The notes under the pieces are model-generated. The model made no database searches. It was not told the origin of the DNA and worked only from the letters and a program-made list of their open reading frames with translations. DNA of 64,000 nucleotides, from the NCBI RefSeq assembly GCF_900115545.1, contig NZ_FOWV01000006.1, forward strand, positions 173,235-237,234, written 5' to 3'. Origin of the DNA: Ralstonia sp. NFACC01. Its GTDB lineage: Bacteria > Pseudomonadota > Gammaproteobacteria > Burkholderiales > Burkholderiaceae. A program made the position numbers and the translations under genes. This document shows, piece after piece, positions 1 through 64,000 of this stretch (positions are counted from its first letter, which is position 1; each line of letters opens with the position of its first letter).

Positions 1-407
1 ACCGGGCTTTCGGCACGATCGTCGTACTCCACCGCGCCGCTGATGTAGATGCAGCCCGTGGTCACTTCCTGAATGCGACGCTCCATCCAGCGTCGCACCA
101 TGCTCCACAGGCGCGGCAGACCGCGCGGTTCCGTCAAGCTCGGGTAGAAGACTTCCTGCTCGAACCGTTTGTGATACTCGCGAACCACTTCCACCTGCAG
201 ATCCTCACGCGAGCCGAAGTGTGCGAACACCCCGCTCTTGCTCATCTGCATGCGCTCCGCGAGCACACCGATCGTCAATCCTTCCAGTCCGTCGCGCGAA
301 GCCAATTCCAGCGCGGCATCGAGAATCGCTGCACGCGTCAGTTCGCCCTTGCGCATCGGCGTGGCTGCTGCGTGATTTGATTCGAGACGAGCGGTCGGGT
401 GACGCAT
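1..407 (-). CDS. TetR/AcrR family transcriptional regulator (partial, C-terminus beyond window start)
   Basis: The reading frame runs off the left edge of the window, so only the first 135 residues are present. They show a typical TetR N-terminal helix-turn-helix region: an LTRAAILDAALELASRDG helix, then a recognition segment with MSKSGVFAHFGSREDL, the usual SKSGxFxHFGSKxxL signature of this family. The ATG is preceded by GGAGAG at good spacing. The ligand cannot be inferred because the C-terminal ligand domain is mostly missing. A TetR-type palindrome lies about 120 bp upstream (526-545), suggesting autoregulation or control of a neighbour. The next gene upstream on the same strand is a CoA-transferase ending at 761, but the 353-bp gap makes an operon unlikely. 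Confidence 0.85.
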   Translation of the reverse strand, partial: MRHPTARLESNHAAATPMRKGELTRAAILDAALELASRDGLEGLTIGVLAERMQMSKSGVFAHFGSREDLQVEVVREYHKRFEQEVFYPSLTEPRGLPRLWSMVRRWMERRIQEVTTGCIYISGAVEYDDRAESP

Positions 408-760
408 GATGATTTCTCTCCGTTCTTTTCTGGGGCGTGACACGCGAGAAAATTGGCTTCTTGCAGGGCGCCTTTCGCGTGCCGGGCAGGACTGTAAACC
501 AGCCTGCGCGAACACTCTAGCCCAAAATCGAACGGTCGTTCAATTATTTACAGGGGCACTTGGAGCGGCAAGTGTTTTATTAGAAAGCGGCGTCTAAATG
601 GCGGCCCCGATTTGCAACCTTCCGCGGTGCAGCGCGAATCCCACAAACCCTTTATATGAAAGGCTTTTCAGGGTGTGCGCCGCACCTATAAAACGGGTGC
701 GCCACAGCATAGCGGATGGATTTTCTAGTGCTACCCATCAGTAAATAAACAGCCCGTAAA
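408..760. other. Intergenic region between TetR gene and CoA-transferase
   Basis: No convincing gene lies in this 353-bp stretch. It holds a TetR-type palindrome at 526-545 and, at 670-710, an imperfect GC-rich inverted repeat (GTGCGCCGCACC against GGTGCGCCAC) downstream of the CoA-transferase stop. The latter could be a weak transcript-end hairpin but has no T-tract. Nothing else is recognised. Confidence 0.5.
526..545. promoter_or_regulatory. Candidate TetR-family operator
   Basis: AATCGAACGGTCGTTCAATT is a near-perfect palindrome: core arms GAACG and CGTTC are separated by GT, and the 9-bp half sites match at 8 of 9 positions. Short-spaced palindromes of this kind are typical TetR-family operators. 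It sits about 120 bp upstream of the TetR gene start at 407, so autoregulation is the simplest reading. Confidence 0.5.
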
Positions 761-2425
761 TCAGACCGGCGTGATGCCTGAGCACATGGCACCACGGCGG
801 AAGATGCGGGCGTCCATTTCACGCAGGTCGGCTGCCACGGCAACCTCTGCGGCACACTGGTCCAGTACATCGCGCTGCAGGTCGATACCAGGAGCGATTT
901 CAGTCAGCGTGAGGCGCCGTGCGCCGTGGCCATCGTCACGCATTTCGAAGACAGCGCGCTCGGTCACGTAGCGCACGGGAATGCCCGATTGCGCCGCATA
1001 CTCACCGTTGAAGGTCAGATGGGACACGGCCGGCACGATCTTCTTGAGCCGCCCTTCGCGCACGATGCGCAGCTTGCCGTCTTCGGCTTCGACCTGCAGG
1101 CCGCCAGCGGTGAGCGTGCCCATGAACACGACCGAGCGTGCGCTCTGCGTGATGTTGATGAAGCCGCCGACGCCCGCGACGACGGTGTCGCCACCCTCGC
1201 CAAACAGGCTGACGTTGACGTTGCCGGCGCCGTCCAGTTCTGCCAGGCCGAGGATGGCGAGATCGATGCCGCCACCTTCGTAGAAGTCGAACTGCGCTGG
1301 CTGGTCCACCACGGTTTCAGGATAGGCCGAGGCGCCGAAGCTGAGGCCATCTGCCGGCGTGCCGCCAATCGGGCCTGCCTCCACGGTAAGAGTGAAGCCG
1401 CGCGCGCCTTCTTGCTCAGCCAGGGCGCCGACGGCCGCGGGCATGCCCACGCCGAGGTTCACGACCCGCGGCTGCTGCGCGATCAGTTCCAGCACGGCGC
1501 GGCGCTGCACCAGCGTGCGGGCGTCGAGCGCTCCGTGCTGATTCGCCTCCAGCGCCTCGCTCGATTCGATGACGTCTTGCTTGAGCTGGATCGCCTCGCC
1601 TTGCCAGGGGCGAATGTAGGTCGGGTTGAACGCCTCGCCGAAGGTCATCTGGTGTTCGGCTTCATCGTCGGCAACGACCACGTAATCGACGAGGATGCCC
1701 GGCACGTGGATCGCCTGCAGGTTGTCGTGCCGATCGACGAGCCGACGCACTTGCGCGATGACGATGCCACCCGAGTTGCGTGCGGCCTGCGCCATGGCCA
1801 GCAGTTCGTGATGAAAGGCTTCTTCGTGCGTGCTGATATTGCCGCGCGGGTCGGCGGACGTGCCGCGCAGGAAGACGCAGTGCAGCGGAAAACTGGGGTA
1901 GAAGAGATAGTCTTCGCCGCGAAAGCGTTCGTACTCGACCCACGAGGCCGTGCCTGCAGCGCGCGCCGCCTTGGCGCGGGCATTGATGGCGCCACCGTGG
2001 TAACGCGCGTCAAGCTCCGTGCGCGGGTCGACGAACGTGTGCAGCCCCATCTTGGTCAGCACGCCCGGCTTGCCACCCGCGATAGCGCGGTACAGATGCG
2101 TGAGCACGCCTTGGGGCAGGTTGAACGCATCGCATTGCTCGGCAAGCGCCAGGTCCGCCAGCCGCGTGGCGGAGCGCCAATGCCCGCCGACCACACAGCG
2201 CGTCATCCCGGGATTGCCGAAGTGGTTGACGCCGCGCGTGGCGCGATCGCCCTGGCCGGCGGAATAGACCAGCGTGAGATCGCGCGGCTCGCCGGTGGCC
2301 AGAAAGCGGCGCTCCAGCGCATGCGTGACGGCCTCTGCATGGCCCGCGCCGACAAACCCCGCGCATGCGACCGTCCACTCCGGCTGTACCAACCGGGCGG
2401 CCTCATCGGCTGTGATGACTTGCAT
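761..2425 (-). CDS. Acyl-CoA:acetate/3-ketoacid CoA-transferase, fused alpha and beta subunits (YdiF/Pct type)
   Basis: This 554-aa protein carries both CoA-transferase family I domains in one chain, as in propionate CoA-transferase and E. coli YdiF. The N-terminal half (from MQVITADEAARLV) includes KPGVLTKMGLHTFVDPR. The C-terminal half starts around residue 310 (VLELIAQQPRVVNLGVGMPAAV) and contains TVEAGPIGG, where the Glu is the expected catalytic residue forming the glutamyl-CoA thioester. It should transfer CoA between short-chain acyl-CoAs and carboxylic acids in fatty-acid, ketoacid or ketone-body metabolism; the exact substrate cannot be read from sequence. It lies 42 bp downstream of clsB on the same strand and could be co-transcribed with it, though the functions are unrelated. 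Confidence 0.85.
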   Translation of the reverse strand: MQVITADEAARLVQPEWTVACAGFVGAGHAEAVTHALERRFLATGEPRDLTLVYSAGQGDRATRGVNHFGNPGMTRCVVGGHWRSATRLADLALAEQCDAFNLPQGVLTHLYRAIAGGKPGVLTKMGLHTFVDPRTELDARYHGGAINARAKAARAAGTASWVEYERFRGEDYLFYPSFPLHCVFLRGTSADPRGNISTHEEAFHHELLAMAQAARNSGGIVIAQVRRLVDRHDNLQAIHVPGILVDYVVVADDEAEHQMTFGEAFNPTYIRPWQGEAIQLKQDVIESSEALEANQHGALDARTLVQRRAVLELIAQQPRVVNLGVGMPAAVGALAEQEGARGFTLTVEAGPIGGTPADGLSFGASAYPETVVDQPAQFDFYEGGGIDLAILGLAELDGAGNVNVSLFGEGGDTVVAGVGGFINITQSARSVVFMGTLTAGGLQVEAEDGKLRIVREGRLKKIVPAVSHLTFNGEYAAQSGIPVRYVTERAVFEMRDDGHGARRLTLTEIAPGIDLQRDVLDQCAAEVAVAADLREMDARIFRRGAMCSGITPV

Positions 2426-2467
2426 GCCTCCTCCCTCTTGTTATGTTTTTGCAGATGTCTTGTACCG

Positions 2468-3736
2468 CTAATACTGTGCTGCGCGCCCGCTGATGACGAC
2501 GCCAAGGCGCACCAGCCGGTAGGCGCACCAATCTGCCAGGCGCCACCACCAGCGGCGCGCGGCGTGCGCATCGGCCAGAACGCGACGTGCGTGATGGGCG
2601 ATGGCGTCTTCGAGGGCCGCGCGCAGTTCGTTGGCTACGGTCGCATCCCATGCGACGACGTTGGCTTCGCGAGCCAGCAGCAGGCTGAATGGGTCGATAT
2701 TGCTGGAGCCGACCGTGGCCCATCGGTCGTCCACCACAGCCACCTTGGCGTGCAGGAAGCTGGCCGTGTATTCGTTGATCTCGACGTTGTCGCGCAGCAG
2801 CATGTGGTACAGCGAGCGCGTCGCGTAGTGCTGCAGCCGGTATTCGACCTGCCCCTGCAACAACAGGCGAACGCGCACACCGCGCCGTCGGCATGCTGCC
2901 AGGGCCCGCATGAAACGCACGCCCGGCAGGAAGTACGCATTGGCGATGATCACCTCGTGCCGCGCCGCGCCCAGCGCGCGCAGATATTCTCGTTCGATCG
3001 CACGCCGGTTGCGGACGTTGTCACGCAGCACCAACGAAGCCAACACGGTGCCCGGTGCGCGCTCACTTTCTCGTCCGGACGCGCCGCGATGCCGTGGTCG
3101 CGGCGTATCGGTCATCACCGGAAACTCGGCGGCGACGCCCGTGACGCCCACCTCCCGCATGCCGGCGCGCACGCCCATCTGCCACCAGAGCCGGTCGACG
3201 GTCAGCGCAATCTGCGCGACCAGCGGCCCGCGTACTCGCACGGCAAAGTCGTAACGCGGTCCCAGCGCAACATCGTGAAATGGCGCGTGGTTCAGGTCAT
3301 CAATGATGTTGATGCCGCCCACGAACGCGACGTCGTCATCGATGACAACGATCTTCCGATGCAGCCGTCGCAGGTAGCGGCGTTGCAGACGAAAACCGCG
3401 CACCGGACGATAGATGCGCAAGATCACGCCCGCCGTCTCGAGCATCGCGGCGATGTTGGCAGGCAGCAGGCCGGTGCCGAAGCCGTCGATGGTCAGGTGG
3501 ACATCCACACCGCGGCGGGCCGCGCGGGCGAGCGCCTCGGTCACGCTGCGGGCGGCAGCGTCGTCGGTGTAGATGTAGGTTTCGAGCGCGACGCGGCGTT
3601 GCGCGGCATCGATGGCCTCGATCAAGGCTGGGAAGAACTCAGCACCGCCGCACAGCAGGTCGACGTCGTTGCCCGGCAGGGGCTTACCCCGCCGCCACTC
3701 GGAGCGCAGCGGACCTGCATCGCGCGCGACCCTCAT
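2468..3736 (-). CDS. clsB: Cardiolipin synthase B (phospholipase D family)
   Basis: The 422-aa protein has two phospholipase D catalytic motifs: HRKIVVIDDDVAFVGGIN in the first half and HAKVAVVDDRWATVGSSNID in the second, each with the HxK(x)4D signature. PLD-type cardiolipin synthases condense phosphatidylglycerol (or PG with PE for other Cls types) at the inner membrane. The start at 3736 is chosen because its ATG overlaps the stop of the upstream endonuclease-type gene as ATGA; an earlier in-frame start would lengthen the protein by 41 Arg-rich residues inside that gene. It lacks the N-terminal membrane helices of ClsA and matches ClsB. The pairing with an upstream YbhP-like gene reproduces the E. 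coli ybhP-clsB arrangement. Confidence 0.85.
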   Translation of the reverse strand: MRVARDAGPLRSEWRRGKPLPGNDVDLLCGGAEFFPALIEAIDAAQRRVALETYIYTDDAAARSVTEALARAARRGVDVHLTIDGFGTGLLPANIAAMLETAGVILRIYRPVRGFRLQRRYLRRLHRKIVVIDDDVAFVGGINIIDDLNHAPFHDVALGPRYDFAVRVRGPLVAQIALTVDRLWWQMGVRAGMREVGVTGVAAEFPVMTDTPRPRHRGASGRESERAPGTVLASLVLRDNVRNRRAIEREYLRALGAARHEVIIANAYFLPGVRFMRALAACRRRGVRVRLLLQGQVEYRLQHYATRSLYHMLLRDNVEINEYTASFLHAKVAVVDDRWATVGSSNIDPFSLLLAREANVVAWDATVANELRAALEDAIAHHARRVLADAHAARRWWWRLADWCAYRLVRLGVVISGRAAQY

Positions 3737-4479
3737 GGATGCGCCAGTTCCGCCAGGAGGGGCACGTGATCGGAGCGCTGCGCCCATTCGCGGCCAGTCA
3801 GCGCGTGCGCACGTTCGATGTCGAAACCGCGCACGTAGATGCGGTCTAGTCGCAACCAAGGCATATGGCTCGGGAAGGTGCGCACCGGGCGTGCATCCGC
3901 AGCCTTGTCAGCCACTTCGGTCGCACCGAGCGCCTGACAGATCATGCGGTCAAGCCGGTTGTTCCAATCGTTGAAATCCCCTGCCACCACGAGCGGCGCA
4001 TCCGGTGGCACGACCGAACGCACGCGGTCAACGAGCGCCTCCGCCTGCCGTTGCCGGCTGCGTGCAAACAGGCCGAAGTGCGCGCACAGCAGATGCACCT
4101 CGCCGAAGCCGAGATCCGTCACGGCGTGCAGCAGGCCGCGCTGCTCGAAACGGTGATCAGAGATATCGAGGTTTTCCGACAGCAGGATCGGATACCGCGA
4201 CAGAATGGCGTTACCGTGGTGCCCGTGCTCGTAAACAGCATTGCGGCCATAAACCGTGTGCGGATAGACGTCGGTCGCGAGGTAGCGCAGCTGCGTGTAG
4301 TTCGGGTCGAACAGCTCGGCGGCGACGAGGTGATCGTTGCGGTCCTGCACTTCCTGCAGGAAGACGATGTCGGCGTCCATGGTGTGCAGGCCCTGCCGCA
4401 CGTCATGCACGCGCACGCGCCGCGCAATGCCCGTCACGCCCTTGTGGATGTTGTAGGTGGCAACGCGCAAACGCAGCAT
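3733..4479 (-). CDS. Endonuclease/exonuclease/phosphatase family protein (YbhP-like)
   Basis: The 248-aa protein has the EEP fold signatures: LRVATYNIHKG at the N-terminus (Asn ligand), IVFLQEVQDR (metal-binding Glu), LVVAGDFNDW (catalytic Asp/Asn), and SDHVPLLAEL at the end (catalytic Asp-His). All expected catalytic positions are present. The family includes Mg-dependent DNA repair nucleases and lipid or sugar phosphatases; in E. coli the homologue ybhP is co-encoded with clsB, so a role in phospholipid metabolism is inferred from context only. Its stop overlaps clsB by ATGA, and the nudB stop codon (4481-4483) lies directly upstream, so nudB, this gene and clsB are translationally coupled. 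Confidence 0.8.
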   Translation of the reverse strand: MLRLRVATYNIHKGVTGIARRVRVHDVRQGLHTMDADIVFLQEVQDRNDHLVAAELFDPNYTQLRYLATDVYPHTVYGRNAVYEHGHHGNAILSRYPILLSENLDISDHRFEQRGLLHAVTDLGFGEVHLLCAHFGLFARSRQRQAEALVDRVRSVVPPDAPLVVAGDFNDWNNRLDRMICQALGATEVADKAADARPVRTFPSHMPWLRLDRIYVRGFDIERAHALTGREWAQRSDHVPLLAELAHP

Positions 4480-4480
4480 G

Positions 4481-4966
4481 TCAGGCTTGGTCCTTTGTCA
4501 GTGCCGCGTGACGCGCATGATAGGCAGCGAGGCGTTCGGGCAGCTGCAGGATGGCCTCGGCATTGCTGCGCGAGAAGCACCGCGCGGCGGCCTCTCGGTA
4601 AGGCAACCACTCGGCCTGCACATGCTCGCGCGGGGACATCCGCACCGGTACCTTGCCGCTCACCAGCAGGCCGAACCAATGCTCGGTGTTGCGCGTGATG
4701 CCCGGCGCGTAGCGGTGCCGCCAGTGTGGGTAGATTTCGTATTCGATGTGGTGGCCCCACTCGATCAGATGATGTTGGGCCGCGTCGATGCCGGTTTCTT
4801 CCAGCACCTCCCGGGCGGCCGTATCGACCAAGGGTTCGTCGAGCGCATCGCAACTGCCGGTCACGGATTGCCAAAAACCCGGATGGTCTGCCCGCTCCAT
4901 CACCAACACGTGCAAATCAGGCGTGTGAATGACGACGAGGACGGAGACGGGAATCTTGTGCGACAT
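4481..4966 (-). CDS. nudB: Dihydroneopterin triphosphate diphosphatase (Nudix)
   Basis: This 161-aa Nudix hydrolase starts MSHKIPVSVLVVIHT and contains a Nudix box GSCDALDEPLVD followed by AAREVLEETGI. The box has one extra residue between the first Gly and the first Glu compared with the canonical GX5EX7REUXEEXGU. FWQSVTGS and the WFGLLV/AEWLPY segments match NudB/FolQ. NudB removes pyrophosphate from dihydroneopterin triphosphate, the second step of folate synthesis. The ATG at 4966 is chosen because the upstream in-frame extension is Arg/Ala-rich and overlaps the neighbouring gene. It stands one base before the YbhP-like gene. In beta-proteobacteria nudB is commonly found close to aspS, as here. 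Confidence 0.85.
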   Translation of the reverse strand: MSHKIPVSVLVVIHTPDLHVLVMERADHPGFWQSVTGSCDALDEPLVDTAAREVLEETGIDAAQHHLIEWGHHIEYEIYPHWRHRYAPGITRNTEHWFGLLVSGKVPVRMSPREHVQAEWLPYREAAARCFSRSNAEAILQLPERLAAYHARHAALTKDQA

Positions 4967-5082
4967 GGGTGCGGTTGCTGCGTGCTTCGATGGGCGGCGC
5001 GATCGCGCTGCAAGGCAATAGCTTACCGCAGCCAGAAGCGTGCCACCGCGACGCTCAGCGTGCTGCCATGCCGTGGCAGCGA

Positions 5083-5943
5083 TCAGGCAGCGCGCAATGG
5101 CCCTTGGCCTGTGCGCGTGCGGGCAAGCCACAGCGCCGTCTCATCCGTCGCCGTTTCGTGACCAAACTCGCGGCGGGCGACGGCCAGGAGCGGATCGAGC
5201 ATCGCAGCATAGTCATCGGCCGCGCGCTGTGATTGCGCCCACAACGCCTCTGTACGCTCGCCGAGCTGTTGGCGCAGCGCAGCGAGCTGTGCGGTCAACT
5301 CGCGTTCGCGGTTGCCCAGCGTGTTGAATTTCTGAATGAGGAAGCGCTGCACATCGGTCTGTTCGGATTGCGCGTTGGCCTGGTCGAAGCGTTCAACGAT
5401 GGCCGAGGTCTCACGCTCGATGCGATGCAGTTCGCTGGTGCCTTCGCGCTCAGCGGTCTCCAACGCTTGCAGGGCGCGGCGTTCGGCCTGCAAGACACGC
5501 GCATGATCGGCAAAGCGGAGTTCTGCCGCCAAATGCGCTTCGGCCAACGGGCGCGGAGTGTCATATACGAGCGGATGCACGGGCATGCCTGGTGCGGCTG
5601 GCGGCAACGCCGTTTCGGGCAGACGCAGGTTGGCGACCGCGTGCAGCCAATGCATCCGTTCCGCCGCAAGGTGACCCAACGCGCACATCCCCTCGGCCAA
5701 ACCCGGAGGCGACGCCGAGGCGGGCCCCGGTGGATGTGCGCCCTGCGCCGCAGCTGCAATTTCGGGCACGCAAGCCGCAACCGTGGTGGCTACGGCCTCG
5801 GTCATGGCCATGGCGGCACGCCGCGTGGCGTGGCGGATTTCGATCCAGGCCAGCAGCATCACCACTAGCGCGGCCATCAGCCAAGTCAACAGGAACTCGG
5901 CATGTGCGGCGATCCATGTGCGCGCAAAGTCGACGTAGTCCAT
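5083..5943 (-). CDS. Unknown membrane-anchored coiled-coil protein
   Basis: I do not recognise a named family. The 286-aa product begins MDYVDFARTWIAAHAEFLL and has one clear transmembrane helix at about residues 18-36 (LLTWLMAALVVMLLAW), so it is probably anchored in the inner membrane. The middle is Pro/Ala-rich, and residues 130-260 form a long Glu/Arg/Gln-rich helical region with strong coiled-coil character (ERRALQALETAEREG; RERELTAQLAALRQQLGER). A strong Shine-Dalgarno AAGGAGG precedes the ATG. A perfect inverted repeat lies just upstream (5963-5979). Its 3-prime end overlaps the untranslated region upstream of nudB. The position between nudB and aspS gives no functional clue. Confidence 0.7.
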   Translation of the reverse strand: MDYVDFARTWIAAHAEFLLTWLMAALVVMLLAWIEIRHATRRAAMAMTEAVATTVAACVPEIAAAAQGAHPPGPASASPPGLAEGMCALGHLAAERMHWLHAVANLRLPETALPPAAPGMPVHPLVYDTPRPLAEAHLAAELRFADHARVLQAERRALQALETAEREGTSELHRIERETSAIVERFDQANAQSEQTDVQRFLIQKFNTLGNRERELTAQLAALRQQLGERTEALWAQSQRAADDYAAMLDPLLAVARREFGHETATDETALWLARTRTGQGPLRAA

Positions 5944-5962
5944 CTAAACACTCCTCCTTCGT

Positions 5963-5979
5963 TGTCACCCAACGTGACA
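5963..5979. promoter_or_regulatory. Inverted repeat upstream of the coiled-coil membrane protein gene
   Basis: TGTCACCCAACGTGACA has perfect 6-bp arms (TGTCAC/GTGACA) with a 5-bp spacer, about 20 bp upstream of the start codon at 5943. The position and symmetry suggest an operator for an unidentified dimeric regulator. Confidence 0.4.
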
Positions 5980-6042
5980 GAAACGAAAGATTCGGTTTAG
6001 CACCCAATGTTCCCGATTGCTGCGAGTTGCCCCAGCAGGCGC

Positions 6043-6078
6043 AAAAAAAACCGCGCCGCCCTTATCAGGCGGCGCGGT
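6043..6078 (-). terminator. Rho-independent terminator of aspS
   Basis: On the minus strand an 11-bp perfect GC-rich stem (ACCGCGCCGCC / GGCGGCGCGGT, loop of 7) is followed directly by a run of eight T. It lies 27 bp after the aspS stop codon. Confidence 0.9.
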
Positions 6079-6104
6079 CTCTTGTGGAACGTCAGCGCGG
6101 GCGC

Positions 6105-7931
6105 TTAGGCAGTCGTTGCAGCCGTCGGTGCGGCCACTTTGGCCTCGGCAGCGCGCAAGCGGATATGCAGCTCGCGCAATTGCTTCTCGTCGACAGGGCT
6201 CGGTGCCTGCGTCAGCAGATCCTGCGCACGCTGCGTCTTCGGGAAGGCGATCACGTCGCGAATCGAATCCGCACCGGCCATCATCGTGACGACGCGGTCC
6301 AGACCGAACGCGATGCCGCCGTGCGGAGGCGCACCGTACTGCAGTGCGTCGAGCAGGAAGCCGAACTTGGCACGCGCTTCTTCATCGTTGATCTTCAGCG
6401 CGCGGAACACCTTGCTCTGCACTTCTTCGCGGTAAATCCGTACCGAGCCGCCGCCGATTTCCCAGCCGTTGAGCACCATGTCGTAAGCCTTGGCGATGCA
6501 CTTGCCCGGATCGGTTTCCAGGTATTCCAGGTGCTCGTCTTTCGGGCTCGTGAACGGATGGTGCATGGCCACCCAGCGTGCGTCTTCCTCGTCGTACTCG
6601 AACATCGGGAAGTCGATCACCCACAGCGGCTTCCAGGCGTCTTCGAACAGCCCGTTGCTCTTCGCAAAGTCCGAATGGCCCACCTTCAGGCGCAGTGCAC
6701 CCATCGCGTCGTTGACCACCTTGGCGCGGTCGGCGCCGAAGAACAGGATGTCGCCATCTTGTGCGCCGCTGCGCTTGAGGATCTCGGCGATGGCCGCATC
6801 GTGCAGGTTCTTCACGATCGGCGATTGCAGGCCGTCGCGGCCCTTGGCCACTTCGTTGACCTTGATCCAGGCCAGGCCCTTAGCACCGTAGATTTCGACG
6901 AACTTGGTGTAGGCGTCGATATCGCCACGCGACAGGGAAGCACCACCCGGCACGCGCAGTGCCACGACGCGACCGCCTTCAGCGTTGGCCGGGCTCGAGA
7001 ACACCTTGAAGTCAACGTCCTTCATGGCGTCGGTCAGCTCGGTGAATTCCAGCTTGACGCGCAGGTCGGGCTTGTCCGAACCGAAGCGGGCCATCGCCTC
7101 ACGGAATTCCATCACCGGGAACTTGGCATCCAGCTCGACCGACATGGTGTTCTTGAACACCGTGCGGATCATCTCTTCAAACAGGTCTCGGATTTCCTGC
7201 TCGCTCAGGAACGACGTTTCGCAGTCGATCTGGGTGAATTCGGGCTGGCGGTCAGCACGCAGGTCTTCGTCGCGGAAGCATTTGGTGATCTGGTAGTAGC
7301 GGTCGAAGCCCGACACCATCAGCATCTGCTTGAAGAGCTGCGGCGATTGCGGCAGCGCGAAGAACTGGCCAGCGTTCACGCGCGACGGCACGAGGTAATC
7401 GCGCGCGCCTTCCGGCGTGCTCTTGGTCAGCATCGGCGTTTCGATGTCGATGAAGCCCTTGTCGTCCAGATACTTGCGCACTTCCATCGCGACCTTGTAG
7501 CGCAGGCGCAGGTTGTACTGCATCTGCGGGCGACGCAGGTCCAGCACGCGATGCGTCAGGCGCGTGGTTTCCGACAGGTTGTCGTCATCCAGCTGGAACG
7601 GAGGCGTGACGGAGGCGTTGAGCACCGTCAGCTCGTGGCACAGCACTTCGACCTTGCCGCTGGTCAGGTTGGCGTTAGTGGTGCCTTCCGGGCGGGCACG
7701 CACGACGCCCTTTACCTGCAGGCAGAACTCGTTGCGCACACCTTCGGCCACCTTGAACATCTCTGGGCGGTCCGGGTCGCACACGACCTGCACCAGGCCT
7801 TCACGGTCGCGCAAATCGATGAAGATCACGCCACCGTGGTCACGACGACGATGGGCCCAGCCCGACAGCGTGACGCTCTGGCCGAGCAGTTGTTCGGTGA
7901 CCTGACCGCAGTATTGAGTACGCATTTGCAT
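6105..7931 (-). CDS. aspS: Aspartyl-tRNA synthetase
   Basis: This is a full-length bacterial-type AspRS of 608 aa from the chosen start ([18 protein letters not shown]). It has an N-terminal OB-fold anticodon-binding domain ([26 protein letters not shown]), class II motif 2 ([19 protein letters not shown]), the bacterial GAD insertion domain, and motif 3 ([15 protein letters not shown]). It charges tRNA-Asp; many beta-proteobacteria lack AsnRS and use a non-discriminating AspRS with GatCAB, which cannot be decided here. A further in-frame ATG at 7976 would add 15 residues but has no ribosome-binding site and does not fit family N-termini; 7925 is an equally possible start. A strong terminator follows. 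DUF502 and FmdB genes lie upstream in the same direction. Confidence 0.97.
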
Positions 7932-8027
7932 GTTGTGGTTTTCCGCGAAGCGCGCCGCCAAGAAAACGTCGCGCATGAAAGTTGATTGGGGGGCCGGGGT
8001 CGATTCGACTTCGTTCGTATCGCCGGC

Positions 8028-8765
8028 TCAGGGTGCCGCGATGGCGCCGCCCTCTGCAGGCAGCGCGGTCGGATTCGAAGGGTCGCGCGGCCCTTGAGCC
8101 GGCGACCGGTCCTCCGTCTGTGGCGAGGCGTCGGGCGGGTCCATGCGGCGCGGCAGCGCTTCAGGCGCCACCACACCCATCGACACGATGTACTTGAGCG
8201 CCGCGTCCACCGTCATGTCCAGCTCGATGGTGTCAGCCTTGGGCATCATCAGGAAGAAGCCCGACGTCGGATTGGGCGTGGTCGGCACGTACACGCTGAC
8301 GTACTCGCCCTGCAGGTGGTTCTCGACATCACCGCCGGGGCGGCCGGTCAGGAAGGCGATCGTCCACGAGCCTTCGCGCGGGTATTGCACCAGCAACGCC
8401 TTGCGGAATGCATTGCCGTTGGACGACAGCAGTGTGTCCGACACCTGCTTCACGCTCGAATAGATCGGGCCGACCACAGGAATGCGGCCCACGAGCGCCT
8501 CCCACCACAGCACCAGCTTCTGGCCGATGAAGTTGTGCGCCAGCACGCCCACAATGAGGATGAACGCCAGCGTGAGAATCGCGCCCACGCCAGGAATGCG
8601 CCGGCCAAATAGCTGATCCGGCTGCCATGCCGACGGCAGCAGCGCCAGGCTCTGGTCCATCGTGCCGATGATGAGCGACAGCACCCACAGCGTGATCGCA
8701 AGCGGGACAAGCACCAGAAGACCGGTCAGGAACCATGTCTTGAGTGCGCTGGTTTTCTGTTTCAT
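8028..8765 (-). CDS. DUF502 family inner-membrane protein
   Basis: The 245-aa protein begins MKQKTSALKTWFLTGLLVLVP and has two transmembrane helices (about residues 12-34 and 63-85). Between and after them are the family-typical segments RRIPGVGAILTLAFILIVGVL and RIPVVGPIYSSVKQVSDTL. The C-terminal part (VSVYVPTTPNPTSGFFLMMPK) is the conserved soluble region, followed by a variable Pro/Ala-rich tail. The family is widespread in proteobacteria and its function is not established. The chosen ATG removes an Arg-rich 45-residue extension that overlaps the upstream FmdB gene. It lies between fmdB-like and aspS genes, a conserved beta-proteobacterial order that suggests co-transcription with aspS. 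Confidence 0.9.
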   Translation of the reverse strand: MKQKTSALKTWFLTGLLVLVPLAITLWVLSLIIGTMDQSLALLPSAWQPDQLFGRRIPGVGAILTLAFILIVGVLAHNFIGQKLVLWWEALVGRIPVVGPIYSSVKQVSDTLLSSNGNAFRKALLVQYPREGSWTIAFLTGRPGGDVENHLQGEYVSVYVPTTPNPTSGFFLMMPKADTIELDMTVDAALKYIVSMGVVAPEALPRRMDPPDASPQTEDRSPAQGPRDPSNPTALPAEGGAIAAP

Positions 8766-8796
8766 GGGGCGATGGGCCGAAAGGTAAGCGATGCGA

Positions 8797-9135
8797 TCAG
8801 TGGCAAGCGCACGACGTGCCGCAGCCACCGGACGCCGCCGGCGTGCTGGCGCTGGACGACGACGCGGCGGGCGCGGCAGCAGCGGCTGGTGCTGCGGCAT
8901 CTACCTTGGCCGCCGTACCGGTTCCGGCTGCTGCAGCCGATGCGCCGCCCGAGCCGCCGCGGAAATCCGTCACATACCAGCCCGAACCCTTGAGCTGGAA
9001 GCCGGCAGCGGTGAGCTGCTTCTTGAACGCCGGCGCGCCGCATGCGGGGCAATCCGTCAGCGGGGCGTCGCTCATCTTCTGCAGCACATCTTTGGCGTGG
9101 CCGCAGGCGTCGCATCGATAAGCATAGATCGGCAT
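8797..9135 (-). CDS. FmdB-type zinc-ribbon protein
   Basis: This 112-aa protein starts MPIYAYRCDACGHAKDVLQK and has the two CxxC pairs of a FmdB regulatory-type zinc ribbon (CDAC and CPAC), followed by the family motif FQLKGSGWYVTDFRG. The C-terminal half is an Ala/Ser-rich low-complexity tail ending GGCGTSCACH, whose extra cysteines and histidine could bind metal. The family is named after a putative regulator of formamidase but its real role is unclear. The start is fixed by the conserved MPIYxYxC N-terminus. It is the first gene of an apparent fmdB-DUF502-aspS unit, with a TATAAT box about 150 bp upstream. Confidence 0.9.
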   Translation of the reverse strand: MPIYAYRCDACGHAKDVLQKMSDAPLTDCPACGAPAFKKQLTAAGFQLKGSGWYVTDFRGGSGGASAAAAGTGTAAKVDAAAPAAAAAPAASSSSASTPAASGGCGTSCACH

Positions 9136-9283
9136 GGTGTCCTCACCCTGAAACAAACAAATGACAAGAAAGCGATTGGATTGCCCGCGCATCCCGAGAG
9201 CGCGGTGCGGGAAATACGCACATGGGCTCACGCAAGATTGGGGCAGCCGCGCGCCATACAAGTGCTGGCGCGCAAAGCCTTGA

Positions 9284-9289
9284 ATTATA
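9284..9289 (-). promoter_or_regulatory. Candidate -10 element for the fmdB-DUF502-aspS unit
   Basis: On the minus strand a perfect TATAAT lies about 150 bp upstream of the FmdB start. No good -35 hexamer is seen at 17 bp, so this is a weak call. An adjacent perfect palindrome GGGAATTCCC (9301-9310) might be an operator. Confidence 0.3.
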
Positions 9290-9382
9290 AACCCTTTTAG
9301 GGGAATTCCCGACCGCAGATTCGGGGCGGGCGATGGCGATGCGCGACAAAGTGGCACACCGCGCACGCCTGCAGCGAGACGC

Positions 9383-10822
9383 TCAAGCTTGCGTGGCCGC
9401 CTTGGTGGTCGGCGCGCGGTTCGCGATCCACTGCGGTCCGAGCGAGCCCAGGACCATCGCACCGAAGCTTGCCAAGAGGCCAACCAATTGTGGCGGAAGC
9501 ATCGCACCGGGCAGGAACACTTCGCACCAGATCCATGCCGCGAGGCCCAGGATGATGGCCAGCAGACCACCCTGCTTCGTCGCGCGCTTCCAGAACAGAC
9601 CGAAGGCCAGCGGCACGAACGCGGCCACCAACGTGACCTTGTAAGCACTTTCGACCATATGGAAGATCGACAGGTGCGAGTTCAGCGCAAACAGCGTCAC
9701 CAGCACTGTGAATGTCAGCACCACTGCCTGCATGACGCGCAGGAAACGCTTGTCGTCCATGTTCGGCAACAGCGGGCGCAGCACGTTTTCGGCAAACGTC
9801 ACGGACGGCGCCAGCAGCGTCGCGCTCGCGCAGCTCTTGATGGCCGAGAGCAGCGCGCCGAAGAACATCACCTGCGCGAAGATCGGCGCATGCTGGAGCA
9901 CCAGGTTCGGCAAGATCATCTGCGAATCGGTATCGATGTACTTTGCGACCATCTCCGGGTCAATGAGCGTGGCGGAATACGCCAGGAACATCGGCACGAA
10001 CGCAAACATGAAATACAGCACGCCGCCCAGCACCGATGCCGTACCGGCGATGCGCTCGGTGCGCGATGAGGTCACCCGCTGGAACACGTCCTGTTGCGGG
10101 ATCGAGCCGAGCATCATGGTGATCCACGCCGTCACAAAGCCGATGACCTCGATCGGGTTGAACGCCGGCCAAAACGAGAACTTGCCCGAAGCTGCCGCGT
10201 GCGCCACCACCGTGCCCACGCCACCGGCCTGACCCGACACCTCCCAGCCGATGTACAGCATGCCGATCACGATGATGATCATCTGGATGAAGTCCGTCAC
10301 CGCCACCGACCACATGCCGCCGAACAGCGTGTAGACGAGCACGCTGCCCGCGCCGATCATCATCCCGAGGTCTTGCGAAACCGCGCCGTCAGATACGGTG
10401 TAGAACACCAAGCCCAGCGCCTTGATCTGCGCCGCCACCCAGCCCAGGTACGACACGACGATGCACAGGGTCGTCAGCGTTTCGGCAGCGCGGCCAAAGC
10501 GGTTGCGATAGAAGTCACCAATGGTGAGCAGATTCATCCGGTACAGCGGCTTGGCGAAGAACAGACCCACCAGGATCAGGCACAGCGACGAACCGAACGG
10601 ATCGGCCACCACACCGTGCAGGCCGTCCTTGAGAAATTCTGCGGGAATCCCGAGCACCGCCTCGGAACCGAACCAGGTCGCGAACACCGTTGCCGTCACG
10701 ACGTAGAACGGCAGGCTGCGGCCAGCCACGGCGAAATCGGCGGTACTGCGCACCCGCAGTGCAGCCCACAGGCCGATCCCGACCGAAATCACCCAGTAAA
10801 CAATGACAAACCAGATCAGCAT
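9383..10822 (-). CDS. Sodium:solute symporter (SSS family)
   Basis: The 479-aa protein is almost entirely transmembrane (about 13 helices), beginning MLIWFVIVYWVISVGIGLW. It carries family landmarks: DFAVAGRSLPFYVVTATVFATW in the first helices (Na-site region), FASTVFGSEAVLG-like GSEAVLGIPAEF, and GGMWSVAVTDFIQMIIIVIG, the SSS signature in the sixth helix. It should import an organic solute with sodium; members cover proline, pantothenate, sugars and short-chain acids, and the substrate cannot be assigned. The ATG at 10822 avoids a 53-residue soluble extension. It follows the thiopurine-methyltransferase-like gene on the same strand, 231 bp away. Confidence 0.85.
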   Translation of the reverse strand: MLIWFVIVYWVISVGIGLWAALRVRSTADFAVAGRSLPFYVVTATVFATWFGSEAVLGIPAEFLKDGLHGVVADPFGSSLCLILVGLFFAKPLYRMNLLTIGDFYRNRFGRAAETLTTLCIVVSYLGWVAAQIKALGLVFYTVSDGAVSQDLGMMIGAGSVLVYTLFGGMWSVAVTDFIQMIIIVIGMLYIGWEVSGQAGGVGTVVAHAAASGKFSFWPAFNPIEVIGFVTAWITMMLGSIPQQDVFQRVTSSRTERIAGTASVLGGVLYFMFAFVPMFLAYSATLIDPEMVAKYIDTDSQMILPNLVLQHAPIFAQVMFFGALLSAIKSCASATLLAPSVTFAENVLRPLLPNMDDKRFLRVMQAVVLTFTVLVTLFALNSHLSIFHMVESAYKVTLVAAFVPLAFGLFWKRATKQGGLLAIILGLAAWIWCEVFLPGAMLPPQLVGLLASFGAMVLGSLGPQWIANRAPTTKAATQA

Positions 10823-11053
10823 GGCAGCGCGGAAAGAAGCTGGAAAACCCCATGGCGGCCCGGTTTTGGGCCCCGGGGCGCCGGGCAAAGTGGCCGGATT
10901 ATAGCGATGGGACCGCGCGCCGGGGCATCGGTACGACCACGAATGCCGCCCCGTTTGCCAGATTTCTGGGCGACGGCCCACAACGGGCGCCGGCAGGCTT
11001 TTCGTTGACCACGGCCCATGTTGCTTCGCACCAACACTGGCCGGGAAAACGGA

Positions 11054-11683
11054 TCAATCGGCGCGGCGGCGCCAGACTTGCCAACGCTCGCGCCCGGCGA
11101 ACACCGGAATCGAATCGGCTTCGGCGATGGGCATATCGCTGATGCGCTCAAACGCGGGCGACAGCAGCCCATCCAGCTCGGTTTGCGTGGTCTCGAACGG
11201 CGGCCCTTTGGGGACCGCCTCCCTGCCTTCCACCACGGCAAAGAAGCCAGCCAGCAACCCGCCTGGCGAAAGCAGTTTCGCCACCTGCACGGCGTAGTCG
11301 GGCCACAGACGACGCGGCATCGCACACAGAAATGCGCGTTCGTAGATCCATTGCACCGGATGCGGCGGCGAAAAACGAAAGAAATCCGCCAACTGCACCA
11401 CATCGGCATGCGGGCCCAGCAGGGTCTTGGCCGACGCCACGGCACTGGGCGCGAAGTCGATGGCCGTGACCGGCCAACCGCGGTCCGCCAGCCAGCCGGC
11501 TTCGTAGGCGTTGCCGCAACCGGGAATCAGCGTGGGAAGCGGCGCAGGCTGCGCTTCGCAGAATTGCCGGAACGCCGCGGGCACACCGGCGGCATCCCAG
11601 GGCGTGTGCTCGCGGCTAAAGCGCTCGTCCCAAAAGGCGGGATCGGCGGCGTCACGGGATTGGAAGACGGGCGGTTGGGCCAT
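11054..11683 (-). CDS. Thiopurine S-methyltransferase-like SAM-dependent methyltransferase
   Basis: The 209-aa protein matches the TPMT family: FWDERFSREHTPWDAAGVPAAF at the N-terminus (the WxxRWxxGxTxWd-like motif), motif I LIPGCGNAYEAGWLADRG for SAM binding, and ERAFLCAMPRRLWPDYA. TPMT-type enzymes methylate thiols or, in bacteria, inorganic ions such as tellurite and selenite; the natural substrate here is unknown. The ATG at 11683 is preferred over an upstream start within the antisense-like extension, because MAQPPVFQSRD begins the conserved fold. The ubiB stop lies only 23 bp upstream, so the gene is likely part of the ubiJ-ubiB transcript. Confidence 0.85.
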   Translation of the reverse strand: MAQPPVFQSRDAADPAFWDERFSREHTPWDAAGVPAAFRQFCEAQPAPLPTLIPGCGNAYEAGWLADRGWPVTAIDFAPSAVASAKTLLGPHADVVQLADFFRFSPPHPVQWIYERAFLCAMPRRLWPDYAVQVAKLLSPGGLLAGFFAVVEGREAVPKGPPFETTQTELDGLLSPAFERISDMPIAEADSIPVFAGRERWQVWRRRAD

Positions 11684-11706
11684 GACAGTCGGAGGGTGAA
11701 AACGGA

Positions 11707-13284
11707 TCAGTAGTGGGCCATCCAGGCCAGAACATGCGTCGCGACGATGCCGACCGCGAAACCACCGACGAACAACAGCGCGGCAGACAACAGCCGGTTC
11801 GTGCGCTTTTGCTCGGCAAGCAGCGCAGTGAGCGCCGCGGTCTGCGCGTTGCCGTCCTCGCGGGAGCGGCGATCCAGAATCTGGTACACCAGGCGCGGGA
11901 AGTCCGGCAGCTTGTTGGCCCATTGCGGTGCCTCGACCTTCAGGCGTTCGATAAAGCCGCGCCAGCCGATCTGCTCGTGCATCCAGCGTTCGAGGAATGG
12001 CTTGGCCGTCTTCCACAGGTCCAGATCCGGATCGAGCTGGCGGCCAAGGCCTTCCACGTTCAACAGGGTCTTCTGCAGCAGGACGAGCTGCGGCTGCACT
12101 TCCACGTTGAAGCGGCGCGAGGTCTGGAACAGCCGCATCAGCACCAGACCCAGCGAAATTTCACCCAGTGGCCGATCGAAATACGGCTCGCAGCACGCAC
12201 GGATGGCGCCTTCCAGCTCTTCCACGCGCGTCTCTTCCGGCGCCCAGCCAGACTCGATGTGAAGCACCGCCACGCGGTGGTAGTCGCGCTGGAAAAATGC
12301 CAGGAAGTTCTGCGCCAGGTAGTTCTTATCGAACTCCGACAGCGCCCCGACAATGCCGAAATCCAGCGCGATGTAGCGGCCCAGCGTCTCGGGCGCCACA
12401 CTCACGAGAATGTTACCGGGGTGCATGTCGGCATGGAAAAAGCCGTCGCGGAAGACCTGTGTGAAGAAAATCTCCACGCCGTCGCGCGCGAGCTTGTGCA
12501 TGTCGACGCCGGCGGCGCGCAGTTCTTCGGTGTGCGAGATCCGCATGCCGTGCATGCGCTCCATCACGAACACCTCAGACGTGCACCAATCCCAGAAAAC
12601 CTCGGGCACCAGCAGCAGGTCGGACTTGGCGAAATTGCGGCGCAACTGGCTGGCGTTGGCCGCCTCGCGCATCAGGTCAAGCTCGTCGTGCAGGTACTTG
12701 TCGAACTCGGCGACCACCTCGCGCGGCTTCAGGCGCTTGGCGTCGGCCCACAGTTTTTCCATCCAGGTAGCGAGGTCCCGCATGAGCGCGAGGTCGCTGT
12801 CGATCACGGGCAGCATGCCCGGGCGCAGAACCTTGACTGCCACCTCGCGGCCGTCGTCCGGGCCGCCGCGCAGCGTGGCGAAATGCACCTGAGCAATCGA
12901 CGCACTCGCCACAGGATGATGGTCAAAACGATGGAACAGCGCCGACAGCGGCTTGCCGAGCGATTTCTCCACGATGGCTGCCGCCACCTTCGGGTCGAAC
13001 GGCGGCACGCGATCCTGCAGCTTGGCCAGTTCGTCAGCCACATCGGGCGGCAGCAGATCGCGCCGCGTCGACAGCACCTGCCCGAACTTCACGAAGATGG
13101 GCCCAAGCTGCTCCAGCGCCAAGCGCAGGCGCTCGCCGCGGGGCAGCTTCGGCTTGCGACCCAACGTCAGCAGCCAGACCAGCGCGCGAATGCGGCGGCT
13201 CTTGAAGCCCGACAACACGAGCTGATCCAGCCCGTAATAGAGGATGACGAAAACGATCTTGCCCAGCCGGAATAAGCGCGTCAT
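11707..13284 (-). CDS. ubiB: UbiB, atypical kinase/ATPase for ubiquinone biosynthesis
   Basis: The 525-aa protein is a full-length UbiB. It has the ADCK-type KxGQ motif region ([19 protein letters not shown]), the A-rich loop with [11 protein letters not shown], the catalytic-loop equivalent [14 protein letters not shown] and the metal-binding LDFGIVG. Two predicted transmembrane helices lie at the C-terminus ([25 protein letters not shown]). UbiB proteins support ubiquinone assembly at the inner membrane through ATPase activity. The ATG overlaps the ubiJ stop (ATGA at 13281-13284), giving the conserved ubiJ-ubiB coupling; ubiE follows the same theme 2 kb upstream. Confidence 0.95.
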
Positions 13285-13937
13285 GCCGAGTCACCCTGAC
13301 GGACGGTCCGGACGGCCGGTCGTTGGGATTTTTCGAGCCGCTCCAGCCGCTTGGTCAGACGCGCTTCGGCATCACGCAGTGCCGCCACATCGGCGGCGAA
13401 CTGCGCGAGACGCGCATGGCGTACGAGCGTCGGTTGCTCATCGGTCAGATACGACGCCACAGATTCCGCCAGCGAACGGCTGACGCGCGTGGCCTCTGTG
13501 CGGGCGGCCTGCGCGCCGCTCACCATACGCTGCGCGATGACGTCGCCAAACACGCGCGAGAGGTCTTCCGCCGCATCCCAGCGCAGATTGCGCAGCAGCG
13601 TGGACAGCACGTTGGCGAACTCTGCCTCGCCCTCGATACGCACGTGCTTGAGCACGGCGGCCTGTCCGCCCGTTGCGTAATCGCTGGCAGCGGCCGCCAG
13701 CGGCACGACAACAGTCACGGCCGGTTCAACACCAGGGTCGGGAGCGGTCACCAAGCCGGTGGCATCCACCTGCAACGTCATCGACATGGGCGCCAAGTTA
13801 AAGCGTGCGACGCGACCCGCGAACGGCCGCAGTGTCTCCTGCGCCCAGGGCTCCTGGCGCAGCAGATGGTTGAGTGCGAGCAGCAGCGGCTGCATCAGCA
13901 CAAGCGGAAACGGAGACGAAGAGGCTGTCGAAGACAT
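13281..13937 (-). CDS. ubiJ: UbiJ, ubiquinone biosynthesis accessory factor (SCP2 domain)
   Basis: The 218-aa protein has an N-terminal SCP2-like lipid-binding domain ([27 protein letters not shown], then [12 protein letters not shown]) and a C-terminal amphipathic helical part ([19 protein letters not shown]), the UbiJ layout. UbiJ organises the hydroxylation and methylation enzymes of the ubiquinone pathway in a soluble complex and binds lipid intermediates. It overlaps ubiB by 4 bp. A terminator-like hairpin at 13998-14033 separates it from the upstream Tim44-like gene. Confidence 0.92.
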
Positions 13938-13997
13938 GCGGTGATGGTGCGCAAAAACAGCAAGGAAGCAGCAAGAAGCGGGCTGGCGGCGGGCAGC

Positions 13998-14033
13998 AAA
14001 AAGGGCCCGAACCAGACGGTCGGGCCCTATTTT
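13998..14033. terminator. Rho-independent terminator (minus strand, possibly bidirectional)
   Basis: A perfect 8-bp stem GGGCCCGA/TCGGGCCC with a 9-base loop is followed on the minus strand by TTTTT and on the plus strand by TATTTT. It sits about 50 bp after the Tim44-like gene stop and upstream of ubiJ, so it most likely ends the Tim44 transcript. Confidence 0.75.
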
Positions 14034-14083
14034 ACGGGGAATGCTGAAACGGCCGTTTTGCGGCGCTTCAAGTTGTTACAGCA

Positions 14084-15133
14084 TCACTGCAACTGCTGGA
14101 TACCCGCCAGCACCCAACCACCCGCACCCTGCGTCGGCTTGGTCAGGTTCCACACCTCGGCAAACGGCTGTGCGGGCGCATTGGCTTCTTCGCGGATCAT
14201 GCCGGAGAAGCGCACGCTCGCCAAGTACTCGGCGGCCTGCGTTTCGATGCCCAGCATTTCGGCTTCGACCGAGACCACGTCGGTCTTGTTGGGCGACGTG
14301 CCGCGATCAGCCAGGTCCATCTTGATCTCGGCAAACATCTCCGGCGTGGTGAACTCGCGAATGTCGTTGAGATTGCCGGCATCCCAGGCTGCCTGCAGGC
14401 GAATGAAGTAGACCTTCGCGTTGCGCAGGAAAGCTTGCGTATCAAAATCTGCCGGCACGCCCCACGGCTGCTGCGGTGCGGCCGCGGCAGGTTGAGCGTT
14501 GACGGCCTGCGCGCCAGAAGCGGCCGGACCACCCAGGTTCCATGACTGCGCAGCGGTTGCCGCGCCAGCGCCCAGGCCGGACGTGTTGCCGGTATTGACC
14601 GATGCGGCTGCCGGTGCGGAAGCCTGCGGGGCCGGTGCGGCAGGTTGCGGCACGTACGGCTCACGGTCGCCGCCCAGCGACGGGCCACCCGTGGCGTAGG
14701 CAGGACCCTGCGGACGGCTGCCGCGCACCTTGCGGATGATCCACATCACCACGAAAGCGACGAGCGCGATCAGGATCAGGTTCGACAGCAGCGAGGCAAG
14801 GCCCGCGCCCAGACCGAACTTCGACAGCAGATAACCGATACCCAGACCGGCAGCCAGGCCACCAAGCATGCCGCCCCAGTTACGTCCAGGCTTTGCCGCC
14901 GGCGCGGCCGGAGCCGGTGCGGCCGGCGAAGGTTGCGCAGCCGGTGCGGCCTGCTGTGTCGGCGACGGCGTTGTGGCCGGCGGCGTCTGTTGGCGTTGCG
15001 TCACGGTGGACGACTGTTTGCCGACGCTGCGACTGCCGCCTATGCGTTTGGCGTTGGCGTCAATCGCCGTGCCCAGTGCGAGCGTCGCGACCAGCGCGCC
15101 CGCCATCAATTTTCCACCCCAATGCAAACTCAT
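14084..15133 (-). CDS. Tim44-like domain membrane protein
   Basis: The 349-aa protein begins MSLHWGGKLMAGALVATLALG with a cleavable-looking signal ending ANAK. It then has a Pro/Ala/Gln low-complexity linker, a glycine-rich region with a transmembrane helix (SNLILIALVAFVVMWIIRKVRG, about residues 118-139), a second low-complexity linker, and a C-terminal Tim44-like domain (FDTQAFLRNAKVYFIRLQAAWD, then EFTTPEMFAEIK). Bacterial Tim44-like proteins are inner-membrane proteins of unclear function, named after the mitochondrial import component. The ATG is preceded by GGAGAG. The gene is downstream of ubiE with a short gap, and the neighbourhood ubiE-Tim44-ubiJ-ubiB is conserved in beta-proteobacteria. 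Confidence 0.88.
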   Translation of the reverse strand: MSLHWGGKLMAGALVATLALGTAIDANAKRIGGSRSVGKQSSTVTQRQQTPPATTPSPTQQAAPAAQPSPAAPAPAAPAAKPGRNWGGMLGGLAAGLGIGYLLSKFGLGAGLASLLSNLILIALVAFVVMWIIRKVRGSRPQGPAYATGGPSLGGDREPYVPQPAAPAPQASAPAAASVNTGNTSGLGAGAATAAQSWNLGGPAASGAQAVNAQPAAAAPQQPWGVPADFDTQAFLRNAKVYFIRLQAAWDAGNLNDIREFTTPEMFAEIKMDLADRGTSPNKTDVVSVEAEMLGIETQAAEYLASVRFSGMIREEANAPAQPFAEVWNLTKPTQGAGGWVLAGIQQLQ

Positions 15134-15260
15134 CGCTGTCTTCTCTCCAATGGCAGTGACGCCATTAGATGAAGACGTCAATGCGGAAATTCAATGTGAA
15201 GGATCGTGGCATATCGCCGCAGCGCACTACATCGCCCATCTGGTGGAATGACCGAAACAC

Positions 15261-15992
15261 TTAGAGGCGACGGCCAACGTGCAGCGCCACGACACCCGCT
15301 GTCAGATTGAAGTATTCGACCGAGTCCAATCCGGCCTGTTCCATCATCTGCTTGAGCGTTTCCTGATCCGGGTGCATGCGGATGGACTCGGCCAGGTAGC
15401 GGTAGCTCTCGGGGTCGCCCGCCACTTTGCTTCCCAGCCACGGCAGCACCTTGAATGAGTACACATCGTAGGCCTTCTCCAGCGGCTGCCACACCTTGGA
15501 GAACTCCAGCACCATGACCTTGCCGCCTGGCTTCACTACGCGACGCATTTCTGCGAGCGCGCGATCCTTGTGCGTCATGTTGCGCAAGCCGAATGCCACT
15601 GTCACCACATCGAAGTAAGCATTCGGAAAGGGAATGTGCTCGGCGTCGCACAGCGCGGTGGGGGTGAGCACCCCGGCATCGAGCAGGCGGTCACGGCCGA
15701 CGCGCAGCATCGACTCGTTGATGTCGGTCAGCCACACCTCGCCGGTGGGGCCGGCCTGGCGCGCAAAGGCCTTGGCCAGATCACCTGTGCCGCCGGCAAT
15801 GTCGAGGACTTTGTAGCCGGGGCGCACCGCTGCCTGGGCGATGGTGAACATTTTCCACACGCGGTGCAGGCCGCCGGACATCAGGTCGTTCATCACGTCG
15901 TACTTGCTGGCGACGGAATGGAACACACCGGCGACCTTGCCGGCCTTCTCCTGCTCATCGACCTGCTGGAATCCGAAGTGGGTTTGGCTCAT
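15261..15992 (-). CDS. ubiE: Ubiquinone/menaquinone methyltransferase UbiE
   Basis: The 243-aa class I methyltransferase begins [24 protein letters not shown] and has the UbiE signatures [24 protein letters not shown] motif [16 protein letters not shown] and [16 protein letters not shown]. It methylates the ring carbon of the demethoxyquinol intermediate in ubiquinone synthesis. The start is fixed by the conserved N-terminus. It belongs with ubiJ and ubiB downstream. Confidence 0.96.
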
Positions 15993-16044
15993 GACAGAAA
16001 GGGATACGGATGCAGCGCACAGGCGCCGCAAAGTGAATCGGGAA

Positions 16045-16461
16045 TCAGTGGCTGTGGCCGCAGGCGTGGCCGGCATTCTCTGCCATCGGGGCGTCACGGT
16101 CGACGCCGGCTGCGGCCAGACGATCGAGATACGCCTGCCAGAGCGTGGCTTGCTCAACGCCGAGGCGGTACAGGTAGGCCCAATCGAAGATGCCGGAATC
16201 GTGGCCGTCGGAGAACAGCGGCCGGATCGCGTAGTTTCCCACCGGCTCGACGCCGACGATGCCCACCTCGCGCTTGCCGGTCTGCAGAACCTCCTGACCA
16301 GGCCCATGCCCCTGCACTTCGGCCGACGGCGACAGCACGCGCAAGTATTCGAACGGCAGGCTGAACTGCTTGCCATCGGCAAAGGCGATCTCCAGCACAC
16401 GCGATTGCGTGTGCACGGTGATGCCGGTCGGGTGCGGGGTGTCGGCGGAAAGTCCGGCCAT
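16045..16461 (-). CDS. DUF971 family protein
   Basis: The 138-aa protein contains the DUF971 (gamma-butyrobetaine hydroxylase-like N-terminal) fold: [65 protein letters not shown]. The tail ends in a His-rich HACGHSH that could bind metal. Stand-alone members lie next to Fe-S or ubiquinone genes in proteobacteria, and their biochemical role is not settled. It lies 52 bp upstream of ubiE on the same strand. Confidence 0.85.
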
Positions 16462-16494
16462 GGAAAACGTCTCGTCGAGTCAAAAAACTGCGTT

Positions 16495-18339
16495 TCAGGA
16501 AGCCGCCAGCGCCATATGCGCAGGCTCTTCCACCACCCGATAGCTTACCGCAGTCAACGGATCGCCCTCGGGGATGTAGCGCAGGCGGCGATGGTGGAAT
16601 CGTGCCACGGTGCTGCGGTGTGCCACGCTGACGATGGTCACATCAGGCATCGATTCGAGCATCAGGCTGTACATGAACGCCTCGGTATCTTCGTCGAGTG
16701 CGCTGGTAGCCTCGTCGAGGAAGAGGTAGTCGGGGCGCTGCAGCAAAGCCCGCGCAAAAGCCAGGCGCTGCTGCTCGCCGGGGGACAGGCGCAGGCTCCA
16801 GTTGCTCACCTCGTCCAAGAGGCCGGCGAGCGCCGGCAAGCGACAGGCGGTCAGGACCTGGGTCAGACGCTCTGCGGTGTATTGAGTGGCCAAATCCGGA
16901 TACGACAGCGCATCGGCCAGCGTGCCGGAGGGGAGATAGCTGCGCTGCGGCAAGAACAGCACGCGGGCATCGTCGGGGACCTCGATGCGGCCGCTGCCAT
17001 AGGGCCAGATACCGGCCACGGCGCGCACCAGCGTGCTTTTGCCGCAACCGGACGGACCGCTGACGAGCACACGCTCACCGCGTGCGAGCGTCATGTCGAA
17101 GGGCTCGACCAGCAAATCTTCGGGCTTGCGGTTTGGGAGGTTCAGCGCAAGGGCGCGGGCTTCAATAGCGGGTACGGCTGCAATCTCGACCTCGACATCG
17201 CGCACGCCGGCGCGGTGCTCTTCTTCACGCTCGGCGGCGCGGATGGCGCGCTGGAATTCGATCAACCGATTGGTGGAAGCTTTCCAGGTGACCAGCGTGC
17301 GGTAGTTCGTGACAAACCACGACATCGCGTCCTGCACCTGTCCGAAGGCCGTGGCGACCTGCATCATCCCGCCCAGCGTGAGCGTGCCGCCAAAGTAGCG
17401 CGGCGCCGACACCAGAAACGGGAAGATGATGGCGAACTGCGCGTAGCCGGAACTGGCGAAGGTCAGGCGCCGCGTGTAATCCATCAACTGATTCCAGTTG
17501 GTGCGAATGCGTTCGAAACGGCCCCGCAGGATGGCTTTCTCGGTGGGCTCGCCGCGGTACAGGGCGATGCTCTCGCTGTTCTCGCGCACGCGCACGAGCA
17601 GGAAACGGAAGTACGCCTCGTAACGCTCCTGCTGGAACGACAGCCCGATCAGCGGCCGCCCCACGAAGTGGATGATGACCGAGCCCACGATCGAGTACAG
17701 CAGCGCAAACCACACCATGTAGCCAGGAATCACAAAGTCGTGCCCGCCCAGGCTGAACGCCAGGGGCCCCGACACCGCCCACAGGATGCCGAAGAACGAC
17801 ACCAGCGTAACGGCCGAATTCAGGAAGCCCAGCGCCAAGGTGAGCGTCGCATCGGTGAAGGTACGCAGGTCGTCGGCAATCCGCTGGTCGGGGTTGTCAG
17901 CGCTGTGCGTCTGTTCCAGGCGGTAGAACGCCTGCTTGCCAAGCCAGTCGTCGAGAAAGCTGCCGGTAATCCACGTCCGCCAGCGCATCTGCAACATCAT
18001 CGAGTAGTACAGCCGCATGATCGAACCAATGATCAGCAGCGCGGCAATCCATGAGAAACGCAGCAACTGCGCCCAAAACTCGGCGTAGTTTTTCTGCTCG
18101 AGCGCGTTGTAGAAAAGCCGGTTCCAATCGGTGAACAACACGTTCATGAACACCAGGAACAGGTTCAGGCCAATCACCAGCGCCAGCAACCCCCAGGCCT
18201 TGTGGCGATCTTCCGAAAACCAGTACGGGCGAATCAGTTGCCAAGTCTCCGAGAGATTCAACCGCCCATGGTGGACGGTCAGTTCGGAGATGGAATCCTT
18301 GTGAGAATCGGGCGTGGCGGCGGTGCGCGGTGTCGTCAT
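16495..18339 (-). CDS. SbmA/BacA-like ABC transporter, fused permease and ATPase (YddA type)
   Basis: The 614-aa protein has an N-terminal ABC_membrane_2 permease domain with about six helices ([61 protein letters not shown]) and a C-terminal ATPase. The ATPase has Walker [14 protein letters not shown], signature [13 protein letters not shown] and Walker [14 protein letters not shown]. The family includes SbmA/BacA-like peptide and B12 transporters; the ATP-driven YddA branch probably exports or imports peptides or lipids across the inner membrane. A substrate cannot be assigned. It is followed by DUF971 and preceded by the HIT gene on the same strand. Confidence 0.88.
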
Positions 18340-18453
18340 GGCGAGGGCGTTGGCGCAACAGAAAGAGAATCAGACGTCGTGCGCGCCACAGGGGTTCCGC
18401 GCACGACGTGGCGATGCGTTACCGAGCGCTACCCGGAGCGACGGCCGATGGGC

Positions 18454-18891
18454 TCAAGCGTCAGCCAGCGCCGCCTGCAGCGCGTACGACAGTGCCGGCA
18501 ACTTGGCCGTGATCTCGGCCATGCGCGCGGTATCGGGCGAGCGCTGCTCGGGGCCCCACACGGCTTCTGGAAAATGCGTATCCCACCGATAGCGCGGGAT
18601 GACGTGCCAATGCAGATGCGGCACGAAATTGCCGAAGCTGGCGAGGTTGATCTTGTCCGGCGCCAGTTCGGCGCGCAGCACGCGCTCGACCTTGGTGACG
18701 AGGTCCATCAGCCAGTACCGATCGGCATCGGACAAATCGGTCTGCTCGGCCACGTGGTCATTCCAGATAACGCGGCAGAAGCCCGGAAAGCGCGCGTGCT
18801 CGACCAGCACCACGCGCGCCTTGGCATTACGCCAGACGGGCTCACCGCCGTCCGCCTCGCACAGCGCGCAGCCGGGCGTCCGCTCGCTCAT
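18454..18891 (-). CDS. HIT family protein (histidine triad hydrolase)
   Basis: The 145-aa protein starts MSERTPGCALCEADGGEPVWR and has the histidine triad in NFVPHLHWHVIPRY (HxHxH). The N-terminal CALC suggests an additional metal site seen in some HIT proteins. HIT proteins hydrolyse nucleoside phosphoramidates or dinucleotides. Start chosen so that the ATG falls 2 bp after the stop of the large dehydrogenase gene, indicating translational coupling. Confidence 0.88.
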   Translation of the reverse strand: MSERTPGCALCEADGGEPVWRNAKARVVLVEHARFPGFCRVIWNDHVAEQTDLSDADRYWLMDLVTKVERVLRAELAPDKINLASFGNFVPHLHWHVIPRYRWDTHFPEAVWGPEQRSPDTARMAEITAKLPALSYALQAALADA

Positions 18892-18893
18892 CG

Positions 18894-21800
18894 TCAAACC
18901 AGCACTCGTTCGATGCCGCCGGCGTTGGCCTGGGCAACGTAGTCCTGCAACCATGTTTCGCCGAGCACGTGACGCGCCATCTCGACCACGATGTAGTCGG
19001 CCTGCACCGAGACATCCTCGGTGTAGCGCGACAGGCCCTGCAGACATGCCGGGCAGCTCGTGAGGATCTTTACGTCGCCGTTGAATGCCTCGCCGCTCTG
19101 GCCGCTGGTCTGGCCGAGACTGCGCAGCTTGTCCGCGCCCTTCTGCATCTCCTCTTCCTTGCGGAAGCGGACCTGCGTGGAAATGTCGGGGCGCGAAATC
19201 GCCAGCGTGCCCGACTCGCCGCAGCAGCGATCGTTCTTCTCGATCGCGCGGGTCTGGCCATCGGCACCGATGTTGCCGCCCATCAGCTGGTTGACCAGCT
19301 TGGTGGGGTCCATGGTCTTGATCGGGGTGTGGCAGGGGTCGTGGTACATGTACCGCGTGCCCTGCACACCGTCGATCTTCACGCCCTTCTCCAACAGGTA
19401 TTCGTGAATGTCGATGATCCGGCAGCCCGGGAAGATCTTGTCGAATTCATACCCGGCCAGCTGGTCGTAGCAAGTGCCGCAGCTCACCACCACCGTCTTG
19501 ATGTCGAGGTAATTGAGCGTGTTGGCCACGCGATGGAACAGCACGCGGTTGTCGGTGACGATCTTCTCGGCCTTGTCGAACTGACCGGTGCCGCGCTGCG
19601 GATAACCGCAGCACAGGTAGCCCGGCGGCAGCACCGTTTGCACGCCGGCGTGCCACAGCATTGCCTGCGTGGCCAAGCCCACCTGCGAGAACAAGCGCTC
19701 CGAGCCGCAGCCCGGGAAGTAGAAGACCGCCTCGCTATCCGGCGTGGTCGCCTTGGGGTTGCGGATGATCGGGACGATCTCGTTGTCCTCGATATCCAGC
19801 AACGCGCGCGCGGTCTTCTTGGGCAGGTTGCCCGGCATCTTCTTGTTGATGAAGTGAATCACCTGCTCGCGCACCGGCGGCTTGCCCACCGTGGCGGGCG
19901 GACGAGCGGTCTGCTTCTTGGCGAACTTCTTCAGGATGTCGTTGCCCAGACGCTGCGCCTTGTAGCCCCAGTCAAACATCACCTTGCGCGTGAAGTTGAT
20001 CGTCTCGGGGTTGGTCGCGTTCAAATAGAACATCGCTGCTGCGGTGCCGGGATTGAACTTCTTCTGCCCCATCTTGCGCAGCAGGTTACGCATGTTCATC
20101 GACACATCGCCGAAGTCGATCTTGACCGGGCACGGCGTCACGCACTTGTGGCACACCGTGCAGTGGTCGCCCACGTCGGCAAACTCTTCCCAGTGCTTGA
20201 CCGACACGCCGCGGCGCGTCTGTTCTTCGTACAGGAAGGCCTCGATTAGCAGCGATGTGGCGAGGATCTTGTTGCGCGGGCTGTACAGCAGGTTGGCGCG
20301 CGGCACGTGCGTGGCGCACACCGGCTTGCACTTGCCGCAGCGCAGGCAGTCCTTGATCGACTCCGAGATGGCGCCGATGTCGCTCTGCTGCATGATGATC
20401 GACTCGTGCCCCATTAGGCCGAACGACGGCGTATAGGCGTTGCGCAGATCAGCAGCCAGACCTTGCGGGTCGTTGATGTCGCGCAGCAGCTTGCCCTTGT
20501 TGAAGCGCCCATTCGGGTCGACACGGCGCTTGTAGGCAGCAAAGTCGGCGATTTCTTCGTCGGTCAGGAATTCCAGCTTGGTAATGCCGATCCCGTGCTC
20601 GCCGGAGATCACGCCGTCCAGCGAACGCGCCAGCGTCATGATGCGGGCCACCGCCTTGTGGGCGTCCTGCAGCATGTCGTAGTCATCCGAGTTGACGGGG
20701 ATGTTGGTGTGCACGTTGCCGTCACCGGCGTGCATGTGCAGCGCCACGAACACGCGGCCGCGCAGCACTTTCTTGTGGATCGCCTGGGCCTCGTCAAGGA
20801 TCGGCTTGAACTCGCCGCCGTTGAATATCTTGCGCAGCTCGGCGCGAATCTCCGCTTTCCACGACACGCGGATCGTACGATCCTGCAGCAGGTGGAACAG
20901 GTTCGCCTCGGGCTGATTCACCAGACGGTCATCGATGGTCTGCGCGAGGTAACCCAGGCCGAGGCCAATGAGGCTGGCGCGCGCCGTGGTGACCGGCGTG
21001 TCGAGATGGTCCAGCAGATATTGCCAACGCGCACGCGTGGCACGCAGCAGTTGCTGCGCCTGTTGCACGCGGTCTTCCAGCAGTTCTGCGCTGGGGATCT
21101 CGTTGGCGTCGTCGGTGCGGCCTAGCGGCAGGTTGCTGCCAGCAAAGAAATCGAGCAGCGCGTCGGTCAGCTTGAGCTTGTTCTTGATCGACAGCTCGAT
21201 GTTGATGCGCTCGATTCCGTCGGTGTACTCGCCCATGCGATTGAGCGGAATCACCACGTCTTCGTTGATCTTGAAGGCGTTGGTGTGCTTCGCAATCGCC
21301 GCCGTACGCGAGCGGTCCAGCCAGAATTTCTTGCGTGCCTCGGGGCTCACGGCCACGAAACCTTCGCCGCTCTTGCCGTTGGCCAGGCGGATCACCTCCG
21401 ACGTGGCGCGCGCCACGGCATCATCGTCGTCGCCGACGATGTCACCGATCAGCACCATCTTCGGAAACGCGTTGCGCTTGCTCTTGGTGGCGTAGCCGAC
21501 CGCGCGCAGATAGCGCTCGTCCAGGTGCTCCAGACCCGCGAGGATCGCGCCGCCGGGCTTCTTGGTCTCGGCGTCGAGGTAATCCTTGATCTCGACGATG
21601 CTCGGGATCGCGTCACGCGCCTGGCCGAAGAACTCCAGGCACACCGTGCGAATCGACTTGGGCATGCGGTGCAGAATCCAGCGCGCGCTCGTGATGATGC
21701 CGTCGCAGCCTTCCTTCTGCACGCCGGGCAGGCCGGCGAGGAACTTGTCGGTGACGTCCTTGCCGAGCCCTTCCTTGCGGAACTTGCGGCCTTCGATGGT

Positions 21801-22931
21801 CAGCGTCTCGGTGCGCAGCAGCTTGGCACCGACCGGCGCGTTGCCGTCGAACCACTTCAGCTCGAAGGTGACGACCGGCGCATCGTGGATCTTGCCGAGG
21901 TTGTGATTGAGGCGCTGGACTTCCAGCCAGTTGCCGTCCGGGTCAACCATGCGCCACCAGGCGAGGTTGTCCAGCGCGGTGCCCCACAGCACAGCCTTCT
22001 TGCCGCCCGCGTTCATGGCAACGTTGCCGCCAATGCACGACGCGTCGATCGAAGTCGGATCCACGGCGAAAACGAGGCCGGCCTTCTCCGCCGCATCCGC
22101 CACGCGGCGCGTCACCACGCCGGCGCCCGAATAGATGGTCGCCACGGGATGGTCAACGCCAGGGAGGTCGGTCATCTCGACCGCATCCAGACGCTCCAGC
22201 TTTTCCGTATTGATGACGGCCGAGAACGGCGTGAGCGGCACGGCGCCGCCGGTGTAGCCGGTGCCGCCTCCGCGCGGGATGATGGTCAGACCCAGCTCGA
22301 AGCAGCCCTTGACGATGCCGGCAATCTCTTCTTCCGTATCGGGCGTGAGCACGACGAACGGATATTCGACCCGCCAGTCGGTGGCGTCGGTCACGTGCGA
22401 CACGCGCGACAGGCCGTCGAACTTGATGTTGTCCTTGGCGGTGACGCGGCCGAGCACTTTCTGGGCGCGGCGGCGCAGGTCATACACCTGGGCGAATTCT
22501 TCCTGGAACGCCTTGACGGCGCGGCGGGCGTGCACAACCAGTTGCTCGACCTTGCTGGCGCGCTCGTCGCCCACCGGGTCGTGGTGCGAATCGTGATCGG
22601 CCACGCGGCGCTTCTCGATCTCCGCCAAGCGGTGATTGAGTGCGTCGATCAGCATCTGCCGGCGCTTCGGGTTGTCGAGCAGGTCGTCCTGCAGATACGG
22701 GTTGCGGCGCACCACCCAGACGTCGCCCAGCACTTCGTACAGCATGCGTGCCGATCGGCCGGTGCGACGCTCGGCGCGCAGTTCGTCCAGGATCTGCCAC
22801 GCAGACTCGCCCAGCAAACGGATGACGATTTCCCGATCCGAGAACGAGGTGTAGTTGTAGGGAATCTCGCGCAGCCGGGGCGCAGCGTCCTGCGCCGTGA
22901 GTTTGGCGTCGATCAGAAGTGGGGCATTCAT
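18894..22931 (-). CDS. Large FAD-linked oxidase with Fe-S and CCG domains (D-2-hydroxyacid/lactate dehydrogenase-like)
   Basis: This 1,345-aa fusion has, in order: a DUF3683 N-terminal region ([19 protein letters not shown]); an FAD-binding domain with the PP-loop [17 protein letters not shown]; an FAD-oxidase C-terminal domain with [11 protein letters not shown]; two 4Fe-4S motifs ([14 protein letters not shown] and [14 protein letters not shown]); and a CCG domain ([34 protein letters not shown]). Such proteins are membrane-associated flavo-iron-sulfur dehydrogenases of D-2-hydroxyacids (lactate, glycolate, 2-hydroxyglutarate) passing electrons to quinone. The exact substrate is uncertain. 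The ATG at 22931 ([13 protein letters not shown]) is preferred over an upstream start. The HIT gene is coupled downstream. Confidence 0.9.
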
Positions 22932-23132
22932 GGCGTGCCGCTGGGGAGGGAGGGCGCGGCAAAGAGGACCCAAGCCGCGCGGTCTTTAAAGGGCGATTGT
23001 ACTGCAACGCGCGTCGTTGATGCGTCGCAGCAACGGTATCCCTGCCAGTGATATGGGCGGCAAAACCGTCGCGTTTTCAATAGCTTGCGAAAAGCACAAG
23101 ACGGCCCAAGTGACGCAAGAACCACGCAAACG

Positions 23133-23714
23133 TCACATCATCACGCTCTTGATCCAGCCCAGGATGCCGTGCCAGAAGCCGTCGGGCAGCGTCATCAGGG
23201 CCGCAGTCATGGCCAGATAGCGTAGGAATTTGCCGATCGCCATGTACATGACGCTGGGCCAGAACTTCAGGCGCAGCCAGCCGGCCAGCGTGCAGAGCGG
23301 GTCGCCGATGCCTGGCAGCCACGACACCAGCAGCGACATCGGCCCGATGCGGCGCATCCAGCGGAAGTATTTTTTGTCGAGCGGGGGCTCACGGTGGCGC
23401 TTGGGATGCGGCACGTGCTGGGCGTGCTCGGCGTTGTGCTCACGGCGGCGGCGCGCAAGGTGGTAGCGCACCAGCGCCAGCTTGGCCGCGTAGCCCATCC
23501 ACCAGTCGACCACGCCGCCCAGCGTGTTGCCGAGCGTGGCCACTACGATGGCCGGCCAGAACATGTCCGGATTGAGCTTGATGTACGCAAAAACCGCCGG
23601 TTCGGAGCCCAGCGGCAAGAGGGTCGCCGAGACGAAACTGACGACGAAGATGGCAGGTAGCCCGACCTTTGGCAGGGCGAGCGTGGCAAAAAGCGTGTCA
23701 ATCCACTGTTCCAT
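23133..23714 (-). CDS. YqaA family membrane protein (DedA/SNARE-associated superfamily)
   Basis: The 193-aa protein starts MEQWIDTLFATLALPKVGLPAIFVVSF and contains the family hallmarks LLPLGSEPAVFAYIKLNP, ATLGNTLGGVVDWWMGYAA and GIGDPLCTLAGWLRLKFWPS. It is a small polytopic inner-membrane protein of the YqaA branch of the VTT/DedA superfamily, whose members are implicated in lipid scrambling and membrane homeostasis; no specific function is known for YqaA. A charged loop rich in His/Arg (about residues 85-105) separates the helices. Confidence 0.85.
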   Translation of the reverse strand: MEQWIDTLFATLALPKVGLPAIFVVSFVSATLLPLGSEPAVFAYIKLNPDMFWPAIVVATLGNTLGGVVDWWMGYAAKLALVRYHLARRRREHNAEHAQHVPHPKRHREPPLDKKYFRWMRRIGPMSLLVSWLPGIGDPLCTLAGWLRLKFWPSVMYMAIGKFLRYLAMTAALMTLPDGFWHGILGWIKSVMM

Positions 23715-23771
23715 GCAATCGATTGTAGAGGGCGAGCGGCCGCGGCGTCGCTTGGAGGCCGCCCTAGCCGC

Positions 23772-25019
23772 TCAGGCGAAGAACAGATAGGCGACAAGCA
23801 CGGCGCCGATCAGACCGACCAAGTCGGCCCACAGCCCGCAGACCAGTGCGTAACGGGTGTCCTTGATGCCGACGCTGCCGAAGTACACGGCCAGCACGTA
23901 GAACGTGGTCTCGGTCGAGCCCTGGATGATGGCGGCCAGCTTGCCCTGGAATGAATCGACGCCGTAAGTGGTCATCACGTCAACCATCAGGCCGCGCGCA
24001 CCGGCACCGGACAGCGTCTTCATCAGCCCCACGGGCAGCGCGGGCACAAACCGCGTGTCGATGCCCAGGTGCGCGAACAGCGCAGAAAGCCCTTGCATCA
24101 GAAAATCCATGCAACCCGCCGCACGAAACACGGCGATGCCCACCAGCACCGCCACCAGATACGGGACGATGCCGATCGCCACCTGGAAGCCGTCCTTGGC
24201 GCCATCGACAAAGGTTTCGTAAACGTTGATGCGACGAATTGCCCCGCATACCAGGAACGCCACCACGATGGTGAGGATGGCGCCCGCGCCGATCAGGCCG
24301 ATCCAGGCCGCCATCTGCTGCGGCGGAAACTGGCGCAGCCAGGCAAACAGCAGCCCCATTAGCGCGACGAAGCCCCCGAAATACGCCAGCAGGGCTGGTT
24401 TGAACAGGTTGATGCGCTGATACCACGCCACCGCCGCAATGCCCGCGCAGAAGCCGATGAACGTGGACAGCAAGGTCGGCAGAAAGATGTCTGCCGCGTT
24501 GAAACCGACCAGGCCCTGCTTGACTGCCATGGCCTGCCGGATGGCGATGACGGACGTCGGCACCAGCGTCACCCCCGCCGTGTTGAGCACCACGAACATC
24601 AACTGCGCATCGCTGGCGCGCTGCGGCTGGGGGTTGATCTGCTGCAACTCGCGCATGGCCTGCAGGCCGAGCGGCGTGGCGGCGTTGTCCAGGCCGAGCA
24701 CGTTGGCCGACACGTTCATCATCATCGCGCCGTTGGCGGGGTGGCCGGCCGGCACGGAAGGAAACAGGTGCCGCATCAGCGGGTTCACGAGCCGCGCGAA
24801 CAGATCGACCACGCCAGCGCGCTCGCCCACGCGCATGATGCCCAGCCACAACGCCATCATGCCGGTCAGGCCGATCGCAATTTCGAAGCCGGTGCGCGCG
24901 GCATCGAACATGCCGGTCAGCATGCGGGAGAAAACCTCCATGTCGCCCTGCACGACCTGCACGCATGCGGTAACGAAGGCAACGAGGAAGAAGGCGAGCC
25001 AGACGAGGTTCAGGGCCAC
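23772..25019 (-). CDS. Fused SpmA/SpmB-like nucleoside-recognition membrane protein
   Basis: The 415-aa protein joins what are two proteins in Bacillus: an SpmA-like half (about 1-210, with TGMMALWLGIMRVGERAG and ANVLGLDNAATPLGLQAM) and an SpmB-like half (about 235-415, with GAKDGFQVAIGIVPYLVAVLVGI and TTYGVDSFQGKLAAIIQGSTETTFYVLAVYFG). Each half carries a Gate/nucleoside-recognition domain. In sporeformers these affect spore core dehydration; this organism does not sporulate, so the role is probably transport of an unidentified solute. The start codon is GTG. It precedes a YqaA-type membrane protein on the same strand. Confidence 0.85.
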   Translation of the reverse strand: MALNLVWLAFFLVAFVTACVQVVQGDMEVFSRMLTGMFDAARTGFEIAIGLTGMMALWLGIMRVGERAGVVDLFARLVNPLMRHLFPSVPAGHPANGAMMMNVSANVLGLDNAATPLGLQAMRELQQINPQPQRASDAQLMFVVLNTAGVTLVPTSVIAIRQAMAVKQGLVGFNAADIFLPTLLSTFIGFCAGIAAVAWYQRINLFKPALLAYFGGFVALMGLLFAWLRQFPPQQMAAWIGLIGAGAILTIVVAFLVCGAIRRINVYETFVDGAKDGFQVAIGIVPYLVAVLVGIAVFRAAGCMDFLMQGLSALFAHLGIDTRFVPALPVGLMKTLSGAGARGLMVDVMTTYGVDSFQGKLAAIIQGSTETTFYVLAVYFGSVGIKDTRYALVCGLWADLVGLIGAVLVAYLFFA

Positions 25020-25050
25020 GGAGGTTGCGCGTTGGAATCGGACAAGCCGG

Positions 25051-25968
25051 TCATTGTGCCTGCGGCGGCGTCTCGATCGGATGGATCAGGTGGAAGTTGT
25101 CGTAGTCGACTGACGTGACGCCGCCCTCGTCGCGGATCAGGTCGGCATAGCGATAGTTCCAGCGGATCTCGTCATGCCGCCAGGAATAGCGCGCCTGCAC
25201 GGTTTGCGCGGCGGTTTCGTCGGCGCCCTCGATGGTGAGCAGAAGCAAGGCATCACCCGCCGCGAGCGATTCTGCTGTGGCGCCATGCAGCGGGCTGGCT
25301 TCGTCGATCACGTGCATCATCACCCAGCCCAGCAGGAAGATCGGATGCTCGCTGCGCTCAAGCTTCAGGTCGTGAATCTTGTAGATCGAGTAGCCCTCGG
25401 GCGAAACCTCGTCCTGCATCAGGCGCAGCCGGGCGGTGGCCTCTGCGATGACATTCTGGCGCGCATTGGCCGCCCGCAGCATCAGCGTGGATCTGCCGTT
25501 GAGCGGCCGCACGACAACATTGCGCGCAAACATGATCTTGGCGCGCGGGCGCGAGAAGCGCGCAAATACCAGCCCCGTCGCCATGGCAATGCCCGACATG
25601 CCGATGAAGATCTCCAGTGTGGCGATGACGTGGGCGTAGAGCGTTTGCGGGTGCATGTCGCCGTAACCGACCGTGGCCAGGGTCTCGACGCTGAAGAAGA
25701 ATGCCCCCACGAAGCCGGGCGGCGACTGGTTCGCAATCGCGCCGTCACCCAACGAATACAACCCCGCGAATACCGCATTGAGCGCCAGGAACAGCGTGGC
25801 CAGCAGCGCGAAGAAGGTCGGCCAGTTGACTTCAAGCGCGTGGTGATAGAGGTCACGCCAGCCTAGCGGCGGCATGCCGTAGGCAATGACGTGCTGGGTG
25901 CCGGACCAGACTTTTCGGCCCCGACGCGCGCGTCCGGCACGCTCGGAGGAAGACGACGGGGTGTTCAT
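25051..25968 (-). CDS. Inward-rectifier-type potassium channel (KirBac-like)
   Basis: The 305-aa protein has the Kir topology: an N-terminal slide-helix region (MPPLGWRDLYHHALEVNWPTFF), TM1, a pore loop with selectivity filter TVGYGDM, TM2 with GLVFARFSRPRAKIMF, and a beta-rich cytoplasmic Kir domain (ARNVVVRPLNGRSTLMLRAANAR through the RYSWRHDEIRWNYRY segment). This fits KirBac channels, which conduct K+ across the inner membrane and are gated by lipids or pH. The ATG at 25968 is chosen because the 35-residue upstream extension is not part of the fold. Confidence 0.92.
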   Translation of the reverse strand: MNTPSSSSERAGRARRGRKVWSGTQHVIAYGMPPLGWRDLYHHALEVNWPTFFALLATLFLALNAVFAGLYSLGDGAIANQSPPGFVGAFFFSVETLATVGYGDMHPQTLYAHVIATLEIFIGMSGIAMATGLVFARFSRPRAKIMFARNVVVRPLNGRSTLMLRAANARQNVIAEATARLRLMQDEVSPEGYSIYKIHDLKLERSEHPIFLLGWVMMHVIDEASPLHGATAESLAAGDALLLLTIEGADETAAQTVQARYSWRHDEIRWNYRYADLIRDEGGVTSVDYDNFHLIHPIETPPQAQ

Positions 25969-26145
25969 GGTGGCCTCTCGCCCGAGTGTGCTTTTAGCTG
26001 CGTCCGCTATCGACGTCGTCGGCGCCGCTGACAGTGCCGGGCAAGTGTACAGATCACCCCAGGTCTCGATCAAGAATCGCCTGGCCTTGGCCGAGGCGAC
26101 CGGTATGACGTGCGCCTGCGCGATGGCCGATGGCTTGACTGGGGC

Positions 26146-26811
26146 TTACACCACCTGGACAACGCTGCGCAGTCCCGCGATGACCTGCACGGCGCCGAAC
26201 CCCGCGATGGCGAGCGCGGACAGCCGCGTGATGCCGGGGATGAATGACGCTGGCATCCTCACGCGCAGCGCCGCGGTCGCGCCACTCAGGCAAAGCCACC
26301 ATGCAGCCGAGCCGGCGAAGACGCCGACGACCATCTGCGCAACGGTGAGCCATCCCGCACCTTCGGCCGACGCATGTGCCTCGGCCGACGGCCCGAGCGC
26401 TGCGAAGATCGCCACGAACGATAGGATCGTCAGCGGGTTCGACAGGGTCAGTACGAATGTCGTCAGGAATTCGCGCGCATTGGCGACGGCCTGCGTATCA
26501 CCTGCGGCATCCGTCGCAGCAAGCCCGGTGGAGGATGCGCGCGCGGTCGACCACGCCAGCCATACGAGAAACGCACCGCCTGCTATTTTGAGCACCAGCG
26601 TCAGCGCAGGGAGCGCAGCAACGATGCCGGCGACACCGAGCGCACCAAGCAGTCCGTACAGGGCATCTGCGCACGCGGCGCCGAGGCCCGTCGCCAGTCC
26701 CGAGCGGAACCCACGGTTCAGGCTGCGCTGGATGCACAGCATACCGATCGGGCCGACCGGCGCGGCAATACAGAACCCGATCATGGTGGCCTTGATGAAC
26801 AGCACTTGCAC
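26146..26811 (-). CDS. LysE/RhtB family amino acid exporter
   Basis: The 221-aa protein has six predicted helices and LysE family motifs: IGFCIAAPVGPIGMLCIQRSLNRGFRSGLATGLGAACADALYG at the N-terminus and LSNPLTILSFVAIFAALG in the middle. It should export an amino acid from the cytoplasm. The start is a GTG (26811); a second in-frame GTG two codons later is better spaced from the GGGAGG and may be the true start. It is divergent from an Lrp-type regulator, the classic regulator-exporter arrangement. Confidence 0.88.
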   Translation of the reverse strand: MQVLFIKATMIGFCIAAPVGPIGMLCIQRSLNRGFRSGLATGLGAACADALYGLLGALGVAGIVAALPALTLVLKIAGGAFLVWLAWSTARASSTGLAATDAAGDTQAVANAREFLTTFVLTLSNPLTILSFVAIFAALGPSAEAHASAEGAGWLTVAQMVVGVFAGSAAWWLCLSGATAALRVRMPASFIPGITRLSALAIAGFGAVQVIAGLRSVVQVV

Positions 26812-26877
26812 GCCCTCCCACAGTGGTTTGTTGTGTAGGTCTCATCGTAGGCACCGCGGCATCCTGGCGGAATCATG

Positions 26878-26911
26878 TTTTTAAGGCAAAATCGCCCATT
26901 CCCCTTAAAAA
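26878..26911. promoter_or_regulatory. Perfect inverted repeat in the lysE/lrp intergenic region
   Basis: TTTTTAAGG (26878-26886) and CCTTAAAAA (26903-26911) form a 9-bp perfect inverted repeat with a 16-bp spacer, ending 11 bp before the Lrp-type gene start. It could be the operator for the divergent promoters, or a leader hairpin that covers the weak ribosome-binding region. Confidence 0.45.
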
Positions 26912-26922
26912 TTGCAACCACA

Positions 26923-27372
26923 ATGGACGATCTGGACTGGAAGCTGCTAGATCTGCTGCAGCACAACGGCCGCATGACGTATACAGAGCTTGCGAGACAC
27001 GTGAAGCTGTCGGTGCCGACCGTCACGGAGCGCGTGAAGCGTCTGGAAGACGCCGGCGTGATTGAAGGCTACGTGGCGCGTGTGAATCCCGTTGCCGCGG
27101 GCTACCCGGTCAGCGCGCTAATTGGTATCACCGTTGCGCAACCCGCGAAGGCCAAGTTCCTCAAGCTGCTCGAGACGATTCCCGAAGTATTGGAATGCCA
27201 CCATGTGACCGGCGCAGATTCCTACGTGATGCGGCTTGCAGCGAGGAGCGTCGCGGATCTGGAGCGGTTGATCGAACGGATCAACCTGTATGGTGAAACA
27301 CGCACCTCGATCATGATGTCGACGCCAATCGCAGCGCGTGCGCTTGGACGACCGCGTACGACACAGGCATGA
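26923..27372 (+). CDS. Lrp/AsnC family transcriptional regulator
   Basis: The 149-aa protein starts MDDLDWKLLDLLQHNGRMTYTELARHVKLSVPTVTERVKRLE, an AsnC-type winged HTH, followed by a RAM/ACT-like effector domain (VSALIGITVAQPAKAKFLKLLE; CHHVTGADSYVMRLAARSV). Such regulators bind an amino acid and control its export or catabolism. It is divergent from lysE across a 111-bp region with a 9-bp inverted repeat, so it probably activates lysE. The start is fixed by the conserved MDxxDxxLL N-terminus. Confidence 0.92.
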   Translation: MDDLDWKLLDLLQHNGRMTYTELARHVKLSVPTVTERVKRLEDAGVIEGYVARVNPVAAGYPVSALIGITVAQPAKAKFLKLLETIPEVLECHHVTGADSYVMRLAARSVADLERLIERINLYGETRTSIMMSTPIAARALGRPRTTQA

Positions 27373-27502
27373 CATTGCCGACGCGGCCGTCTTCGGCTCG
27401 CACCCGTCAGCCCCTGAGCCGCACCAACAGCGGGCGCGCCAGTGCAAAAGACGCCGCGTGATAGGCTTACGGGCTCTGTTCACGTCCAACCCGGTCCGCA
27501 CC

Positions 27503-29023
27503 ATGGCCATCGATTACCTCAAGAAAATCCTGACCGCGAAGGTCTATGACGTCGCGCTGGAAACCGAGCTGAAGTTCGCGCCTAACCTGTCGGCGCGCAC
27601 CGGCAACCGCGTCTACCTCAAGCGCGAGGATGACCAGCCGGTGTTCTCGTTCAAGCTGCGCGGCGCCTACAACAAGATGGCCTCGCTCACAGCGGCCGAG
27701 CGCAAGCGCGGGGTGATTACGGCATCGGCGGGCAACCACGCGCAGGGCGTGGCCTTCAGCGCGGCCCGAATGGAGTGCAAGGCCGTGATCTGCATGCCGG
27801 TGACGACGCCGCAGCTGAAGATCGACGGCGTGCGCTCCCGTGGCGGCGAATGGGTCGATGTCGTGCTGCACGGCGAGAGCTATTCCGACGCGTACAGCCA
27901 CGCCGCCAAGCTGCAGGAAAAGCACGGCTACACCTTCGTGCACCCGTTCGACGATCCCGACGTGATTGCCGGCCAGGGCACCATCGCCATGGAAATCCTG
28001 CGTCAGCATCCGCAGCCCCTGCATGCCATCTTCTGCTCGATCGGCGGCGGCGGGTTGATCTCGGGTGTTGCGGCCTACGTGAAGGCCGTGCGGCCAGACG
28101 TCAAGGTCATCGGCGTGCAGAGCGTGGATTCCGACGCGATGGCGCGCTCGGTGGCCGCCGGCAAACGCGTCGAACTGAAGGAGGTCGGACTGTTTGCGGA
28201 CGGCACGGCGGTGAAGCTGGTCGGCAAGGAGACGTTCCGCCTGACACGGGAACTCGTCGACGAGATCATCACCGTGGATACAGATGCCATCTGCGCGGCG
28301 CTCAAGGACGTGTTCCAGGACACGCGCAGCCTGCTGGAGCCGTCGGGCGCGCTGGCGCTGGCCGGCCTCAAGCAGTATGCCGAGACCCACAAGCTGAAGA
28401 ACGAATCGCTCGTGGCCGTGGCCAGCGGCGCGAACATGAACTTCGACCGCCTGCGCTTCGTGGCCGAACGCGCCGAGGTGGGCGAGGCACGCGAAGCCGT
28501 GTTTGCCGTGACGATTCCGGAAGAGCGCGGCAGCTTCAAGCGCTTCTGCGAGTTGGTCGGCTGGTCGCGCAACGTGACGGAGTTCAACTACCGCATTGCC
28601 AGCAAGGACGCCGCGCATATCTTCGTGGGCGTGCAAATTGCGTCGCGCGCAGAGGGCGACAAGATTGCCGAGAACTTCCGCAAGCACGGTTTCCCAACGC
28701 TCGACCTGTCGAACGACGAACTGGCCAAGCAGCACATCCGCTACATGGTGGGCGGCCGCTCGCCGCTGGCGGAAAACGAGCATCTCTACCGCTTCGAATT
28801 TCCAGAGCGGCCCGGCGCGCTGATGAAGTTCCTCTCGAGCATGAGCCCGAACTGGAACATCAGTCTGTTCCACTACCGGAATCAGGGCGCGGATTCGAGC
28901 AACATCCTCGTCGGCATCCAGGTACCGAAGAACGAGAAGCGCGAGTTCAAGGCGTTCCTCGCCACGCTGGGCTATACCTATTGGGACGAAAGCGAGAACC
29001 CCGTCTACAGCCTGTTTTTGTGA
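27503..29023 (+). CDS. ilvA: Threonine ammonia-lyase, biosynthetic
   Basis: The 506-aa protein has an N-terminal PLP fold II domain with the Schiff-base Lys in [12 protein letters not shown], the [13 protein letters not shown] phosphate loop and GGGGLISG, followed by two C-terminal ACT-like domains (about residues 335-420 and 430-506: [37 protein letters not shown]). This is the long, isoleucine-inhibited enzyme making 2-oxobutanoate from threonine, the first step of isoleucine synthesis. The stop overlaps the queF start (TGATG). The ATG at 27503 is preferred because the upstream 55 codons are not conserved-looking. Confidence 0.95.
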
Positions 29024-29859
29024 TGAGCAACCAACCCGAACATTCGCCGCTGGGAAAGACTTCCGCCTACAAAACGGAGTACGACCCGAGCCTGCTGTTT
29101 CCGATCCCGCGCCAGGGCAAGCGCGACGAGATCGGCCTGGCCGCCGGCACGCCTCTGCCCTTTTTCGGCGTGGACCTCTGGAACCTGTACGAGCTGTCGT
29201 GGCTGAACCTGCGCGGCAAGCCGCAGGTGGCGCTTGGCACCGTGATCGTGCCGGCCGATTCGCCCAACATCGTTGAATCGAAGTCGTTCAAGCTGTATCT
29301 GAATTCGTTCAACCAGACGAAGGTGGCGTCGCACGAAGCGCTGCAGCAGTTGATCCACCACGATCTGTCGGAAGCGTGCGGCGCGCCGGTGCAGGTCCGC
29401 ATCGTCACGCACGAGGAATTTGCCCGGCAACGCATGGGCGAACTCGACGGCCTGCTGCTCGATCGCCTGGACATCGAAACCGACGTCTACCAGCCCACGC
29501 CCGAGCTGCTGCATGCCGATGAGGAAGAAAGCCCAGTCGAAGAAACGCTGGTGTCGCACCTGCTGAAGTCCAATTGCCTTGTGACGGGTCAGCCGGACTG
29601 GGGCAGCGTGCAAATCCGCTATGTGGGTGCGCCGATCAATCAGGAAGGGCTGCTGAAATATCTGATCTCGTTCCGCGAGCACAACGAGTTTCACGAACAA
29701 TGCGTGGAGCGGATCTTTACCGACATCCTGCGCCAGTGCCGGCCCGTCAAGCTGGCCGTGTATGCGCGCTACACGCGGCGCGGCGGCCTGGACATCAACC
29801 CGTTCCGCACCAACTACAACACGCCGTGGCCAGATAACCTGCGCAATGCACGTCAGTAA
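29023..29859 (+). CDS. queF: NADPH-dependent 7-cyano-7-deazaguanine reductase
   Basis: The 278-aa protein is the long, two-domain QueF form. It contains the motif [15 protein letters not shown] with the conserved NADPH-binding region, the catalytic Cys in [12 protein letters not shown], and a C-terminal [15 protein letters not shown] plus [17 protein letters not shown]. It reduces preQ0 to preQ1 in queuosine biosynthesis. Its ATG overlaps the ilvA stop by one base (TGATG), so it is translationally coupled. A strong terminator follows. Confidence 0.97.
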
Positions 29860-29884
29860 GCGCTGACGCTACGCAAGACATACG

Positions 29885-29908
29885 AGGCGCCTTCGGGCGC
29901 CTTTTTTC
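29885..29908 (+). terminator. Rho-independent terminator of ilvA-queF
   Basis: A 7-bp stem AGGCGCC/GGCGCCT with a TTCG tetraloop is followed by six T, 25 bp after the queF stop. Confidence 0.95.
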
Positions 29909-29945
29909 TTGCCTGGGCGATCCGCCAAACGGGCATACGCCCCTC

Positions 29946-29960
29946 GTCCATTTTGTGGAC
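29946..29960. promoter_or_regulatory. Palindrome 1 upstream of FapF-like gene
   Basis: GTCCATTTTGTGGAC has perfect 5-bp arms around TTTTG. It lies about 40 bp upstream of a TATAGT -10-like box (29993-29998) and resembles a second palindrome at 30042-30056 (TCCA...TTTTG...TGGA). The two centres are 96 bp apart, close to nine helical turns, which would suit a DNA-looping regulator. Confidence 0.4.
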
Positions 29961-30041
29961 GCCAACGCCCTGTCGTTTCACGTTCGCTCGCCTATAGTGG
30001 TATCCGCAGTACGCCACCCGGGGGAAATCGTGAAGGGCCCA

Positions 30042-30056
30042 TCCACTTTTGGTGGA
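30042..30056. promoter_or_regulatory. Palindrome 2 upstream of FapF-like gene
   Basis: TCCACTTTTGGTGGA has perfect 5-bp arms around TTTTG and shares TCCA/TTTTG/TGGA with the palindrome at 29946-29960. It lies 28 bp before the start codon, inside the expected 5-prime leader, so it may be an operator or a leader hairpin. Confidence 0.4.
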
Positions 30057-30083
30057 CAGGGCGCTCTCGACGGGGGACATACC

Positions 30084-31406
30084 ATGACGAAAACGCCATG
30101 GAAGCCGCAAGGTGGGTCAACCCACGCGGTTACGTGCGCATGCCTGCTGCTCTGCGGCGGGCCGGTCCTCGCACAGACCAACGAGCCGGTGGACGACAAG
30201 CCACCCAGCCTGGAAGCGCTGCAGCGCGAGCTTGCCGATACGCAGGCGCGCCTGCAGGAACTCAAGCGCTCGATCCAGCAACAGGAAACGCACCTGCGGC
30301 GCATGCGGCGCGCGCTCGGCATGAGCGAGGGCCGACTCGACACCGTGCGCGGTGCCGGCGCTCCCGGCGCGGCGGGCGATGCATCGCAAATTGCGCAGAA
30401 CGACGACACCGGCACCACGCCAGTCGGCAAACCGCCGGAGCCGCCTGACCGCCCGCCACGCATCGCGCAGATCTTCGATGAGCCCAGCGCACTCACACCG
30501 CCGGGCAAGGTGGTCGTCGAGCCGTCATTGCAGATGGCGTATTCGTCGTCCGACCGCGTGGCGCTGGTGGGCTACACCATCATCCCCGCGCTGCTGATCG
30601 GGCTGATCGACGTACGGCAGGTCAAGACCACCACGCTCACCGGCACGGTGGCGGTGCGCTATGGCCTGGCACGGCGCTGGGAACTGGAAGCGCGCGTGCC
30701 CTATGTTTACAGCGCGAGCGACACCGTCAGCCGCGAATTGTTCACCGGCACGGCCACGGACAACGCCTTCAGCTCGCACGGGCGCGGCATCGGCGATGTG
30801 GAACTGACCGCGCGCTACCAGATCAATGCGGGCGGCGTCGACAAGCCGTTCTACATCGGCTGGCTGCGCTTCAAGACGCGCACCGGCAAGGATCCGTTTG
30901 ACGTCACCACCGATTGCGTGACGCGCTGCGTGAGCAATACCACGGGCACCGGCCTGCCTCTGCAGCAGCCCACGGGCTCGGGCTTCTTCGCCGTTCAGCC
31001 GGGGCTGACGTGGCTGTTCCCGACAGACCCGGCTGTGTTCTTCGGCAGCATCAGCTACCTGCACAATTTCGAGCGCAAGGATGTCAGCCTGAACCTGGTG
31101 GACGGCTCGAAGCAGTTCCTGGGGAACGTAAAGGCCGGCGACATCATCGGCCTGAACTTCGGCATGGGGCTGGCGCTGAACGAGAAGGCATCGTTCTCGA
31201 TTGGCTACGACCAGAGCATCATCGCGCCGACCACGCAGAACGGCCAGCGCGTGCCTGGCTCGGTGCGCACGATTCTCGGCACGTTGCTGGTTGGCTATTC
31301 TTACCGGCTCTCGCCCAAAATGACGCTGAACCTTTCGGTGGGGGCAGGCCTGACGCGCGACACGCCGGACCTGACCGTCACGCTGCGTCTGCCGATCCAG
31401 TTCTAG
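30084..31406 (+). CDS. FapF-like outer-membrane beta-barrel transporter with N-terminal coiled coil
   Basis: The 440-aa protein has a signal peptide (1-30, ending GGPVLA), a heptad-like coiled coil at about 42-78 (SLEALQRELADTQARLQELK), a Pro-rich linker (113-126), and a C-terminal beta-barrel from about residue 130. The barrel carries FDEPSALTPPGKVVVEPSLQ, YTIIPALLIGLIDVRQV, RWELEARVPYVY and a terminal Phe (RLPIQF), the BAM recognition end. This layout matches FapF, the trimeric barrel that exports amyloid subunits in Pseudomonas; relatives are sometimes labelled only as transporter. GGGGGA precedes the ATG. It converges with a four-gene exported-protein operon, one base separating the stop codons. 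The FapF assignment rests on layout and recalled family motifs, not a search. Confidence 0.7.
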   Translation: MTKTPWKPQGGSTHAVTCACLLLCGGPVLAQTNEPVDDKPPSLEALQRELADTQARLQELKRSIQQQETHLRRMRRALGMSEGRLDTVRGAGAPGAAGDASQIAQNDDTGTTPVGKPPEPPDRPPRIAQIFDEPSALTPPGKVVVEPSLQMAYSSSDRVALVGYTIIPALLIGLIDVRQVKTTTLTGTVAVRYGLARRWELEARVPYVYSASDTVSRELFTGTATDNAFSSHGRGIGDVELTARYQINAGGVDKPFYIGWLRFKTRTGKDPFDVTTDCVTRCVSNTTGTGLPLQQPTGSGFFAVQPGLTWLFPTDPAVFFGSISYLHNFERKDVSLNLVDGSKQFLGNVKAGDIIGLNFGMGLALNEKASFSIGYDQSIIAPTTQNGQRVPGSVRTILGTLLVGYSYRLSPKMTLNLSVGAGLTRDTPDLTVTLRLPIQF

Positions 31407-31407
31407 C

Positions 31408-31944
31408 TCAGTGCAGCAGGGTGACGACGTTGGCCAGGGCGCCCTGCAGCACGTTGGAGAGATTCAGCTGACGGAACTGCGGCAGGCTGTTGACCGCCGC
31501 GTTGATGGTCGTCACCGCTTGCAGCGTCTGGTTGTTCAGACTGTTCTGGATGACCGTGGCCGCCGCTGCCGCCCCCGCCGCCACATCGGGCGGCGCAACA
31601 TTGTTCGGGCCGTTCTGCACAAGATTGACCGTGTTGACCACCGAGGCCAGTTGCTGCGCCTGCGTGGCCGTCATGCGTGCCACATCGGGGATGTTCACCG
31701 ATGCGCTCGCCACCAGATCGCCGTTGACGTAGACCGCTCGGTCGATGCCGAACGAGATGTGCAGCCCCGCAAGCGAGGGCACATCGAAGCCGCCGCGCAT
31801 GTCGTCGAGCTTGTCTTCGGACACGGCGTGCCAAGCATGGACGGGATTGTTATCCAAGCCATCCATGTCAGCCGCACACGCATGCCCAGCCGCAGCGAGC
31901 GCGAACCATCCAACAGCCCGCGCCACCTTGCCAAACCGCTTCAT
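31408..31944 (-). CDS. Small exported protein with double-glycine motif and QNS repeats (fibre-locus protein D)
   Basis: The 178-aa product has a signal peptide (MKRFGKVARAVGWFALAAAGHACA) and then AVSEDKLDDMRGG at residues 40-52, which resembles the LxxxxGG leader ends cut by C39 peptidases. The rest contains a beta-rich FDVPSLAGLHISFGIDRAVYV and two Asn/Gln-rich stretches (NLVQNGPNN; VIQNSLNNQTLQAVTTIN). A strong AGGAGG precedes the ATG. It is the last gene of the A-B-C-D operon and converges with the FapF-like gene. I cannot assign it to a named Fap protein; a minor fibre subunit or adaptor is an inference from the repeats and context. Confidence 0.75.
   Translation of the reverse strand: MKRFGKVARAVGWFALAAAGHACAADMDGLDNNPVHAWHAVSEDKLDDMRGGFDVPSLAGLHISFGIDRAVYVNGDLVASASVNIPDVARMTATQAQQLASVVNTVNLVQNGPNNVAPPDVAAGAAAAATVIQNSLNNQTLQAVTTINAAVNSLPQFRQLNLSNVLQGALANVVTLLH
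31789..31827 (-). other. Candidate C39 cleavage motif in protein D
   Basis: These 13 codons encode AVSEDKLDDMRGG. Compared with protein B, A, V, D, L, D, R, G, G are identical and K/R is conserved at position 6. The motif lies shortly after the signal peptide, a place suited to propeptide removal. Confidence 0.45.
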
Positions 31945-31987
31945 GATGCCCTCCTGCCGAACTATCGGGCCGCCACGCAGACGACGC

Positions 31988-32671
31988 TCAGAAGTCGGTC
32001 GGACCATGCTTGGGAACGACGATATTCCCGAGGCCGCTGCGGTCCATGCCTTCCTCCAGCGGCGCACGCGGTGCCACGCGCCAATCCGATGCGGCGTTGA
32101 ACATCGCCCCCGACTCGCGGTTGTGGACGACGAACAGCAAATGGTTGTCCCACATGCTCTCGAAACTCGCACGCGGAATCGCACGCGTGCCCATGGCCGG
32201 ATCGCCCACCAGCACACGCCCTTCTTGCACACCCTTGACCACCACGAAGTGGTGATAGCCGTTCTCGGTCAACAGCACGATGGCCGGCAAGTGCGCGTCC
32301 TTCAATGCATCCAGCGGCTGCTCGAAACCATCGGCCTCAAAGCCCAGAGAAGCCAGATAGCGTTTGATGTCGAGCAGCGAAAAGCCTTCTCGCCGGATCT
32401 TCTCCTGGTTGCCATGTTCGTACATGGCCTGGAACACGGTCTGCTCGCTCACCGGATAGCCGTACTGATACGTGAGCAGCGTCGCCACCGCGGCCGACCC
32501 GCAACTGAAGTCGAAACGCTGATGCACGGTACGCAGATAGCGCTCGGCCTTCATGCTCGTCACCGGCACGGCATAGGTGCCCCCGCCCGTGCCGAGCATG
32601 TCGATCGCGCCCGCCAACGCGGGCCCACACATCAGTGCCATCAGCACTGCACCGCACGTCTTGCGCATCAT
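31988..32671 (-). CDS. Exported C39 family cysteine peptidase (FapD-like)
   Basis: The 227-aa protein has a short signal peptide (MMRKTCGAVLMALMCGPALAG) and a single C39 domain. The catalytic Cys is in RFDFSCGSAAVATLLTY, with the oxyanion Gln six residues before it (HQRFDFSC). The His is in ENGYHHFVVVKG and the Asp in RVLVGDPAMG, so the triad is complete. Unlike ABC-transporter-fused C39 peptidases it is stand-alone and exported, as FapD is. It most likely works in the periplasm on partners of the same operon, two of which carry a double-glycine motif. It lies 16 bp downstream of the gene ending at 32688. A second ATG at 32668 is an equal start candidate. Confidence 0.85.
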   Translation of the reverse strand: MMRKTCGAVLMALMCGPALAGAIDMLGTGGGTYAVPVTSMKAERYLRTVHQRFDFSCGSAAVATLLTYQYGYPVSEQTVFQAMYEHGNQEKIRREGFSLLDIKRYLASLGFEADGFEQPLDALKDAHLPAIVLLTENGYHHFVVVKGVQEGRVLVGDPAMGTRAIPRASFESMWDNHLLFVVHNRESGAMFNAASDWRVAPRAPLEEGMDRSGLGNIVVPKHGPTDF

Positions 32672-32687
32672 TCCGCCCTTCGCAAGC

Positions 32688-33122
32688 TCAAGGCCGGAAC
32701 TGCACGTTGACGATGGTGGCGTTCTGGATCAGCACGTTCGCTCCGCTGTTCTGGATGACCGTGGGGATCCCGCTGGCATTGGCAAACGAGCCGTCGCGCA
32801 CGATGTTCGACCCCGTCGCCACATTCACGGCGGCGTTGTCGCTCACGGTGCCCGACAGGCGCGCGTCATTGACGGTCTGGTAGAGATCCTGCGTGCCGCC
32901 GCGATAGCTGTCGAGCCGATCTGCTCCCACCGCATGACCGAACCCAGGCACCGACACGGCCGCGGCGACCGGGGGACGCACCGCTTCCGTATTGGCTGTC
33001 TGAGCACCGTCTGCGATTGACGCATCGTCCGCCGCCATCGCCGCTGCCGCTGGCCACACTGCCAGGCCGCATGCCAACCACCATGCCGCCCATCCTGCTG
33101 TGGTTCTTCTGTCGGATCGCAT
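32688..33122 (-). CDS. Small exported protein with double-glycine motif and QNSG C-terminus (fibre-locus protein B)
   Basis: The 144-aa protein has a signal peptide (1-30, ending AAAAMA), a Pro/Ala linker, and AVGADRLDSYRGG at residues 64-76, matching AVSEDKLDDMRGG of the last operon gene in spacing and key residues. After that come TQDLYQTVNDARLSGTVSDN and an Asn-rich C-terminus with VIQNSGANVLIQNATIVN. The C-terminus closely resembles that of the glycine-rich protein encoded upstream (QNSGFASLIQQSINVQ). AGAGGAG precedes the ATG. It is separated from the upstream gene by 123 bp containing a 9-bp hairpin. No family is recognised; a minor subunit or nucleator is inferred. Confidence 0.75.
   Translation of the reverse strand: MRSDRRTTAGWAAWWLACGLAVWPAAAAMAADDASIADGAQTANTEAVRPPVAAAVSVPGFGHAVGADRLDSYRGGTQDLYQTVNDARLSGTVSDNAAVNVATGSNIVRDGSFANASGIPTVIQNSGANVLIQNATIVNVQFRP
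32895..32933 (-). other. Candidate C39 cleavage motif in protein B
   Basis: These 13 codons encode AVGADRLDSYRGG. Double-glycine leaders cut by C39 peptidases end in a hydrophobic-spaced LxxxxGG; here Leu70 and Gly75-Gly76 fit. The same pattern occurs in protein D (31789-31827), and a C39 peptidase lies between the two genes. Confidence 0.45.
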
Positions 33123-33149
33123 CGAATATCTCCTCTACGCTCCAACTGC

Positions 33150-33177
33150 GGGCCGGACCACCGATGCAGTCCGGCCC
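33150..33177 (-). promoter_or_regulatory. Intercistronic hairpin between genes A and B
   Basis: A perfect 9-bp GC-rich stem GGGCCGGAC/GTCCGGCCC with a 10-base loop lies in the 123-bp gap between the glycine-rich protein gene and protein B. There is no T-run after it, so it is not a classical terminator. It may protect the upstream mRNA or partly stop transcription, giving more of protein A than of downstream proteins. Confidence 0.5.
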
Positions 33178-33245
33178 CATCCACCGTCATGCGCGAAGCT
33201 TCATCGCTTGCGCCGCGGCACTTCCCCGCTCATGCCCATACCGGG

Positions 33246-34535
33246 CTATTTGCCCACATTCAGGTTCGCCTGCACGTTGATGCTTTGCTGGATGAGGGAA
33301 GCAAAGCCGCTGTTCTGGTTCGCCACCATCACGCCTGCTGCAGACTGGCCAACGCTGGTCATGGCGTTGGACATGTTGAACGTACCTGCGTCCACCATGA
33401 CCGTACCGCCCGCACCGCCCGTGCCGCCCACCGCACCATTGCCGACACCGCCATTGCCCACGCCGCCTGCACCGCCGGCCGCACCGACTGCACCCACGGC
33501 GCCATTGCCTGCCGTGGACGATGCTGCGCCGTTGGTGGCGCTGCCGTTGGTGGCGCTACCGCCTGCGCCGCCATTGCCTGCCACATTGGTAGCTGCACCG
33601 CCCGCGCCTGCCGCGCCGCCCGTGCTGCTACCGGTGGCACTGCTCGTGCCCGTGCCCGCACCGGCCGATGCCGTTGACGTACCGCTGGTGGTGGAGCCGC
33701 CAGCGCCGCCTGCACCGCCTGCCGAGGCACTGCCGCCGCCCGTGGCTGCGCCGCTGCCCTGATGGCGGTTCGCATCGCCACCGCTGGCGCTGGACGTACC
33801 GCCCGCACCGCCGCCACCGCCGCCGGCTGCGCTCGTGCTGCCCGCTGCGCCGCCAAGGCCTGCACCCAGGCTCGCCGACAGCGTGCCGGAGCTGCCGCCG
33901 GTACCGCCGCCGCCCGCATTGCCGCCAGCGGCTCCGCCATTGCCGCCGTTGCCGGCCATCGCGCCACCGTTGGTCGCGCTGCCGTGCGTGACGCTGCCGG
34001 AGCTACCGCCAGCGCCACCGCTGCCGCCTGCACCGCCAGCGCCACCGTTGCCGCCAGCGCCTGTGCCGCCGTAGCCGTATCCGCCACGCCCGCCGGCGCC
34101 GCCATTGGCCGTGCCGCCATTGTTGGTGGCGACGTTGCCGATGCCCGACACGCTGATGTTGGTGACGGTGCCATCCAGCTTGGAGACAGCAATTGCCTTG
34201 CTTGTGTTGAAGGAGTTGGTGAATGTTGCCGTTGCCATGCCGCCATTGTTGGCAGCGGCGGTGCCATAGCCGTCAGCGTTGGCCCAGCCGCTGTTGTCGC
34301 GGTTGCTGCCCTGGCTTTGGTTGTTGTGTTGATTCGAGTTATCCGTTGCCGTTGTGGTTGTGGTCGTTGCGGTATTCGTCGTCGTGTCTGTGCTGGTGTT
34401 GGTTCTGGTGATAGTCGACGTGTTGGTTTGGGTCTTGTCACCCGCCCCAGACGCCGTATTCCCGATGTCGGCCAATGCCACGCCAGAGACCCCCAATCCC
34501 ATGGCGATCGCGGTGGCCAGTAAGGTCTTCTTCAT
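33246..34535 (-). CDS. Exported glycine-rich repetitive protein, candidate main fibre or matrix subunit (protein A)
   Basis: The 429-aa protein has a clear signal peptide (MKKTLLATAIAMGLGVSGVALA, cleavage before DIGN). Residues 27-75 are Thr/Asn-rich low complexity. A short ordered-looking segment at about 101-134 (FTNSFNTSKAIAVSKLDGTV, then SVSGIGN) precedes a Gly/Ala/Ser-rich repeat region at about 138-378 built of GGAGG, NGG and TNGSATNG units. A non-repetitive 50-residue C-terminus ends QNSGFASLIQQSINVQANLNVGK-like with Asn/Gln. The C-terminus resembles that of the small exported protein B downstream. GGAG precedes the ATG, and a sigma-54-type promoter lies about 100 bp upstream. It is not a recognisable FapC or curlin; a structural secreted protein is inferred. 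Confidence 0.8.
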   Translation of the reverse strand: MKKTLLATAIAMGLGVSGVALADIGNTASGAGDKTQTNTSTITRTNTSTDTTTNTATTTTTTATDNSNQHNNQSQGSNRDNSGWANADGYGTAAANNGGMATATFTNSFNTSKAIAVSKLDGTVTNISVSGIGNVATNNGGTANGGAGGRGGYGYGGTGAGGNGGAGGAGGSGGAGGSSGSVTHGSATNGGAMAGNGGNGGAAGGNAGGGGTGGSSGTLSASLGAGLGGAAGSTSAAGGGGGGAGGTSSASGGDANRHQGSGAATGGGSASAGGAGGAGGSTTSGTSTASAGAGTGTSSATGSSTGGAAGAGGAATNVAGNGGAGGSATNGSATNGAASSTAGNGAVGAVGAAGGAGGVGNGGVGNGAVGGTGGAGGTVMVDAGTFNMSNAMTSVGQSAAGVMVANQNSGFASLIQQSINVQANLNVGK

Positions 34536-34636
34536 AACGCACTCCATAAAGGTGAGAGGGACGGCTGGAAACGCAGCCAGTAAGGCCGGCGCGCTCTGCC
34601 TGTGGGAAAAACGTGACCCACCCCGGGGCGGCTCGT

Positions 34637-34654
34637 TCGCATAAACGGTGCCAA
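34637..34654 (-). promoter_or_regulatory. Candidate sigma-54 promoter of the glycine-rich protein operon
   Basis: On the minus strand TTGGCACCGTTTATGCGA has GG and GC exactly 10 bp apart and a full TTGGCAC -24 element. The -12 region is ATGC rather than TTGC, one mismatch. It predicts a start about 93 bases before the ATG at 34535. Confidence 0.55.
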
Positions 34655-34685
34655 CTTCCAGGCCCGCTCGACAGAACTGTTCTAA

Positions 34686-34699
34686 GCGTTTGAAAACGC
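34686..34699. promoter_or_regulatory. Palindrome upstream of the sigma-54-type promoter
   Basis: GCGTTTGAAAACGC has perfect 6-bp arms around GA. It lies 32 bp upstream of the -24 element and could bind a regulator or help DNA bending. Confidence 0.3.
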
Positions 34700-34949
34700 A
34701 AAAGTTTCGCCGGCACGCGCGTACACAAGCGCTCGCCATGCCGGGCAATCGTGGCGGGACATGCAACTTTTGGAGGTCTGTTTGCGGCCCTTCGGTTACA
34801 GCGCTGATACACCGTCGTGACGCGCGGGCAACCATGGCATGCAAGGCCTTCTCGCCAAGACGCAAACCACGCGCACGCATGCGCTCAGTGTGGGTGTTTG
34901 AGAGGAGCGATTGGCTGGGTGTTTCAGGCGTGATACATCGGCGCATCGT

Positions 34950-34968
34950 CGCTCACATTGCGTGAGCG
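34950..34968. promoter_or_regulatory. Inverted repeat, possible upstream activator site
   Basis: CGCTCACATTGCGTGAGCG is a perfect inverted repeat (7-bp arms, 5-bp spacer) about 300 bp upstream of the sigma-54-type promoter, a distance compatible with an enhancer-binding protein site. Confidence 0.35.
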
Positions 34969-35146
34969 GTTGGTCGCGTTGGGCAAGCATGCCGCGGCGC
35001 ACGTCCCCTCGAGTTGCGCGCCTTGAGGGCGTACGCACCGCTGACACGCAGCCGCGCGTGGCGGCCGGATTGCGAGCGCCCCCTATCGGCAAGACGCATG
35101 CGGGAAACGCGTCTCGATTTCTACGTCGGGCGTTGCCCAGGCAGGC

Positions 35147-35198
35147 GAAAAAAACTGCGCGCGGCAAGCATCGTCATGGCAACGAAAAGCCGCGCGCA
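35147..35198 (-). terminator. Rho-independent terminator of the acyl-CoA synthetase gene
   Basis: On the minus strand a perfect 10-bp stem (TGCGCGCGGC/GCCGCGCGCA) with a 23-base loop is followed by G and seven T, 40 bp after the stop at 35238. The loop is long but the T-run is strong. Confidence 0.75.
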
Positions 35199-35237
35199 AC
35201 CCGTTCGCATTTCAATCGCGAAACCGCGCGCTCAAAC

Positions 35238-36953
<1,716 letters not shown>

Positions 36954-37185
36954 GGATGTCTCCTCCAATCAACGTTGGCCTTTTTGGGGCCTTGTTCTGA
37001 ATGATTTGTAACCGCTGCTTCCACCGCAATTTGACGCAGCTTGACGTATTTGGCAATCCGTTGCCGGACGAACAATGACGCGGAACAATTGCTGCGCTGC
37101 AGCAGCAAAAATCGGCGGGCGCCGTCATCAACGCGCTAACATGCCGGCCTGATGTTTTGCGCTTTCTTGCACGTAGGGAATGACG

Positions 37186-37695
37186 ATGATCGTAGTAGTG
37201 ATGGGTGTTTCGGGTTGCGGCAAATCCACGGTGGGCCAGAAGATTGCCGAGCGGCTGGGCTGCGCTTTCCGTGATGGCGACGAGTTCCACTCCGAGGCCA
37301 ACCGCGCCAAGATGCACGCCGGCATCCCCCTGAACGATGACGACCGCAAACCCTGGCTCGAATCCATCCGCGCCTACATGGACGAGAAGACGAGCACCGG
37401 GCAATCGCTGGTGGTGGCCTGCTCTGCTCTCAAGCAGCGCTATCGCGACGTGCTACGCGGCCCGGCCGGCAATGCCGAGTTCGTCTACCTGAAGGGCGAC
37501 TTCGATCTGCTGCAAGGCCGCCTCGCCGCACGGAAAGACCACTTCTTCAACCCGAACCTGCTGCGCAGCCAGTTTGAGGCGCTGGAAGAGCCGACCGACG
37601 CCGTCATCGTCGACATCGCGCTGCCGCCCGAAGCCATCGTCGACGAGGCCATCACGCAACTGCAGGCACGCGCCGCGCACCGCCCGGCCGCCTGA
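37186..37695 (+). CDS. gntK: Gluconokinase
   Basis: The protein (169 aa from the chosen start) begins MIVVVMGVSGCGKSTVGQKIAERLG with a Walker A GVSGCGKST and continues FRDGDEFHSEANRAKMHAGIPLNDDDRKPWL, the gluconate kinase signature, then VVACSALKQRYRDVLR. It phosphorylates D-gluconate to 6-phosphogluconate for the Entner-Doudoroff or pentose phosphate pathway. The ATG at 37186 has a TAGGGA at proper distance; another ATG two codons earlier sits too close to it. No gluconate permease or regulator is adjacent. Confidence 0.93.
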   Translation: MIVVVMGVSGCGKSTVGQKIAERLGCAFRDGDEFHSEANRAKMHAGIPLNDDDRKPWLESIRAYMDEKTSTGQSLVVACSALKQRYRDVLRGPAGNAEFVYLKGDFDLLQGRLAARKDHFFNPNLLRSQFEALEEPTDAVIVDIALPPEAIVDEAITQLQARAAHRPAA

Positions 37696-37714
37696 ACTCG
37701 CACGTGTTCGCGCG

Positions 37715-38509
37715 CTAACTGCGCGTGAGTTGTTGCAACACGGCCTGCACCTCGCCGTTGCACACGCGGCTCATGCGCTCCTGCTCGCGCGGGGTATCGA
37801 TCTGTTCGTGCGCCTGCAAGCCGAGTTCGATCAGCGATTGCGCGCGGGGCAGCCAATGGCGCGTGAGCGCTGCCTGCAAATCTGCGGCAATGCGGTCCGG
37901 GTCTCCAAAGTAGAGCCGGCCGCCGTATTCGCTCTCGATCTCCTTGCGGATCACCTCGGCGGCGTGCGGCAGCACCGCGCGGTTCACAGCGACGTGCCGC
38001 AATTCGTGCTCGCGGATAGCGTTGTATGCACATGTGCCCGGCGCGAATTCGCGCGCCACGGTGACCCGAAAATTGTTCAGCAACAGCTCGACTGAGATAG
38101 ACGGCCGCAGGCAGGTCGTGGCTGGCTGGGTGGCGATGGCCATGTAGCGGCTGTTGACGTCGAAGCGCGCGACCAGCGTCGCGTACGTCTTGCCCAGCAC
38201 GCGCGCTGAGCGGTCGTATGGCGGTGCCTCCGCGGTGAGTTGTTCCACCGAGCGATCGTTGGAGAAGGACAGCGGCGTTTCGATGGCACGCACCTCCACG
38301 CGCATCGGGCCGAGCGCCTGGTCGCATGCCTTTAGCCAGTGCGATTTGTTGGCATTGAGTGCGGATGCGCCCGCCGCGCCGGTTGCGGCGGCGACATTTT
38401 CGATCGGCGCAAAACGCACGTCGGCGAGCCTCAGCCGATGCAGCCGACTCCACTGCCAAGCGCCGACCGCCACGGCCAGCACCACACCCAATACCACCAC
38501 CCGACGCAT
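37715..38509 (-). CDS. Unknown exported or membrane-anchored protein with HExxH motif
   Basis: The 264-aa protein starts with an N-terminal hydrophobic helix (MRRVVVLGVVLAVAVGAWQW), probably an uncleaved anchor or signal. Its middle part contains CAYNAIREHELRHVAVNR, where HELRH fits the HExxH zinc-peptidase motif, and two cysteines (TTCLRPS and GTCAYN) may pair. This resembles DUF922-type predicted Zn-dependent proteases, but I am not certain of the family. It lies convergent to gntK (19 bp apart) and has no informative neighbour. Confidence 0.65.
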   Translation of the reverse strand: MRRVVVLGVVLAVAVGAWQWSRLHRLRLADVRFAPIENVAAATGAAGASALNANKSHWLKACDQALGPMRVEVRAIETPLSFSNDRSVEQLTAEAPPYDRSARVLGKTYATLVARFDVNSRYMAIATQPATTCLRPSISVELLLNNFRVTVAREFAPGTCAYNAIREHELRHVAVNRAVLPHAAEVIRKEIESEYGGRLYFGDPDRIAADLQAALTRHWLPRAQSLIELGLQAHEQIDTPREQERMSRVCNGEVQAVLQQLTRS

Positions 38510-38566
38510 GCTGGGCTCCCCGTTTGCGCATCCCGACTGGGCTACGCAGGGGCGCCGCAGGTCAGG

Positions 38567-39538
38567 TCATGCCGGTGTCAGTGCCACCGGTTCTCGATTC
38601 TCATGTTGGGCGGCAATCAGTCGTCTGATCTGCTCGCCCGATCGTTTGAGCGCTACGCGCGCCTCTGGAAGGAAAGGATAGAAGATCGGCCACACGTGCG
38701 GAAGCCGCCGCCCCATTTCTACCGAAACGGATACCCCGGCCGCCCGCGCGCGCTCGGCCATTCGGAGGGTATCGTCGCGTAGCACCTCGCTGGTGCTGAC
38801 ATAGCAGTGCAGTGTGGGCAGGCCCGTGAAATCGGCGTACAGCGGCGAGGCGAGCGGATGGTCCGTCGGTGCGCCCGAATCGCCAAGGTACAACGCCGCA
38901 CCATGCGCCATCCACGCGCCGCGAAACATCACGTCGGATTCATCGTTGTCGATCAGGCTCTGGCCGGTGGCTGCCAGGTCCGTCCACGGCGAATACAGCA
39001 CCGCGCCGGCCGGCAGCGGGTCCGCCGCATCGCGCAAGGCCACCAGCAGCGCCAACGCCAGCCCTCCCCCCGCAGAATCGCCCGCCACCACAATGCGCGA
39101 TGGTGCCACGCCCTGCGCCAGCAGCGTGCGATACGTAAAGAGCGCATCTTCCACCGGCGCGGGAAATGGATGCTCAGGTGCCAACCGGTAGTCCGGCACG
39201 CACACACGGGCCTGCGCATGGGTGGCAAGACCAATGGTGATCGGGCGATGTGTGCGGGGGCTGCAGAAAAAATAGCCTCCGCCATGCAGATAAAGGACGA
39301 CGGGCGCGTCTTCATGCAGGTCCGGATCAGCGGGTTCGATCCATTCGCCGGTGAGGCCATCGTCGTGGGTCCCAAGAGCCGGCACGATGCGCCAATCCGG
39401 CGGCAATTCCACGGGCGAAGGCATCTTGCGCTTCTCGGCATGCAGGCGCGTGGCGATGGGATCGAACGGCTCCCGCTCGGTCGGCTTCTTGACCTGGTTG
39501 CGCACCATCCTCGAGACGACCCAGTTCTGCCAGCTCAT
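38567..39538 (-). CDS. Alpha/beta hydrolase of the hormone-sensitive lipase family
   Basis: The 323-aa protein has the HSL-type oxyanion motif YLHGGGYFF, the nucleophile motif VVAGDSAGGGLAL (GDSAGG) and a late His in RRLPHVWPIF. The catalytic acid is likely the Asp in the STSEVLRDDTLRM segment. Such enzymes are short-chain esterases or acetyl hydrolases in the cytoplasm. The TetR-like gene that starts at 40339 lies just upstream on the same strand and may control it. Confidence 0.88.
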   Translation of the reverse strand: MSWQNWVVSRMVRNQVKKPTEREPFDPIATRLHAEKRKMPSPVELPPDWRIVPALGTHDDGLTGEWIEPADPDLHEDAPVVLYLHGGGYFFCSPRTHRPITIGLATHAQARVCVPDYRLAPEHPFPAPVEDALFTYRTLLAQGVAPSRIVVAGDSAGGGLALALLVALRDAADPLPAGAVLYSPWTDLAATGQSLIDNDESDVMFRGAWMAHGAALYLGDSGAPTDHPLASPLYADFTGLPTLHCYVSTSEVLRDDTLRMAERARAAGVSVSVEMGRRLPHVWPIFYPFLPEARVALKRSGEQIRRLIAAQHENREPVALTPA

Positions 39539-39658
39539 CGCGCAACCCTCCGCTGCAAAGTCCCAGCCTAGCGAGGATGCGCTGCCCAGACAATCGGTTC
39601 ACACCCTGCTGGAACGCGGGTGTCCCCATATGGCAACGCCATCGCGCAGGCCGTAGCG

Positions 39659-40339
39659 TCAAACCACGTCAGGGTTCGCAGCCAGGGCACGCAGGCACAG
39701 GCGCTCCATCTCGCTGATCCATACCTCGGTTGCGGGCGGCCCGTCCTGCAGCAGCACGCGGTAGCGACGTGCGCCCCAGATGGCTTGCAGCATCGTCTGC
39801 ACGAGTGCGTCGTCTGGCCGGGCAGGCAGATCGGGGCACGCGTCCAGCGCTTGGCGCCAGGCTGCGCTCAGTTCATCGAAGAAGCGCAAATGATGCTTGG
39901 GCTCGGCAATGCGGTCTTCACGCATCAGCATGGCGTGATCAAAGTACGGCGGATCGAGCGCCGGATCGCCGCAACTCAGCCTCACGAGGTGACGCACGCG
40001 GGCTGTCCAGGAGGCATCGATGCGTTCCGTCACCTCGCTCTGAATGCGGGCCAGCAGCACCTCGATGGTGTGCCGGACGTAGCCTGAGAGCAGCGCCTCC
40101 TTGTTCGGGAAGTACTCATACAGCGTGCCGACCGAGCAACCGGCTTCCAATGCCACCGCCCGCGTGGTCGCTGCCTGTGCGCCGTCGCGCCGCCAAATCC
40201 GAACAAATGCCTCGTAGATGGCCTGCACGGTGAACTTGGCGCGGCGCTGCGACGGCCGCTTCAGCGGTTTGGCGCGGGCGCTTTCGGCCTGCCCGTTTCC
40301 GAACCCGGCACCCGCCTGCCGACGATAGAGTGAAGCCAT
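39659..40339 (-). CDS. TetR/AcrR family transcriptional regulator
   Basis: The 226-aa protein has a basic N-terminus and a TetR HTH: FTVQAIYEAFVRIWRRDGAQAATTRAVALEAGCSVGTLYEYFPNKEALL. The remainder is a helical ligand domain. It is divergent from a DUF2855 gene with only 33 bp between the start codons, so it very likely represses that gene and itself. It also precedes the alpha/beta hydrolase gene on the same strand by about 120 bp and may share its control. Confidence 0.88.
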   Translation of the reverse strand: MASLYRRQAGAGFGNGQAESARAKPLKRPSQRRAKFTVQAIYEAFVRIWRRDGAQAATTRAVALEAGCSVGTLYEYFPNKEALLSGYVRHTIEVLLARIQSEVTERIDASWTARVRHLVRLSCGDPALDPPYFDHAMLMREDRIAEPKHHLRFFDELSAAWRQALDACPDLPARPDDALVQTMLQAIWGARRYRVLLQDGPPATEVWISEMERLCLRALAANPDVV

Positions 40340-40372
40340 CCGCCCATCAATCCCGAGAATGGAGAAGACACC

Positions 40373-41470
40373 ATGAACGCCCCGTACCAGCGGCTCTTCA
40401 CGCGCAAGGATGCCCTAAACGAAAGCCGCCTGGAAAGCGCCGACACCGCGCCCGCCGCGGCGCCCGGCGAAGTCGTGCTGCGCCTGGACCGCTTTGCCCT
40501 CACTACCAACAACATCACCTACGCAGCCTTTGGCGACGCCATGCAGTACTGGTCGTTTTTTCCCACCGGCCACGATGGCTGGGGCCATATGCCTGTGTGG
40601 GGCTTTGCCGATGTGGTCAGCTCCGCCGTGGAAGGCGTCGACGTCGGCGAGCGCTTCTACGGCTACTTCCCGATCGCCACACATCTGCGCATGCAGCCCG
40701 AACGCGTCACGCCACGCGGCTTCTACGACGGCGCCGCGCATCGTCAGGCGCTCGTCTCCGCCTACAACCAATACACGCGCGTGTCGCAAGACGCCGCCTA
40801 CGAGGCAGCGCTGGAGGACTACCAGATCCTCTATCGGCCGTTGTTCATCACGTCGTTCATGCTGGCGGATTTCCTGGTGGACAACGCTTTCTTCGGCGCG
40901 CGGCGCCTGGTCTTTTCCAGCGCATCGAGCAAAACGGCGTACGGCACCGCGTTCTGCCTGCAAGACACCCAAGGGCTCACGCTCACCGCGCTCACTTCTG
41001 GCGGCAATCGCGCGTTTGTCGATGGCCTTGGCTGCTACCACGATAGCGTCACGTACGATGCACTCGACACGCTCACAACTGACGTTCCCACACTCTACGT
41101 CGATTTCTCCGGCGACACGGCGTTGCGCCGGCGCGTGCATGAACACTTTGGCGACGCGCTCGTCTACGACTGCTTTGCGGGATCGGCGCAAAACACGGAT
41201 TTCATCCAGGCCGCCGACTTGCCTGGCCCCGCGCCGCAGTTCTACTTCGCGCCCGTGCAAATCCGCAAGCGCAACGCCGACTGGGGGCCCGCCGTCGTCA
41301 CCGAAAAGTTCAACGCCGCGCAGCGGCGCTTCATCCACCACGTGCGTGACCCAAAGCACGGTTGGCTCACGCTGATCCAGGAGCACGGCATGCCCGCAGC
41401 TCAGGCGCGCATTGCCGCACTGCATGCCGGCCGCACACACCCACGCGAGGGTTATGTCATCCGACTTTGA
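40373..41470 (+). CDS. DUF2855 family protein
   Basis: The 365-aa protein matches DUF2855: LRLDRFALTTNNITYAAFGDAMQYWSFFP, WGHMPVWGFADVVSSAVEGVDVGERFYGYFP, LVFSSASSKTAYGTAFCL and RNADWGPAVVTEKFNAA. The N-terminal layout (LRLDRFALTTNNITYAAFG) and a Rossmann-like SSASSKTAYG recall medium-chain reductase folds, so a reductase-like role is possible but not established. GGAGAAG precedes the ATG. It is divergent from a TetR regulator across 33 bp, which suggests inducible expression in response to a small molecule. Confidence 0.85.
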   Translation: MNAPYQRLFTRKDALNESRLESADTAPAAAPGEVVLRLDRFALTTNNITYAAFGDAMQYWSFFPTGHDGWGHMPVWGFADVVSSAVEGVDVGERFYGYFPIATHLRMQPERVTPRGFYDGAAHRQALVSAYNQYTRVSQDAAYEAALEDYQILYRPLFITSFMLADFLVDNAFFGARRLVFSSASSKTAYGTAFCLQDTQGLTLTALTSGGNRAFVDGLGCYHDSVTYDALDTLTTDVPTLYVDFSGDTALRRRVHEHFGDALVYDCFAGSAQNTDFIQAADLPGPAPQFYFAPVQIRKRNADWGPAVVTEKFNAAQRRFIHHVRDPKHGWLTLIQEHGMPAAQARIAALHAGRTHPREGYVIRL

Positions 41471-41529
41471 GACCGCCCTGCCATCGCGCCAAGGTCGAGC
41501 TTGGCATTTCCTTGCCCCGGCACATGACA

Positions 41530-41570
41530 AACAATCTATAAATTTATATATTATTGGAATCTAGATTGTT
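41530..41570. promoter_or_regulatory. Operator-like inverted repeat upstream of the YeeE/TsdA operon
   Basis: AACAATCTA (41530-41538) and TAGATTGTT (41562-41570) are perfect 9-bp arms with a 23-bp AT-rich spacer that contains the self-complementary TATAAATTTATA (41537-41548). The whole block ends 20 bp before the first gene and overlaps the likely -10 (TATAAA or TATATT). Its AT-rich, two-tier symmetry is what one expects of an operator for a sulfur-responsive repressor such as the BigR/SqrR type. Confidence 0.5.
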
Positions 41571-41590
41571 CTCTGCCCCACCCCTTTCCC

Positions 41591-42025
41591 ATGTCGATCG
41601 ATTTCGCACATTTCACCCCGGGCGCGGCCCTCGTCGGCGGCCTCATCATCGGGCTGGCGGCGGCCGTGCTGATACTGGGCATGGGCCGCATTGCCGGCAT
41701 CAGCGGCATCCTCGGCGGGCTGTTGTTGCGTCCGCAGGGCGATATGGATTGGCGCATCGCGTTCCTGATCGGCCTGATGGGGGCGCCGGTGATTGCCGCA
41801 CTGCTTGGTCGCCCTGTGGTTCCTGACATCGCCGCCGGCTGGGGCGAGGTGCTGGCGGCAGGCTTCCTGGTCGGCATCGGCACACGCTACGCAGGTGGCT
41901 GCACGAGCGGCCACGGCGTCTGCGGGTTGTCGCGCGGCTCGGTTCGCTCGCTGGTGGCCACGGTCACCTTCATGACCGCTGGCATCGTCACCGTGTTCGT
42001 CGTACGCCACGTGGTGGGAGGCTGA
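41591..42025 (+). CDS. YeeE/YedE family transporter, first half
   Basis: The 144-aa protein is a four-helix YeeE/YedE half-transporter with the family core GTRYAGGCTSGHGVCGLSRGS; the Cys in GGCTSGHG is the conserved cysteine that binds thiosulfate in YeeE. Helices include ALVGGLIIGLAAAVLILGMG and GEVLAAGFLVGIG. Together with the next gene it makes the equivalent of one full-length YeeE, an inner-membrane thiosulfate/sulfur-compound importer. It is 1 bp from the next gene and co-directional with tsdA. Confidence 0.88.
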   Translation: MSIDFAHFTPGAALVGGLIIGLAAAVLILGMGRIAGISGILGGLLLRPQGDMDWRIAFLIGLMGAPVIAALLGRPVVPDIAAGWGEVLAAGFLVGIGTRYAGGCTSGHGVCGLSRGSVRSLVATVTFMTAGIVTVFVVRHVVGG

Positions 42026-42026
42026 C

Positions 42027-42440
42027 ATGGCCATCGTGATCGCACTCGTTGCGGGCCTGCTGTTTGGCGCGGGGCTCATCGTGTCGGGCATGGCCAATCC
42101 GGCCAAGGTGCTCGGCTTTCTCGATCTGTTTGGCCAATGGGACCCTTCACTGGCGTTCGTGATGGCCGGGGCGATTGCCGTCGGCGTGGTCGCCTTCTTC
42201 GTGGCGCGGCGGCGCGGCCACTCGTGGCTTGGCACGCTGATCCAATTGCCGTCGGCCACGGGCGTGACGATGCGGCTCGTGCTGGGCAGTGCCGTGTTCG
42301 GCATCGGCTGGGGACTGGCCGGTTTCTGCCCAGGGCCGGCACTGGTGGCGCTGGGCGCAGGCGTGCCAAAGGCCGCCGGCTTTGTCGCCGCCATGCTGGC
42401 GGGCATGGCCACCTTCAATTGGCTGCAACGCAAGCGCTAG
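42027..42440 (+). CDS. YeeE/YedE family transporter, second half
   Basis: The 137-aa protein carries the second half of the fold: GLLFGAGLIVSGMANPAKVLGFLDLFGQWDPSL and VFGIGWGLAGFCPGPALVALG, with its Cys in the second conserved motif. Split two-gene YeeE/YedE pairs (sometimes called PmpA/PmpB) are common. Its function depends on pairing with the preceding gene. tsdA begins 50 bp downstream. Confidence 0.88.
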   Translation: MAIVIALVAGLLFGAGLIVSGMANPAKVLGFLDLFGQWDPSLAFVMAGAIAVGVVAFFVARRRGHSWLGTLIQLPSATGVTMRLVLGSAVFGIGWGLAGFCPGPALVALGAGVPKAAGFVAAMLAGMATFNWLQRKR

Positions 42441-42490
42441 CGGGGCGGAACCGGCGCATATAAACCGATAACGAACCTACAGGGGACAAC

Positions 42491-43300
42491 ATGACGCTCC
42501 ACAAGCTCGGTGCCGCATTGGCGCTGGTCATTGGCACATCCGCATTCGCACAAACCGCCCCGGCAACGCTGCCAGTGCCGGACGAGGCCACCATCCCCGC
42601 TGGGCCCATGGGTGACGCCATCAAGCGCGGCAAGCTGATCCTCACCGACACCAAGCGCCAGCTGCCGCACAACGTCGGCAACGGCCTGAATTGCACGAGC
42701 TGCCACCTGAACGGCGGCACGACGCCCTACGCATCGCCATGGGTCGGGCTGACCGCCGCGTTCCCGGAATACAGATCGCGCAGCGGTGCGGTCATTTCGC
42801 TGCAGCAGCGCGTGAATGATTGCTTCCAGCGGTCGATGAACGGCAAGCCCATCGCCTTCGATGGCGAAGACATGAATGCCATCCTCGCCTACATGAAATG
42901 GCTCTCCAGCGGCGTACCCGTTGGCACCAACGTGACGGGACGCGGTTTCGAGAAGATCGACACGTCCCTCGCGCCCAACCGCGAGAACGGCAAAGCCGTC
43001 TACGCCCAGCGCTGCGCAGCCTGCCATGGCGCCGAAGGCCAGGGGCTGCCCAACCCGCAAGGGGGTTACCTGATGCCCCCGTTGTGGGGCAAGGATTCGT
43101 TCAACGTGGGAGCGGGCATGGCGCGCATGTACACCGCCGCTGCCTTCGTGAAGCACAACATGCCGCTGGGCCAGGGCGGCACGCTCACCGCACAGGAGGC
43201 AGTGGACGTGGCCGCCTTCTTTACCCAACAGCCGCGCCCGGACTATGCCGCGCGCGCCAAGGACTGGCCCAAGGGCGACAAGCCGAAAGACGCGCGCTGA
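42491..43300 (+). CDS. tsdA: Diheme thiosulfate dehydrogenase
   Basis: The 269-aa periplasmic protein has a signal peptide (MTLHKLGAALALVIGTSAFA) and two c-type heme sites: C68TSCH and C175AACH. Other TsdA marks are the FPEYRSRSGAVISLQQRVNDC region, where Cys111 in NDCFQRSMNG is the expected second axial ligand of heme 1, and a Met in the C-terminal part (KHNMPLG) for heme 2. TsdA oxidises thiosulfate to tetrathionate (or the reverse) in the periplasm, passing electrons to cytochromes. It follows the YeeE/YedE pair, forming a thiosulfate uptake/oxidation operon, and is followed by a strong terminator. Confidence 0.88.
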   Translation: MTLHKLGAALALVIGTSAFAQTAPATLPVPDEATIPAGPMGDAIKRGKLILTDTKRQLPHNVGNGLNCTSCHLNGGTTPYASPWVGLTAAFPEYRSRSGAVISLQQRVNDCFQRSMNGKPIAFDGEDMNAILAYMKWLSSGVPVGTNVTGRGFEKIDTSLAPNRENGKAVYAQRCAACHGAEGQGLPNPQGGYLMPPLWGKDSFNVGAGMARMYTAAAFVKHNMPLGQGGTLTAQEAVDVAAFFTQQPRPDYAARAKDWPKGDKPKDAR

Positions 43301-43320
43301 GCGCCTCCCGCCTCAAAAGC

Positions 43321-43355
43321 AAAAAGCCTGCGACGCAACCGCCGCAGGCTTTTTT
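43321..43355. terminator. Bidirectional rho-independent terminator between tsdA and the CsgG-like gene
   Basis: A perfect stem AAAAAGCCTGCG/CGCAGGCTTTTT with a 10-base loop is flanked by A- and T-runs. It sits between two convergent genes and can serve both. Confidence 0.92.
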
Positions 43356-43384
43356 GGTTTCGCACTTCGGAGCGCTGAACGCGA

Positions 43385-44218
43385 TCAGTTGACCTTGAGC
43401 TGACCGCCACGGCCCAGGCCGCCCTTGACGTCTTGCGCCTTGTAGCTGCGCAGCGCGACGACCATCTTGTTCCAAGCGTCGATAAAGGCGACCACCGTGG
43501 CCTTGCCTTCCGGCGTGCTGGAGAAGCCGGCCAGACCGCCGCCCACGCCACCGCCAAAGCCGGCCAGCACCGCACCGTAGTTCGTGGCGGTCGAGCTGCC
43601 TTCGGCGGCTGCGATCTGCACGGCCGAGCGCACGTCGAATAGGGTCAGCGTCACGACCGAAGCCTTTGACTTCACGCTGCCAGCCAACGCGGCGATGGCG
43701 CTGTTGCCCAGCAGGCCGCCCACGGCACCCGCCACGCCGCCGATCGGCGAGTCGTTGATGATGATCTGCGGCTCCATGTAGTAGTCAGCCGCCACACGCT
43801 GGCCCTTCTGCTGCTTCGAGCCAGCACGGTATTCACCGGAGTTGCGCTGCAGATCGGTGATGCGCGACAGGCGTGCGTCGGTCTTCTGGTTGCCGATCGA
43901 CGTGATCACGAAGCAGTTCGATTGCTGCACGGCCATGCGCAGCAGCGGGTCGATGGTCGTCACCTTGGTGGCGCTGCCAAACTGGCCGTACCAGTCGGCG
44001 TTGCGGCCATCATCCATGGCGATGGTGCCCAGCGGCGAGGCGCAACGCTCGAGCGTCGGGTCTGCGCCCACGCTGGAGCCGCCGGCCGCAGCACCGCTCA
44101 CGCCGGCGTTCTGGCCGCCCGGCGTCACCATGCCGCCGCCTGCGCACGCAGCCAGGGAAGCGGTGATCAATGCCACGCCTGCGGCCTTGGCAGTGCGGCT
44201 AAGAAGATTGGTGTTCAT
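43385..44218 (-). CDS. CsgG-like lipoprotein
   Basis: The 277-aa protein has a lipoprotein signal ending in LAACAGGG (lipobox LAAC) and a CsgG-like domain: VTTIDPLLRMAVQQSNCFVITSIG, AADYYMEPQIIINDSP, SKASVVTLTLFDVRSAVQIAAAEGSSTATNYG. In curli systems CsgG forms the outer-membrane export pore; many CsgG-related lipoproteins lack curli genes nearby and are of unknown role. The Gly-rich segments differ from classic CsgG and it may not form a pore. No csgA, csgB, csgE or csgF gene is seen here. A Sel1-type lipoprotein gene lies upstream on the same strand. Confidence 0.75.
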   Translation of the reverse strand: MNTNLLSRTAKAAGVALITASLAACAGGGMVTPGGQNAGVSGAAAGGSSVGADPTLERCASPLGTIAMDDGRNADWYGQFGSATKVTTIDPLLRMAVQQSNCFVITSIGNQKTDARLSRITDLQRNSGEYRAGSKQQKGQRVAADYYMEPQIIINDSPIGGVAGAVGGLLGNSAIAALAGSVKSKASVVTLTLFDVRSAVQIAAAEGSSTATNYGAVLAGFGGGVGGGLAGFSSTPEGKATVVAFIDAWNKMVVALRSYKAQDVKGGLGRGGQLKVN

Positions 44219-44371
44219 ATTGTTGTGTGGCTCACATTGAGTCGATGTTCGGCTTATGCGTCCTGCGACTCAATAAGCCCCCCTTGATCAGGCGTGCGAG
44301 GTGTGCAACAGGCTTTCCCCCTCCCCGAACTGCCTTGAAACGCTTTGAAACGGATGACTGCGGTGCCTCTC

Positions 44372-44953
44372 TCAGTACCAGTACCAGCTCGTCTGGCGCC
44401 AGACGCCGAGGTACGGATAACCGGAATACCAATAGCCGTAGTAGGTGCTGCGCCATTGCGCGCGCCACTTGTAGTCGTCTTCGTCGGATTTCTTGGCGGC
44501 GCGTGCTTGCTCAAGCAGCTTCTTGGATTCCTTGTCGCCACGGCTCACGGCAATCGAGAGCCATTTTTCGGCTTCGCGCGGGTCGGAGCCCATCTCTTCC
44601 AGCCCGAACAGGTAGAACGCGCCGAGCGCCTTCTGCGCCTGCAGGTTGCCGTGCTCGGCCGCCTCGCGCATCCAGTTCAGTGCCTGGTAGCTGTCCTGGC
44701 GGACGCCGTCACCGCGGAAATAGCGCAGACCCAGGTCGTAAGCGGCCTTGGGCTCTCGCTTGGCAACTTCCTTGAGCGCAGTAATGCGCGGATCTTCGTC
44801 AGGGATATTCGCCTGGTCAAACGCCACCTGGGCTTTCGGCCGATCGGCACAGCCACGGTCGTCGCACACCCGTACCACATCGCTGGGCGGCTGCGGCTGG
44901 GCACACGCTGCCAGCAGTGACACGACTCCCAACATCAGCAAACGATTCCGCAT
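44372..44953 (-). CDS. Sel1-repeat lipoprotein
   Basis: The 193-aa protein has a lipobox (LLAACAQP) and two Sel1-like TPR repeats: AAYDLGLRYFRGDGVRQDSYQALNWMREAAEHG and AQKALGAFYLFGLEEMGSDPREAEKWLSIAVSRG. Charged residues follow and the C-terminus is Tyr/Trp-rich (YYGYWYSGYPYLGVWRQTSWYWY). Sel1 proteins act as protein-protein scaffolds in envelope processes. It lies upstream of the CsgG-like lipoprotein gene on the same strand, and the two lipoproteins may act together. Confidence 0.85.
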   Translation of the reverse strand: MRNRLLMLGVVSLLAACAQPQPPSDVVRVCDDRGCADRPKAQVAFDQANIPDEDPRITALKEVAKREPKAAYDLGLRYFRGDGVRQDSYQALNWMREAAEHGNLQAQKALGAFYLFGLEEMGSDPREAEKWLSIAVSRGDKESKKLLEQARAAKKSDEDDYKWRAQWRSTYYGYWYSGYPYLGVWRQTSWYWY

Positions 44954-45281
44954 TCGCCTGACCCTTTCTTTTATTGTTGCTGTTGATCGAGAGAAACTCC
45001 GCTGACAACCTGGTCAGTGCCGGTGGTTTTTGCGATCCCGTCCGCAAAACCGGCGCCCCCAATATTGGCTGCACAACGCTTTCTCTTCCGCGTGCCCATA
45101 GGATTTGCGGGCACATGATATAGATCGGTCTACTTTAGCGGGAAGCGCGTGCCGTTGTGTTATCAAAGCGTAAAGCTGACGCGGCAACAACACTCTGCAA
45201 CCGACCGTGTTTGGGCCCAATCCCCAGGCCGCAATAAGGGGCCGATGCTAAGATGCGGCTCAGCAATCAGGAGAGGTGGCA
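44954..45281. other. Divergent intergenic region between Sel1-lipoprotein and TetR genes
   Basis: This 328-bp stretch has no gene. It contains a perfect inverted repeat GTGCCC/GGGCAC (45092-45097 and 45109-45114, spacer 11) and TAGATCGGTCTA (45121-45132), a TetR-style near-palindrome with TAGA/TCTA arms, which could be the operator for the TetR gene starting at 45282. Confidence 0.45.
45121..45132. promoter_or_regulatory. Candidate TetR operator upstream of the TetR gene at 45282
   Basis: TAGATCGGTCTA has TAGA/TCTA arms and a near-symmetric CG centre, a form common among TetR-family operators. It lies 150 bp before the gene, on the divergent side. Confidence 0.3.
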
Positions 45282-45860
45282 ATGCGCGCAAGCAAGCGCC
45301 AACAGGTGGTGGACAAGGCCGGCGAACTGTTTTCCAAGCACGGCTTTCACCCCGTGGGCGTCGATTGGATCATCGACGAATCCGGCGTCGCCCGTATGAC
45401 GCTGTACCGGCACTTTGCCGGCAAGGAAGATCTGATCAAGGAAGTGCTCGAGCAGCGCTATACCTTCGTCATGGGCAGCATTGCCGAAAAGCTCAGCCCC
45501 ATGCACGACGCCACCGCCCGCCTCAAGGGCATCTTCGAGTGGTACGGCGCATGGTTCCGCACTCCCGAATTTGCGGGCTGCCTGTTCGAGCGCGCGCTGG
45601 CTGAGTTTGGCGCCACCTGCCCCAAGGTGACCGACGTGGCGGTGCGCTACCGCGACGATCTGCTCGCCATGATGGAAACGCTGCTCAAGGATGTGGTGCC
45701 TGCCAATACGGCGCGGCAGCTTGCCGGGGTGTACGTGATGCTGCTGTCGGGCGCCACGGCCGACGCCCGCGCAATTGGCGATCCGTCCGCCGCGTCACAG
45801 GCCTGGCACGCCGCAGAAACCCTTCTGAATCAGGCCAGGGCCGCCACCGAAGCTGCCTGA
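45282..45860 (+). CDS. TetR/AcrR family transcriptional regulator
   Basis: The 192-aa protein starts MRASKRQQVVDKAGELFSKHGFHPVGVDWIIDESGVARMTLYRHFAGKEDLI, a TetR HTH, and has a C-terminal domain with FERALAEFG. GGAGAGG precedes the ATG at 45282; a GTG two codons upstream is less likely. Target genes are unknown; the gene stands alone and converges with the glycosyltransferase gene of the polyene cluster. Confidence 0.88.
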   Translation: MRASKRQQVVDKAGELFSKHGFHPVGVDWIIDESGVARMTLYRHFAGKEDLIKEVLEQRYTFVMGSIAEKLSPMHDATARLKGIFEWYGAWFRTPEFAGCLFERALAEFGATCPKVTDVAVRYRDDLLAMMETLLKDVVPANTARQLAGVYVMLLSGATADARAIGDPSAASQAWHAAETLLNQARAATEAA

Positions 45861-45876
45861 ACCCAGCCGCCGCAGC

Positions 45877-46647
45877 CTACCAGCCGCGCTGCACCCGCCG
45901 CGCAATCATCGAAGGCAAGCGCAGCATGCCCTCGGCCGCCAGGCGCAGATGCATCCCAACCAGCAGGATGTTGTCTCGCAGATACCGGAAATGCGACACG
46001 CCGCCCTCGTGCGCGCGGAAGTAGCGCACCGGCGCCGCCAGCCGGATCGGACGCACACCGGCCCAGCACAGGCGCACCGCCGCTTCCGGGTCGAAGTCGA
46101 AACCGCGCATCCAAGTCTGCCGGCGCATGATCTCGGCCAGCGGCGCAATCGGGTAGACGCGAAAACCGAACAACGTATCGCCAATTCCGGCCCACAGGGT
46201 TTCGATGTCCGCACAGCCGTTGGACAGGCGCCGGCCCTGCACGCGCACCTGCGGCGCCGTTGCATCAAACACCGGCTGGCCGAGGATCATCGCGTCGGGC
46301 GCAGCCTGTGAGGCCGCCATGAATTCGGGGATGAGCTCTGCTGGATGCTGGCCGTCGGCGTCCATGGTCAGCACGTAGGTAAAACCTGCTGCGGCAGCGG
46401 CTTCCAGGCCGGTCAGCACGGCCACACCCTTGCCGCGATTGCGCGGCAGCACAATCACGCGCAGCCCTGGGTCTTGCGCTGCCATGGCCTGCAAGCGTTC
46501 GGTGCTGCCGTCGGTGCTGCCGTCCGCCACGACCCAGACCGGGTTCCACTGCGCGCGCGCGCTGCGCACGGTGTCGTCAACCTTGGAGCCAGGGTTGTAG
46601 CTTGGAATCAGAACGAGGTGCGAGGTGGAAGCGCCGGTCATCGGCAT
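45877..46647 (-). CDS. Glycosyltransferase family 2 of the aryl-polyene-type cluster
   Basis: The 256-aa GT2 enzyme has LVLIPSYNPGSKVDDTVRSA, the nucleotide-binding VVADGSTDGS, and the metal-binding DxD motif in LTMDADGQHP. A C-terminal catalytic region includes RRQTWMRGFDFDPEAAVRL. In aryl polyene clusters a glycosyltransferase, often fused to an acyltransferase, decorates the polyene head or links it to a lipid carrier; here it is a stand-alone protein and the acyltransferase is a separate gene at 49770. It is 54 bp downstream of the ACP gene in the same minus-strand unit. Confidence 0.85.
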   Translation of the reverse strand: MPMTGASTSHLVLIPSYNPGSKVDDTVRSARAQWNPVWVVADGSTDGSTERLQAMAAQDPGLRVIVLPRNRGKGVAVLTGLEAAAAAGFTYVLTMDADGQHPAELIPEFMAASQAAPDAMILGQPVFDATAPQVRVQGRRLSNGCADIETLWAGIGDTLFGFRVYPIAPLAEIMRRQTWMRGFDFDPEAAVRLCWAGVRPIRLAAPVRYFRAHEGGVSHFRYLRDNILLVGMHLRLAAEGMLRLPSMIARRVQRGW

Positions 46648-46701
46648 GGCGTCGGTCCGGCCAAACGTTGAAAGCGGAATGCGTTGGGCGCTGGCGCGAG
46701 C

Positions 46702-46962
46702 CTATCGCGTGCGGTGTTCTGCCACGTAGGCTGCGAGCGAGCCAAGCGAGGCGAAGATCTTCTGGTTGTCGGGATCGCCCGAGCGCAGCTCGAAGCCGTA
46801 TTTCTTGGAGATCAGCAGCGCAACTTCGAGGATATCGATGGAATCGAGCCCGAACCCTTCGCCATACAGCGGTGTGTCGGCGGTCAGGGTATCGAGTTGA
46901 ATGTCTTCGAGATTCAGTTCGCCGATCATGAGCGCGGCGAGCTCTTTTTCCAGGTCGTTCAT
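46702..46962 (-). CDS. Acyl carrier protein of the aryl-polyene-type cluster
   Basis: The 86-aa protein MNDLEKELAALMIGELNLEDIQ is an ACP with the phosphopantetheine Ser in YGEGFGLDSIDILEVALL. It would carry the growing polyene chain during biosynthesis. A GTG five codons upstream is possible but lacks a ribosome-binding site. Only one ACP is visible in this window, whereas many aryl polyene clusters have two. It is the first gene of a minus-strand unit with the glycosyltransferase. Confidence 0.92.
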   Translation of the reverse strand: MNDLEKELAALMIGELNLEDIQLDTLTADTPLYGEGFGLDSIDILEVALLISKKYGFELRSGDPDNQKIFASLGSLAAYVAEHRTR

Positions 46963-47374
46963 CGGTCTTGCAGCCACAGGCGGCGTACAGCGGGGATTGC
47001 GGCCAGAGCCAACGACGTTCTCCTTGCCCGAAGCTCCTGCCTTGTCCAGCCCAGCCTGTGAAGGGGGTCGTTTAAGCTACGCGGATTCTAGACGAAGGGT
47101 TACACCCCGTATAGCGCGAAACCGTGACAAAGACCGCACGTCGCGGCGCATGGACGAAGTGACGCAAACGATTCAACGGCTTGTGTGGCGCCGCAAAGCG
47201 GCAAGGGGCGCCACAACAGGGCTGCCCGGGCGCCGTACATCCGGTTACAAACACGCCGCCGCCGGATCAGGCGAGACAGGCGCGGGGCCCTAGAATGTGC
47301 CCCCGCCCTATGATGAAACTGCCCGGCCCCTCCTACGACACCATGCAGCGCCGCTCCCCCCAACTTGCTCTGCC
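46963..47374. other. Divergent promoter region of the aryl-polyene-type cluster
   Basis: This 412-bp stretch separates the ACP/GT2 unit from the main plus-strand operon and holds no gene. It has a 9-bp inverted repeat TGTGGCGCC/GGCGCCACA at 47184-47215, which may be a leader hairpin or operator. Otherwise nothing is recognised. Confidence 0.5.
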
Positions 47375-48049
47375 ATGCAGCGACTGACCAGCTTTGCGCG
47401 GGGCGCAGCGGGGGTGGGTGCGGTCGTAGCGTATCAGGTGGGTGCGCATTACGCAGCGGCCACGCCAGGCGCGCATGGCGTGGGCTTGGCGATGGCTCTG
47501 GTGCCGCCGTTGACAGTTGCGCTGGTCGCGGCCACACGTTCCAAGCATCGTGCATGGCTGTTGCCACTGTGGCTGCTCGTCTGTGGAGTGCTGTGGATGG
47601 CGCGCGCACCGCTCGCCGCGCATTTTGACTGGGGCCTGTACCTCGAACATGCAAGCTTCAACCTGATGATGGCCTACGTATTCGGCCGCACGTTGGTGGC
47701 GGGCCGCGAGCCACTGTGCACGCGCTTTGCGCACATGGTGCACGGCACGCTCACGCCGCGCATTACGCGTTATTCGCGGCAGGTCACGCTGGCATGGACG
47801 CTGTTTTTTCTGGCAACCGCCGTCGTATCCACCCTGTTGTTTGCCACGGCATCGACCGTAACGTGGTCGACGTTTGCGAACTACCTGTCGCTGCCGCTGG
47901 TGGGCGTGATGTTTGTGGCGGAATACCTCTGCCGACGCGTCGTGCTGCGCGGCGAGCCACATTCCAGCCTGTTCGATGCGGTGCGCGCGTATCGACAATC
48001 GGGGCCGTCGCAGCAATCCACGCGCCCCGCCACAGAACGTTCCCGCTGA
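47375..48049 (+). CDS. COG4648-type membrane protein of the aryl-polyene-type cluster
   Basis: The 224-aa protein is highly hydrophobic with about six helices (AMALVPPLTVALVAATR, WLLPLWLLVCGVLWMARAP, TLFFLATAVVSTLLFATAS, YLSLPLVGVMFVAEYLCRRVVL). It matches the unnamed COG4648 membrane protein that is a regular member of aryl polyene clusters (equivalent to ApeG); its role is unknown. The ATG at 47375 (MQRLTSFARG) is preferred over an earlier in-frame start. The AMP-ligase gene follows by 26 bp. Confidence 0.75.
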   Translation: MQRLTSFARGAAGVGAVVAYQVGAHYAAATPGAHGVGLAMALVPPLTVALVAATRSKHRAWLLPLWLLVCGVLWMARAPLAAHFDWGLYLEHASFNLMMAYVFGRTLVAGREPLCTRFAHMVHGTLTPRITRYSRQVTLAWTLFFLATAVVSTLLFATASTVTWSTFANYLSLPLVGVMFVAEYLCRRVVLRGEPHSSLFDAVRAYRQSGPSQQSTRPATERSR

Positions 48050-48075
48050 GCCCACACGCCTCCACGATTTGCGTC

Positions 48076-49773
48076 ATGCCGACTTACCCGCTGGTCTCCC
48101 ATCCAACACTCGACCACACGCTCGCCTGGCGTGACGGCGCCCCCGTCTCCGCACGTGCGTTCCTGGCCGATGTGATGGCGCTGGCCGCGATGCTGCCGCC
48201 GGGCGGTCACGTGTTCAACGCCTGTTCAGACCGTTACCGCTTTGCCGTCGCGCTGTGCGCGACGCTGGTGGCCGGCAAAGTCAGCCTGCTGCCGCCCATG
48301 CAGACGCCGCAAATGGTGCGCCAGCTTTCGGCGTTCGCGCCCGATGTGTTTTGCCTGCACGATGCGCCCGCCTGCCCGGTCGACCTGCCGGGCTTCCGTT
48401 ACCCCGATGCGTTGACGGCCGACACAACGCTCATCGACGTGCCGCAGATCGACGCATCGCAAGTCATGGCGGTGTTGTTCACGTCCGGATCAACCGGCAC
48501 GCCGGTGCCGCATCGCAAGACATGGGGCGCGCTGGTGCGTTGCATGCGCGCGGCAGTCGCACACCTTGGCCTGGACGATGGGCGCGCCTTCACGCTGGTC
48601 GGCACCGTGCCGCCGCAGCACATGTATGGCTTTGAGGTGACGGTACTGCTGGCGCTGCAGGGCGGTCTGGCCGTCAGCAACCAGCGGCCGTTCTATCCGG
48701 CGGACATTCGCGAGGCGCTTCAGGCCGTGCCGCAACCGCGCGTGCTGGTGACCTCGCCGGTGCATCTGCGGGCGCTGCTGGCATCAGAACCCGCGTTGCC
48801 AAGCGCATCGCTCGTGCTGTCGGCCACTGCGCCGCTGTCGGAGGCGCTGGCGCGGGAGGCCGAGACGCGCCTGTCTGCGCCGCTCCTGGAAATCTACGGC
48901 AGCACCGAAACCGGCCAGGTCGCGACGCGCCGTACCGCGCAGGAAACCGCGTGGCATCTATACCCCGGCGTCCGCATGGAATCGCGCGCCGGCACGCCGG
49001 AAGACGACGGCCCAACGGTGTGGGTCCAGGGTGGGCACGTCGAAACCGCGGTGCCGATGAGCGATGTGATTGAACTGATCGACGACACGCACTTTCTGCT
49101 GCACGGCCGTAAGACCGATCTGATCAACATTGCCGGCAAGCGCTCGTCGCTGGCGTATCTGAACCATCAGCTCAACGCGATCGCAGGTGTGGAGGACGGC
49201 GTGTTCTACATGCCGGACGATGCGCCTGCCGCCCCGCATACGCAGGGCAGCGCCGCAGTCACGCGCCTGGTGGCGCTGGTTGTGGCGCCGAGCCTTAGCG
49301 CGGCGGACGTACTGCGTGCCCTGCATGACCGCATCGATGCAGCATTCCTGCCCCGCCCGCTGCTGCTGGTAGACGCGCTGCCGCGCAACGAAACCGGCAA
49401 ACTGGCGCGCGATGTGCTAGCCGCGCTGGTCGCACAACATTCGCACCGCAACGCACAAATGCCCGCCATGCGCTTCACCATTCCTGCTGATCACCCGGCG
49501 CTGCCGGGGCACTTTCCCGGCCACCCAATCGTGCCGGGGGTGGTGCTGCTTGACCACGCGCTCCACACGATCGGTGCGGCGCTGGGCCGCTCGCTTGATG
49601 CTTGCAAGATCAGTTCGGCCAAGTTTCTCAGCCCTGCGGCACCCGGGGAGTTGCTCGACCTCGCGTTCGAGACGACGGCGAGCAACGCCGTCCGCTTCAC
49701 GATCCGCGCGGGCGAGCGCGAAGTGGCCAGCGGCGTAATGTCCGCATCAGCGCCGGAGGGCGTTGCTGCATGA
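48076..49773 (+). CDS. AMP-ligase fused to a FabA/FabZ-like hotdog dehydratase
   Basis: The 565-aa protein has an N-terminal AMP-ligase (about 1-460) with P-loop LFTSGSTGTPVPHRK, A5 ATAPLSEALAREAETR followed by LEIYGSTETGQVATR, A8-like LHGRKTDLINIAGKRSSL and the terminal NETGKLARD. A C-terminal hotdog domain (about 470-565) begins MRFTIPADHPALPGHFPGHPIVPGVVLLDH, with the HFPGHPxxPG catalytic motif of FabZ. In aryl polyene clusters these activities are usually separate genes (ligase and thioester dehydratase). It activates the aromatic starter acid and helps dehydrate intermediates. The stop overlaps the acyltransferase start (ATGA). Confidence 0.85.
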   Translation: MPTYPLVSHPTLDHTLAWRDGAPVSARAFLADVMALAAMLPPGGHVFNACSDRYRFAVALCATLVAGKVSLLPPMQTPQMVRQLSAFAPDVFCLHDAPACPVDLPGFRYPDALTADTTLIDVPQIDASQVMAVLFTSGSTGTPVPHRKTWGALVRCMRAAVAHLGLDDGRAFTLVGTVPPQHMYGFEVTVLLALQGGLAVSNQRPFYPADIREALQAVPQPRVLVTSPVHLRALLASEPALPSASLVLSATAPLSEALAREAETRLSAPLLEIYGSTETGQVATRRTAQETAWHLYPGVRMESRAGTPEDDGPTVWVQGGHVETAVPMSDVIELIDDTHFLLHGRKTDLINIAGKRSSLAYLNHQLNAIAGVEDGVFYMPDDAPAAPHTQGSAAVTRLVALVVAPSLSAADVLRALHDRIDAAFLPRPLLLVDALPRNETGKLARDVLAALVAQHSHRNAQMPAMRFTIPADHPALPGHFPGHPIVPGVVLLDHALHTIGAALGRSLDACKISSAKFLSPAAPGELLDLAFETTASNAVRFTIRAGEREVASGVMSASAPEGVAA

Positions 49774-50732
49774 AGCGCACCGACTGGGCAGAGCGTCCTG
49801 AGCGCAGCAACCTCGCGCTGCTGCGCGTGATGACGTGGCTTTCGCTGCGGCTTGGTCGGCCATTCGGCAGGGCTCTGCTGTGGCTGATTGCGGTGTATTT
49901 CGTGGCGGCCTCGCCGGCGGCGCGGCGTGCCTCGCGTGACTATCTGCGCCGCGCGCTCGGCCGGCCGGCAACGCTGCGCGACGTATTCCGTCACATGTTC
50001 ACCTTTGGCACGACCATCCACGACCGCATTTACCTGATCAGCGGGCGCTTCGACCTGTTCGACGTCGAGTTGCAGGGCCAGCAGCACATACACGACGTGC
50101 TGGCGCGGGGGCGCGGTGCATTCCTGCTCGGCGCGCACCTGGGCAGCTTCGAGGTGGTGCGCGCGCTTGGCCGTACGGTGCCAAACCTGCGCGTGGCCGT
50201 CGCCATGTATGAAGAGAACGCGCGCAACATCAACGCCGCGGTTGCCGCCATCAACCCGGCGGCGGCGCCGGAGGTCATTCCGCTGGGGCGTGTAGACGCC
50301 ATGCTGCAAGTGCGCGAGGCGCTGGACGACAACCGGCTGGTCGGCATGCTGGCTGATCGCACGCTGTTGCGCGACGCGGGGCCATCCATCCAGCGCAGGG
50401 ATTTTCTCGGCAGCCCGGCAGCGTTTCCGCTCGGGCCGCTGCACATGGCCGCCATGCTGAAGCGCCCCGTGCTATTCATGACGGGGCTGCACCTGGGCGG
50501 CAATCGCTACGCCGTGCATTTCGATCCGTTGGCGGATTTCACTGATGTGCGCCGCGAAGATCGCGCCGCCGCCGTGCAAGCCGGGCTCGGCCACTATGTG
50601 GAACGCGTTGAACATTACTGCCGCGCCGCGCCATACAACTGGTTCAATTACTTCGACTTCTGGCAGGATGCCGACGCGGCCGGCGCGCAGAATCCCACCC
50701 CGGCCGAGCACCAGACCACCCAGACGCCATGA
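49770..50732 (+). CDS. LpxL/HtrB-like acyltransferase of the aryl-polyene-type cluster
   Basis: The 320-aa protein has the LpxL layout: an N-terminal hydrophobic segment (LLWLIAVYFVAASPAARRASRDYLRRALG), FRHMFTFGTTIHDRI, GAFLLGAHLGSFEVVRALG (the HxxxxxD/E-like motif, HLGSFE), and a C-terminal NWFNYFDFW. It probably transfers the polyene to a lipid or sugar carrier at the inner membrane, the acyltransferase half of ApeJ-type fusions. It overlaps the ligase by ATGA and the next gene by ATGA. Confidence 0.85.
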   Translation: MKRTDWAERPERSNLALLRVMTWLSLRLGRPFGRALLWLIAVYFVAASPAARRASRDYLRRALGRPATLRDVFRHMFTFGTTIHDRIYLISGRFDLFDVELQGQQHIHDVLARGRGAFLLGAHLGSFEVVRALGRTVPNLRVAVAMYEENARNINAAVAAINPAAAPEVIPLGRVDAMLQVREALDDNRLVGMLADRTLLRDAGPSIQRRDFLGSPAAFPLGPLHMAAMLKRPVLFMTGLHLGGNRYAVHFDPLADFTDVRREDRAAAVQAGLGHYVERVEHYCRAAPYNWFNYFDFWQDADAAGAQNPTPAEHQTTQTP

Positions 50733-51325
50733 CTGCAACGCGCCCATTCCTTCGCGCCCTTCTGGCCATGTTCGCAGCCAGCATGTTGGCAACAACCGCC
50801 CACGCCGCGGATACCGCTTGGACGCTCGACCGCCTCATGTCCACGCTCGCACGCAACAAGTCTGGGCGCGCCACATTTACGGAAACAAAGACGCTGTCGA
50901 TTGCGGCACAGCCCATTGAATCGTCCGGCGAGCTGGTGTTCGTGGCGCCCGATCATCTGGAAAAGCACACGCTGGCTCCCAAGCCAGAACACCTCGTGAT
51001 TGACGGCGACAAGCTGACCGTCGAGCGCAACCAGCGCAAGTTCACGATGCCGCTGTCGCAATACCCGGAGCTGGGCGCCTTCATCGAAAGCATCCGCGCC
51101 ACGCTGGCCGGTAACCGCTACGCGCTCGAAGCGATCTACAAGGTCGCCATCGCTGGCCACGGCGATGACTGGACGCTCACGCTTTCGCCCATCGACACGC
51201 GCATGCAGCAGGTGGTCTGCACCATCACGCTGGAGGGCACGCGCGATGTGCTGCGCAGCGTCGCCATCCGCCAGGCAGACGGCGATCATTCGTTGATGCG
51301 CCTGCAACGCGTGCCCGGCAACTAA
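50729..51325 (+). CDS. LolA-like outer-membrane lipoprotein carrier of the aryl-polyene-type cluster
   Basis: The 198-aa protein has a signal peptide (MTATRPFLRALLAMFAASMLATTAHA) and a LolA-like fold: LDRLMSTLARNKSGRATFTETKT, DHLEKHTLAPKPEHLVIDGDKLTVER, and LSPIDTRMQQVVCTITLEG. It is expected to carry the hydrophobic polyene across the periplasm to the outer membrane. It starts by ATGA overlap with the acyltransferase, and the MMPL exporter starts 13 bp after it. Confidence 0.85.
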   Translation: MTATRPFLRALLAMFAASMLATTAHAADTAWTLDRLMSTLARNKSGRATFTETKTLSIAAQPIESSGELVFVAPDHLEKHTLAPKPEHLVIDGDKLTVERNQRKFTMPLSQYPELGAFIESIRATLAGNRYALEAIYKVAIAGHGDDWTLTLSPIDTRMQQVVCTITLEGTRDVLRSVAIRQADGDHSLMRLQRVPGN

Positions 51326-51338
51326 GGGCCCCGCGCAC

Positions 51339-53759
51339 ATGAAACGCTTGCACGCTCTGCAGCAGCCCGCCGTGCTGGTCTGGTTGACCGGCCTGCTGCT
51401 GTGCGCGGTCGTGATCGGGCGGACGAGCTTTACAGCGGACCTGTCGGCGTTTCTTCCGCGCTCGCCGAGTGCCGAGCAACGCGTGCTGGTCGACCAGTTG
51501 CGCGAGGGGCTGGTGTCACGACTCATCCTCGTGGGCATCGAGGGCAGTGACGCGGCCACCCGTGCAACGCTGTCGAAGCAGCTCGCCGCCACGCTGCGTG
51601 CCGACGCACGGTTCAGTGCCGTCAATAACGGGGAGCCCGTGAGCGAAGCGCGCGACCGGCAGTTCGTCTTCGACCACCGCTACGTGCTCAGTCCCGCTGT
51701 CACGCCGCAGCGCTTTTCCGCCGAAGGTCTGCACGCGGCGCTGGGCGAGAGCCTGGACCTGCTCAGTTCGTCAGCCGGGCTATTTGCCAAGAACATGCTG
51801 CCGCGCGATCCGACCGGCGAGGTGGCGGCGCTCGTCAGCCAGTTGGACAACACCGCGCTACCCTCTTCCATGCATGGCGTGTGGGCGTCGCGCGATGACC
51901 AGCGTGCCGTGCTGGTCGTGCAGACAACGGCCGCCGGGTCCGACACCGACGCTCAGGCGCAGGCCATCGATACCGTGCACCGCGCGTTCGATGCGGTTGC
52001 ACGCACGGTGCCGAACGCCGCATCCGCGCGCATCCTCCTGACCGGCCCAGGCGTGTTTTCCGTTGAATCGCGCGACACCATCAAGCGCGACGTCGAACGG
52101 CTTTCCACCGTCAGCCTCGTGCTCGTGGTGGCGCTGCTGCTGACGGTGTACCGCTCGCCGCGCACGGTGTTGCTGGGATTGCTGCCGGTGCTGTCCGGCG
52201 TGGCGGCCGGCGTGGCAGCGGTCAGCCTCACGTTTGGGGCCGTGCACGGGCTCACTCTCGGATTCGGCACCACGCTCATCGGCGAGGCGGTCGACTATTC
52301 GATCTACCTTTTCGTGCAATCTTCCCGCCTGCGTGGCGCCACCCCCGACGACAGTCTGCGAGCATGGATCACCACGTACTGGCCGATCATCCGCCTGGGT
52401 GTGCTGACCTCCGTATGCGGCTTTGCGTCGATGCTGTTCTCAGGCTTTCCGGGGCTCGTGCAGTTAGGGCTGTATTCGATTGTCGGGTTGGTGACGGCGG
52501 CACTTGTCACGCGCTACGTGCTGCCGCATCTGCGTGGTGCAGAAGTGGCGACGCGGGATGTGTCGCGTGTGGGGGCGTGGCTCGCACGGGCCACGCATGC
52601 TGCGCCACGTCTGCGCTGGGTGTTGGCGATGGTGCTCGTGGGCGCATGTGCGGCGCTCGCGCTGCATCGCGATGGCCTGTGGAGCCGCGAACTCGCTGCG
52701 CTGAGCCCCGTGCCCGCGAAAAGCCAGGCGCTCGACGCCAGTCTGCGCGCCGACGTGGGGGCGCCCGACGTGCGCTATCTGGTGGTGATTCCGGCCGCGA
52801 CCGAGCAGGCCGCGCTTGAAGGCGCCGAAAAGGTCGCCGCGCAACTGCAACCGTTGGTGGACAGCGGCGTGCTGGCCGGCGTCGAGAACCCTGCGCGCTA
52901 TCTGCCGAGTGATGCTACGCAGCGCGCGCGCCTCGCAAGCCTGCCCCCTGCGGATGCACTGGCCGCCCGCATGCGCAGCGCCGTTGAAGATCAGCCGATC
53001 CGCGTGAAGCCTGATCTCTTCGCCCCGTTTATCGCCGATGTGGACGCGGCACGCACCCAGCCCCTATTGCGGCGCGCAGACCTGAAGGGCACATCGATGG
53101 CATTGGCGGTGGACGCACTGCTGACAGAACGCGCCGGCCAATGGAGCGCCATGCTGCCATTGCGCGCACCATCAGCCGCGCCGGCCGCCACGAAGAACGC
53201 ACTCAACTCATCCAGCCTGGATGCCGCGCCGATTCGTGCCGCCGTCGAGCATGCGGCCGTGCCGGGCGCGCTCTTCGTCGACATGAAGGCCGAGGCTGAT
53301 CGGCTGTACGTGAACTACGTGCGGGAAGACCTTCGCCTGTCGCTGGCCGGTTTCGCGGCGATCGCCTTGCTGCTGCTCGTGGCGTTACGCTCACCGCAGC
53401 GGACGCTCCGCGCGTTGGCGCCCCTGGTGGCGGCGGTGCTGGTGGTGACGGCCGGCTTTGCGCTGGCACGCGTGCCGCTGACCATCCTGCATCTGGTGGG
53501 CATGCTGCTGATCGTGGCGGTGGGATCGAACTACGCGCTGTTCTTCAATCAACGCACGCAGACCATTGCGCCGCAGACGCTGGTGTCATTGCTGGTGGCC
53601 AATCTGGCGACGGTGGCCGGCTTCGGCCTGCTGGCATTCTCGCGGGTGCCGATGTTGGAAACGTTCGGGTTGACCGTCGGGCCCGGCGCCATGCTCGCGC
53701 TGGTGTTTGCTGCCATCCTCGCGCCACGCGCCGATCACGAACAGCACGCTGCAGCATGA
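51339..53759 (+). CDS. MMPL family exporter of the aryl-polyene-type cluster
   Basis: The 806-aa protein has two RND/MMPL-type halves, each with a periplasmic loop and a block of helices: the first (about 210-400) with STVSLVLVVALLLTVYRSPRTVLLGLLPVLSGV and FGTTLIGEAVDYSIYLFVQS, the second (about 650-800) with LAGFAAIALLLLVALRSPQRTL and LHLVGMLLIVAVGSNYALFFNQR. It should export the lipid-linked polyene across the inner membrane. The DY and N-Y segments in the helices fit the proton-relay region. The next gene starts by ATGA overlap. Confidence 0.9.
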   Translation: MKRLHALQQPAVLVWLTGLLLCAVVIGRTSFTADLSAFLPRSPSAEQRVLVDQLREGLVSRLILVGIEGSDAATRATLSKQLAATLRADARFSAVNNGEPVSEARDRQFVFDHRYVLSPAVTPQRFSAEGLHAALGESLDLLSSSAGLFAKNMLPRDPTGEVAALVSQLDNTALPSSMHGVWASRDDQRAVLVVQTTAAGSDTDAQAQAIDTVHRAFDAVARTVPNAASARILLTGPGVFSVESRDTIKRDVERLSTVSLVLVVALLLTVYRSPRTVLLGLLPVLSGVAAGVAAVSLTFGAVHGLTLGFGTTLIGEAVDYSIYLFVQSSRLRGATPDDSLRAWITTYWPIIRLGVLTSVCGFASMLFSGFPGLVQLGLYSIVGLVTAALVTRYVLPHLRGAEVATRDVSRVGAWLARATHAAPRLRWVLAMVLVGACAALALHRDGLWSRELAALSPVPAKSQALDASLRADVGAPDVRYLVVIPAATEQAALEGAEKVAAQLQPLVDSGVLAGVENPARYLPSDATQRARLASLPPADALAARMRSAVEDQPIRVKPDLFAPFIADVDAARTQPLLRRADLKGTSMALAVDALLTERAGQWSAMLPLRAPSAAPAATKNALNSSSLDAAPIRAAVEHAAVPGALFVDMKAEADRLYVNYVREDLRLSLAGFAAIALLLLVALRSPQRTLRALAPLVAAVLVVTAGFALARVPLTILHLVGMLLIVAVGSNYALFFNQRTQTIAPQTLVSLLVANLATVAGFGLLAFSRVPMLETFGLTVGPGAMLALVFAAILAPRADHEQHAAA

Positions 53760-54619
53760 ACACGCCGATCACCCCACCACTTGGTACCGCCCGCCGCTGG
53801 ACGCCGACGCCGCTGATCAGCGGCGCCCTGGCGCTGCACGCGGGCGTGGCGGTTGCCGTTGCGGCCGCCCCCTCAACATGGCCATGGGCGGGCTGCAGCG
53901 TCATCGCCTCGCATCTGGTGCTGATGGCCGGCGGTCTGTGGCCGCGCAGCAGCTGGCTCGGCCCGAACTGGACGCATCTGCCCGCCACGGCCGGCCAGCA
54001 GATCGCGTTGACTATCGACGACGGTCCTGACCCCGATGTCACGCCACGCGTGCTGGACGTGCTCGACCAGCACGGCGCCAAAGCCACCTTCTTCTGCATC
54101 GGCGAATTGGCGCAGCGACACCCGCGCTGCGTCGAGGCCATCGTCGCGCGTGGGCATGCGGTGGAAAACCACAGTCAGCGCCATCGGCATACGTTCTCGC
54201 TGCAGGGGCCGGGCGCGTTGCGGCGCGAGATTGCCGCCGCGCAGGACACGCTCGCGCAGATCACCGGCACGCGCCCGCTGTTTTTTCGGGCGCCGGCCGG
54301 ACTGCGCAATCCGTTTCTCGAACCGGTGCTGTGTCAGCTTGGCTTGCAGCTGGCGAGCTGGACGCGCCGCGGCTTCGACACCCGCTCGCATAACGCCGAC
54401 GCCATCGCCGAGCGCCTGCTGCACGGTCTGGCGCCGCAAGACATCCTGCTGCTCCACGATGGGCATGCGGCGCGCGATGCACACGGCACGCCCGTCATAT
54501 TGACTGTATTGCCGAAGGTGCTCGAAGCCGCCGCCCGCGCGCGATTGCAGTGCACGACCTTGCGAGCTGCCCTCGCGCAGGAGCCCGTGCAGGCCACCCG
54601 CTCGCAAATGGCCATTTGA
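53756..54619 (+). CDS. NodB-type polysaccharide deacetylase within the polyene operon
   Basis: The 287-aa protein has an N-terminal membrane part (GALALHAGVAVAVAAAPSTWPW; SVIASHLVLMAGGLWPR), then a NodB domain: LTIDDGPDPDVTPRVLDVLDQHGAKATFFCIG with the catalytic Asp pair (TIDDGPD), ENHSQRHRH (the HSxxxH zinc ligands), and FFRAPAGLRNP. It probably removes an acetyl group from an amino sugar; the substrate in this cluster is unknown. Its start overlaps the MMPL stop (ATGA), so it belongs to the operon, which is not usual for aryl polyene clusters. Confidence 0.88.
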   Translation: MNTPITPPLGTARRWTPTPLISGALALHAGVAVAVAAAPSTWPWAGCSVIASHLVLMAGGLWPRSSWLGPNWTHLPATAGQQIALTIDDGPDPDVTPRVLDVLDQHGAKATFFCIGELAQRHPRCVEAIVARGHAVENHSQRHRHTFSLQGPGALRREIAAAQDTLAQITGTRPLFFRAPAGLRNPFLEPVLCQLGLQLASWTRRGFDTRSHNADAIAERLLHGLAPQDILLLHDGHAARDAHGTPVILTVLPKVLEAAARARLQCTTLRAALAQEPVQATRSQMAI

Positions 54620-54691
54620 TAAAATTTGTCAACGATTGGCGCCCCGTCTGCTCCGTCAGCTCACCCCACAATTGCCGCGACAATCTCTCCA

Positions 54692-55909
54692 GTGAAGCCC
54701 GTCCTGCTCACACATTTCACCGCCACAAGCTGCCTCGGACGCGGCCTTGACGCCACGCTCGACGCGTTGCGCGGGCAACGTGGCGGGCTCGCGCCGTGTC
54801 ACTTCCCGCGCGCCGAACTCGACACGTGGATCGGCGAAGTGCCTGGCGCGGATGCCACGCCCGTGCGTGCAGACCTGCGCGAGTTCGACTGCCGCAACAA
54901 CCGGCTTGCGCAGATCGGCCTCACACAAGACGGTTTTGCCGAAGCTGTTGAAGCCTCCAAGGCACGCCATGGCGCCGCACGCGTCGGCGTGTTCCTTGGC
55001 ACCAGCACGTCGGGCATTCTCGAAACCGAACGCGCCTACCAGCAGCGCGATCCGCAAACGGGCGCGCTGCCGGCGAGCTTTCACTACGCGCAGACGCACA
55101 ACATTTATTCGTCCGCCGCGTTTGTGCGGGCGTACTTTGGATTGAGCGGACCGGCCATGGTGATCTCGTCGGCGTGTTCGTCGGGGGCCAAGGTGTTTGC
55201 CTCGGCGCGGCGCATGCTGGCGGCGGGCCTGATCGATGCGGCGGTGGTGGGCGGCGTCGATTCGCTGTGCCTGACTGCGCTGTACGGGTTCAACTCGCTG
55301 GAACTGCTGTCGCGGCAACCGTGCCGGCCGTACGATGCGGCGCGCGATGGCATCTCCATCGGCGAGGCCGCGGCCTTTGCGCTGCTGGAGCGCGCCCCCG
55401 ACGCCAGGAACGCGCTGGACGACCATGCAATCCTGCTGCTCGGCATTGGCGAATCGAGCGACGCGCATCACATGTCATCGCCGCATCCAGAAGGGCTGGG
55501 CGCACGTGCTGCCATGATGCAAGCGCTGGCCACAAGCGGCTTGGCCGCCACGGACATCGACTACATCAACCTGCACGGCACTGGCACGCCCAGCAATGAC
55601 GCAGCGGAGGCGCGCGCCATCCAGGCGATGTTCGACGGCACGGCGTGCAGCTCGACCAAGGGTGCGACCGGCCACACACTGGGCGCGGCGGGTGCATTGG
55701 AAGCGGTAATCGCAGCGCTGGCGCTGCGCCATCAATTGATGCCGGCCGGCATCAACACCACGCAGCCGGACCCGACCTTGGCCATCAACTACCTGACGTC
55801 GAGCCGCCACGCTCCTGTTCGCACAGCGCTCAGCAACGCCTTTGGATTTGGTGGCACGAATTGCAGCCTGGTCTTCGGCCGCGCAGACCACGTGGGCCTG
55901 TCATCATGA
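54692..55909 (+). CDS. Beta-ketoacyl-ACP synthase of the aryl-polyene-type cluster
   Basis: The 405-aa ketosynthase has the active-site Cys in VISSACSSGAKVFASA, the first His in INLHGTGTPSNDAAE and the second in KGATGHTLGAAGALEA, all three catalytic residues intact. FGGTNCSLVFG ends the fold. It condenses malonyl units during polyene synthesis. The start codon is uncertain: GTG at 54692 (reading MKPVLLTHFTATS) gives a family-like N-terminus, while a TTG at 54626 would add 22 residues; neither has a good ribosome-binding site. The chain-length factor gene follows with ATGA overlap. Confidence 0.92.
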   Translation: MKPVLLTHFTATSCLGRGLDATLDALRGQRGGLAPCHFPRAELDTWIGEVPGADATPVRADLREFDCRNNRLAQIGLTQDGFAEAVEASKARHGAARVGVFLGTSTSGILETERAYQQRDPQTGALPASFHYAQTHNIYSSAAFVRAYFGLSGPAMVISSACSSGAKVFASARRMLAAGLIDAAVVGGVDSLCLTALYGFNSLELLSRQPCRPYDAARDGISIGEAAAFALLERAPDARNALDDHAILLLGIGESSDAHHMSSPHPEGLGARAAMMQALATSGLAATDIDYINLHGTGTPSNDAAEARAIQAMFDGTACSSTKGATGHTLGAAGALEAVIAALALRHQLMPAGINTTQPDPTLAINYLTSSRHAPVRTALSNAFGFGGTNCSLVFGRADHVGLSS

Positions 55910-56709
55910 CCCGACTAAGCGCCTTCATCGAGAGCATCGGCGTGCTGGGCCCCGGTCTGCGGGATTGGCCGCACACCGCTGACGTGCTCACCGGTCGAAC
56001 ACCATACGCGCACGCACCGACCGAGTTGCCGCCGCCGGCCGGGCTGCCGGCGGTCGAGCGCCGCCGCACGGGGCCCGTAGTCAAGCTGGCGCTGGCAGTC
56101 GGCCACGAGGCCGTCGCAGCCAGCGGACGCGATGCCGCCACGCTGGCCACGGTCTTCAGTTCGTCCGGCGGCGATGGCCAGAACTGCCACGCCATCTGCG
56201 AAACCCTGGCGGGCGACGATCGCAAGCTTTCGCCCACGCGCTTCCACAACTCCGTGCACAACGCGCCGGCCGGCTACTGGAGCATCGCCACACACGCGAT
56301 GGCGCCGTCCAATGTGCTGTGCGCGTACGACGGCAGTTTTGCCGCTGGGCTGCTGGACAGCCTCTGTCAGGTCACGATTGACGCCACGCCCACCCTGCTG
56401 ATCGCATATGACGGCGAGTACCCGGAACCGTTGAACGCGGTGCGGCCCGTGCCCGATACGTTTGCGGTGGCGATGGTCCTTGCGCCCGAAGCTGGCCCGC
56501 GCACGCTCGCGCGCATTGACGTCGCGCTGACCGACGCGGCGTCGACTGCATTGGCACAACCCGGGCTCGGAGCGCTGTGGCACGGCAACGCCGCGGCGCG
56601 CGCGCTACCGCTGCTGGAAGCGTTGGCCGCAGGGCGAGCAGCCAACGTCGTGCTCGACTGTCTGCCCGAGACCCGCGTGCAGGTCGACATCATCTTCGGC
56701 ACGCCATGA
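55906..56709 (+). CDS. Ketosynthase chain-length factor of the aryl-polyene-type cluster
   Basis: The 267-aa protein resembles the N-terminal part of a ketosynthase (ketoacyl-synthase-like, chain-length-factor type): MTRLSAFIESIGVLGPGLRDW, TLATVFSSSGGDGQNCHAICETL, NSVHNAPAGYWSIATHAMAPS. The catalytic Cys is absent, which is expected for a non-catalytic partner. It should form a heterodimer with the ketosynthase immediately upstream and help set chain length. It is shorter than a full ketosynthase, as usual for this family. ATGA overlaps link it to both neighbours. Confidence 0.88.
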   Translation: MTRLSAFIESIGVLGPGLRDWPHTADVLTGRTPYAHAPTELPPPAGLPAVERRRTGPVVKLALAVGHEAVAASGRDAATLATVFSSSGGDGQNCHAICETLAGDDRKLSPTRFHNSVHNAPAGYWSIATHAMAPSNVLCAYDGSFAAGLLDSLCQVTIDATPTLLIAYDGEYPEPLNAVRPVPDTFAVAMVLAPEAGPRTLARIDVALTDAASTALAQPGLGALWHGNAAARALPLLEALAAGRAANVVLDCLPETRVQVDIIFGTP

Positions 56710-57167
56710 CGTCAAGCGCGCAGCCATCTCCGCCGCTCGACCGCAACTGGATCGCAGCGCGCATTCCGCACAGCGGCACGATGTGCCTGCTGGACGCGGT
56801 CGTCGCATGGGACGACGCACACATCCATTGCAGCGCCACGAGCCATCGTGACACTGCCAACCCGTTGCGCTCGCACGGTCAATTGGCCGCGGTCTGTGGC
56901 ATCGAATACGCCGCTCAGGCGATGGCCGTGCATGGCGCTCTGTGCGATGCTGCGCAAGCCCGCCCACGCGCCGGCTTTCTCGCCAGCGTGCGCAGCGTTG
57001 AAGCCCACGTCCCCCGGCTCGACACCATCGACTCGCCGCTCGACATCGAAGCCGAACGCATCGGTGGCGACGGCAACAACGTGCTGTACCGATTCACCGT
57101 GCGCAGCGGCGCACGCATCCTGTTGACCGGCCGCGCCGCTGTGGTGCTCGACGCGTCCGTTGCATGA
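56706..57167 (+). CDS. ApeP-like 3-hydroxyacyl-ACP dehydratase
   Basis: The 153-aa hotdog protein has the ApeP family marks: WIAARIPHSGTMCLLDAVVAWDD (catalytic His in IPHSGTM), SHGQLAAVCGIEYAAQAMAVHGAL, and GFLASVRSVEAHVPRLD. It dehydrates the 3-hydroxyacyl-ACP intermediate to the trans double bond of the polyene. It overlaps both the chain-length factor and the small downstream gene by ATGA. It is separate from the hotdog domain at the C-terminus of the ligase fusion. Confidence 0.9.
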   Translation: MTSSAQPSPPLDRNWIAARIPHSGTMCLLDAVVAWDDAHIHCSATSHRDTANPLRSHGQLAAVCGIEYAAQAMAVHGALCDAAQARPRAGFLASVRSVEAHVPRLDTIDSPLDIEAERIGGDGNNVLYRFTVRSGARILLTGRAAVVLDASVA

Positions 57168-57451
57168 ACCTGTTTGTGAGGATTCCCGCCGTGAAAGGTC
57201 GTCTACTTTTGATCCCTGCGCTGCTGCTGGCGCTGCTCAGCCCCCTGGCCCATGCCGATTTGTCTGAGACCAAGGAGAACATCAAGCAGGACACGAAGGA
57301 AGCCGCCCGCAAGACCGGCCATGCGGCAAAGGAAGCTGGGCATGCGACGGCCAACGCTGCACGAGCCGTGGGGCATGGTGTGAAGAACGCGGCGCACGCG
57401 ACCAAATGCGGGGTGAAGCACGTCTTCAAGAAGCCGTGTGAGAGTGACTAG
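57164..57451 (+). CDS. Small exported protein of five 11-residue repeats at the end of the polyene operon
   Basis: The 95-aa protein has a signal peptide (RLLLIPALLLALLSPLAHA) and then five consecutive 11-residue repeats at 36-90 (for example TKENIKQDTKE, AARKTGHAAKE, AGHATANAARA). They are Ala/Lys/His/Glu-rich and predicted amphipathic, like group 3 LEA or apolipoprotein repeats. Two cysteines, one in the last repeat (82) and one near the C-terminus (92), could pair. It overlaps the dehydratase by ATGA and is followed by a terminator, so it is the last gene of the operon. Function is not known; a periplasmic membrane- or lipid-binding role is inferred. Confidence 0.7.
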   Translation: MNLFVRIPAVKGRLLLIPALLLALLSPLAHADLSETKENIKQDTKEAARKTGHAAKEAGHATANAARAVGHGVKNAAHATKCGVKHVFKKPCESD

Positions 57452-57483
57452 AACGGCGGCAGGTCTGCCCGCTGAAGGCAACA

Positions 57484-57519
57484 AAAAACCCGGCGTCCTG
57501 GGCGGACTGCCGGGTTTTT
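57484..57519. terminator. Bidirectional rho-independent terminator between the polyene operon and ssb
   Basis: An 11-bp perfect stem AAAAACCCGGC/GCCGGGTTTTT with an inner GTCC/GGAC stem lies between convergent transcription units and is flanked by A- and T-runs. Confidence 0.93.
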
Positions 57520-57538
57520 GTTGTCGGGCGAGATGGAC

Positions 57539-58099
57539 TTAAAACGGAATATCGTCGTCCATATCCTCAAAACCATTCGACGGTGCCGGCTGGCGACGTG
57601 CACCGCCGCCCTGACCACCACCTTCACCGCCGCGCGAGTAGCCGCCGCCTTGGCCTTGGCTTTGACCTTGGCTGCGGCCACCGCCGTAGCCACCACCACC
57701 ACCGCCGCCGCCTTCACCGCCGCGCGAGTAGCCAGCACCGCCACCACCACCGCCACCACCCTCACCACCGCGGCCGCCGAGCATCTGCATTTGTTCTGCG
57801 ACGATTTCGGTGCTGTATTGCTTCTGGCCGTCCTTTTCCCATTGGCGGGTCTTCAGGCGACCTTCGATGTAGACCGAAGAGCCTTTCTTCAGGTATTCGC
57901 CGGCGATTTCAGCCAGGCGGCCGAAGAAGGCGATGCGGTGCCACTCGGTGGCTTCCTTCATTTCGCCGCTGGCCTTGTCCTTGTAGCGGTCGGTGGTTGC
58001 CACGCGAATGTTGGTGACAGCGTCGCCGCTGGGCATGTAACGCGTTTCAGGATCGGCGCCGAGATTGCCGACGATGATGACTTTGTTGACGGACGCCAT
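57539..58099 (-). CDS. ssb: Single-stranded DNA-binding protein
   Basis: The 186-aa protein has an OB-fold ([37 protein letters not shown] through [13 protein letters not shown]), a long Gly/Gln-rich linker with a duplicated GYSRGGEGG unit, and the acidic tip MDDDIPF that binds partner proteins. It binds ssDNA in replication, recombination and repair. It is downstream of an MFS gene (50 bp) on the same strand, while uvrA is divergent from that unit. Confidence 0.97.
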
Positions 58100-58149
58100 G
58101 ATGAGTTTCCGAAGGTAAAAAATGAAGTGATGCCGCCGTGTTGCCCGGA

Positions 58150-59355
58150 TTAGTGTCGGCGCAATGCCGGCATCTGCATGGGGCTCGCAATTATAAGCCA
58201 GGCAAAAGCCAGCGCGGCGCAGGTTAGGAATACGGCATGCTGCCCCGCATGCAGCAGAATCCAGCCGCCGCCCGCCCCGCCTGCAAACAGGCCCAGCGCC
58301 TGCGTCGTGTTGTACACGCCCATGGCCGCGCCCTTGCGCACGCCCGGCGCGTACTTCGATACCAGCGACGGCTGCGACGCCTCCAGCACGTTGAATCCGA
58401 GGAAGTAGACCAGCAGCGCAATCGCCAGCGCGGCGAGCGTCGGATTCATCTCGCCCAGCGCCAGTTGCGCCACCATCACCAGCGCCACAGCCGACAGCAG
58501 CACGATCTTCATCTTGCCGCGCTTCTCGGCGGCAATGATGGCCGGCACCATCAGCACGAACGACACGCCCATCACCGGCAGGTAGATCTTCCAGTGCGAA
58601 TCGACGGGCAGGCCTGCGGCTTCCAGCATGTGCGGCAGCACGACGAACAACGCCGTCTGCGTGGCATGCAGGGCGAACACGCCAAAGTTCAGGCGCAGCA
58701 GTTCGGGGTTGCGCAGGACTTCACGGAACGGTGCCTTCATATGCTCGGGCGGACGCGGAGGGTTGGGCACAACCCACAGCACCACGCCGATGGCGACGAT
58801 GGCCAGCACGCCAATCGCCGTGAACATGCCCGGCATGCCGACCCAGCGGAAGATGACCGGCGCACTCACGATGGCCACGGCAAACGACAGGCCGATGCTT
58901 CCGCCGATCATGGCCATGGCCTTCGTGCGATGCTCCTCGCGCGTGAGGTCGGCCACGAAGGCGATCACCGCCGACGAGATCGCCCCCGCGCCCTGGATGG
59001 CCCGCCCCACGGCAATGCCCGCGACGCTGTGCGAAAAAGCCGCCACCAGGCTGCCCACCGCAAAGATCACCAGACCCGTGACGATGACCGGCTTGCGTCC
59101 GAAGCGGTCCGATAGCCAGCCGTAAGGGATATAGAGCAGCGCCTGCGTGAGGCCATACACACCGATGGCGAAAGCGACGAGTTGGGTGTTGTTGCCATCG
59201 GGCAGCGTTTTCGCGAACACCGCGAAGACCGGCATGATCATGAACAAACCCAACATGCGCAGCGCGAAGATGCCGGCCAGCGAGGCAGCCGCGCGCAGCT
59301 CAAGGCCATTCATACGGCCGGAGGCGGAAGTCATGGATGGGGAAGCGGAGGACAT
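58150..59355 (-). CDS. MFS transporter
   Basis: The 401-aa protein has 12 predicted helices in the MFS layout, with the motif A-like [18 protein letters not shown] after the second helix and [40 protein letters not shown] in the first half. It belongs to the drug/metabolite efflux-type MFS group; substrate unknown. The uvrA/MFS/ssb arrangement is typical of beta-proteobacteria. Internal in-frame Met codons at 59334 and 59313 are alternative starts. Confidence 0.9.
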
Positions 59356-59555
59356 GGTGCGGAAACCGCCGCGAAAACCAGGAAGAAAAGCGGCGACAAG
59401 AACACTTGAACGGTTTCACGGATTGCCCCATCTGGGAGCAGATACCAGCAAAACCGAAGTTCGGTATATTAGCAGGCTTACCCTTTTCCACCCTCCCGCC
59501 GATTGCCGCAGGCGGTCCGCACTCCGACGCCGCATTCAGCAGCACTCAGCCGCAC

Positions 59556-62420
59556 ATGGACGAAATCAAGATTCGTGGGGCCCGCACCCACAACCTGAAG
59601 AACATCAACCTCGATCTGCCGCGCAACCAGCTGATCGTGATCACCGGGCTTTCGGGGTCGGGCAAGTCGTCGCTCGCGTTCGACACGCTGTATGCGGAGG
59701 GGCAGCGGCGCTATGTGGAATCGCTGTCGGCGTATGCCCGTCAATTCCTGCAATTGATGGAAAAACCCGACGTGGACCTGATCGAAGGTCTGTCGCCGGC
59801 CATTTCCATCGAGCAGAAGGCCACCAGCCACAACCCGCGCTCCACAGTCGGCACCGTGACCGAGATCCATGACTACCTGCGTCTGCTGTACGCGCGTGCC
59901 GGTACGCCTTACTGCCCCGATCACGGACAGCCGCTGGAAGCGCAAAGCGTGTCGCAAATGGTGGATGCCGTGCTGGCGTTGCCGGCCGATACCAAGCTGA
60001 TGATCCTGGCGCCCGTGGTGGCCAACCGCAAGGGCGAGCACGTCGACCTGTTCGAAGCGATGCAGGCGCAGGGTTTCGTGCGCTTTCGCATCCGCTCGGG
60101 CGGCGGTACCGCGCACGAGGCTGAAGCCAAGGTCTACGAAGTCGACAACCTGCCCAAGCTGAAGAAGAACGACAAACATTCGATCGAGGTCGTCGTCGAC
60201 CGCGTGAAGGTCAACCCGGAACTCAAGCAGCGCTTGGCCGAGTCGTTCGAAACCGCGCTGCGCCTGGCAGACGGCCGCGCCATCGCGCTGGAAATGGACA
60301 CGGGCAAAGAGCACGGCTTCAGCTCAAAGTTCGCCTGCCCGATCTGCTCGTACTCGCTGCAGGAGCTGGAGCCGCGGCTGTTCTCGTTCAACAACCCGAT
60401 GGGCGCCTGCCCGCACTGCGACGGGCTGGGCCAGATCACGTTCTTCGATCCGAAGCGCGTGGTGGCCTTTCCGAATCTGTCGCTGGCGTCCGGCGCGATC
60501 AAGGGCTGGGACCGCCGCAATCAGTTTTACTTCCAGATGCTGCAGAGCCTGGCGGCGTTCTACGACGTCGACATCGATGTCGCGTTTGAAGACCTGCCGC
60601 CCGAGACCCAGCAGATCGTGCTGCATGGCTCGGGCAAGCAGCAGATCCCGTTCACGTACATCAACGAGCGCGGCAAGACCACGGTGCGAGAGCACGCGTT
60701 CGAGGGGATCATCCCCAACCTGGAGCGGCGCTACAAAGAGACCGACTCCATCGCCGTGCGCGAGGAGCTGGCCAAGTACCAGAACAACCAGCAGTGCCCG
60801 GAGTGCCACGGCACCCGCCTGCGCCGCGAAGCGCGCTTCGTCAAGATTGGCGAAGCCGACCAGGCACGCGGCATCTACGAGATCAACGGCTGGCCGCTGC
60901 GCGATGCGCTTACGTATTTCCTGACGCTGAACATGCACGGCGCCAAGCGCGAGATCGCCGACAAGATCGTCAAGGAGATCACTGCGCGCCTGAACTTCCT
61001 GAACAACGTCGGGCTCGATTACCTGTCGCTGGAGCGCAGTGCCGACACGCTCTCGGGCGGCGAGGCGCAGCGCATCCGCCTGGCGTCGCAGATCGGCTCG
61101 GGGCTGACCGGCGTGATGTACGTGCTGGACGAGCCGTCCATCGGCCTGCACCAGCGCGACAACGATCGGCTGATCGGCACGCTCAAGCACCTGCGCGACC
61201 TCGGCAACTCGGTGCTGGTGGTGGAGCACGATGAAGACATGATCCGCGCGTCGGACTACGTGGTCGACATCGGCCCCGGCGCCGGCGTGCACGGCGGCCA
61301 GATCATCGCGGAGGGCACGCCCCAGCAAGTCGAGCAATCGCCGGCGTCGCTGACGGGCGATTACCTGTCGGGCAAGCGCCGCATCGAGGTGCCCAAGCAA
61401 CGCACGGCGCCCGATGAAGAGCGCTGGCTGCGCATCATCAACGCCAGCGGCAATAACCTGAAGAACGTGTCGGCCGATATTCCGATCGGGCTGCTCACCT
61501 GCATCACGGGTGTGTCGGGTTCCGGCAAGTCGACGCTGATCAACGACACGCTTTACCACGCGGTGGCGCGCCATCTGTATGGCTCGACGCCGGAACCGGC
61601 TGCGCACGATCGCATCGACGGCCTGGAGCATTTCGACAAGGTCATCAACGTCGACCAATCTCCGATTGGCCGCACGCCGCGTTCGAACCCGGCCACCTAC
61701 ACGGGCCTTTTCACGCCGATCCGCGAGCTGTTTGCCGGCGTGCCGTCGGCCAAGGAGCGCGGGTATGACCCCGGCCGCTTCTCGTTCAACGTCAAGGGTG
61801 GCCGCTGCGAGGCATGCCAGGGCGACGGCGTGCTGAAGGTCGAGATGCACTTCCTGCCTGACGTGTACGTGCCGTGCGACGTATGCCACGGCAAGCGCTA
61901 CAACCGCGAAACGCTGGAAGTGCTCTACAAGGGCAAGAACATCACCGAAGTGCTGGAGATGACGGTGGAGCAGGCGCACGAGTTCTTCGCGCCGGTGCCG
62001 GTGGTACGCCGCAAGCTGCAGACGCTGCTGGACGTGGGCCTGGGCTACATCCGCCTTGGGCAATCGGCGACCACGCTGTCGGGCGGCGAGGCGCAGCGCG
62101 TAAAGCTGTCGCTGGAGCTATCGAAGCGCGACACAGGCCGCACGCTCTACATCCTGGATGAGCCGACCACTGGCCTACACTTCCACGATATCGAGCTGCT
62201 GCTGAAGGTCATTTACAAGCTGCGCGACCACGGCAATACGATCGTCATCATCGAGCACAACCTCGACGTGATCAAAACGGCAGACTGGCTGCTCGATCTC
62301 GGGCCCGAAGGCGGCGCCGGCGGCGGGCAGATCATCGCCAAGGGCACCCCCGAGGATGTGGCGAAGAGCAAGGCTAGCTTTACCGGCAAATACCTTGCGC
62401 CGCTGCTCAAGCGGAAGTAA
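59556..62420 (+). CDS. uvrA: UvrABC excinuclease subunit A
   Basis: The 954-aa protein has two ABC ATPase modules: Walker [11 protein letters not shown] and [10 protein letters not shown], and two LSGGEAQR signatures. It also has two zinc fingers (CPIC...CPHC and CEAC...CDVC). It recognises DNA damage in nucleotide excision repair and loads UvrB. The start at 59556 ([21 protein letters not shown]) fits the family; a longer frame upstream is non-coding. It is divergent from the MFS gene across 200 bp. A strong terminator follows. Confidence 0.98.
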
Positions 62421-62442
62421 GCGACATCATTCGGCAACAAAG

Positions 62443-62469
62443 AAGCGCAGTTTCGGCTGCGCTTTTTTT
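62443..62469 (+). terminator. Rho-independent terminator of uvrA
   Basis: An 8-bp stem AAGCGCAG/CTGCGCTT with loop TTTCGG is followed by seven T, 22 bp after the uvrA stop. Confidence 0.92.
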
Positions 62470-62484
62470 CGGCAATGCGGGGCG

Positions 62485-64000
62485 TCAGTGGCCCGCAGGC
62501 GCTGTCTCGGTTTCCACTTCATCTGCGTGTTTCATACGGCTGCGATTCAACGCGCCCGCTTCATCCAGCACCGGATATGCGGCCGCGCAGAACAACGAGT
62601 TCAACCGCTTGAAATCGCTGATGATGTCCAGATGCAGCGAACTGGTCTCGATGCTCTCGGCCGTCTGCGCGGACACCCGCGTGAGGTGACTGCGCGAGTA
62701 GCGTTTCTCTAGATCGCGGAAGTGCGCCTTTTCCAGCATCAGCTTCTGCGCGCTGCGCAGGTCGCCCGTCAGGAACACCGACAACGCCAGCTTGAGGTTC
62801 GTGACCAGGCGCGCATGCATGTCTTCCAGCTCTTCCATGCCGGCCTCGGAAAAGGCCAGCTTGTGTGCGATCTTCTTCTCGCGCACGTCCTGCAGCATGC
62901 GGTCGAGAATGTCGCCGGCGTGCTCCAGATTGATGGTGAGCGAGATGATGTCGGCCCAGCGTTTTCCCTCGCGCGCGTCCAGGGCTTCGTGGCTCAGCTG
63001 CGTGAGATAAAGCTTGATGGCGGTGTAGAGCGCATCGACCTCGTCGTCGATGGCGCGGGTGGTTTGCAACAGGCGCACGTCGTTGGTTTTGAGCACGCGC
63101 AGGGTGTTGTCGAGCATGTGCTCAACGCGATCGCCGATGCGCAGCACCTCGCGCGACGCATTGCCCAACGCCAACGTTGGCGTGGCCAGCGCAGAAGGAT
63201 CGAGGTAGCGCGGCGCAACGAGATCGTCGATATGCGCGCCGCCCGGCAGGATGCGCGCACACAGGCGCGCCATCGTATCGGTGAAGCCGATCAGCAACAC
63301 CGCCAACGCCACGTTGAACACCACATGAAACGCCACGACCACGTGCTGTGGCGCGACGCCCGCGTGCGGCGCCCACTCCGCCAGCTTGTCCAGAAAGGGC
63401 AGCGCCAGCGCGGCGCCCAGCATGCGCGAAAGCAGGTTTCCGAGCGTTGCGCGGCGTGCGGCTTGGCTCGATGAGGGCGTGGTCGCCAACGCGGCCACGG
63501 CACTGCCGATGTTTGCGCCCAGCACAATCGCAAAGGCCACCTTGACCGACACCGCAGCCGACGCTGCCAGCGTCGCGCAGAACAGCACGACAGCCAGACT
63601 CGAATAGCACAGCAGCGTGAGCACCGCGCCAATCAGCATGTTCAGGCCGGTGTCTGACGAGATGGAGCCCAGCAGCACACGCAGCGCATTGGCTTCCACC
63701 ATCGGGCTCGACGCGATCGAGATCAGCTCCAGCGCCATCATGATCAGGCCCAGGCCGATCAGCACCCGCCCAAAATGCCCCACTGCACTGCCCTTGCGCG
63801 ACAGATGCAGGATCACGCCAAAGAAGATCAGCAGCGGCGACAGCCACGACAAATCCAGCGCAAATATCTGCGCCATGATGGCGGTGCCCACGTTGGCACC
63901 CAGCAGGATCGCCAGCGCCGACGACACACCCATCAGCCCTTGCGCAACAAAGGCGCCGACGATGGTGGCCGTCGCGTTACTGCTCTGCACCAGACACGTC
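62485..64000 (-). CDS. Na/Pi cotransporter family protein with PhoU-like tail (partial, N-terminus beyond window end)
   Basis: The frame is open to the right edge; at least 505 residues are present. It shows the NptA/PNaS layout: TCLVQSSNATATIVGAFVAQG (QSS motif) and a second LLGANVG segment, then repeated LCYSSLAVVLFCATLAASAAVSVKVAFAIVLGANIGSA in the second domain. A C-terminal PhoU-like helical region (VLRIGDRVEHMLDNTLRVL, then NLEHAGDILDRMLQDV) follows. It should import phosphate with sodium or be regulated by phosphate state. It is convergent with uvrA and ends 15 bp beyond the uvrA terminator. The true start lies outside the window. Confidence 0.85.
   Translation of the reverse strand, partial: TCLVQSSNATATIVGAFVAQGLMGVSSALAILLGANVGTAIMAQIFALDLSWLSPLLIFFGVILHLSRKGSAVGHFGRVLIGLGLIMMALELISIASSPMVEANALRVLLGSISSDTGLNMLIGAVLTLLCYSSLAVVLFCATLAASAAVSVKVAFAIVLGANIGSAVAALATTPSSSQAARRATLGNLLSRMLGAALALPFLDKLAEWAPHAGVAPQHVVVAFHVVFNVALAVLLIGFTDTMARLCARILPGGAHIDDLVAPRYLDPSALATPTLALGNASREVLRIGDRVEHMLDNTLRVLKTNDVRLLQTTRAIDDEVDALYTAIKLYLTQLSHEALDAREGKRWADIISLTINLEHAGDILDRMLQDVREKKIAHKLAFSEAGMEELEDMHARLVTNLKLALSVFLTGDLRSAQKLMLEKAHFRDLEKRYSRSHLTRVSAQTAESIETSSLHLDIISDFKRLNSLFCAAAYPVLDEAGALNRSRMKHADEVETETAPAGH

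Follow-up and report, generated by a model that had tools for sequence, protein, structure and literature searches.

The window analysed here, a stretch of 64,000 nucleotides from Ralstonia sp. NFACC01, carries a gene for a 440-aa outer-membrane barrel of the FapF type with an N-terminal extension (30084-31406, plus strand), which is convergent with a four-gene operon on the minus strand (31408-34535). In transcription order, the operon encodes a 429-aa glycine-rich exported protein, referred to here as the cargo (33246-34535), the small exported protein S1 (144 aa; 32688-33122), an exported C39 peptidase of the FapD type (227 aa; 31988-32671) and the exported protein S2 (178 aa; 31408-31944), which is FapE-like at its leader. 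Re-examination of the window bore out the positions, strands, lengths and convergent arrangement of the five genes given in the original prediction, which had read the locus as a Fap-like fibre system. For the cargo, S1 and S2, searches of Pfam and NCBIfam gave no match at E ≤ 1.

The locus is common to many soil and water bacteria, and the co-occurrence of the genes in other genomes, on which the prediction depended, was indeed observed. All five genes were present in 15/15 other Ralstonia and 12/12 Cupriavidus loci fetched (the cargo being cut by a contig end in 4 of these 27), and in 72/80 named loci of Burkholderiales and Xanthomonadales, a set that is biased to near kin because it was chosen as the best 80 of 548 relatives. 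Among these best 80 of 548, S2 was found in every locus, and the cargo was encoded beside S1 and S2 in 74, as detected by HMM or regular expression. The cargo HMM missed 14/80 loci, 8 of which were recovered by regular expression; of the misses, the cargo was seen by eye in L148 and L154, L151 and L159 lie near the locus edge, and L144 and L155 are without a cargo call. Genes were called by a codon-score script, which passed over S1 in L081 and, in L084, the cargo; the two genes were spotted afterwards. A search with an S2 alignment matched 28/399 Burkholderiales genomes, likely an undercount because the S2 model was built from two genera and many matches were partial. Conservation of the gene set exceeds chance, and judged from gene content and order the five genes are one system. 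It is found in two orders and, in versions with a different cargo body, in further gammaproteobacteria. At the level of titles and abstract openings, no description of the locus was found in searches on Ralstonia glycine-rich secreted proteins with C39 or biofilm, or on Fap in Burkholderia or Ralstonia.

The barrel and the peptidase, predicted to be FapF- and FapD-like, were confirmed as such by NCBIfam, Pfam and solved FapF structures. The barrel matched the NCBIfam FapF model NF058560 (E 9.8e-47, 159.7 bits; cut-off, 700), which covers residues 40-440, and, along its full length, the solved FapF chains 5o67, 5o65 and 5o68 (E 6.8e-38 to 2.9e-36); neither profile nor structure comparison set it apart from FapF. 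Pfam coiled-coil matches were weak (E 0.013 or worse). The barrel also matched Pfam PF13557, the meta-pathway channel family (E 6.3e-6), and could accordingly be an importer of hydrophobic compounds that lies here by chance. However, the match to the FapF model and structures is much stronger, and the barrel gene, although found in three arrangements, still adjoins the others in 76/80 loci (best 80 of 548), so that we regard such an importer as barely credible.

The C39 peptidase matched the FapD model NF058616 (E 1.2e-39, 135.9 bits; cut-off, 330) and the Pfam C39 family (E 5.5e-24). Its residues C57, H140, H141 and D157 were invariant in 18/18 aligned sequences; in the best 80 of 548 loci, the Cys motif was present in all and the three rough patterns (Cys, His and Asp) together in 57. 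The curated cut-offs do not discriminate here, because a related Ralstonia has a true Fap locus whose six proteins likewise all score below them, and the FapD cut-off was passed by 0/398 family genomes. Both proteins are likewise related to components of the Fil system of Acinetobacter (the peptidase to FilB, E 3.5e-37, 128.3 of 475 bits; the barrel to FilC, E 1.9e-15, 57.1 of 630 bits), but in this comparison, made by profile models alone, they score higher against FapD and FapF. Beyond FilB and FilC, no Fil model in NCBIfam matched any of the five proteins, and a literature search on the Acinetobacter Fil genes returned nothing.

Both small proteins carry textbook predicted cut sites for the periplasmic C39 peptidase of the locus. 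The leaders of S1 (VGADRLDSYRGG; 32895-32930, minus strand) and S2 (VSEDKLDDMRGG; 31789-31824, minus strand) meet the double-glycine pattern of C39 substrates, with a hydrophobic residue at -12, Leu at -7 and Gly-Gly at the leader end; positions -4, -7 and -12 are the spacing described for the LahT complex in the relevant passages of PMC6363468. The loose form of the motif occurred in S1 of 76/80 and S2 of 79/80 loci (best 80 of 548) and the strict form in 65/80 and 70/80, against a background of 30/667 (loose) and 2/667 (strict) flank proteins; the motif was defined after seeing the Ralstonia and Cupriavidus proteins, themselves among the 80 loci, and one ORF step after C39 favoured motif-bearing ORFs (60/64 loci had one). 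In the ten gammaproteobacterial loci, most of the S1 leaders have no second Gly and read RGT, RGM, RGR, RGQ or SGR at this place.

Related catalytic domains and the leader spacing are shared with the double-glycine processing enzymes LahT, PCAT1 and ComA. S1 and S2 could thus be secreted peptides, bacteriocin- or signal-like, that are freed by a C39 peptidase of the bacteriocin-processing kind, with the cargo as a bystander. In contrast to those enzymes, the peptidase here is stand-alone and exported, and its putative substrates carry a Sec signal first. As the genome lacks an ABC transporter with a C39 domain (one C39 match in all) and the cargo is kept beside S1 and S2 and has a C-terminal module in common with S1, we consider a peptide system very unlikely.

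S2 resembles FapE, in its leader region only. HHalign gave 87.6% (E 3.5e-6) over 34 columns at the leader, with at most 0.2% in 5/5 shuffled controls; against a FapE alignment of 12 sequences, the value was lower, at 63.9%. Canonical FapE has RG[KR] at the place where S2 has RGG. The C39 tree splits RG[KR]-partner from RGG-partner clades, and this split amounts to one event. S1 matched S2 at 96% by HHalign.

A leader-like stretch is also present in the linker of the barrel (MSEGRLDTVRGA; 30321-30356, plus strand), where L85, R89 and G90 were invariant in 19/19 aligned barrels, and this stretch is a possible extra C39 cut site. In the wider set, the leader pattern fit the linker in only 32/76 barrels; a looser search reached 53/76, but with some matches inside the barrel itself. 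The pattern is absent from 7/12 canonical FapF. The cargo was dropped as a candidate C39 substrate, the strict motif being found in the first 200 residues of 0/67 and anywhere in 2/67.

The cargo has a glycine-rich core (33354-34172, minus strand) with a three-residue glycine period, and a conserved C-terminal module (33249-33392, minus strand). Autocorrelation of the core was 0.22 (shuffles, 0; s.d., 0.06); tandem GGX covers only 75/273 core residues, although period 3 is present. On one C-terminal module the body varies, being Gly-rich here and Asn/Ser-rich in several gammaproteobacteria, and the module is common to the cargo, S1 (84-87% against the cargo C terminus by HHalign) and the Asn-rich cargo. 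A GGX-like three-residue glycine period is likewise found in the mycobacterial PE_PGRS domains, which have another exporter; the likeness is one of composition only, and neither homology nor a PE domain is claimed. In the part of PMC10216338 that concerns them, PGRS domains with GGX triplets were modelled as polyglycine-II sandwiches, not fibres. Together with the low-complexity, exchangeable body of the cargo, this model would fit another reading of the same export machine, in which the product is a nonpolymeric coat or adhesin, either disordered or made of surface-tethered single polyglycine-II sheets. However, a C-terminal module found in both cargo and S1 is what would be expected of a starter-polymer pair, and the regulation resembles that of Fap matrix genes. 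We view a product of this kind as possible, although rather doubtful.

The prediction had further described the cargo as unlike FapC or curlin, and this was corroborated: the cargo module gave 0.1% against FapC and 1.5% against FapB by HHalign, and none of the five proteins had a curlin-repeat or CsgG match in Pfam at E ≤ 1. The profile check against FapA to FapF and curli that it had proposed recovered the FapF and FapD types and no FapA, FapB, FapC, FapE or curlin. Specifically, NCBIfam models of FapB and FapC, with their Asn/Gln-rich Fap repeats, found no match among the five proteins at E ≤ 1, S2 had no NCBIfam FapE match, and FapA had no NCBIfam match and 0.1% by HHalign against an alignment of only 4 FapA. 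As FapB and FapC are missing, the locus is not Fap proper. It shares with Fap the FapF-type barrel, the periplasmic C39 peptidase and a sigma-54 promoter, and its S2, FapE-like at the leader, has its predicted site in the position equivalent to that of FapE; it differs in its Gly-rich cargo, the RGG site, the additional leader-bearing S1 and a separate C39 clade. Could it nevertheless be a normal fap operon in which the cargo is FapC, diverged too far to be recognized? The same machine parts, S1 against FapB (18.4%, E 0.0013, by HHalign) and the Asn-rich cargo module against FapB (37.7%, E 3.4e-4) are in favour of this. However, such drift is unlikely given the missing FapA, FapB, FapC and FapE matches, the value against FapC and the separate C39 clade; moreover, the related Ralstonia has a true Fap locus, and a second C39 was found in 8/16 genomes.

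Regulation looks sigma-54 dependent. A sigma-54-type promoter (TGGCACCGTTTATGC; 34639-34653, minus strand; score 22/25) lies upstream of the cargo gene and is conserved there: sites with a score of ≥20 were found in 59/68 cargo upstream regions compared with 3.4% of shuffles, where the 68 regions count some genomes twice, use a few starts that lie within the gene and contain one region that has no site. Across the window, 8 sites score ≥22, and one of these falls within the cargo gene. The gammaproteobacterial and canonical promoter scans were run without a shuffle control, and the start used for L233 is a guess. For the barrel gene of the window, a sigma-54 promoter was considered and dropped, as the best score before it was only 14. 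Genes for VpsR-type activators were present in 20/80 loci (best 80 of 548); in this genome, the only such gene lies on a different contig. In P. fluorescens PF07, according to passages of PMC9207406, the matrix requires both the sigma-54 promoter of the true fap operon and an activator encoded next to it.

Overall, we favour, at somewhat better than even confidence, a dedicated machine that is a sister to Fap and would export and assemble a protein of the surface or matrix. By the Sec route, all five products would reach the periplasm, where the C39 peptidase would cleave S1 and S2 directly behind RGG, freeing them of their N-terminal leaders, with the barrel linker as a possible further target. 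Processed S2, together with S1, would then let the cargo through a trimeric FapF-type pore. Outside the cell, cargo and S1 would interact by their common C-terminal module, with S1 as a starter or cap, much as FapB, and the Gly-rich cargo body as the bulk of a presumed matrix polymer. Transcription would be switched on by sigma-54 and a VpsR-type activator, i.e., in the biofilm state.

More tentatively, the system may represent a second widespread lineage of Fap type, with an exchangeable polymer body and a periplasmic form of bacteriocin-type double-glycine maturation, in which case RG[KR] would be the FapD cut in FapE. The chassis of this lineage would comprise the C39 peptidase, the barrel, two leader-bearing accessory proteins and one C-terminal module; the body that it carries would be Asn/Ser-rich in gammaproteobacteria but a GGX polyglycine-II-like chain in Burkholderiales and Xanthomonadales. 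Passages of papers from 2017 and 2018 gave the substrate of FapD as undetermined (PMC5557850, PMC6173800), and a section of a 2025 review has it as "thought to be" the FapE N terminus and the periplasmic part of FapF (PMC12822426). With a conserved, explicit site in the FapE-like S2 and in a second small protein, the question of the FapD substrate therefore becomes testable with few purified proteins. FapD and FapF homologues outside true Fap operons are known and, in the passages concerned, were left uncharacterized (PMC3792158, PMC6173800); at least some of them are part of a single coherent system that has a cargo and regulation of its own.

The five genes of the locus lie where the original prediction had placed them. 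The barrel gene (30084-31406, plus strand) matched the NCBIfam FapF model (E = 9.8e-47; 159.7 of 700 bits) and FilC (E = 1.9e-15), and a profile of barrel relatives matched solved FapF structures (5o67, 5o65, 5o68) along the whole barrel (E = 6.8e-38 to 2.9e-36). The peptidase (31988-32671, minus strand), the sole C39 match of this genome, matched FapD (E = 1.2e-39; 135.9 of 330 bits), FilB (E = 3.5e-37) and Pfam C39 (E = 5.5e-24). Its nearest solved structures were 6mpz (E = 1.8e-8), a protease domain of the double-glycine motif type, and peptidase-containing ABC transporters (4ry2 and others). The glycine-rich cargo (33246-34535) and the small exported proteins S1 (32688-33122) and S2 (31408-31944), all encoded on the minus strand, had no family match, with zero hits to Pfam and NCBIfam at E ≤ 1. 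All five proteins carry a Sec-type signal at the N-terminus, as judged by eye. A cysteine pair in the barrel (TDCVTRCV, 30909-30932), possibly a disulfide or ligand site, was invariant in 19 of 19 aligned barrels.

The peptidase type was present in all 16 Ralstonia genomes, this one included (79-100% identity). A C39 alignment searched against named genomes returned at least 548 relatives, and the best 80 were used for all counts over 80 or 76 loci given here. The proposed co-occurrence of the genes was borne out: the order cargo-S1-C39-S2 with a convergent barrel gene was kept in 15 of 15 other Ralstonia loci (in L059, L063 and L067 a contig end truncates the cargo), all 12 Cupriavidus loci have the five genes on one strand (the cargo of L080 is likewise truncated), and the set was complete in 72 of the best 80 loci. 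These included, among others, Burkholderiales (Ralstonia, Cupriavidus, Burkholderia, Paraburkholderia, Pandoraea, Variovorax, Polaromonas and Rugamonas) and Xanthomonadales (Lysobacter, Pseudoxanthomonas, Luteibacter, Dyella and Rhodanobacter). S1, C39 and S2 were present in 80/80, the barrel in 76/80, and the cargo C-terminus in 66/80 by HMM or 74/80 by HMM or regular expression. Three placements of the barrel gene were seen among the 76 loci: downstream in the same orientation (39), downstream but inverted (21), and upstream and inverted (16). As the gene remains adjacent through these rearrangements, it is likely tied to its neighbors.

Glycine makes up 24-29% of the cargo in the five full Ralstonia open reading frames listed, some with an upstream extension, and 17-34% among all relatives listed. 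The core of the cargo in the window has a three-residue glycine period (autocorrelation 0.22, versus 0, standard deviation 0.06, in 1000 shuffles), and the value exceeded 0.1 in 99% of 90 cargo proteins, a set in which some genomes are counted twice. Tandem GGX covers only 75 of the 273 core residues. The available text of a study on PGRS domains models GGX triplets as polyglycine-II sandwiches (PMC10216338), and by analogy the cargo GGX may adopt a polyglycine-II-like arrangement. The cargo gene was tandemly doubled in 9 of the best 80 loci (L109, L110, L118, L134, L147, L149, L150, L152 and L167).

The last ~45 residues of the cargo are conserved. In profile comparisons, this module was common to S1 and cargo (84-87%) and S1 resembled S2 (96%); the cargo scored 1.5% against FapB and 0.1% against FapC. 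In ten gammaproteobacterial loci on the RGG side of the C39 tree, the slot ahead of S1 carries different bodies: Asn rich in L233 to L236 (Asn, 24-28%; Gly, 3-4%), intermediate in L228 to L230, with 32% Gly in L232 and 17% in L227, and a fragment at a contig end in L231. Ten C-termini from eight of these loci matched the module of the Gly-rich cargo (96.8%, E = 2.2e-10) and S1 (97.4%, E = 1.2e-11), versus 37.7% for FapB, 0.2% for FapC and <0.3% in five of five shuffled controls. L227 and L232, in which a clear module was not visible by eye, were left out. We read the cargo architecture as a constant assembly end that carries a putative exchangeable body. In three gammaproteobacterial loci, the genes for S2 and the barrel flank one for a small protein, Gln-rich and coiled-coil-like (L231:4673-5086, L233:5306-5665 and L236:7157-7573).

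Downstream of the Sec signal, S1 and S2 share a double-glycine leader motif (hydrophobic-x4-Leu-x3-Arg-Gly-Gly). Its strict form was found in 65/80 S1 and 70/80 S2 proteins, and the loose form in 76/80 and 79/80 (S2 of L164 lacking it), compared with 2 (strict) and 30 (loose) among 667 further proteins called from these loci and 3.0% (S1) and 6.3% (S2) of shuffled controls for the loose form. The strict motif was absent from the first 200 residues of all 67 cargo proteins searched. A barrel linker L-x3-R-G occurred in 19/19 aligned Ralstonia and Cupriavidus barrels; across the wider set the leader pattern fits the linker in only 32/76. In four of 12 Cupriavidus loci (L082, L085, L086 and L087), S2 has two or three tandem motif copies in an otherwise variable N-terminal region.

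In 50 canonical fap loci, the product of the gene following fapD has L-x3-[RT]G-[KR] at the equivalent position. S2 and FapE profiles aligned at the leader (with 50 FapE sequences, 87.6% and E = 3.5e-6 across 34 columns; with 12, 63.9% and E = 6.6e-5 across 22), versus ≤0.2% in five of five column-shuffled FapE controls. In the C39 tree (145 rows), the 50 rows whose partner has RG[KR] all lay on one side of a branch (support, 100/98), and the other side (99/97) held 81 rows of this system and 10 others with RGG. As this division is a single split, it supports matched protease-leader specificity without proving it. In the ten gammaproteobacterial loci, most S1-position proteins have a residue other than Gly after RG or SG, and the one in L227 has no leader by the pattern used, which counters a simple RGG rule and slightly lowers the odds of an exchangeable body combined with double-glycine cleavage. 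According to the available text of earlier work, secretion requires the catalytic Cys of FapD and only FapE was found without N-terminal peptides, the FapD target being unclear in that work (PMC5557850); a 2025 review, in the part available, names FapE and the periplasmic part of FapF as presumed targets of FapD processing (PMC12822426).

A second C39 (39-42% identity) occurred in 8 of 16 Ralstonia genomes, the number in which, by C39 count, true Fap and the present system coexist. A gene-by-gene scan of one such locus, L071, matched FapA (E = 5e-9), FapB (3.4e-16), FapC (8e-28), FapD (1.5e-57), FapE (2.9e-17) and FapF (3.6e-112), all six below curated cutoffs. We take L071 as true Fap, so that both systems coexist in part of Ralstonia; the genome studied here has only the five-gene system. 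L071 to L075 were assigned as true Fap operons, L071 by model scan and the rest by gene order. Another canonical locus encodes an extra exported protein ahead of FapA (L090:3300-3836) with the pattern EQLGSQRGR, resembling a further leader-bearing substrate. In the available text of published surveys, R. pickettii is on Fap carrier lists, FapD and FapF models also match many proteins outside Fap operons, and five more phyla have fapD and fapF homologues side by side (PMC3792158, PMC6173800). Judged from sequence, the five-gene system probably works like Fap. It was not classed as Fap, as FapB and FapC were looked for and not found; its cargo, leaders and protease clade are its own, and by these comparisons it is a sister system.

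Ahead of the cargo start lies a sigma-54-type site (TGGCACCGTTTATGC, 34653-34639, minus strand); the whole window contains 8 such sites scoring ≥22. Among 68 cargo upstream regions, 59 scored ≥20 and 42 scored ≥22 of 25 (shuffled controls, 3.4% and 0.35%). Likewise, 7 of 12 canonical fap operons had upstream sites of ≥20, scored without a shuffle control. A VpsR-domain sigma-54 activator was encoded in 20 of the best 80 loci; Pfam confirmed the VpsR type in 6/6 of these tested (L105, L121, L135, L156, L160 and L164) and in 5/5 from gammaproteobacterial loci, and 25/25 VpsR-type activators had GAFTGA or GSFTGA. The single VpsR-domain gene of the present genome is on a different contig. Among five neighbors of four canonical Burkholderiales fap operons, three were VpsR type (L088:1265-2629, L090:1201-2556 and L094:9467-10822), and a second L088 neighbor and the one tested at L071 were not. 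The available text on Pseudomonas fluorescens PF07 reports a mapped sigma-54 promoter of fapA-E and an adjoining activator, both required for the matrix (PMC9207406), and that on Burkholderia cenocepacia describes BerB as a cyclic di-GMP-binding sigma-54 activator driving biofilm exopolysaccharide (PMC5552954). This regulatory parallel is the best indirect support for a biofilm role of the five-gene system.
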